Shown here one piece after another: positions 1 to 40,510 of a DNA stretch of 40,510 nt. Both the position numbers and the translations under genes were made by a program. This DNA is from Bacillota bacterium (GTDB lineage Bacteria; Bacillota; Sulfobacillia; Sulfobacillales; Sulfobacillaceae), in the NCBI GenBank assembly GCA_021792935.1, contig JAJYTS010000007.1, forward strand, positions 1 through 40,510, given 5' to 3'. Position 1 is the stretch's first letter, and each line of letters begins with the position of its first letter. The notes under the pieces were generated by a model. The model saw nothing but the letters and a program-made list of their open reading frames with translations, ran no database searches and was not told the DNA's origin.

Positions 1-843
1 ATAAGCGTACCAATCCTCCCCATAAGGAACATAAACACGAGTGCGGTAGCCTTCATGCGCAAGACTCTCCAGAACGCTAAACCCCACCCCATACAACATT
101 TGAAATTCAAATCGCTCACGCGGCACGTTTCGCTCATGCACAAACTTTAATACCTGCCCGATGATGCGCTCGTCGTGAGTGGCAATCGCCGTGTAGTTGC
201 CCAGATTTAAAGACTCTTGCACCAATTTGACATAGTTTTCATCCACGTCAGGCTTAGAGGGAAAAGCCATGGCCACCGGTTCTTGATAAGCTCCTTTGAC
301 AATCCGCAAATTGGCCGTGGACCCGCTTAAGTTTCGCAAGTCGTCCAACGTGCGGTACAAGTAAGCCTGCAACACCAGCCCCACATTTTGGGGAAAGATC
401 TGGTGCGCTTCTTGAAATAACCGGATGGTGGCATCAGTATATGGCGTGTTTTCCATATCAATGCGGACATAATTCTGAAATTCCGCGGCTTTTGCGACAA
501 TCTCCCTGAGATTGCGCCGCGCCAGTTCTTCATCCAGCGCGAGTCCCATCATCGTAAGTTTCAACGACACCGTAGACTGGACCCCACTCTGCCGGATTCC
601 ATCCAACATCGCTAAATAACTATCCTTCGCGTCGACAGCCTCCGTCACATCGCCAACCGACTCACCCAAATGGTCCATGGTGGCCATTATCCCACGGCTG
701 TTAATATCACGGACCCGCTCAAGAGCTGTCGGCAGTGTGCTGCCGGCCACAAACCGGGCCGCTCCCATCTGCATGCCGTATCGTTTTAAGACGCCCTCCA
801 CCACCGGATTGCCGCCAAGCCCCAATACCGCTTCCCGAAACAT
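1..843 (-). CDS. Proline dehydrogenase (PutA/PRODH domain), 3' end truncated by window edge
   Basis: Own reverse translation: MFREAVLGLGGNPVVEGVLKRYGMQMGAARFVAGSTLPTALERVRDINSRGIMATMDHLGESVGDVTEAV...VSLKLTMMGLALDEELARRNLREIV...YVRIDMENTPYTDATIRLFQEA...LQAYLYRTLDDL...LRIVKGAYQEP; GGAGG RBS before ATG at 843; no stop before position 1, so absent from the ORF track. Confidence 0.9.
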   Translation of the reverse strand, partial: MFREAVLGLGGNPVVEGVLKRYGMQMGAARFVAGSTLPTALERVRDINSRGIMATMDHLGESVGDVTEAVDAKDSYLAMLDGIRQSGVQSTVSLKLTMMGLALDEELARRNLREIVAKAAEFQNYVRIDMENTPYTDATIRLFQEAHQIFPQNVGLVLQAYLYRTLDDLRNLSGSTANLRIVKGAYQEPVAMAFPSKPDVDENYVKLVQESLNLGNYTAIATHDERIIGQVLKFVHERNVPRERFEFQMLYGVGFSVLESLAHEGYRTRVYVPYGEDWYAY

Positions 844-1651
844 CTCGCACTCCCTCCTGCTCAAACCCAATGGCGTCCAACATCAAACCCCTCGATGGCG
901 CCAGCGGAGTCACCTTAACCCGGGCATCCGCCAGTCCTCGCCGAATCAGGGCTAGTGAACCTGCAGGCGCTGCCGCTGCCAACATACTCCCCACCATATG
1001 CCTCACCATTCGATACAAAAAACCATCTCCGACCACCTGATAGCGCCAAATCCGGCCATTATCCTCAATTGTCCAGCGACTCATGAGGATGGTGCGCATC
1101 GTGGTGCGAGCCGTCGACCCCTCGGTCCGAAAGGGCCGAAAATCATGAGCCCCTCCGAACAATTGGGCCCCAGCCTGTAAGAGAGACCACGACAGCGGGC
1201 CGGAATAGCGATGCACGAACCGATGCCAGGCAAGGTCGGCCGGCCCTTCGCCACGCCAAATCCGATAGCTGTACTGCTTGCAGGTGGACGACCGGCGCGG
1301 ATCCCAACCCACCGGCACCCATCGCGCCCCGATAATCTGAATGGAGGATGGCAGACGGCGGTTAACCACCTCCACCAATCGCTCTGCCGGCACCAGCACC
1401 GGACCGCGCCATACCACCACCTGCCCGGCTGCATGCACCCCCACGTCTGTCCGACTAGCCCCCAGTATTGTGCCTGCGCCGAATAATCGCGTTAAATGGG
1501 ATTCCAACTCGCCCTGAATGGTTCGACCCTGCGCCTGCTTTTGAAACCCATGATAATCGGTCCCGTCGTAGCGAATGACCAGACACAACTGAGAATAAGA
1601 CTCTGAAGGAAATGCGGCACCCGGAAGGGGTGCCGCAATATGTGCCGACAT
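719..1651 (-). CDS. truA: tRNA pseudouridine(38-40) synthase TruA
   Basis: IRYDGTDYHGFQKQAQGRTIQGELE, GASRTDVGVHA catalytic motif, YRMVRHMVGSML, APSRGLMLDAIGF; C-terminal tail overlaps proDH start. Confidence 0.95.
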   Translation of the reverse strand: MSAHIAAPLPGAAFPSESYSQLCLVIRYDGTDYHGFQKQAQGRTIQGELESHLTRLFGAGTILGASRTDVGVHAAGQVVVWRGPVLVPAERLVEVVNRRLPSSIQIIGARWVPVGWDPRRSSTCKQYSYRIWRGEGPADLAWHRFVHRYSGPLSWSLLQAGAQLFGGAHDFRPFRTEGSTARTTMRTILMSRWTIEDNGRIWRYQVVGDGFLYRMVRHMVGSMLAAAAPAGSLALIRRGLADARVKVTPLAPSRGLMLDAIGFEQEGVRDVSGSGIGAWRQSGGGGRLKTIRHADGSGPVCGRQHTADSS

Positions 1652-1656
1652 ACCGA

Positions 1657-2001
1657 CTAAACCAACTCTAATATGGCCATAGGGGCGGCGTCCCCTTGCC
1701 GGTAGCCAGTGCGAAGAACACGGGTATAACCGCCAGTCCGCTCCTGGTACCGAGGTGCCAAGGTGGTAAATACCTTGGTGACCACATCCTCGTCGAGAAT
1801 ATAGGCCAGCGCCTGCCGGCGAGCGGCCAAATCACCGCGCTTGCCAAGCGTAATCATATGCTCAGCGACCCGGTTCACTTCACGGGCGCGGGTCACGGTG
1901 GTCTGAATGCGTTCTTCGCGCAAGAATGACGTCACCAGATTTCGCATCATAGCCCGGCGATGGCCACCGTTCCGGCCTAGTTTGCGATGATTTCCAGGCA
2001 T
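1657..2001 (-). CDS. rplQ: 50S ribosomal protein L17
   Basis: [42 protein letters not shown]. Confidence 0.98.
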
Positions 2002-2040
2002 GTTCCGACTCCTTTACCAATGTGGTGGCTGTGCCCTCCA

Positions 2041-3003
2041 CTACTCTTCCGACGGGCGCAGCGACAAGCTCAAACTGGCCAGTTTCTCTTTAACTTCCTC
2101 CAAAGACTTCTTCCCCAAATTGCGGACTTTCATCATATCATCGTCCGTCTTCGCGGTGAGCTCGCCCACGGTGTTGATGCTGGCGCGCTTGAGACAATTA
2201 AACGAACGTACCGACAGATCCAGTTCCTCAATGGGCATTTCTAACAGCCGATCGCGTTTGTCTTCTTCTCGCTCCAGACCGATATCCACGCCTGGCGCCC
2301 CGTCAGTAAGATTCACAAATAGACGCAGGTGGTCCGACAAAATTTTACTTCCCATGGATACGGCTTCTTCCGGCGACATGGAACCGTCCGTCCACACCTC
2401 AATGGTTAGTCGGTCGTAATCGGTGATATGGCCCACCCGAGTATCTTCCACGCGCCAATTAGCCTTCAGCACGGGACTAAAAATAGAGTCAACCGGAATG
2501 GCGCCAATGGCTTGTTCACCGTGCTTGTTTTTTTCAGCTGGCACATAGCCACGACCGCGCTCGATAGACATTTCCATGGAGAGGCGAGATCCTTCGTCCA
2601 CATAGGCCACGTGCTGCCCGGGATTCAGAATATCCACATCGGAATCGCCCAGGATATCAGCGGCTGTCACTTCCGCCGGCCCTTCTTTGTCAATGCGAAG
2701 CAACTTCACTTCATCCGACCACGATTTTAGGGCAAGCCGCTTCAGGTTCAGGATTATGTCCGCCGTATCCTCCAGGACACCCGGAATGACCGAAAACTCG
2801 TGAAGAACCCCCTCAATACGAACGGAGGTCACCGCCGTCCCGGGAAGCGAAGAAAGAAGAATCCTTCTGAGCGAATTGCCTAAGGTGATGCCGTAGCCTC
2901 TGTCTAGCGGTTCCACGACAAACTGCCCATAGTTGGGCTCACCGCCATCATCTACCCGTCGAATTTCCGGTTTCTCGATTTCGGTCATTCCCGCAGCCCG
3001 CAT
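2041..3003 (-). CDS. rpoA: DNA-directed RNA polymerase subunit alpha
   Basis: [10 protein letters not shown]...[37 protein letters not shown] track start at 3129 overlaps rpsD; AAAGG RBS favours ATG at 3003 (or 2988). Confidence 0.97.
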
Positions 3004-3043
3004 CCGCAGGCCTTTGCCCCCTTTCGGTAACCCACTATGCCAA

Positions 3044-3670
3044 TTATCGGGAGTACCACTCAACAATGAGCTGCTCTTGCACCGGCGCGTCAATCTCGTC
3101 GCGATTGGGCAAGCGCAGCACAGTGCCACGCAAGGCCTCCGAGTTCACTTCCAACCAAGCGGGAACCAGCCGGGACGATGTTTGATCCATCTGCTTAAAC
3201 CGGGGTTTTTGCCGGCTTGACTCGCGCACCTCAATAACATCTCCAGGCTTAACTAAGAAGGACGGAATATTAACCCGTCGGCCATTCACCTGAAAATGAT
3301 TATGGCGCACTAGCTGACGAGCCTCCGCCCGCGAAGACCCCAGTCCCATGCGATAGATGACGTTGTCAAGACGTCGCTCCAGGGTCTGCAGTAATAGCTC
3401 ACCCGTAATGCCCCGCTTATTTTTCGCCGCTTTCTCGAAGTACCGGGCAAATTGACCCTCCATGACCCCGTAGGTCCTGCGTGCCTTCTGCTTCTCACGC
3501 AACTGCACCCCGTACTCAGAAAGTTTACGGCGCCCCTGCCCATGTTGACCGGGCGGCACGGGCCGACGAGTCATCGGACACTTGTCGGTAAAACACTTTT
3601 CACCCTTGAGATACAGCTTGGTTCCCTCACGTCGGCAAATCTTGCAGACGGGATCCGTATAACGTGCCAT
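3044..3670 (-). CDS. rpsD: 30S ribosomal protein S4 (Cys-containing type)
   Basis: [44 protein letters not shown]...S4 domain. Confidence 0.98.
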
Positions 3671-3696
3671 AGTTTGCGCCTCCTTCCTTTCTGTTT

Positions 3697-4089
3697 TTAG
3701 ACTCGACGCCGCTTAGGCGGCCGACAGCCATTGTGCGGAATCGGGGTCACATCTTTAATCATGCTGACCTCAAGTCCTGCCGACTGCAATGACCGGATAG
3801 CAGCCTCACGGCCTGATCCCGGTCCCTTCACCAATACCTCAACCTCTTTAAGGCCGTACTCCATAGCGCCTTTGGCAGCGGTTTCCGCGGCTAATTGCGC
3901 GGCAAACGGGGTACTTTTACGAGAACCCTTAAAGCCCGACTGACCGGCAGAAGCCCATGACAAGGTGTTTCCCTGGGGGTCGGTAATGGTCACGATGGTA
4001 TTATTAAAGGTGGAACGAATATGCGCCACTCCCCGATCGACGTGTCGACGATCGCGGCGCTTGGTGCGTGTAGTACGACGCGCTGGCAT
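3697..4089 (-). CDS. rpsK: 30S ribosomal protein S11
   Basis: [30 protein letters not shown]...[16 protein letters not shown]. Confidence 0.98.
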
Positions 4090-4113
4090 AAAGCGGAAAA
4101 CCCCTCCCTTAAA

Positions 4114-4485
4114 TTATCGCTTCTTTTTGGCGCCCACGGTCCGACGGGGACCTTTGCGGGTGCGAGCGTTAGTTTTGGTGCGTTGGCCCCGCACAGGCAA
4201 GCCGCGGCGGTGACGCATGCCGCGATAGGAGCCAATGTCGCTCAATCGCTTAATGTTCATTTGCACCTCACGGCGCAAATCACCCTCGACCCGCCAATCA
4301 CGGTCGATAACCTCGCGAATCCGACTGACTTCTTCTTCTGTCAGATCGCGCACCCGGGTGTCGGGATCTACTTGGCTTTGCGCTAAAATTTGCCGCGACG
4401 CCGGCCAACCAATCCCATAAATATAGGGCAAGGCCGCTTCCACACGCTTGTCCCGCGGCAGGTCGATGCCAGAAATACGAGCCAC
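4114..4485 (-). CDS. rpsM: 30S ribosomal protein S13
   Basis: [26 protein letters not shown]...[25 protein letters not shown]. Confidence 0.98.
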
Positions 4486-4515
4486 TCAATATCCTCCTAA
4501 CCGGCCGGATGCGGC

Positions 4516-4629
4516 CTATCCTTGAGTCTGCTTATGCTTGGGATTCTCGCAGATCACCATGACACGTCCATGCCGCTTAATCACCTTGCACTTCTCGCAT
4601 ATGGGTTTGACCGATGCGCGAACCTTCAT
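4516..4629 (-). CDS. rpmJ: 50S ribosomal protein L36 (37 aa, C+ zinc type)
   Basis: Own reverse translation [37 protein letters not shown]; too short for ORF track. Confidence 0.97.
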
Positions 4630-4671
4630 GGAGATCACACCTCCTCAAAAACTGCGTTCCCTGCTCTGCCG

Positions 4672-4890
4672 TTATTTGAACCGATAGGTAATGCGGCCTC
4701 GTGTCAAATCGTAAGGCGACAACTGCACCGTCACCTTGTCACCGGGATAGATCTTAATAAAATGCATGCGAATCTTTCCCGAAACGTGAGCCAAGACCTT
4801 ATGACCATTGGATAATTCCACGCGGAACATGGCGTTGGGCAAGGGTTCAATAACAGTGCCCTCCACCTCGATCGCGTCCTCTTTCGCCAA
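4672..4890 (-). CDS. infA: Translation initiation factor IF-1
   Basis: [TTG][71 protein letters not shown] = 72 aa from TTG at 4890; track ORF extends to 4944. Confidence 0.96.
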
Positions 4891-4989
4891 AGCCTCCCCC
4901 CCTTTATGCGGACTCTGCTTCATAAGCTCTTCCTGCAATGACAATTTTGCCCAAATTAGCGCGACAGTATCCCGAGCAGTATCCGATCC

Positions 4990-4998
4990 ATTATACCA
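4990..4998 (-). promoter_or_regulatory. Extended -10 promoter candidate upstream of infA
   Basis: Minus strand TGGTATAAT in map-infA gap (consensus TATAAT with TGN); a TTGACT sits 21 nt upstream, too far for a good -35. Confidence 0.5.
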
Positions 4999-5004
4999 GA
5001 TTAC

Positions 5005-5757
5005 TTATCGCAGCGCAGTCAATATCTCAGGCCCGTCCTCACTGACAAAAATAGTGTGTTCAAAGTGGGCCGAGAGACTGTGGTCTCGGGTGGTTACCGT
5101 CCAGCCGTCTGCTCCCACGTCTACCTGGTGCGTGCCGACATTCACCATCGGCTCAATCGCGATGGCCAAGCCAGACTTCAGCAGCAGACCGCGTCCCGGG
5201 GTGCCGTAATTCGGCACCTGCGGATCCTCATGCATTTTCCGGCCTACTCCATGGCCCACAAAATCGCGCACCACGCTAAATCCGTGAGCCTCCACATGTT
5301 GCTGCACGGCGGCTCCCACATCGCCCAGATGGCCACCAACCCGAGAGGCCTCGATGCCTTTGTACAACGCCTCTTCCGTAACCTGAAGCAATTCTTTGGC
5401 GCGGTCATTCGGGGGGTTCCCAACAAACATGCTGAACGCGGCGTCGCCCACAAATCCATCCAATACGGCTCCGAGGTCAATGCTCACCAGGTCGCCGGGA
5501 TGAATAACACGAGTCCCGGGGATGCCGTGGACCACCTGATCATTGATGGAGACACAAACGCTGGCGGGATAGCCCTGGTACCCCTTGAATACCGGGATGG
5601 CCTCCCGATGGCGAATTTCTCTATCAGCCACCACATCCAAATCCCGGGTCGTTACGCCCGGCTTAACCGTATCACGAAGTATCTCCAGCACCTCGGCCAC
5701 GACCCGGCCAGCACCGCGCATTTTCTCCCGATCCCGGCTGCTTTTCAGCTCAACCAC
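5005..5757 (-). CDS. map: Type I methionine aminopeptidase
   Basis: EKMRGAGRVVAEVLEILRDTVKPGVTTRDLD..., SINDQVVHGIPG, DLVSIDLGA, VGHGVGRKMHEDP; likely GTG start at 5757 overlapping adk stop by 8 nt. Confidence 0.95.
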   Translation of the reverse strand: MVELKSSRDREKMRGAGRVVAEVLEILRDTVKPGVTTRDLDVVADREIRHREAIPVFKGYQGYPASVCVSINDQVVHGIPGTRVIHPGDLVSIDLGAVLDGFVGDAAFSMFVGNPPNDRAKELLQVTEEALYKGIEASRVGGHLGDVGAAVQQHVEAHGFSVVRDFVGHGVGRKMHEDPQVPNYGTPGRGLLLKSGLAIAIEPMVNVGTHQVDVGADGWTVTTRDHSLSAHFEHTIFVSEDGPEILTALR

Positions 5758-6406
5758 GCGAGTTCTCCAATCTCTCCAAAATGTTGTCGGTGACAGCATC
5801 GGCACTGAGCTCGCCGTTGAACTCATACACTCGCTCTTGTTGGCGATAATAATCCACCAGAGGAGCGGTTTCACTCTCATAAACCGCTAATCGGCGCACC
5901 ACCGTGCCCTCACTGTCGTCGGCGCGTTGCACCAATACGGAGCCGCACGCGTCACAGACATCCCGCACCCGCGGTGGATTCCAGGCGACGTGATAGAGCC
6001 TGCCGCAGTTCTCGCAAACGCGCCGCCCGGTTAACCGCTCGACCAGCACGGACCGCGCCACCAGCAAATAAATGACGGCGTCCAACTGGCGGCCCCCTTC
6101 GGCCAGCAAAGCGTCAAACATCTTGCCTTGGACAATAGTTCGCGGGAAGCCATCCAAAATGAAACCGTTTAGCGCATCGGTTTCCCCTAAGCGGGCTTTT
6201 ACCATGGCCCCGGTGACATCGTCCGGCACCAACAGCCCTTTATCCATATAGCCTCGCGCCAACAGCCCCAGTTGGGTACCTTCACTCAGGTTTTTGCGAA
6301 AAATATCGCCAGTGGAAATGTGGGGGACGTCAAGCCGCGCTGCTAAGACTTTGGCCTGCGTGCCCTTACCGGACCCCGGAGGGCCAATTAGTACCAGCCG
6401 CATCAA
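5750..6406 (-). CDS. adk: Adenylate kinase (zinc-lid type)
   Basis: LVLIGPPGSGKGTQAK, HISTGDIFR, DGFPRT, CENCGRLYH...CDACG lid. Confidence 0.98.
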   Translation of the reverse strand: MMRLVLIGPPGSGKGTQAKVLAARLDVPHISTGDIFRKNLSEGTQLGLLARGYMDKGLLVPDDVTGAMVKARLGETDALNGFILDGFPRTIVQGKMFDALLAEGGRQLDAVIYLLVARSVLVERLTGRRVCENCGRLYHVAWNPPRVRDVCDACGSVLVQRADDSEGTVVRRLAVYESETAPLVDYYRQQERVYEFNGELSADAVTDNILERLENSRG

Positions 6407-6416
6407 TGTCGCCCCC

Positions 6417-7703
6417 TCATTTCATGAACCCCTGGTACTGCCGCATCACCAACTGTGACTGCATCTGCTTCAGGGTATCAAGGGAGACACCCACAATAAT
6501 CAAAAGCGACGTGCCGCCGAAGTATAGGTTGACGGGGCCCATGGCTAAACTGACAATGCTGGGCAAAATGGCAACCAGCCCTAAGAATATCGCGCCCACA
6601 AAAGTGAGCCGATTGCTCAGGCGGGCCAGATAGTCGGCCGTTGGCTTACCCGGGCGAATACCAGGGATATGGCCGCCCGCTTTTTTCAAGTTGTCGGCCA
6701 CGTCATCCACTTTAAACACCACTTCGGTGTAGAAGAAGGTGAAGACCACCACCAGGAAAAATTCCACCACAATATATAAAGGCGACTTGAACCCAAAATA
6801 ATTAGTAAAAGCGGTTACCCAGGCGCCGTGGAAAAACTGCGATACGGTATAGGGCAAAATCAATAACGAAATAGCAAAAATGACGGGAATAACCCCCGCT
6901 TGATTCACACGGATGGGGAGATGAGTATTTTGCCCTTGATAAATGCGGCGGCCCACCACCCGCTTGGGATATTGCACCGGCACCTTGCGTTGACCTTCAT
7001 TAACAAACACCACCGCTGCGATAATGCCCAAAGCCACCACCAGGAAGGCAATGAGCTTCGGCACGGTGAGGATTCCAGCGGAGACGTATCGAGCCATGAC
7101 CTGCAAGCCATAGGGCAAACGGGACACAATTCCGAACAGCACCAACAACGAAATACCGTTGCCAATCCCTTTTTCACTGAGACGCTCACCGATCCACATG
7201 AGAAACGTGGAACCGACCAAGAGCATGAAAGCGGTAAAGAAGAGCATCCATACCGTGTGGTGCACAAACACGGATTGTCCGCTGGCGGAGCGGAACCGGT
7301 AGAGATAATACGAGATTCCCACCGCCTGAAGGAGCCCCAAGCCGATGGCAAGCCACCGGGTCCATTGGGTTATTTTCTTCTGACCCTCTTCTCCCTCTTT
7401 GCCCCATTCCTCGACTTGCGGAATAACCACCGTCATCAACTGCATAATAATGCTGGCATTAATATAGGGAATAATGCTCAGCGCGCCCACCGACAACGTG
7501 GCGGTGGCGCCCCCGCTAAAGAGATTTAATAAGGCGAAAATGGTGGCGCCCGAACTAAACAAGTGCTGAATGACACTCGCATTCACACCCGGAATGGGAA
7601 CATGCACACCCAGCCGGAACACCACCAGCATGCCCAGGGTATAGAGAATCCGTTGAGTGAGCTGCGAGCCCTTGAGGGCCCCCAGCATGGCATTTTGCGC
7701 CAC
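6417..7703 (-). CDS. secY: Preprotein translocase subunit SecY
   Basis: RILYTLGMLVVFRLGVHVPIPGVN, multi-TM, IPGIRPGKPTADYL. Confidence 0.98.
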   Translation of the reverse strand: MAQNAMLGALKGSQLTQRILYTLGMLVVFRLGVHVPIPGVNASVIQHLFSSGATIFALLNLFSGGATATLSVGALSIIPYINASIIMQLMTVVIPQVEEWGKEGEEGQKKITQWTRWLAIGLGLLQAVGISYYLYRFRSASGQSVFVHHTVWMLFFTAFMLLVGSTFLMWIGERLSEKGIGNGISLLVLFGIVSRLPYGLQVMARYVSAGILTVPKLIAFLVVALGIIAAVVFVNEGQRKVPVQYPKRVVGRRIYQGQNTHLPIRVNQAGVIPVIFAISLLILPYTVSQFFHGAWVTAFTNYFGFKSPLYIVVEFFLVVVFTFFYTEVVFKVDDVADNLKKAGGHIPGIRPGKPTADYLARLSNRLTFVGAIFLGLVAILPSIVSLAMGPVNLYFGGTSLLIIVGVSLDTLKQMQSQLVMRQYQGFMK

Positions 7704-8141
7704 CTAAACCACCTCGGCCCGTCCCGAAGCCGCCTCGATTTTCTCCTTGGCAGACTTGGAGAAAGCGTTTGCTTGCACCACCAGCGGTCGGTCCAAAGCA
7801 CCATCGCCAAGTATCTTCACGGGAAGATTGCGCCGAACCAAGCGGTGCTGCTTTAAAAGACTCACCGTGACAACCGTATCGGCCTCAAACTGGTTGAGAG
7901 ACTCGATATTGACAATCTCGTACTCGACCCGGAAGGGATTCTTGAAACCGCGTTTGGGCAGCCGGCGCTGCAAGGGCATTTGGCCGCCTTCAAATCCGGG
8001 ACGAATGCTTCCGCCCGACCGCGCCTTTTGCCCCTTGTGCCCGCGGCCCGCAGTCTTGCCGAGTCCAGATCCTAGCCCCCGGCCACGCCTGGTCTTCTTC
8101 TCATGGGAACCGGGCGCCGGCTGCAAATCATGAAGTCGCAT
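7704..8141 (-). CDS. rplO: 50S ribosomal protein L15
   Basis: [44 protein letters not shown]. Confidence 0.98.
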
Positions 8142-8336
8142 TTATTCCCCCGCCTCCTCAATCTCTTCAACCCGCACCAAATGGCGAACCTTGTGCACCA
8201 TACCGCGGATAGAGGGATTGTCGTTATGCTCCACCGAGCGCCACATTTTCCCCAGCCCCAGGGACTTAACCGTGTCCTTTTGCTCCTTGGCATAGCCGAT
8301 GGGACTCTTCACCAGGGTGATACGAATCTTAGCCAT
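8142..8336 (-). CDS. rpmD: 50S ribosomal protein L30
   Basis: [54 protein letters not shown]. Confidence 0.97.
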
Positions 8337-8862
8337 GATGCGCGCCTCCCAAAACCTGTTGCAAGGTCAGACCCCGCAACTTGGCCACGTGATGAGCGCT
8401 CTTGAGCTGGCGCAAGGCGTCCATGGTCGCCGCCACCACATTATTCGGATTGGAGGTGCCCAAGGACTTGGTCAACACATCGCGAACCCCGGCCGCCTCC
8501 AACACCGCGCGAACCGGCCCACCCGCAATCACACCGGTACCTTCCGCGGCCGGCTTAAGCAAGACCCGTCCAGCCCCGAATGTCCCGACCACCTGATGCG
8601 GGATGGTTGTTCCCAACCGCGGCACGACAACCAGATGCTTTTTGGCATCTTCTATTCCCTTGCGAATGGCATCGGGAATTTCGGCCGCCTTGCCTAGGCC
8701 CACGCCCACTTTGCCTTCTTCGTCGCCCACAACCACCAGGGCACTAAAGCTGAAGCGTCGTCCACCTTTAACAACTTTGGCCACACGATTGATGGCCACT
8801 ACTTTTTCTTTATACTCCCCCGCGCGCTTATCGTCGCTCGATGGTGTCTGCCCGCGTGCCAT
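8329..8862 (-). CDS. rpsE: 30S ribosomal protein S5
   Basis: [41 protein letters not shown]. Confidence 0.98.
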
Positions 8863-8876
8863 AACTGCCCCCTTGT

Positions 8877-9242
8877 CTAGAATTCCAGCCCGGATTCGCG
8901 CGCCGCGTCCGCCAAAGCTTTGACGCGCCCGTGATACCGATAACCGCCGCGGTCAAAAACGACCGTGGTCACTCCCTGCTCGCGCGCCCGCTCCCCCAGC
9001 CGCCGACCGACCTCGGCAGCCTTTGCCACCGTAAGACGCCCCGGCAAAGCTTTAATGGGTGTTTCCAGGGTTGAGGCGGAGGCAATGGTGCAGCCCCGCG
9101 TATCGTCAATAATCTGGGCGTAAATGTTCAAATTGGACCGAAAGACATTAAGGCGCGGCCGCTCCGACGTACCGTGCACCTTGGCACGAATGCGATAGTG
9201 CCTCTTTTTACGCGCCGCGTTCCTGTCAAATCGTTTGTACAC
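8877..9242 (-). CDS. rplR: 50S ribosomal protein L18
   Basis: GTG start at 9242: [47 protein letters not shown]; track ORF over-extends into rplF. Confidence 0.96.
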
Positions 9243-9252
9243 GCCTAATCCC

Positions 9253-9792
9253 TCACTTCTTTCCAGTCTTTCCGACCTTGCGGCGGATCCGCTCACCCTT
9301 ATAATGAATGCCTTTGCCCTTATAGGGCTCCGGGGGCCGCACCCCGCGAATCTTAGCGGCCGTCTCTCCCACGGTTTCGCGGTCAAATCCCTTGACCAGC
9401 ACGTTGGTGGGATTGGGCACCTCGAAGCTAATGCCGGCCGGCGGGTCGATATGCACGGGATGGGAGAACCCCACCGCTAGTACCAGGCGCTCGCCTTGCT
9501 TAGAGGCACGGTACCCCACACCAGCCAGTTCTAAATGCTTTTCAAATCCCTTGGAGACGCCCTCCACCATATTGGCAATCAAGGTGCGCGACAGTCCCCA
9601 CTGAGCCCGGGCCATGCCGCTATCGTTGACAGGGCCCACCCGCACCTCTTGACCTTCCAAGGCGATAGTCACTTCAGGCCTTAAGGTACGTTCCAAGGTT
9701 CCTTTGCTGCCCTTTACCCGCACCGTCTGGCCGTCCACGGTCACTTCGACGCCAGCGGGCACGGGAATGGGCTGCTTGCCTATCCGAGACAT
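9253..9792 (-). CDS. rplF: 50S ribosomal protein L6
   Basis: [37 protein letters not shown]. Confidence 0.98.
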
Positions 9793-9820
9793 TTTTCGTT
9801 TCCTCCCCTAAACGGGCATT

Positions 9821-10213
9821 CTACCACACGTAACATAGCACTTCGCCGCCAATATGCTCCTCGCGGGCCCGCTTTTCCGTCATAATCCCCCTGGAGGTGG
9901 ACAATACCGCGATACCCAATCCTCCCAAGACGCGCGGCAACTGATCATGGCCAGCATACACTCTAAGCCCCGGGCGGCTGATCCTTTTGAGCCCGCTAAT
10001 CACCCGCTCACGGTTGGAACCATATTTAAGGTGCAGGCGCAGCATCCCCTGCTTGCCGTCCTCAACCAGTTCAAATTCCCGAATGTAGCCCTCTTCTTTG
10101 AGAATTTGGGCTAATGCGCGCTTTATGCGAGAGGATGGAACATCCACCACATCTCGATAGACAATATTGGCGTTTCGAATACGGGTCAACATATCCGCAA
10201 TTGGATCAGTCAC
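9821..10213 (-). CDS. rpsH: 30S ribosomal protein S8
   Basis: GTG start: [31 protein letters not shown]...[17 protein letters not shown]; track ORF over-extends upstream. Confidence 0.97.
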
Positions 10214-10238
10214 AACGATCCCCCTTTCTTCTTCCCGA

Positions 10239-10424
10239 TTACCAGCTAGCCTTGCGCACTCCGGGGATGGCTCCTTGATGCGCAAGTTCCCGGAAGCAAA
10301 GCCGACACAGTCCGAAATCGCGCAGGTAGCCGTGCGGGCGACCACATAACTGGCAACGGTGGTACTTGCGAACCTGAAACTTTGGCTTGCGTTTCGCCTT
10401 GGCAATCAATGACTTTTTGGCCAT
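10239..10424 (-). CDS. rpsN: 30S ribosomal protein S14 type Z (zinc)
   Basis: [61 protein letters not shown]. Confidence 0.98.
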
Positions 10425-10444
10425 AATCAACCTCCCTCTTGTGA

Positions 10445-10999
10445 TTATCGATGCTGGTGCAACGGCATCCCCAGCATGGTGAGCAAAACCTGGGCTTCTT
10501 CATCAGTCTGCGCGGTCGTGACCAAGGTGACGTCCATCCCTCTCAGCTTGTCAACCTTGTCATAATCCACCTCGGGAAAGATAATCTGCTCCTTGATGCC
10601 CAGCGTGTAGCCGCCCCGACCATCAAATCCTCGCGCCGACAATCCGCGAAAGTCCCGCACTCGAGGCAAGGCCACATAAAACAGCTTTTCCAAGAAGTCG
10701 TACATGCGCTGCCCCCGCAAGGTCACCTTAGCGCCAATCGCCATGCCTTCCCGGATCTTGAAGCTGGCGATAGACTTCTTGGCTCGCGTCACTAGAGGCT
10801 TTTGCCCGGTGATGGCCGCCAGGTCACTGACGGCGGCATCCATCGCCTTTGAATTGCCGACTGCATCCCCAACTCCCATATTGACGACAATCTTCGCCAC
10901 CTTGGGAACTTGCAAGGGGTTTTTATAGCGAAACCGCTCCATTAAGGCCGGAATGATTTCGGTCTGATAGCGCTCCTTTAGCGCCGACTCAATAGCCAT
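10445..10999 (-). CDS. rplE: 50S ribosomal protein L5
   Basis: [54 protein letters not shown]. Confidence 0.98.
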
Positions 11000-11022
11000 G
11001 GTCTCTTTGTTCCTTTCCGCAC

Positions 11023-11331
11023 TTAATCAAGCGAAGCCCCACAGTGCTTACAGGCCCGCACTTTCTTGCCGTTATCCAAGAACTTGTGCGCGATGCGGGT
11101 AGGCTTCTTGCAGGAAGTACATACTTTCAAAACGTTAGAGACATGAATGGGGGCTTCCTTGCTGATGATACCGCCCGCACTATTGAGGGAGGCCCGTTCG
11201 TGCCGCTTTACCATGTTCACCTTTTCCACGATGACCCGATTCTGCTTAGGGATGGCCGTCAAAATATGCCCTTCCTTACCCTTGTCACTCCCAGCTATCA
11301 CCCGCACCAGGTCGCCCTTTTTTACGTGCAC
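11023..11331 (-). CDS. rplX: 50S ribosomal protein L24 with C-terminal CxxC...CxxC ribbon
   Basis: GTG start after [32 protein letters not shown]...[33 protein letters not shown]. Confidence 0.96.
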
Positions 11332-11368
11332 CGCTAACCCCCCTTTTTGACCGCCCTGCCTCAACCGT

Positions 11369-11740
11369 TTAAAGAACCTCGGGAGCCAGGGAAATAATTT
11401 TCATATAATCCCGTTCCCGCAGCTCCCGGGCCACTGGTCCAAAGATGCGGGTTCCGCGGGGTTCTTTATCATCGCCGCGTAAAATCACGGCAGCGTTTTC
11501 ATCAAATTTGATATGGGAGCCATCCGTGCGGTTGCACCCGGTTTTGGTGCGCACAATTACGGCCTTTACAACATCGCCCTTTTTGACCACGCCCCCGGGC
11601 GAAGCCGACTTCACCGACGCCACGATGACATCGCCAATGTTCCCATATTTGCGGTACGAGCCACCCAAAACCCGGATGCACATCAGTTCCTTCGCGCCGG
11701 TATTGTCGGCCACCGCCAAGCGCGTTTGCGGCTGAATCAC
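11369..11740 (-). CDS. rplN: 50S ribosomal protein L14
   Basis: [27 protein letters not shown]. Confidence 0.98.
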
Positions 11741-11769
11741 GGGTCACCCTCCTTCCCTCTTGCCAATGA

Positions 11770-12033
11770 CTAGTCCTCTTGATGACCCAAAACAGCAATC
11801 ACACGCCAATTTTTATCCTTGGATAAAGGCCGTGTCTCTTCAATGCGAACCCGATCGCCGGTACGGCAACGGTTCTCTTCATCGTGCGCCTTATACCGTT
11901 TGGTGCGGCGCATCCGCCGCCCATAAATGGGATGCGTCACCAGTGACTCCACCGCCACCACCACGGTCTTGTTCATCTTGTCACTCACAACCAGACCTTC
12001 ACGGGTTTTGCGCTTGCCCTGCACTTCCGCCAT
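11770..12033 (-). CDS. rpsQ: 30S ribosomal protein S17
   Basis: [44 protein letters not shown]. Confidence 0.98.
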
Positions 12034-12044
12034 CTCTGTCCCCC

Positions 12045-12248
12045 CTATCTCGCTGTCTCGCGAAGCTCACGCTCGCGAAGAATGGTGTGGACCCGCGCGA
12101 TATCCTTGCGAACTTGGCGGATGCGCATGGGGTTCTCCAATTGCGCCGTGGCCAGCTGGAACCGTAGGCGGAACAATTGCTCTTTGAGGGACTTCAGTTG
12201 GGCGGTCAGTTCATCCTGACTCATCTCTCGCAACTCTTTAGGCTTCAT
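12045..12248 (-). CDS. rpmC: 50S ribosomal protein L29
   Basis: [61 protein letters not shown]. Confidence 0.97.
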
Positions 12249-12675
12249 GGGCATTCTCCCCTGACTGCTGTTCCCGCATGACGAACCGGGTCTTGATGGG
12301 CAGTTTGTGCTGCGCCAGCCGCATAGCCTCCCGCGCCACTTCCTCCGGCACCCCACTCAGTTCGAACATAATTCTGTCCGGCTTCACCACGGCCACCCAA
12401 AACTCCACGTTGCCCTTTCCAGACCCCTGCCGAGTCTCCGCAGGCTTCTTGGTTACGGGCTTGTCGGGAAAGATGGTGATCCAAACCTTGCCGCCTCGCC
12501 GAATATACCGAGTCAACGCGACACGGGCTGCCTCAATTTGGCGGTCGGTTATCCAGGCTGGTTCCAGAGCCTGCAGTCCATAATCACCAAAACTGAGGGC
12601 ATTCCCCCGATGGGCACGTCCCTTCATCCGTCCGCGATGCATCTTGCGATACTTTGTGCGCTTTGGCTGCAGCAC
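12238..12675 (-). CDS. rplP: 50S ribosomal protein L16
   Basis: GTG start: [52 protein letters not shown]. Confidence 0.97.
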
Positions 12676-12676
12676 G

Positions 12677-13351
12677 TTAGCGCCCTCCCTCCGAGACGGT
12701 TGCCGGCCGCCGATCCTTGCCGGGCAAAATCTGCCCCTTGTAAACCCAAACCTTAACTCCAATCACGCCATACGTGGTATGCGCTTCGGAAAAACCGTAG
12801 TCGATATCGGCTCGGAGCGTGTGAAGCGGAATCGACCCTTCCCAAGTCCATTCCCGCCGCGCGATCTCAGCGCCCCCCAACCGTCCGCTTACCATGATTT
12901 TTATGCCCTTAGCGTTCTGCCGCATGGCACGGCCCACGGACTGTTTCATGGCTCGCTTAAAGGCAATCCGCTTTTCCAACTGGCTGGCCACCGACTCCGC
13001 CACCAATTGCGCATCTGTTTCCGGGGTCTTGACTTCCACGATGTTGAGGTTGACCTGCTTCTTGGCTAACGCTTCCAAGTCCTTCTTCAACTGGTCCACA
13101 CCAACTCCGCCCTTGCCAATCACCATCCCAGGCTTGCCTGTGTGAACAGTAATCTTTAACTTGTTGGCCGCCCCGCGCTCAATCTCTACTCGCGAAATTC
13201 CCGCATTGTAATGCCGCTTTTTGATGAAACGGCGAATGGCATAATCCTCCGTCAATAGTTCGGGAGTAGTTTTCTCGGTTCCATACCAGCGGGAATCCCA
13301 ACCCTTGACGATGCCCAGCCTAAGCCCTTTTGGATGTACCTTCTGACCCAT
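12677..13351 (-). CDS. rpsC: 30S ribosomal protein S3
   Basis: [24 protein letters not shown]...KH domain GMVIGKGG. Confidence 0.98.
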
Positions 13352-13362
13352 GCTCTACCCCC

Positions 13363-13716
13363 TTAATTCCCGTGTCGCGGACGCAGCACCACGGATACAT
13401 GGCTGGTGCGCTTCAATATCGCAAAGGCCTGGCCGCGGCTGCGCGGATGAATCCGCTTCAAAATAGGTCCGCCATCCACCCAAATCTCCGCCACGTATAA
13501 ATCGCGCGCGTCCAAGTCATGATTGTTCTGCGCATTGGCGGCCGCGCTCTGTATAAGCTTCGCCACCACTTTGGACGCCCGCTTGGGCGTATGCCGCAAT
13601 ATGGCCATGGCGTCACGCAAATTCTTTCCGCGCACCAAATTCACCACAATGCGGACCTTGCGCGGGGCGATGCGCACATGGCGTACGTGCGCACGGGCCT
13701 CAGCCGCTTCTCCCAT
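13363..13716 (-). CDS. rplV: 50S ribosomal protein L22
   Basis: ARAHVRHVRIAPRKVRIVVNLVRGKNLRDAMAIL...RIHPRSRGQAF. Confidence 0.98.
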   Translation of the reverse strand: MGEAAEARAHVRHVRIAPRKVRIVVNLVRGKNLRDAMAILRHTPKRASKVVAKLIQSAAANAQNNHDLDARDLYVAEIWVDGGPILKRIHPRSRGQAFAILKRTSHVSVVLRPRHGN

Positions 13717-13730
13717 AAACTACGCCCCTC

Positions 13731-14015
13731 CTATCGCATGCCGGTTGACCGCTCCGACTTGTCCGCATGCCCCTTAAACGTGCGGGTAGGGGCGAACTCG
13801 CCGAGCTTATGGCCAACCATTTCTTCACTAATGTAAATGGGCACGTGCCGACGCCCATCATGAACCGCTATCGTATGCCCGACCATATCGGGAACGATGG
13901 TGGAAGCTCGCGACCAGGTCTTGACAACCTTCTTTTCGCGCCGCTCGTTTTGCCCCTGGATCTTCTTCAAGAGGCTTTCTTGGATATAAGGTCCCTTTTT
14001 GACTGAACGACCCAT
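13731..14015 (-). CDS. rpsS: 30S ribosomal protein S19
   Basis: [19 protein letters not shown]...[25 protein letters not shown]. Confidence 0.98.
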
Positions 14016-14025
14016 GCTATGCCTC

Positions 14026-14853
14026 CTACTTGCGCCGTCGGACGATTAACCGGTCCGAGGACTTCCGCTTCTTACGGGTTTTCTTCCCGAGCGCTGGCTT
14101 GCCCCAAGGCGTGACAGGATGCTTGCGGCCAATTGGCGCCTTGCCTTCTCCACCACCATGAGGGTGATCGACCGGGTTCATGACGACGCCGCGCACCGTC
14201 GGGCGCTTGCCGGCCCAGCGGTTGCGACCCGCTTTGCCAATGGTAATATTCTCATGCTCCACGTTTCCCACTTGTCCCACGGTCGCCATACACTGCACCG
14301 GAACCCGGCGCAATTCGCTTGAGGGCAGCCGCAAAAGCGCGTAGCGCCCTTCTTTGGCGGCCAGTTGAGCAGAAGTCCCAGCGGAACGAGCCAATTGCGC
14401 CCCGCGCCCGGGATGCATCTCCACCGCATGCACTACTGTGCCCACGGGGATGTCGGCCAGCGGCATGGCGTTCCCCGGCTTAATATCCGAACCGGCCCCG
14501 GCCACCACCGTGTCGCCAACTTTTAGACCGAGCGGAGCCAGAATGTAAGCCTTCTCCCCGTCCTGGTAGTGCAACAGGGCGATGCGCGCCGTCCGGAACG
14601 GGTCATACTCAATCGCGGCCACTTGCGCCGGGACATTCAGCTTTTGCCGTTTGAAGTCGACCACGCGATAGAGCCGCTTGGTTCCCCCTCCACGGTGCCG
14701 CACCGTAATACGACCATAATGATTGCGGCCGGCTTTGCGATGCATTCCCACGGTTAAAGACTTTTCCGGCTCGCTCTTGGTAATTTCCTGAAAAGTTGAG
14801 ACTGTCATCTGCCGAACTCCGGGGGAGGTCGGTTTCATTTTACGAACTGGCAT
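14026..14853 (-). CDS. rplB: 50S ribosomal protein L2
   Basis: [21 protein letters not shown]...[30 protein letters not shown]. Confidence 0.98.
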
Positions 14854-14870
14854 AGTGCCCTCCTCCTTCG

Positions 14871-15155
14871 TTAGACTCCTTCAAACAATTCAATGCTGTC
14901 ATCGGCGACCAAAGTCACAATGGCCTTCTTCCAGCGAGGGGTGCGACCCACGGAATACCCACGGCGCCGAGTCTTGCCGGGAACCCACATGGTGTTAACC
15001 TTTACCACTCGTACTTTGAAGATTTGTTCGACCGCCTCCCGGACCTGCACCTTATTCGCCCGGGCGTCCACCTCAAAGGTATATTTGTTGAGCGCCATGG
15101 CGTCGGTGCTGGACTCCGTGACTACAGGCCGCACTAGCACGTCGTACCGATTCAT
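14871..15155 (-). CDS. rplW: 50S ribosomal protein L23
   Basis: [52 protein letters not shown]. Confidence 0.97.
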
Positions 15156-15778
15156 GAGCTGAACACTCCTTCCACCGCTCCCACGGCGTCCCGATCGAAG
15201 ACCAGCCGATGATACTTCAAGAGACTATAGGCATCCAAACTTCCCGCGGTGGTCGCGTGAACGTCCTTAATATTGCGGAGAGACAGCTTGAGCGACTCTT
15301 GCGGCTGGGCCGTCACAAATAGTACATTGCGCCCCAATTCGAGCCGATCCAACGCCTCAATCAACTGGCGAGTCTTGACCTCCGGCAGGCTGAGTGTGTC
15401 AATGACCATCAGCTCCTGATCACGCAATTTGGCCGACAGCGCCTGACGAATGGCGGCACGCCGCATCTTCTTAGGAAACCGCATGCTGTAATCCCGGGCA
15501 TGAGGGCCAAACGCCACCCCACCATGCCGCCAATGGGGAGCTCGAGTCGTTCCGGCTCGCGCGCGCCCAGTGCCCTTCTGGCGCCAGGGCTTGCGGCCTC
15601 CCCCGCGCACCTCGCTGCGGGTCTTGGTTTCCGCCCGCCCGCTGCGGCGGTTGGCGAGATGAACCATAACCGCCTGGTGCAATAGAGCTTTATTGGTAGG
15701 CACATCAAACACGCGCTCGGACAATTCTAGTTCGCCGACGACCTCACCGGCCAAGTTGTACACATTGACGGTCGGCAT
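15152..15778 (-). CDS. rplD: 50S ribosomal protein L4
   Basis: [40 protein letters not shown]. Confidence 0.98.
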
Positions 15779-16429
15779 CTACACGGCCCCCTTCCGATTG
15801 CGCACGGATTCCCGCACCATTACCAGCGATCCCTTGGGCCCCGGAACGGAACCGCGAACCAGCAACAGATTGCGGTCCGCATCCACCCGCACCACCGTTA
15901 GGCGTAGAGTGGTGACTCGTTGATGGCCCATGTGCCCCGGCAGGCGCCGGCCGGGATGCACGCGACCGCCCCCGCCTGACGTCCGTGACCCTAACGAACC
16001 CACGCGGCGATGATATTTGGAACCGTGGGTGGTGGGGCCCCGATGGAAACCCCAGCGCTTAATGACGCCAGCAAAACCTTTACCTTTGCTGGTGCCCGTC
16101 ACGTCCACGATGTCCCCGGCCGCGAACGTCTCATCCACCTTCACGAACTGCCCGGACTCCAACTCGACCGCGCCGGGTAGGCGGAATTCGCGAACATACC
16201 GCGCCGGATTTACTCCGCGTTGTGAATAGTCCAATCGCTGGGCATGGGCGATCTTGTGTTCTCGAATCGCGCCAACCCCTAACTGCACCGCCTCATACCC
16301 ATCCCGCTCACGCGTGCGCACTCGCAGCACCTGATTGGGTTCGGCGTGAATTACCGTTACTGGAATGGCACGGCCCTCATCGTCAAAGACCTGGGTCATC
16401 CCCAGTTTCAATCCCATAATTCCCTTCAT
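15779..16429 (-). CDS. rplC: 50S ribosomal protein L3
   Basis: MKGIMGLKLGMTQVFDDEGRAIPVTVI...GTSKGKGFAGVIKRWGFHRGPTTHGSKYHR. Confidence 0.98.
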   Translation of the reverse strand: MKGIMGLKLGMTQVFDDEGRAIPVTVIHAEPNQVLRVRTRERDGYEAVQLGVGAIREHKIAHAQRLDYSQRGVNPARYVREFRLPGAVELESGQFVKVDETFAAGDIVDVTGTSKGKGFAGVIKRWGFHRGPTTHGSKYHRRVGSLGSRTSGGGGRVHPGRRLPGHMGHQRVTTLRLTVVRVDADRNLLLVRGSVPGPKGSLVMVRESVRNRKGAV

Positions 16430-16442
16430 GATGTCCCCCTGC

Positions 16443-16751
16443 CTACAGCTTAATCTCGATATCCACTCCCGCAGGCAGATCCAGGCGCATCAACGCGTTA
16501 ACAGTCTTTTGGCTCGGATCCATGATGTCTATGAGACGCTTATGGATACGGCGTTCAAATTGCTCGCGAATGTCCTTTTCCCCATTGGGCGCGGTCAAGA
16601 TCGTGTAGATCGTCTTTTCCGTCGGCAGCGGGATCGGGCCAGAGACTGAGGCGCCATTGCGCCTGGCAGTCTCCACGATCCGTACCGCGGACTGATCCAG
16701 CACCTCGTGATCATAGGCTTTCAGTCGTATGCGAATCTTCTGCTGGGCCAC
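16443..16751 (-). CDS. rpsJ: 30S ribosomal protein S10
   Basis: [41 protein letters not shown]. Confidence 0.98.
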
Positions 16752-16772
16752 TACTGTCTCCCCCTACCTAAA

Positions 16773-17975
<1,203 letters not shown>

Positions 17976-18048
17976 TGAGATGGTACCCTCCTCTGATTGC
18001 TATCCGGCCCTGGCCTCTACACCCGGGTCTTTGGCATTCGTCACATTT

Positions 18049-20124
18049 TTATTGCTTAGACTTAATGACCTGTTCGGTCACATGGCGTGGCGCTTCCTCA
18101 TAATGCGAGAACTGCATAGTGTAGGTGCCGCGCCCTTGAGTACGGGACCGCAAGTCGGTGGCGTACCCGAACATTTCCGCTAGGGGAACAAAACCCCGAA
18201 TGGCCTGCACTCCACCCGGCCGAGGCTCCATTCCCTCAATCCGTCCGCGGCGCGCGTTAAGGTCGCCGATGATGTCCCCCATGTAGTCCTCGGGAACCAC
18301 CACTTCCACGGACATCAAAGGCTCCAGCAACACCGGACTGGCTTTGCGGGCACCCTCTTTAAATCCAATGGATCCCGCGATCTTAAAGGCCATTTCACTG
18401 GAGTCGACCTCGTGATAGGAGCCGTCAAAAATGGTGGTGCGCACGTCAATCGTGGGATATCCACCCAGCACACCGGATTGCATGGCCTCCTTGACGCCCG
18501 ACTCAACGGCCGGAATGTACTCTCGAGGAACCACGCCACCCACAATTTTATTGACGAACTCGAATCCTTGACCGGGCTCCAGAGGTTCTAGCTTCAGCCA
18601 CACATGACCGTACTGGCCGCGGCCTCCACTTTGCCGGATGAATTTCCCTTCCGCCTCCACCGCCTTGCGGATGGTCTCTTTATAAGCCACCTGCGGCTTG
18701 CCGACGTTGGCCTGCACCTTAAATTCGCGCAAGAGCCGGTCCACAATAATTTCCAGGTGTAATTCACCCATTCCGGAAATAATAGTTTGGCCGGTTTCAG
18801 TATCGGTGTACAGTCGGAAGGTAGGATCTTCCTCCGCCAACTTACCCAAAGCCACTCCCATCTTGTCCTGGTCAGCTTTGGTCTTGGGCTCAATGGCAAC
18901 GGAGATCACGGGTTCGGGAAACACCATGGACTCTAATAATATGGGGTGCGCTTCGTCCGCTAGCGTGTCTCCGGTTCCCGTATCCTTTAGACCGACGGCA
19001 GCGGCAATATCGCCGCTGTAGACTGTATCAATCTCTGAGCGATGATTGGCGTGCATTTGCAGGATACGGCCAATGCGCTCGCGCCGTCCCTTGGTCACGT
19101 TGTACACGTATGAGCCGGAAGTTAACTTGCCGGAATAGACCCGGAAAAATGCCAACTTGCCCACAAACGGGTCCGTCATAATCTTAAAAGCCAACGCGGA
19201 AAAGGAGGCGTCGTCGGACACTACGCGGCTTGCCTCTTCCTCCGTAGCGGGGTCGACTCCCCTGGGGGCATCGACATCCAAAGGAGACGGCAAGTAATCG
19301 ACAACCGCGTCCAATAAGGGCTGCACTCCTTTGTTGCGGTAAGAGGACCCACACAACACCGGGACCAAGCGGTTGGCAATCGTGCCCTGCCGCAAGGCCG
19401 TACGAACTTCTTCCTCAGTGATTTCTTCGCCCTCAAGATACTTTTCCATGATGGCATCATCCACATCGGCGCAGGCCTCTAACAGCATCTGGCGGCGTTC
19501 ATCGGCAATTTCCTTAAGATCCTCGGGGATAGACTGATATTCCCCGCGAGTGCCCAAATCATCAGAATAAAAATAGGCCTGCATGCGAACCAAGTCTATC
19601 AACCCGCGAAAACTATCCTCCGCTCCGACCGGCCATTGAATGGCGACCGGGTTGGCACCCAGACGGCTCTTAATTTGATTCACACACATGCTGAAGTCCG
19701 CCCCAACAATGTCCATCTTATTAATGTAGGCCATTCGCGGGACGCCATACTTGTCAGCTTGCCGCCACACCGTTTCTGATTGCGGCTCAACGCCACCCTT
19801 GGCATCAAAAACGGCGATGGCGCCATCCAATACTCTAAGGGACCTCTCCACTTCGACCGTAAAGTCCACGTGGCCGGGCGTGTCGATAATGTTGATTCGA
19901 CACTCGCGCCATTGCGCCGTGGTGGCCGCGGAGGTGATGGTAATGCCCCGCTCCTGCTCCTGGGCCATCCAGTCCATGGTCGCGGTCCCTTCATGCACTT
20001 CACCAAGCTTATGCACAATACCCGTATAAAATAGAATGCGCTCAGTAGTCGTGGTTTTGCCCGCGTCGATATGCGCCATAATCCCAATATTACGGGTTCG
20101 GTCCAAGCTGAATTGACGAGCCAT
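18049..20124 (-). CDS. fusA: Elongation factor G
   Basis: [26 protein letters not shown]...[14 protein letters not shown]...[16 protein letters not shown]. Confidence 0.98.
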
Positions 20125-20141
20125 AACCGACGAATTCCCTC

Positions 20142-20612
20142 CTACCAGCGATAGTGCGCGAAAGCTTTGTTGGCTTCGGCCATCCGATGAGTTTCGTCCC
20201 GCTTTTTCACGGCGCCTCCGGCGTTTTGAGCCGCATCCAGCAGTTCAGCGGCCAGCCGCTCCTGCATGGAGCGCTCGCCCCGCTTCCGTGAAAACTGTAC
20301 CAGCCAGCGAATGGCTAACGAAGTCCGGCGGTTGGGCCGCACTTCCATAGGCACCTGATAGGTCGCGCCACCGACACGCCGGGGGCGAACCTCAAGAAGC
20401 GGTGTCGCGTTCTTTACGGCGTTTTCAAAAACCTCCAACGCTTCCTTGCCCGACTTCTCGGCTATAACATCAAACGCACCGTAGACAATTCGCTCGGCCA
20501 AGTTCTTCTTGCCGCTCATCATCACTTTGTTGATAAACTTTGCCACTAACGGGCTCTGATACACCGGGTCGCACTCGATCTCGCGCGCCACAACGGTTCC
20601 ACGCCTCGGCAT
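20142..20612 (-). CDS. rpsG: 30S ribosomal protein S7
   Basis: [44 protein letters not shown]. Confidence 0.98.
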
Positions 20613-20624
20613 GATTCTCCCCCT

Positions 20625-21011
20625 TTACTTCTTGGCGCCGGGTTGGTTTTTCTTGGCTCCATACTTGGAGCGTCCTTGAGCCCGCTTCTGTACGCCGCCC
20701 GTGTCCAAGGTGCCGCGAATGATGTGGTATCGCACTCCCGGCAAGTCTCGCACACGCCCTCCCCGAACCAGCACCACGCTGTGCTCCTGCAGATTGTGCC
20801 CAATCCCAGGAATATAGGCTGTCACTTCCTGACCGTTGGTCAAGCGCACACGCGCCACCTTGCGCAAAGCCGAATTCGGCTTTTTGGGAGTAACAGTCTT
20901 CACGCTGATGCACACTCCCCGCTTTTGCGGGTTCTTCTGCAATGCCGGCGCGGCCGACTTGCGCTTGGCCTTCTTGCGTCCATTGCGAACTAATTGATTA
21001 ATGGTCGGCAC
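20625..21011 (-). CDS. rpsL: 30S ribosomal protein S12
   Basis: [14 protein letters not shown]...[54 protein letters not shown]. Confidence 0.98.
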
Positions 21012-21026
21012 TCGTCCGCCCCCTTC

Positions 21027-21287
21027 CTAATTCCCGGGTGCCTCACGACTAACCGCCGCACAAGCGGCACCCACTTCGATTCCGCACAACCGGCCTAATT
21101 CGTGCATAGAATCGACATAATAAATCGGTATCTGGTTGGCGCGGCATCGCTCTTCAATCTCACGCAATATGGCCGTATCAGCATCGCGCGCCACGAAAAC
21201 TGCCCGCGCGCCACGCCGAATTTGCTTCATCGTTTCCCGGCGACCGACCACCCGGTGCCGGAAATCTTTGAGCACGGCCTTATCCAC
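21027..21287 (-). CDS. Ribosomal protein L7Ae-like (YbxF/RplGB family)
   Basis: 86 aa; VGRRETMKQIRRGARAVFVARDADTAILREIEERCRANQIPIYYVDSMHELGRLCGIEVGAACAAV; canonical position rpoC/rpsL. Confidence 0.92.
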   Translation of the reverse strand: MDKAVLKDFRHRVVGRRETMKQIRRGARAVFVARDADTAILREIEERCRANQIPIYYVDSMHELGRLCGIEVGAACAAVSREAPGN

Positions 21288-21328
21288 GGCATTTCCTCCC
21301 GGCCATCCTCGTTAAGACACACTAGGGT

Positions 21329-21357
21329 ATTCTATCACCGCCATAAAGGCGTGTCAA
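21329..21357 (-). promoter_or_regulatory. Sigma-A-like promoter for L7Ae-rpsL-rpsG-fusA-tuf operon
   Basis: Minus strand TTGACA-N17(CGCCTTTATGGCGGTGA)-TAGAAT, about 45 nt upstream of the L7Ae-like start. Confidence 0.8.
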
Positions 21358-21398
21358 CGCGATAATAAGCTTGACGCGCGACACGCCCGACAGGCGTT

Positions 21399-24300
21399 TT
21401 ACCGGTACAACTCAGCGTCGCTGGACTCTTCTTCGGCAATCACGGCGGCGTTGCGATACCGCGACATCCCCGTTCCCGCCGGCACCAACTTGCCGATAAT
21501 GACATTTTCCTTCAGGCCCAACAAAGGATCCCGCTTACCCTTAATGGAAGCCTCCGTCAAAACCCGCGTGGTTTCCTGGAATGAAGCGGCGGACAAGAAG
21601 GAGTCGGTTGCCAATGACGCCTTGGTTATTCCCAGCACCACCGGCTTTGCCACGGCAGGAGACTGCCCCTGCATCAAGACCTTGGCGTTTTCATCCTCAA
21701 ACTCGAAGCGATCCACCAAGGAACCGGGCAGCATCCCGGTATCGCCGGCCTCGTCCACCTTAATCTTGCGCATCATCTGCCGCACCATGACTTCGATATG
21801 CTTGTCGTTAATATCGACGCCCTGCACCCGATAGACGCGCTGCACCTCATGCAGAAGATACTCCTGCACCCCGCGGGGCCCCAGGACACGCAAGAGATCA
21901 TGGGGATTGACAGATCCTTCGGTCAGTTCCTGACCTTCCCGCACCCGGTCGCCCTCATGCACTTTCAGACGAGATCCGAACGGCACCACATAGACATGCG
22001 TGTCCGCTTCCGCGTCGGCGGTGACGGAAATTTCGCGGCGGCCCCGGTTCTCGCCAATGTGAACCACTCCCGCAACCTCGGAAATAATGGCCTGGCCTTT
22101 GGGTTTGCGGGCTTCGAACAACTCCTCCACACGGGGAAGACCTTGCGTGATGTCGTCTCCGGCCACGCCGCCCATATGGAAAGTGCGCATGGTTAACTGC
22201 GTTCCCGGCTCGCCGATGGACTGAGCGGCAATAATGCCCACCGCCTCACCCACTTCCACAATCCGGCCGGTGGCCAGATTGCGGCCATAGCAGGAGACGC
22301 ACACCCCATACCGAGATTGGCAAGTCAAGACACTGCGAACGGTCGTCTCCAACAGGCCAGACCCAACAATCTCACGGGCCGCGTCCTCATCGATCACATA
22401 ATTGGCTTGCACCATCACGGCGCCCATCTCGGGGTGGATGATATCCTCGGTCGCCACCCGGCCCACAAGCCGCTCCTCAAATCCCTCAATCACTTGGCCG
22501 CCGTCTTTAATCTCCCGCACCACCGTGCCTTCATTGGTGCCGCAGTCAATCTCGCGGACAATAACGTCTTGCGCCACATCCACCAGCCGTCGGGTCAAGT
22601 AACCGGAGTCAGCGGTTCTTAACGCGGTATCCGCCAACCCTTTACGAGCTCCGTGAGTTGAGGTGAAGTATTCCAGCACCGTCAATCCCTCGCGGAAGTT
22701 CGCCCGAATAGGAAGCTCGATAATGCGTCCGGACGGATCCGCCATCAGTCCCCGCATTCCCGCCAGCTGCGAGATTTGCTGCACATTGCCTCGAGCTCCC
22801 GACGTGGCCATCATGTATACGGAATTAATCGGGTCCATGTTGTCCATGAGAGCTTGGGTGACACGCTCCTTGGCTCGCGTCCACACCTCAATCACCCGCT
22901 CATAACGCTCGTCAGCCGTAATTAACCCACGGCGATACTGCCTGGCCACTTGGGTAACCTCGGCTTCCGCCTCCTCCAAGATAGCCTTTTTCTGCGCGGG
23001 AATATTGATGTCGGCCACGGAGATGGTAATGCCAGCCCGGGTGGCGTAACTGAATCCCAACGCTTTCACCCGGTCCAAGACTTCCGCTGTAATTTGATTG
23101 CCAAACAGGCGGAAAAGGTCTGCGACCAACACACCTAGTATTTTCCGATCCACCACTTTATCAATGAAGCGTAATTCCTTGGGCAGCGCGTCATTGAATA
23201 AAAACCGCCCCAGGGTTGATTCGCGCCGTTCACCGTCATAGCGCATGACGACCCGTGCCTGCAAGTCCAGCACGCCTTCCTGGTACGCCATTTCCCCTTC
23301 TTTAAGATCGGCCAGAATCATACCCCCGCCGCGGGCATCATCCCGGTCCATGGTTAAATAGTACGACCCCAGCACCATGTCTTGAGTCGGCGTGACCACC
23401 GGGCGGCCATCCTTCGGGTTTAAGATGTTCTGAGACGACAGCATCAAGATGCGAGCCTCCGCCTGCGCCTCCGCGGACAAGGGCACATGCACCGCCATCT
23501 GGTCGCCGTCAAAGTCGGCGTTATAGGCGGTACATACCAAGGGATGAATCTGAATAGCCCGCCCCTCTACCAACACTGGCTCGAAGGCCTGAATCCCCAA
23601 TCGATGCAAGGTGGGAGCACGGTTGAGCAAGACCGGATGCTCGCGGATGACATCTTCCAAAACATCCCAGACTTCGTCACGAACCCGCTCGACCATGCGC
23701 TTAGCCGACTTAATGTTATGGGCATAGCCTTCGTTGACCAGCTTTTTCATCACGAAAGGCTTAAACAGTTCCAACGCCATTTCTTTTGGCAGCCCACACT
23801 GATGCATTTTTAGATTGGGGCCCACCACAATCACGGAGCGGCCGGAATAGTCGACCCGCTTTCCCAGTAGGTTTTGCCGAAACCGACCCTGTTTTCCTTT
23901 CAGCATATCCGAAAGCGACTTTAAAGGACGGTTGCCGGGTCCCGTGACCGGCCGACCCCGACGGCCATTGTCAATCAGCGCATCCACCGCTTCTTGCAGC
24001 ATGCGCTTTTCGTTGCGAACAATAATGTCTGGGGCTCCCAAATCCAACAACCGCTTTAATCGGTTGTTGCGGTTAATCACCCGCCGGTAGAGATCGTTCA
24101 AATCGGAGGTGGCAAACCGCCCGCCATCCAACTGCACCATGGGGCGAAGATCAGGCGGTATCACGGGAATCACGTCAATAATCATCCATTCCGGGCGATT
24201 GCCGGAACCCCGGAAGGCTTCGACCACTTCCAGCCGACGAATGGCGCGAATGCGGCGCTGCCCCGTGGAGGAGTTCAACTCTTCACGCAGTTCGTCCGCC

Positions 24301-24860
24301 AACTGATCGAGGTTCAGCTCCAAGAGCAACTCTTTAATAGCCTCGGCACCCATGAGAGCCCGAAAGTGCGACCCATATTTCTCCCGGTATTCCCGGAACT
24401 CTGATTCCACCAGCAACTGCTTTTTCATGAGCGGGGTGGTTCCCGGTTCAATGACAACATAGGCGGCAAAGTACAGCACTTTTTCCAAGGCGCGGGGCGA
24501 CATGTCCAGAATAAGCCCCATGCGGGAAGGAATGCCCTTAAAGTACCAGATGTGCGAGACCGGGGCGGCCAGTTCAATATGCCCCATCCGCTCGCGCCGC
24601 ACTTTGGAACGGGTCACCTCAACTCCACAGCGGTCGCACACCACGCCCTTATAACGAACGCGCTTGTACTTGCCGCAATGGCACTCCCAGTCTTTGGTGG
24701 GCCCAAAGATCTTCTCGCAGAAGAGTCCTTCGCGCTCCGGCTTCAACGTCCGGTAATTAATCGTTTCCGGCTTTTTAACCTCGCCCTTGGACCACTCACG
24801 AATCTGCTCGGGTGAGGCCAGCGCGATCCGCATGGAGTCAAAGTTGTTTACGTCCAACAT
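21399..24860 (-). CDS. rpoC: DNA-directed RNA polymerase subunit beta'
   Basis: [95 protein letters not shown]. Confidence 0.99.
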
Positions 24861-24880
24861 TCGCTAATCCCTCCCCGGCA

Positions 24881-27800
24881 TTAGTACTCGTCGTCCTCGT
24901 CGTCTGACCCGTCCTCATCATCCCCGGAAGCGCTCTCATCTGACTGCGCCTCGGTTCCGCGCCGCAAAATCGCGTAAGCGTTCTCCGCCTCTTGATCGAA
25001 GTCCATTCCCCGCCCGGGCTCGAACATCTCTTTGCCGGCTCCCGCGGTGTCTTCCATCAAGCGATGCAGTTCCTGGCCTTCCGCATCATCCATGTCGGGC
25101 AAGAGTTCCAATCCTTGTCCTTCGCGCGCGGGTTCGTCATCCAACTCGCGAATTTCAATTTCCTCATCCAGTTCGTTAAGCACCTTGACGTCCAAACCAA
25201 GACTCTGCAGTTCTTTAATGAGCACCTTAAAGGACTCGGGCACTCCCGGCTCAGGCACATTCTCGCCCTTGACAATCGCCTCGTAGGTCTTGACACGGCC
25301 CACCACATCGTCTGATTTCACGGTCAACAGTTCTTGCAAGGTATAAGCCGCTCCATAAGCCTCCAGGGCCCACACCTCCATCTCGCCAAAACGCTGGCCG
25401 CCGAATTGCGCCTTACCGCCCAAGGGCTGCTGCGTGACTAACGAGTACGGTCCGGTGGATCGGGCGTGAATCTTGTCATCGACCAAGTGGGCCAGCTTCA
25501 ACATATACACCACGCCCACCGTAATCTCCCGATCAAACGCTTCGCCGGTTCGGCCATCATACAGCACAGTTTTGCCAGACTCGGGAAGCCCTGCCTTGCG
25601 AAGCCACTCCTGCAAATCATTTTCGTGGGCTCCGTCAAAAACCGGCGTAGCCACATTGACGCCCAACGCTCTGGCGGCCCAACCCAAATGGGTTTCCAGC
25701 ACCTGACCGATATTCATTCGGCTGGGAACGCCCAGCGGGTTTAGCACAATCTCCACCGGGGTGCCGTCCGGCAAAAACGGCATATCTTCCTCGGGGAGGA
25801 TGCGCGAAATCACCCCTTTGTTGCCGTGCCGGCCCGCCATCTTGTCCCCTTCAGAAATCTTGCGCTTCTGGGCAATATAGACCTGCACCAATTGGTTGAC
25901 ACCGGGGGACAGCTCATCGCCCTGCTCGCGGGTAAATACTTTGACGTCCACCACAATCCCGGATTCCCCGTGCGGCACTCTTAGCGACGTGTCGCGCACT
26001 TCCCGCGCCTTTTCGCCAAAGATGGCCCGCAGCAAGCGCTCTTCCGCCGTGAGTTCGGTTTCTCCTTTGGGGGTTACCTTGCCCACCAAAATATCACCAG
26101 GCCGCACCTCGGCACCGATGCGGATGATTCCCCGGTCGTCCAGGTCGCGCAGCACTTCTTCACCCACGTTGGGAATGTCCCGGGTAATTTCTTCCGGCCC
26201 CAGTTTGGTGTCACGCGCATCGCACTCATATTCCTCAATGTGAATAGAGGTAAAGACGTCGTCCTTTACCAGCTTTTCGCTCAATAAGATGGCGTCTTCG
26301 TAGTTGTACCCTTCCCAAGGCATGAAAGCCACCAAAACGTTACGGCCCAGAGCCAGCTCACCTTGATCGGTGGAAGGGCCATCGGCGATAATTTGTCCCG
26401 CATGCACCGCCTCGCCCTTGTTGACGATGGGCTTCTGATTGATGCAGGTGCCCTGGTTGGATCGGGTGAACTTTAACAGTTGGTAAGGACTCACCGTGTG
26501 ATCCGCGTTCTTGATCACAATTTGACTGGCGGAAACGCGATCCACCACGCCATCCTTTTGACTAATCAGCACCACCCCGGAGTCGCGGGCGGCCTTCGCC
26601 TCCATGCCCGTTCCCACTACCGGCGCATCTGTCACCAAAAGAGGAACCGCTTGACGCTGCATGTTGGCACCCATTAAAGCACGGTTGGCGTCGTCATGCT
26701 CCAAGAAGGGAATCAGCGCGGTGGCGATAGAGACCACCTGCTTGGGCGACACATCCATATAATCGATGCGCGCCGGTGACTCTTCCAAAATCTCGTGCCG
26801 CGAGCGGGCCGTGACTCGATCCACCTCAAAGTGCCCATCCTCGGTTAAGGGCTCGTTTGCCTGGGCAATGACCGCGTCGTCCTCCTCATCCGCTGTGAGG
26901 TAGACAATCTCGTTGGTCACCACCTCGGCGTCCTTATCCACCCGGCGGTATGGCGTTTCGATAAAGCCAAACTCGTTGATGCGCGCATAAGTGGACAGCG
27001 AGCCGATAAGACCGATGTTGGGACCTTCGGGGGTCTCAATCGGACACATGCGGCCATAATGGGAGTGATGCACGTCCCGCACCTCAAACCCGGCGCGCTC
27101 TCGTGACAGTCCGCCCGGCCCCAATGCCGAAAGGCGGCGCTTATGAGTGAGTTCCGCCAAGGGATTGGTCTGGTCCATAAACTGAGACAACTGCGACGAG
27201 CCAAAGAACTCCTTGACCGCCGCCACTACCGGACGAATATTGATAAGCGCCTGCGGCGTAATGGACTCCATATCTTGAATGGTCATGCGCTCGCGCACCA
27301 CCCGCTCCATCCGGGACAATCCAATGCGGAACTGGTTTTGCAACAGCTCTCCCACCGACCGTAACCGCCGGTTGCCGAGATGGTCAATATCGTCCGTCGT
27401 GCCGATTCCTTCATGCAAAGTGGTCATATAGTTGAGACAGGCCACGATATCCTGACGGGTGATGGTCTTGGTATCCGATGGAAGCTGTCCATTGGATACC
27501 ACCTTCACCTCCTCGCCATTCGGCAATTCCACCTGGATATTCAGCACATGGGCATCATCTAAACGATGAGCAATAATCCGGTCAATGTGGTCCCCTTCCC
27601 GCACCAGAACCTCGCCCGTTTCCGGGTGAATAATCGTCTCTTTGGAGGTGGCCCCGACAAGCCGCTTTCTCATGGCCAATTTTTTGTTAATCTTATACCG
27701 GCCCACACCCGCCAAATCATAACGCTTCGGCTCAAAGAAGAGGGAGTTCAGCAAACTCTGGGAGCTTTCCACAGTAGGCGGCTCACCAGGGCGCAAACGC

Positions 27801-28510
27801 TTATAAAGTTCGATCAGCGCGTCCTCTTGGGCTTTGCTCGGATCTTTGGACAACGTGTTTTGAACCCGCTCATCATCGCCCAAAACTTCCAAGATAGCGG
27901 CATCGGTGCCATATCCCAACGCCCGCATTAAGACCGTGGCGGGCAACTTCCGGGTACGGTCCACCCGAACCGATAAGATGTCATTGCTATCTGATTCAAA
28001 TTCCAGCCACGCACCCCGATTGGGGATAATGGTGGCAAAAAACAAACGCTTGCCGGATGCGTCCAGCTGCTCCCCGAAATACATGCCTGGAGACCGAACC
28101 AACTGACTGACAATGACCCGCTCAGCCCCGTTAATAATGAAAGTCCCCTTATCCGTCATGAGGGGGAAGTCCCCCATGAAGACGTCCTGCTCCTTTACCT
28201 CGCCCGTTTCTTTGTTCAACAAACGAACACGCACATGCAACGGCGCAGAATAAGTGACATCGCGCGCCTTGCATTCCTCAACCGAATACTTGGGCTGCTT
28301 TAACGTATAATCAATAAACTCCAGCACCAGATTCCCCGTGAAGTCTTGAATGGGCGAAATGTCGCGGAACATTTCGCGCAATCCTTCCTGTAGGAACCAA
28401 CGATAGGAATTTTGCTGAATCTCGATGAGGTTCGGCATATCAAGCACTTCGGTAATGCGCGCAAAGTTAAAGCGCTCGGCAGGCTGCTCTACCGGGAGAC
28501 GAAGGGCCAT
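24881..28510 (-). CDS. rpoB: DNA-directed RNA polymerase subunit beta
   Basis: [17 protein letters not shown]...[15 protein letters not shown]-like, [61 protein letters not shown]. Confidence 0.99.
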
Positions 28511-28550
28511 TCAGGTCAACTCCTTTTTTGGCGAGTCACACGTCTAAAGA

Positions 28551-28568
28551 AGCTCGCCCCTGCGAGCC
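28551..28568 (-). other. Hairpin in rpoB 5' leader
   Basis: Minus strand GGCTCGC-AGGG-GCGAGCT, 7-bp stem (one G-U) with tetraloop, no clear U-run. Confidence 0.45.
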
Positions 28569-28610
28569 GGAGGAATGAATTGGGACTATGAAATATCGCA
28601 ATATAAAACA

Positions 28611-28640
28611 GTATCACAAGCCCACCCCCGGGTCAAGTCA
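28611..28640 (-). promoter_or_regulatory. Putative promoter for rpoBC in rplL-rpoB gap
   Basis: Minus strand TTGACTTGACCCGGGGGTGGGCTTGTGATACTG; -10 GATACT with TGT extended element; -35 spacing suboptimal (15 or 20 nt). Confidence 0.4.
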
Positions 28641-28677
28641 ACCCAGAGGAGGGCTCATGCCACCCCACAACTAAAAA

Positions 28678-29070
28678 CTATTTAATTTCGACTGAACCGC
28701 CGGCTTCCTCAAGTTTAGCTTTTGCCGCCTCCGCATCAGCCTTGGAAATTTTCTCCTTTATTGCCTTGGGAGCCGCGTCAACCAATGCCTTTGCCTCTGT
28801 CAGCGACAAGCCCGTCAGTTCGCGGACCGCCTTAATGACCTGAACCTTCTTGTCACCGGGGGCGGTCAAGACCACATCAAACTCGGTCTGCTCTACCTCT
28901 TCCGCAGCCCCACCGGCAGCGGCGCCAGCGGCAGGAGCCGCTGCGGCCACCGCCACAGGAGCCTGCGCCGTGACCCCAAACTCCTCTTCCAAGGCCTTGA
29001 CCAACTGGGAAAGTTCTAGCACGTTTAACCCTTTAACAATCTCAATAACTTCTTCGACCTTTGCCATCAA
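28678..29070 (-). CDS. rplL: 50S ribosomal protein L7/L12
   Basis: [32 protein letters not shown]...[39 protein letters not shown]. Confidence 0.98.
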
Positions 29071-29103
29071 TTTACCTCCTACGTCTTCAAAAAAGGTTCG
29101 ATC

Positions 29104-29634
29104 CTAGCCTTGGACTTCCCGCTGCTGTCGAATTTGGTCAAGCGCCCGCGCCAAGTTCGCCATAGGCGCGTTAAGCACCCATGCGAACTGCTGTATCGGC
29201 GCGTTCAACGTGCCTACCACGCGGCCCAGCAAAATCTCCTTGGGGGGAAGCTCCGCCAATTCCTTGACACCGTTAGCGGAAATTGCCCGCTTGCCCAAAA
29301 TTCCGGCCTTGATTTCCATCTTGCGAAATTCGCGCTGAGCCAACGACAAAGTCTTGGCCGCGGCTACCGGATCCGGGCTGTACGCCACCGCCGTCGGCCC
29401 GGCAAGATAAGGATCGAGGCCTTCAATGCCCACCTCGTCGGCAGCCCGTTTAATCAAAGTGTTTTTCACCACGCGCAGGGTCACGCCGGCTTGCGCCAAA
29501 CGCTCCCGCAGCTGACCCAACTGATGTACGGTCAAACCGCGATAGTCGGTCAGCACGGTTCCCTGCGAGGCTTCCAATGCTTGCCGGGTTTCCTCGATGA
29601 CGGCCGCCTTTTCGGCTGTCGGCATTGAATTCAC
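29104..29634 (-). CDS. rplJ: 50S ribosomal protein L10
   Basis: EKAAVIEETRQALEASQGTVLTDYRGLTVHQLGQLRERLAQAGVTLRVVKNTLIKRA. Confidence 0.97.
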   Translation of the reverse strand: MNSMPTAEKAAVIEETRQALEASQGTVLTDYRGLTVHQLGQLRERLAQAGVTLRVVKNTLIKRAADEVGIEGLDPYLAGPTAVAYSPDPVAAAKTLSLAQREFRKMEIKAGILGKRAISANGVKELAELPPKEILLGRVVGTLNAPIQQFAWVLNAPMANLARALDQIRQQREVQG

Positions 29635-29639
29635 CTCCT

Positions 29640-29671
29640 AAAAAAAATAACCTCCACCCACAGGGAGAAGG
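29640..29671 (-). terminator. Terminator-like hairpin at 3' end of L10 leader (candidate attenuator)
   Basis: Minus strand CCTTCTCCC-TGT-GGGTGGAGG then TTATTTTTTTT, directly before AGGAGG RBS of rplJ. Confidence 0.6.
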
Positions 29672-29752
29672 AACGGTGTCCACCGCCGCTTTTAAACTTC
29701 TACCTGGACGGGCTATTAAGCCAATAAAAGGCACCCGCCGTCTTGGGCTTCG
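29672..29752 (-). ncRNA. L10 leader (ribosomal protein autoregulatory mRNA leader)
   Basis: Minus strand CCAAGACGGCGGGTGCCTTTTATTGGCTTAATAGCCCGTCCAGGTAGAAG: characteristic L10-leader core immediately 5' of rplJ. Confidence 0.8.
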
Positions 29753-29757
29753 TGAGG

Positions 29758-29787
29758 ATGGTAACAAAGTGCGTGCCAGAATGTCAA
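29758..29787 (-). promoter_or_regulatory. Sigma-A-like promoter for rplJL
   Basis: Minus strand TTGACA-N18-TACCAT between ddl stop and the L10 leader. Confidence 0.75.
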
Positions 29788-29809
29788 GCGCCCATTAAAA
29801 TTCTGGCCA

Positions 29810-30850
29810 TCACTTCCGTCTCAAGCCCAACGCCACCAAATGGGCCATCAACTCGGGAAAGGGGATGCCCGCCGCCCGTGCCGCCTTGGGCAAGAGAGAA
29901 TTGGGAGTCATACCCGGTATCGTGTTGGTTTCCAATACCACCGGACCCTCATCCGTCAAGAATATGTCCGTGCGGGAAAATCCACGACAGCCTAACGCGA
30001 CATGAGCCTTCATGGCGGCTTTTTGCACCATTTGTGACTGGTCTTGGGTCAAATCAGCGGGGCAAATCTCATCCGAACCCCCGTCCTCATACTTGGAGGC
30101 AAAGTCAAAAAACGCGCCGCGGTGGGGCACAATTTCGATGACGGGAAGGGCACGAATGCCGCCATCCAGCTCTTCCAACACGGCACAAGTCAACTCACGG
30201 CCTAAAATTTTTTGTTCCACCAAGACATCGGCGTCAAAACGTGCCGCCCATGCCAGCGCCTCGCGCAACGACTCAACGCCCTCAGCTATGGATACCCCCA
30301 AACTGGACCCGCCCAGATTCGGCTTGACCACCACGGGATATCCCAAATTGGCCTCAATGACCTCAATCGCGTTGGAAATGGAGGCCCGAATAGCCGCGGA
30401 GGTTAAAGATATGTCGTTTGGAGTGGTGAGGCCGTGATAACGGAAGAGTTCCTTGGCTTTCGCCTTATTCATGGCTAAGGCCGACGCCAGGGGGCCACTT
30501 CCCGTATACGGAATGGATAGGCTGTCCAACATCCCTTGTAGTGTGCCATCCTCCCCAAAAGGACCATGAAAGGCCAAAAATACGGCATCGGCTTGGGATA
30601 GCAGCGATATTCCGCGAATAGCCTCCGCGCGGGGCATAGGGCGTTCTTGCGCCTCACCCGGTTTAGGCAGGGCTTGAGGGGCGCTCTCCGAAAGGCTCCA
30701 TTTCCCATCGCGGCCAATGATAATGGCCTGCACCTCAAACTGACTTGAAGTCTTCAAGGCATTAAACACTTGCGCTCCGCTCGCCATTGACACGTCATGC
30801 TCACTCGAGGGCCCGCCCATCATCACGATAACACGCAGTTTTTGAGCCAT
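29810..30850 (-). CDS. ddl: D-alanine--D-alanine ligase
   Basis: MAQKLRVIVMMGGPSSEHDVSMASGAQVFNAL..., VFLAFHGPFGEDGTLQGMLDSLSIPYTGSG, VVKPNLGGSSLGVS, LETNTIPGMTPNSLLPKAARAAGI; start at 30850 preferred over 30946 (GGGAGG RBS). Confidence 0.95.
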   Translation of the reverse strand: MAQKLRVIVMMGGPSSEHDVSMASGAQVFNALKTSSQFEVQAIIIGRDGKWSLSESAPQALPKPGEAQERPMPRAEAIRGISLLSQADAVFLAFHGPFGEDGTLQGMLDSLSIPYTGSGPLASALAMNKAKAKELFRYHGLTTPNDISLTSAAIRASISNAIEVIEANLGYPVVVKPNLGGSSLGVSIAEGVESLREALAWAARFDADVLVEQKILGRELTCAVLEELDGGIRALPVIEIVPHRGAFFDFASKYEDGGSDEICPADLTQDQSQMVQKAAMKAHVALGCRGFSRTDIFLTDEGPVVLETNTIPGMTPNSLLPKAARAAGIPFPELMAHLVALGLRRK

Positions 30851-31196
30851 TTCCAAGCCTCCCATGTGTCTGGCACTCATTAATAGAATACGATTTGCGC
30901 TGCCTACTTTAAAACTCCAGACCTGATACCGCTTAAAATTTGGCAAGCCGGACTTGACGCAATCTTGAACCTTACCAGTGGTATATCGTCGCCTGGTGCT
31001 GGCTTAAGCAGGTGCCACAGGTGTAGGAGAGTGACTAAGAGCATGGGATTGGCCAACTAGCAGATGGCTGCCTTGCAGGTCAACGCCGTCGAGGGTACCA
31101 CTAGTACTAGTGCCGTCACCCAACACAAGAAGGTACAACGGTTCCCGGAAATCACACTGTTATTAGAGGTACCATTCCTTCTCATTCTGCCTGTCA

Positions 31197-31751
31197 TTAC
31201 GAAAGGTGCCGTAGCAACTCGCGCAAGTAAAACTCGCCATACTCATTTCGAGTCCCTAATAGCGATACCCCGGCCACGCAATCCGCGTGGGCTCGGTGAC
31301 GTTCTAACACTTCCACACCGTGAACACGGACCAAAAACTGGAGTCCTTTGTTCGGAAACCCATGGCGTGCCCAATCAATATGCCGCATCGAACACATCCA
31401 AATCAGTGACGTAGCCCATGGAAACAAGCGAACAACAAATTGATAATCGAAATTAGCATTGTGCGCGATAATAAAATCGCTGCCCATTAGGGCCGAACGG
31501 ACTTTTTCTTCGTCCACCTTGCAACCTCTCACCATTCTATCAGTGATTCCATGAACCAAACTCGCGGAAGACCGGATTGACCGCGAGGGTTCATTGAAGC
31601 TCGTGTATTCATAAACCACGTCTAGAACTTCTCCGGTATCGTAGCGAAAGGCGAAAACAACTAAGCCCAGTTCAATAATTTCGTCACGCAAAGGGCTTAG
31701 GCCCGTTGTTTCTACATCAATAAAAGCTGCTTTTCCCAACAAAAGGTTCAA
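31197..31751 (-). CDS. DnaQ-like DEDDh 3'-5' exonuclease
   Basis: FIDVETTGLSP (ExoI), HNANFDYQF (ExoII), HRAHADCVAG (ExoIII); TTG start. Confidence 0.85.
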   Translation of the reverse strand: MNLLLGKAAFIDVETTGLSPLRDEIIELGLVVFAFRYDTGEVLDVVYEYTSFNEPSRSIRSSASLVHGITDRMVRGCKVDEEKVRSALMGSDFIIAHNANFDYQFVVRLFPWATSLIWMCSMRHIDWARHGFPNKGLQFLVRVHGVEVLERHRAHADCVAGVSLLGTRNEYGEFYLRELLRHLS

Positions 31752-32138
31752 AACCTTATTCCCCTATCTTTCCACCACTCCAGAGCCGTGATTTCCGTCT
31801 GTGAATTTTGAACCACACCTAGAGGCGGTTGCTGGTAACAACACCGTATACACGTCAAGTCGTTGTCGATAACCGCTAGGTCACGAACCGCACGATTCCC
31901 ATGTGTGGATAGCCCCAATTTATCATCCAGCAGGAACTATTAAAATGGATTTTAGTAGCCAACAAACGTTATCAGGGAAATACTATACAAGCGAGGGTTT
32001 CCTAGTTACGGTCCCCGTTGGCCAAAGATGGAACCATGGATAAGTTACATAATGCGCACGAAATTTTCGAATCATTACTGCGTTTGGGCTTCGGGTCTTG
32101 GGCCGTCACTAACTCGGAAACTTCTACTAGCCTTAACT

Positions 32139-33968
32139 CTAAAAGGATCTTTCCACCAGTTCTGTTGGCGCCGCCTTGCTGACCATTCGCGCGTATTGGC
32201 CATTCAGGGCTAACAGCTCCTCATGGTTTCCACGCTCCACAATCCGGCCATGATCCATCACATAAATCATATCAGCATGCCGAACAGTGGACAGCCGGTG
32301 GGCAATGACTAGGGTGGTGCGCCCAGCCGCGATCCGAGTCAATCCCGCCTGTAGAGCCATCTCCGTGGCGGAATCCAAGCTGGCGGTGGCTTCATCCAAA
32401 ATTAGAATCTTTGGCTGCAAGGCTAGTGCACGGGCAAAAGCCAGCAACTGCCGTTGCCCCAAGGACAGATTGGCACCTTTGGCACGAATCCAGGCGTCAT
32501 AGCCCCCCGGCAATTGCCGGATGAACTCGTCCGCACCGGCGACATGTGCCGCTTCTTGCACCGTCTCCTCCCTAATCTCCTCCCGAAACATACGAATATT
32601 ATCCCGGACGGTGCCGGAAAAGAGATTCACGTCCTGCTGAACAATCGCCATAATCCGGTGCAAATCACTCTGGCGCAAGGACCGTACGTCAATGCCATCG
32701 ACCGTAATACTGCCCTTGCGCACATCATAGAAGCGGGTTAAAAGACTCATCAAGGTGCTCTTGCCGGCGCCCGTTTCTCCCACAAACCCCACAAACATGC
32801 GCGGCTTCACCCGAAAGTTGATATCCTCCAGCACCACCGCGTCTGGGGAATACCCGAATGACACCTGGTTAAACGCGACTTCTCCCTCAATCTCGATACC
32901 GCTCGGCCCTAGCGGAACTTCTACGGGTGCTGGGGCATCCGTAATCTCCGCCTCGGTCAAGAGAACGCCGCCAATGCGCTCGGCGGAAATCATTGAGGTT
33001 TGCAGGGTATTCCAATTTTGCGTGAGTGAATTAATGGGATTGAAAAATTGCTGGATATACGTAATAAAGGCATACAGCACCCCGACTTCTATGGTGCGGT
33101 GCAATACCGCCATGCCGCCAACCCACATCATTAGGGCGACGGACAGGTTGCCGAGGGCGTTGAAAGTGCGGTTAAAGCGCACCGACCATTTGTATTCGCT
33201 AATGTTGCCGTCCGTAAACCGGCGATTTAAGGCGGTATGCTGGTCAAACTGCTTCTTCTCCTGATTAAAAATCTGAGTGATGCGCATGCCGCCCAGATTT
33301 TCCGCCGTATAGCCGATAAGGCGCGAATATTGGCTTCGGGTAAAGCGGTAGTTTTCACGGAGTTTCTTGCGGAACACTGCGGAGATGGCCACAATCACGG
33401 GGATGACGAGAAAACTTAGCAGTGCGATTTTCCAGTTTAGAAGCAGCATTGCCCCCATAATTAATATGATGGACATCCCATCTTGAATGAGGCTCAACAA
33501 AAAACTGGTGAAAAACTGACTCACCTGATTGGTATCGCTCGCCACGTTGGTAATAAGGCGTCCCGTTTCATGAGTATCAAAAAAACGAACCGAGAGCGAC
33601 TCAATGTGCGTAAATAGGTCATTACGGATATCACGAACAATGCGCTGACCAATCCACTGCAACTTGCGATTTTGAGTAAAGTTGGCAAATAGCCCGACTA
33701 CGGTGACTCCGAGATAGATCAGACCAATGACCAGAATGGAGCGAAAATGGGGATGCCTCACGATTAAATCTTGGTCAATAACAATTTTAACCAGCCAGGG
33801 CTGCATTACCTGGGTCAAAACATAGACCATCACCAATCCCACTACGGCTAAAAACTCCCGCCAATGGCGGCGCGCATAGCCCAGCAAGTGGCGCATGGCC
33901 GATGCGCTGTCACTCATCCTGGCCTCCCGCTGTTCATCCCAGTCAATGCTAGGCATGAAGGGAATCAC
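32139..33968 (-). CDS. ABC exporter subunit (TMD-NBD), YheH/BmrD-like
   Basis: Walker A GETGAGKST, signature LSLGQRQ, Walker B ILILDEATASLDS. Confidence 0.93.
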   Translation of the reverse strand: MIPFMPSIDWDEQREARMSDSASAMRHLLGYARRHWREFLAVVGLVMVYVLTQVMQPWLVKIVIDQDLIVRHPHFRSILVIGLIYLGVTVVGLFANFTQNRKLQWIGQRIVRDIRNDLFTHIESLSVRFFDTHETGRLITNVASDTNQVSQFFTSFLLSLIQDGMSIILIMGAMLLLNWKIALLSFLVIPVIVAISAVFRKKLRENYRFTRSQYSRLIGYTAENLGGMRITQIFNQEKKQFDQHTALNRRFTDGNISEYKWSVRFNRTFNALGNLSVALMMWVGGMAVLHRTIEVGVLYAFITYIQQFFNPINSLTQNWNTLQTSMISAERIGGVLLTEAEITDAPAPVEVPLGPSGIEIEGEVAFNQVSFGYSPDAVVLEDINFRVKPRMFVGFVGETGAGKSTLMSLLTRFYDVRKGSITVDGIDVRSLRQSDLHRIMAIVQQDVNLFSGTVRDNIRMFREEIREETVQEAAHVAGADEFIRQLPGGYDAWIRAKGANLSLGQRQLLAFARALALQPKILILDEATASLDSATEMALQAGLTRIAAGRTTLVIAHRLSTVRHADMIYVMDHGRIVERGNHEELLALNGQYARMVSKAAPTELVERSF

Positions 33969-35697
33969 CCCCCGCCTGAATCCGGTAGAGATCGCGATAG
34001 ATCCCCGTTTGCTGGATTAATGACTCGTGGGTGCCAACTTGCGTAATAGACCCTTTATCAAGAACGATAATCTGGTCGGTATCACGCAATGCCGACAAGC
34101 GATGAGCGGCGATAATCACCGTCTTTTTGCCCCGCACGGTGCGCAGCACCTCAAGAATTTCGCTCTCGGTGAGGGTATCCACGGCAGAGAGACTATCATC
34201 CAAGATCAATATCTTGGCGTCGCTTTTGATGAGTGCCCGGGCGATGGCGGTACGCTGCCGCTGCCCGCCCGACAACATCACCCCCCGCTCACCAATATCG
34301 GTGTCCATCCCCTGGGGCAGGTCCCGGATTGTCTCCCAGATGCGGGATTGCTGAGCCGCTTCCTTCACCGCTTGCGGAACGACGGTGGGGCGGGAAAAGG
34401 CGATGTTATTCCCAATGGTGGTGGAAAACAAGAATCCGTCTTGAGGAACATAAGCGACCAAGTGACGCAATTCACTGACTCGTATGCCGCGAATATCCAC
34501 GCCATCAATAGCAAGGGCGCCGGGCGGCGGATCATAATCCCTTAACATCAAATTTAATAGAGTGGTCTTCCCCGCGCCGGTGCGACCGACAATCCCGAGG
34601 GTTGTGCCTTCGGGCACTATGAAAGACACCTCGGATAAGGCGTTGTGCTTAGCGTTGGGGTATCGGAAGGTCAGATGCTGGGCCGTGAGCGTCCCTTCCC
34701 AATGAGGCCGCTCCAAGGGATGCTCGGGATCGCGAATGTCAGGCGTCACCGCCAACAAGCGTTGAAGACGAAGCAGCGACGCGGACGCATTTTGAAAAAG
34801 ATTGATAACCACTCCAAACTGCATAAGGGGCTGCACCAGCATGCTTAAATAGACCGTAAAAGCCACAAAACCCCCCAGCGATATACGGTGATGAACCACC
34901 AACCATCCGCCATAGACCAAACCCACGGTAAATCCAATCCCGCTTAAAAGCGGCACCAAGGCCTGGAACAGGGTGTTCATCCGCACCAGACTCATCTGGC
35001 GCTCCACAATGGTCTCGGTGCGGCGGGTGAACCGGTCCACTTCCACCGGCTCATTGGACGAGGCCTTGATGAGGCGGATAGCCTGGAAACTTTCCTCGGC
35101 ACGCTCTGACATGTCCGACAAACTTTCCTGCACTAATCGGGAGCGCAAGCGTACTTGGGGACGAATAATGGCAATAACCACGGGGATAAAAAGAATCGGC
35201 ACCAAACTAAATAGTGTCAGTCTCCAGTCAATCGTTTTCATGGTCATGAACAACGTGGCGATAAAGAGAAAAATCGCTTGGCTTATCTGATTTAACCCCA
35301 TTGAGAGAGCTTGCCGCACGGCGGTCACGTCATTAAGAGAATGGTTTAACAAATCGCCCACACTATGTTGCTGAAAATACCACGAGCTTAACGTTTCCCA
35401 ATGCGCGAACAACGCTTGTCGCATCTCAAATTCCCAAGTGCGCCCTAATTGTCCGATGCGCGTTTGCCCTAAACCAAAGGCCAGCACATATCCGGCCGCC
35501 ACAATCGCCAGTTCTAGCGCAAAACTTAAGATGGCATGCTCCGTGGATCCGCCCAATTTGAGCCGGTCAATAAAGCGCCCAAGAATATGCGGAATGCGAA
35601 CCTGAAAAAATTCCGCCGTACCAATGGCAAGCACACCCAAAAGATATTTCCATTGATTTTTAGCAATAAACGATCGGACAATGCTTGTCGGATCCAT
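33949..35697 (-). CDS. ABC exporter subunit (TMD-NBD), YheI/BmrC-like, degenerate catalytic Glu
   Basis: Walker A GRTGAGKTT, signature LSGGQRQ, Walker B ILILDDSLSAVDT; start MDPTSIVRSF at 35697 with GAGG RBS. Confidence 0.92.
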   Translation of the reverse strand: MDPTSIVRSFIAKNQWKYLLGVLAIGTAEFFQVRIPHILGRFIDRLKLGGSTEHAILSFALELAIVAAGYVLAFGLGQTRIGQLGRTWEFEMRQALFAHWETLSSWYFQQHSVGDLLNHSLNDVTAVRQALSMGLNQISQAIFLFIATLFMTMKTIDWRLTLFSLVPILFIPVVIAIIRPQVRLRSRLVQESLSDMSERAEESFQAIRLIKASSNEPVEVDRFTRRTETIVERQMSLVRMNTLFQALVPLLSGIGFTVGLVYGGWLVVHHRISLGGFVAFTVYLSMLVQPLMQFGVVINLFQNASASLLRLQRLLAVTPDIRDPEHPLERPHWEGTLTAQHLTFRYPNAKHNALSEVSFIVPEGTTLGIVGRTGAGKTTLLNLMLRDYDPPPGALAIDGVDIRGIRVSELRHLVAYVPQDGFLFSTTIGNNIAFSRPTVVPQAVKEAAQQSRIWETIRDLPQGMDTDIGERGVMLSGGQRQRTAIARALIKSDAKILILDDSLSAVDTLTESEILEVLRTVRGKKTVIIAAHRLSALRDTDQIIVLDKGSITQVGTHESLIQQTGIYRDLYRIQAGGDSLHA

Positions 35698-35765
35698 AAC
35701 CTCACCCCAAACAGCGACGCTAAAATTAATGGCGGCGACCACTTCCTTTAGAGTACCACAACCAT

Positions 35766-35778
35766 TTAAGAAACTTAA
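35766..35778. promoter_or_regulatory. Candidate operator dyad upstream of ABC pair
   Basis: Perfect inverted repeat TTAAG-AAA-CTTAA just upstream of a TGGTACTCT extended -10-like element on the minus strand. Confidence 0.35.
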
Positions 35779-35814
35779 CAAATTGATAAAAGGAAGCCCG
35801 ATCGGGTTTGTGTA

Positions 35815-36051
35815 GTATTGCCGGAGTGGGAATTAGACTTGCGCCAAATTAGTTGGCGTGCCCAAATCCGGCTCCGTGACCATCTGCGCCGCCTCGGGGC
35901 AAAACGGCGCTATCACGCGTCTTATATGGCCGTCGGGCATGAACTTCGCGGCGATATCTGAGACGTCGCAGTCTGGGTCCCAGCCACGCTCGCGGTCCAA
36001 CGACGCATCATCGATCCCACCGCACGCGAGGCGACCATCCTCGCTCAGTAA
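35815..36051 (+). pseudogene. Possible transposase C-terminal remnant (IS110-like?)
   Basis: Reading frame VLPEWELDLRQISWRAQIRLRDHLRRLGAKRRYHASYMAVGHELRGDI*DVAVWVPATLAVQRRIIDPTAREATILAQ* with one internal TGA; resemblance from memory only. Confidence 0.35.
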
Positions 36052-36539
36052 TCAATCTCCGCACGGTATCGAGCCTAATTTGTGCACCCGGTGCATGCGG
36101 CGTAAGAACGGAAGCGGGAGAGTCCTCGTGAACTTGCCATGCGTGAAGACCCCCGGTCGAGCACGCACCTATCTAGTGAGACATCTCCCCTCGGATTGGC
36201 GAACTTGCGGTTATGCTCTCCTTCGAGAGCCACCAGCTCGCGTACACGAGAATGAACCGCCGTCGCCTCAACAATCCGTCACAGGATTCCCCAAGGACCA
36301 GCGACCCCGTCCCGCCTGGGCCAGAATAGGCCAACTCAGACCTCGGACCTCGTCAAGGTTTCCCTCCGGCGGCTACGCCGACCTTGATGACCGACCTTGC
36401 ATAGCAAAAAAGTAGGCTATCTAGGTTGGTGTCTTCGCACGAGCAAACCGCATAAGTAGAGGGCTACGCAACTTTTAAGCAACATGCTTGGTTATGCTGG
36501 TCACCATGGCGCGATTTGTCATGGAGCAAAACGGGTAGC

Positions 36540-36615
36540 GTTAGGGCGGCACCGAGAATGATGGGGAAAGGCTAGTGCGCCGCTAGATGAGGTGGGTTAA
36601 GAATCCCACCCTTTA
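36540..36615 (+). mobile_element. Possible IS200/IS605-type right-end remnant
   Basis: GATGAGGTGGGTTAAGAATCCCACCCTTTAG; GGTGGG/CCCACC hairpin at 36591-36610, reminiscent of IS605-family right ends; no tnpB recognisable upstream. Confidence 0.3.
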
Positions 36616-37030
36616 GCACTGGTTGACCAACAAAGACTGGCGCCAATATGTTCGCCAATAAAGAAGCCATAACAAAGAGAGAAGGCGCCCAGCATGAATC
36701 ATTATTGGTTGGCATTCCCACACGAGACGGTCAGATAGTGATTTATGACGTGTTTGAACTCTTTACCCTCGACAAGGTATTTGGGCGACTATTGCGCTTT
36801 TTAATCGGGGAGGCGGGCAATATTCCCAAAAGTCGTAATCTGGACACACTCTGAACCAAGAACGTTGCCGCCAGCTCCAACCGATTAGTTAATCAGAATC
36901 ACCCGTTTTCTGAACGACAAATGGTCTTGTAATGCATACATGCGTGTCAACAAGGTGGCATCGACGCACTTTGCCGATCACAAATGTAATTTTTCGATCC
37001 TCAAATCTCGTCGCTGTGCATAGCCGAAAA

Positions 37031-38087
37031 TCAAACTACAGTTCTACCTTCTGTGGCCCATAGCAAATCCCTGAAAACCAACACAGTTGCCCGCCGACCG
37101 CTACCCGGTATAAGTTGCGTTACTACGTTTTGCTCCTTTAACGCGGTAAGAAGTCTACGGGCTGTTGCCCCAGGGATTCCAGAACCTCGAATAAAATCTG
37201 AACTACTAAATACGGGCTTGGAAAAAATCCATTCCAATGCGCGAACAGCATATTGCGATCGGGTCGACTCTGGAATACTTAACTTCAGACTCTGGTAGAG
37301 ATCTTGAATTTGGATCACTTTAGCCAGATTATCCTCTGCCTGTGACCGTACACCCTCCAAAAAAAACCGGGACCACCCTACCCAGTCGTGATCACGTGAA
37401 ACGGCAAGAAGACGTTCGTAGTATTCTTCCCTACGCGCCTCGAAGAATGCGCTAATGTAAAACATCGGCCTCTGTATAATACCAGCTTGCCACAAAAAAA
37501 GTGGTACCAGCATGCAAAATGGCCATCTGCACAAGCCTGTCCATGAACTCTGAGTGTACAAATTTTTCCCAATCACTCATCGCATCGGGAAGTAGCTCCG
37601 CACTGATTGGCACGAAAGTTGCCTCATCTATCGAACACCCTGGCGGGCCAATCCAATTTTGAATTCGCCGGTATTCCCCGGGACTCTTGGATCGTCCCCT
37701 GACGTCCGACATCAAAACTTCATGGGCTTTGCGAATGAGTCGTTGCGATAATGGGATACTAGCCAAAAGTCCCTCGGCTTCATGCATAGCCGCACGATAA
37801 TTCAGCACCTCAAAAATGTCATTTCGACGTTCTGGAGACGAGGCCTCACGGACTGCTTCGAATTCAAGGACCTCGCCAAGCGTCGCTTGGGTTCCCTCGA
37901 TTCGCGAAGACAAAACAGCTTCTCGGGTGATCAAAGGAGCCAGCAAGAGATCCGGGCTAGGTATGGAGGACAACATGCCATCGTACCGCGCAACGGCCGC
38001 GTAAGCTGGCCCAATCAAGGGAATCAGACTTTCCCATGCCAAAGATTCGGGGGGGAATCGCCCCGTATGATATCTTACAGACGGCAT
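37031..38087 (-). pseudogene. Fic/DOC family protein, disrupted: deletion of catalytic motif plus frameshift
   Basis: Two overlapping frames: 37452-38087 (VLSSRIEGTQATLGEVLEFEA...GEYRRIQNWIGPPG...FVPISAELLPDAMSDWEKFVHS...LVQMAILHA) continues in the other frame as LVPLFLWQAGIIQRPMFYISAFFEARREEYYERLLAVSRDHDWVGWSRFFLEGV; HPFxDGNGRxGR absent. Confidence 0.9.
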
Positions 38088-38776
38088 CCCGCACCTCCAT
38101 TACACCACACCACACGGTGGCATATAGACTCAACTCGAACCACCACCACCGTAATGTGGAACATAAATGCAGTATACACAAAAAAACATTCCTTCTTTGA
38201 AAGCCTGCCATGAAGTGGTGAACTCAAGCTGATTTCATGATGTCCGCACCGCGTCTTAGGTCCCCTAACCGATCGGGAGCGTATATGATTTGAAAAAAGT
38301 TGCGACACTCAAGAGACGAAACGACATAAACCGCATGGAGTTGAGGCCCTTGAGGGCCACTCCCGGCTTGCGTTGGAGAGAGTGCGACTCGGCTTTGACA
38401 CAGTGGATGAAGCAGTCTGTCCCAATTGTTGATCCAGGAAAGAGCCGAAAAAATGCCGAGGAGATAACCGAGGTTACCTCAGCGGAAATACTTCTATGCG
38501 GCGCAAATCGCGCCCACCTTGGCTATGAAGCCGTAACTATGCTGCCCGAATGTTTAATGGCCAAGTGAAGCAGCGTCCACCTGGCGCAATAATTCAATCC
38601 GTTGAACGATAATCACCCCGCGAATAATGGAACTACCCGCATGTATCCTAGCGGATTCAGGCGTCGAACAGGCTCCGTCGCCTCTTTCGGATTTCATCGC
38701 ATACGGATAAAACTCTTAACAAACTCTAAAGCGACAACAACCATGATTAATATACGGAGCGAAAGGAGATTCCGGT

Positions 38777-40393
38777 ATGAACGTAGGAGAAGCCATCGTC
38801 GCGCAATTGCGGCAGTGGGGCATTAAGGATGTCTTTGGACTTTCAGGCTCCAGCATTCTGCCCCTTTTAGAGGCGCTAAGACGACAAGACCACATTCATT
38901 ATTGGACCGTCCGCCATGAGGAGTCGGCAGCCTTCATGGCGTCAGCCTATGCGAAACTCACAGGAAAACTAGGAGTGTGTCTGGCTCACGCCGGCCCTGG
39001 CGCCGCGCACCTCATTAACGGCCTTTACGATGCCCACAAGGATCGTTATCCAGTCTTGGCCATTACCGGCCAGGTAGCCCGCGACAAAATGGGGACCTCG
39101 TATAAACAGTCCTCCGATGAATCGCTTATGTTTGTGGGGTGCACAGGATTTTCGCGGTCAATCGCCGCGCCGCAAGAAGCGCTGGAAATCTTGGCTGCCG
39201 CCATGCGCTACGCCATTGCCATGAACGATGTGGCGCATGTCTCCGTCCCCAGTGATTTATTGGCCCAACCCATTTCTAACACTTCCCTGTATCCGCCCGA
39301 GCCCTATTTAACCACCCCACCACGAGTGGATCCGACCACCATTGACGAGGCGGTAAAAGTTCTTAACGCCGCTAAAAATCCCGTGATACTCATGGGACGG
39401 GGTGCCATAAAGGACGCGCAAACTGTTCAAGCCGTGGCCGAACAGTTGCAGGCACCCGTTATCACTTCGCTTCCGGCAAAAGGATGCTTGCCGGAAACGC
39501 ATCCCTTGGTTATCGGCCCCATAGGAGAGGCGGGTACCGATGCCGCGCTGGCAGCGGTGCAGTCTTGCGATGTGATGCTGGTATTGGGCTCGACCTGGTG
39601 GCCGTCACAATTTATACCCAAAGAGACGCGTGTCGTGCAAGTGGATCTCCGTCCCACCACGATTGGCGTCAGCCACCCAGCCACCGTCGGCATTGTTGGG
39701 TCCATCCAAGAGGTTTTACCTAAGCTCACGGAAAAACTGGCGTCCCGTCGACCCCGGGAAATTCCGTTCCACCCCCAGCCATTCCAAACCGGGTCACGGG
39801 ACCCGTTTCCGGCTCATCCCGCTTCCATCTTGGCACGCATCCGCCAGCATTTGCCGAAGGGGGCCATCATTACCGTCGATACGGGGCTGGTTACACTATG
39901 GTACGGACGCGCGTTCCCCGCCCGCAATGAAACCACGCTGCTTTCCGGCCGCTGGCGCTCTATGGGCTTCGCGCTCCCGGCGGCACTGGCGGCAAAAATC
40001 GCGCGGCCCGATGCCCCCGTTATCGCCCTCACCGGCGACGGAGGGTTTGCCATGAGCGGCATGGAGTTTGCGACCGCGGTTCGATATGACCTGGCCGTAA
40101 CGGTTGTGGTGTTCAACAACGGTTTACTCGGCGAGGAGGCCATCAAGCAAACAAACGCCAATATGCCGATCTACGGAATGGATTTAACCAATCCCGATTT
40201 TAGCGCCTTCGCGATGGCAACGGGCGGGCTGGGATTTCACCCGCAAACGGAGCGCGAACTGGATGACGCGTTGGAAAAGGCCCTCCACTCGAAGCAACCC
40301 AGTCTGGTCGATGTTCCCACTCTGTTAGCGGCACCTCCGACTCTTACGGAAAGCCCCCAGGAGCTGGGCGAAAGCGTCATGGCCCATCCATAA
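38777..40393 (+). CDS. Thiamine-diphosphate-dependent enzyme, pyruvate oxidase-like
   Basis: RHEESAAFMASAYAKLTGKLGVCLAHAGPGAAHLINGLYDA; ThDP motif GDGGFAMSGMEFATAVRYDLAVTVVVFNN; AAAGGAG RBS. Confidence 0.9.
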   Translation: MNVGEAIVAQLRQWGIKDVFGLSGSSILPLLEALRRQDHIHYWTVRHEESAAFMASAYAKLTGKLGVCLAHAGPGAAHLINGLYDAHKDRYPVLAITGQVARDKMGTSYKQSSDESLMFVGCTGFSRSIAAPQEALEILAAAMRYAIAMNDVAHVSVPSDLLAQPISNTSLYPPEPYLTTPPRVDPTTIDEAVKVLNAAKNPVILMGRGAIKDAQTVQAVAEQLQAPVITSLPAKGCLPETHPLVIGPIGEAGTDAALAAVQSCDVMLVLGSTWWPSQFIPKETRVVQVDLRPTTIGVSHPATVGIVGSIQEVLPKLTEKLASRRPREIPFHPQPFQTGSRDPFPAHPASILARIRQHLPKGAIITVDTGLVTLWYGRAFPARNETTLLSGRWRSMGFALPAALAAKIARPDAPVIALTGDGGFAMSGMEFATAVRYDLAVTVVVFNNGLLGEEAIKQTNANMPIYGMDLTNPDFSAFAMATGGLGFHPQTERELDDALEKALHSKQPSLVDVPTLLAAPPTLTESPQELGESVMAHP

Positions 40394-40510
40394 CGCCAAA
40401 TACGCGAAGGCGAGGATCGTCCTCTACTGATGAAACGCATGACCAGCGTTGCGGTCTTGGCTAGGAAGCTTGAGTTCGAGTCCGCGGAACAGAAGGGGCT
40501 GAGATCGGAA

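What the first reader, a model, noticed from the sequence alone, without database searches (positions are those of the whole stretch)
37500..37520. Fic gene with its catalytic motif apparently excised at a GCATGC junction
Seen: frame 1 ends ...DRLVQMAILHA and frame 2 resumes LVPLFLWQAGIIQRPMFYISAFFEARREEYYERLL. In intact Fic proteins the segment between is about QFExIHPFxDGNGRxGRL. That segment is missing, so the HPFx(D/E)GNGRxGR motif is lost along with a frame change. The codon phase implies a deletion of length 2 mod 3 (about 56 nt if spacing was standard). The join falls in GCATGC, which can encode both (L)HA and (G)RML, suggesting microhomology-mediated deletion (inference). The N-terminal (S/T)xxxE(G/N) inhibitory motif (SSRIEG) is retained. 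Precise loss of the AMPylation motif suggests selection against activity, or decay.
Basis: partly seen in the sequence, partly recalled or inferred. Interest (0 to 1): 0.6.

Follow-up and report, generated by a model that had tools for sequence, protein, structure and literature searches.

The report
Fic toxin gene broken by deletion
A bacterial gene for a SoFic-like AMP-transferring defence protein has lost 56 bases that encode its catalytic motif, which leaves a freshly broken gene; this is an ordinary loss-of-function event and not a new mechanism.

Summary
A SoFic-like Fic gene lies on the minus strand (38087 to 37031). All homologue loci compared keep the catalytic stretch; in the closest ones (L024-L061) and in G088 exactly 57 nt lie between two fixed residues. 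The window has 1 nt there, so 56 nt are missing, the whole HPFx(D/E)GNGRxGR motif is gone and the frame is shifted. The two halves carry no other stop or frameshift and keep all 62 residues invariant in kin, so the lesion is young or an artefact. No reads or sister strain were available. The gene is a horizontal arrival: no close copy in seven genus-mates, best match a Deferrisomatales genome. In its nearest kin fic sits inside type III restriction-modification operons; other relatives sit beside type I or IIG genes. The window copy has no such partners. 'Selection against activity' is not shown: a random 56-nt deletion removes the whole motif 2.8% of the time, and other relatives are broken elsewhere. 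Best reading: a recent microhomology deletion in an orphan defence gene.

The parts
37031..38087 (-). broken fic gene (SoFic-like, class II Fic), full extent of the two pieces
   Evidence: both pieces match the SoFic profiles and the same intact homologues
37515..38087 (-). N-terminal piece in native frame (residues 1-191; HA follows): Fic_N domain, inhibitory helix, first part of the Fic core
   Evidence: Fic_N E 1e-25; 70-76% identity to L024-L027 over 1-191
37893..37910 (-). SSRIEG, N-terminal inhibitory motif (S/T)xxxE(G/N)
   Evidence: read in sequence; SSRIEG or SSKIEG also in the intact homologues
37510..37515 (.). deletion junction GCATGC; 56 nt missing relative to homologues; ATGC (37510-37513, minus strand) is the certain microhomology
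   Evidence: gap 57 nt in homologues versus 1 nt here
37452..37509 (-). out-of-frame tail (18 aa) and stop that now end the N-terminal reading frame
   Evidence: ORF 37452-38087, 211 aa
37031..37513 (-). C-terminal piece in the shifted frame: end of the Fic core and the C-terminal domain; an ATG at the junction opens this frame
   Evidence: matches SoFic 207-338 and PDB 9vjc, 3eqx, 3zcn

Best explanation
A horizontally acquired SoFic-like Fic gene, of a kind that in its nearest relatives belongs to a restriction-modification defence operon, was recently inactivated by one 56-nt deletion between short direct repeats (at least ATGC, perhaps GCATGC or longer), by replication slippage or end joining. 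Shown: the exact missing length, the loss of the catalytic motif, the frameshift, otherwise intact and conserved flanking halves, the absence of R-M partner genes beside it, and no close copy in the genus. Inferred: the deletion mechanism, that the gene was functional until then, and that it is now simply a null allele (a young pseudogene) with no AMPylation activity.
For: 57-nt spacing in the close loci and in G088 versus 1 nt here. Junction bases encode both homologue contexts. Microhomology of at least 4 nt expected in 1.6% of positions and at least 6 nt in 0.15%. 41/41 and 21/21 invariant residues kept outside the deletion, and pN/pS about 0.2 against L024, so long constraint came before the lesion. 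Fic profiles split cleanly around the gap. Four other homologues are broken at other places, so breakage is common in the family. SoFic needs active-site residues and its C-terminal domain for toxicity (PMC12249575), so this allele should be dead twice over.
Against: No read data and no second genome of the species, so the deletion is not proven to exist in the cell. The window branch is long in the tree (0.44 against 0.043 for its sister), which could also reflect some relaxed constraint before or after the lesion. A perfectly preserved remainder is also what an assembly or amplification error would give.
Confidence: 0.8

Rival explanations
1. The deletion is not in the cell: a chimera made during amplification (for instance multiple displacement amplification of a single cell, which joins templates at short homologies) or an assembly error.
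For: Incomplete draft genome (59.7% complete, 141 contigs). Short homology at the junction fits template switching. The rest of the gene is perfectly conserved.
Against: The repeat is far shorter than any assembly k-mer, so repeat collapse is unlikely, and a chimera would have to win the consensus. The ribosomal-protein genes in the same contig are long open frames. Whether the genome is a single-cell one is unknown.
Confidence: 0.13
2. The loss was favoured by selection: an orphan Fic toxin without its restriction-modification partners was harmful, and the allele without the catalytic motif was kept. (This is a cause for the deletion being kept and is compatible with the best explanation.)
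For: Nearest kin are embedded in type III R-M operons and the window copy is an orphan. Wild-type SoFic is toxic in E. coli (PMC12249575).
Against: Many intact homologues also lack these type III neighbours. A random 56-nt deletion removes the whole motif in 2.8% of cases, any frameshift would do as well, and there is one event only. The inhibitory motif is intact.
Confidence: 0.15
3. The pieces are still made and serve a new, non-catalytic role (for example the N-terminal dimerising part or the C-terminal domain as a regulator); the junction ATG opens the C-terminal frame.
For: Both frames are open and conserved, and an ATG lies at the junction. Fic proteins with altered motifs can keep effects (Fic2 of Campylobacter fetus, PMC5651007).
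Against: The only purine-rich ribosome-binding-like stretch seen (ggaggtgcggg) lies before the native start, none before the junction ATG. The conservation is equally explained by recency. No relative shows the same split.
Confidence: 0.03

Closest known systems
SoFic (Shewanella oneidensis SO_4266; PDB 3EQX, 3ZCN) and E. coli Sofic (PDB 9VJC), class II Fic adenylyltransferases and anti-phage proteins
   Same: N-terminal inhibitory motif, Fic_N domain, Fic core and C-terminal domain; both pieces match by profile and by sequence
   Different: The window copy lacks the whole catalytic motif and is frameshifted; PADLOC names it SoFic, but it is far below the NCBIfam cut-off for SoFic proper (550 bits), as is intact L024 (156.6 bits)
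Fic genes embedded in type III Mod-Res operons (L024-L029, L031 and others)
   Same: Closest sequence relatives; L024 is sister in the tree (99/98)
   Different: Those are flanked by a type III methyltransferase (mod stop and fic start overlap in several) and a Res gene; the window copy has neither

Membership tests
Fic domain, PF02661 | Sequence match above the family cut-off | tested here: not met
   N piece 19.4 bits against a cut-off of 24; the match stops where the deletion begins
Fic AMPylator | HxFx(D/E)GN(G/K)R motif | tested here: not met
   Absent; 56 nt missing relative to the homologues
Class II Fic (Fic_N, N-terminal inhibitory helix) | Fic_N domain and (S/T)xxxE(G/N) motif before the core | tested here: met
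   Fic_N 90 bits, E 1e-25; SSRIEG at 37893-37910
SoFic (PADLOC PDLC03963) | Profile match over the whole length | tested here: met
   Two pieces, E 1.4e-50 and 2e-36, covering 10-188 and 206-355 of 361; gap at the motif
Pseudogene | Inactivating lesion relative to intact homologues | tested here: met
Pseudogene | Lesion present in the organism and not only in the assembly | not testable with these tools
   No reads, and one genome per species only
Microhomology-mediated deletion | Direct repeats at both breakpoints in the ancestor | tested here: inconclusive

The most novel reading that the evidence does not exclude
A SoFic-like protein stripped of its catalytic motif is kept as two non-catalytic pieces that act as a regulator or decoy in phage defence.
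Probability: 0.03. Interest if true: 0.6.

Novelty: new member of a known kind. Interest (0 to 1): 0.13.

Why it matters
It is a clean example of a defence toxin gene dying by one small deletion, and a caution for annotation: profile tools still call both halves SoFic although no catalyst remains. The side observation, SoFic-like genes embedded in restriction-modification operons of three types, is the part that may deserve work of its own.

Tried and rejected
Natively motif-less homologues: none found. A second copy of the gene or of its flanks in the same genome: none. Remnants of the methyltransferase or Res gene beside the window fic: none, and no Mod elsewhere in the incomplete genome. 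Mobile-element remnants in the non-coding flanks 35782-37030 and 38088-38776: no Pfam match and no plasmid match for the two longest pieces tried. Empty-site synteny in the genus: the ABC pair next door is conserved in genus-mates, but nothing beyond it aligns at this locus, so the insertion site could not be defined. dN/dS proper: synonymous sites are saturated, only pS and pN given. Viral contigs: no relative.

Full report
What is there. The minus strand from 38087 to 37031 holds a Fic-family gene in two frames. The N piece carries a Fic_N domain (Pfam E 1e-25) and only the first 70 of 93 positions of the Fic domain, below that family's cut-off. The C piece matches the end of the SoFic profiles and of solved SoFic structures. 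On the PADLOC SoFic profile the pieces cover 10-188 and 206-355 of 361; the uncovered part is the catalytic motif.

Size of the deletion. A scan of 84,980 species genomes gave 39 homologues. In the close ones (L024-L061, 54-76% identity over the N piece) 57 nt lie between the two residues that in the window are separated by a single nucleotide, and the 57 nt encode HAEFEALHPFLDGNGRLGR or a close variant. An intact copy in another family of the same class (G088, 69% and 61% identity to the two halves) shows the same. The deletion is therefore 56 nt. More distant relatives (24-47% identity) also keep the motif.

Junction. GCATGC at 37510-37515 reads as the end of LHA in the first frame and the start of (R)ML in the second, and the homologues have LHA and GRML at these places. 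ATGC is shared on protein grounds alone. Extension to GCATGC or further depends on third-codon bases of the lost segment that cannot be known from relatives only 68-69% identical in DNA. A 56-nt deletion at a random place in the window has at least 4 nt of homology in 1.6% of cases and at least 6 nt in 0.15%. Slippage or end joining at microhomology is the natural mechanism, though not proven.

Age. Outside the deletion the two halves have no other stop or frameshift, and keep 41 of 41 and 21 of 21 residues that are invariant in the other 35 aligned homologues (the one N-side 'loss' listed there, a final H, is a boundary effect of where the piece was cut). Against L024 pS is 0.87-0.90 and pN 0.18-0.23, so the gene evolved under constraint for most of its history. 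With no loss at 62 invariant codons, I estimate (own arithmetic, about 140 nonsynonymous positions) at most some 0.02 neutral changes per site since the lesion. The lesion is young, or it is an artefact. The window branch is ten times longer than its sister's; the conserved sites show that this is mostly change at tolerant sites.

Origin and surroundings. None of seven genus-mates has a close copy. The tree puts the window next to a Deferrisomatales sequence (99/98) among copies from many phyla, so the family moves between phyla. In L024-L029, L031, L053, L056, L057 and L061 fic lies between a type III methyltransferase and a type III Res gene; in several of them the mod stop and the fic start overlap. 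Other homologues sit beside type IIG enzymes (L037, L048, L060) or type I methyltransferase and specificity genes (L041, L045). The window copy stands alone between an ABC transporter pair and a thiamine-pyrophosphate enzyme, with no remnant of a methyltransferase or Res gene in the window and no such methyltransferase in the 59.7%-complete genome.

Function. Fic proteins of this class transfer AMP with the HxFx(D/E)GNGRxxR motif and are held in check by the N-terminal glutamate of the inhibitory helix (PMC3667792). E. coli Sofic is toxic, acts in abortive infection, and loses toxicity when active-site residues or the C-terminal domain are lost (PMC12249575). The window allele lacks the motif and cannot join its C-terminal domain in frame, so I conclude that it is null.

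Selection or chance. A random 56-nt deletion in an intact homologue removes the whole core motif in 2.8% of positions and touches it in 7.8%; of possible 10-200-nt deletions with at least 5 nt of microhomology, 6-8% remove it. Other relatives are broken elsewhere: L008 has a TAG in frame before the core, L051 an in-frame stop in the C-terminal domain, L061 a frameshift at the inhibitory motif, and L049 a stop near the aligned start together with D to A in the motif. These are draft genomes and some may be errors. Loss of this gene is common, and nothing in the present case singles out the motif.

Verdict. The explanation is an ordinary recent deletion in a horizontally acquired defence gene, with an amplification or assembly artefact as the main rival. 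Interest is low.

Noticed in passing
L024:2795-10522; also L025-L029, L031, L053, L056, L057, L061: SoFic-like fic sits inside a type III restriction-modification operon (mod-fic-res; in several loci the mod stop overlaps the fic start). Other relatives sit beside type IIG (L037, L048, L060) or type I genes (L041, L045). A literature search for Fic with type III restriction-modification and AMPylation returned no paper. Could be a back-up toxin guarding R-M systems.
   Followed up: partly
L061:5405-5440: Homologue with a frameshift at the inhibitory motif SSRIEG; might be an error or a broken copy.
   Followed up: partly
L049:6001-7104: Homologue with HPFLAGNGR (motif acid changed to A) and a stop near the aligned start; a later start may exist.
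   Followed up: no
L025, L026, L028, L111, just downstream of fic: Short similar stretch (MSDK or MSDN) between fic and the next gene in several loci; could be a short peptide or a DNA element (compare the 47-aa antitoxin AS1 downstream of E. coli Sofic).
   Followed up: no
window 35782-37030 and 38088-38776: Long stretches without a recognisable gene flank the broken fic on both sides; no repeat in the genome, no Pfam match.
   Followed up: partly
G000:C111:5405-5653 (L001): An intact small Fic/Doc-type protein (130-aa frame, HPFQDGNKR) elsewhere in the same genome; contig C66 holds another Fic-family hit (30.7 bits, L002).
   Followed up: partly
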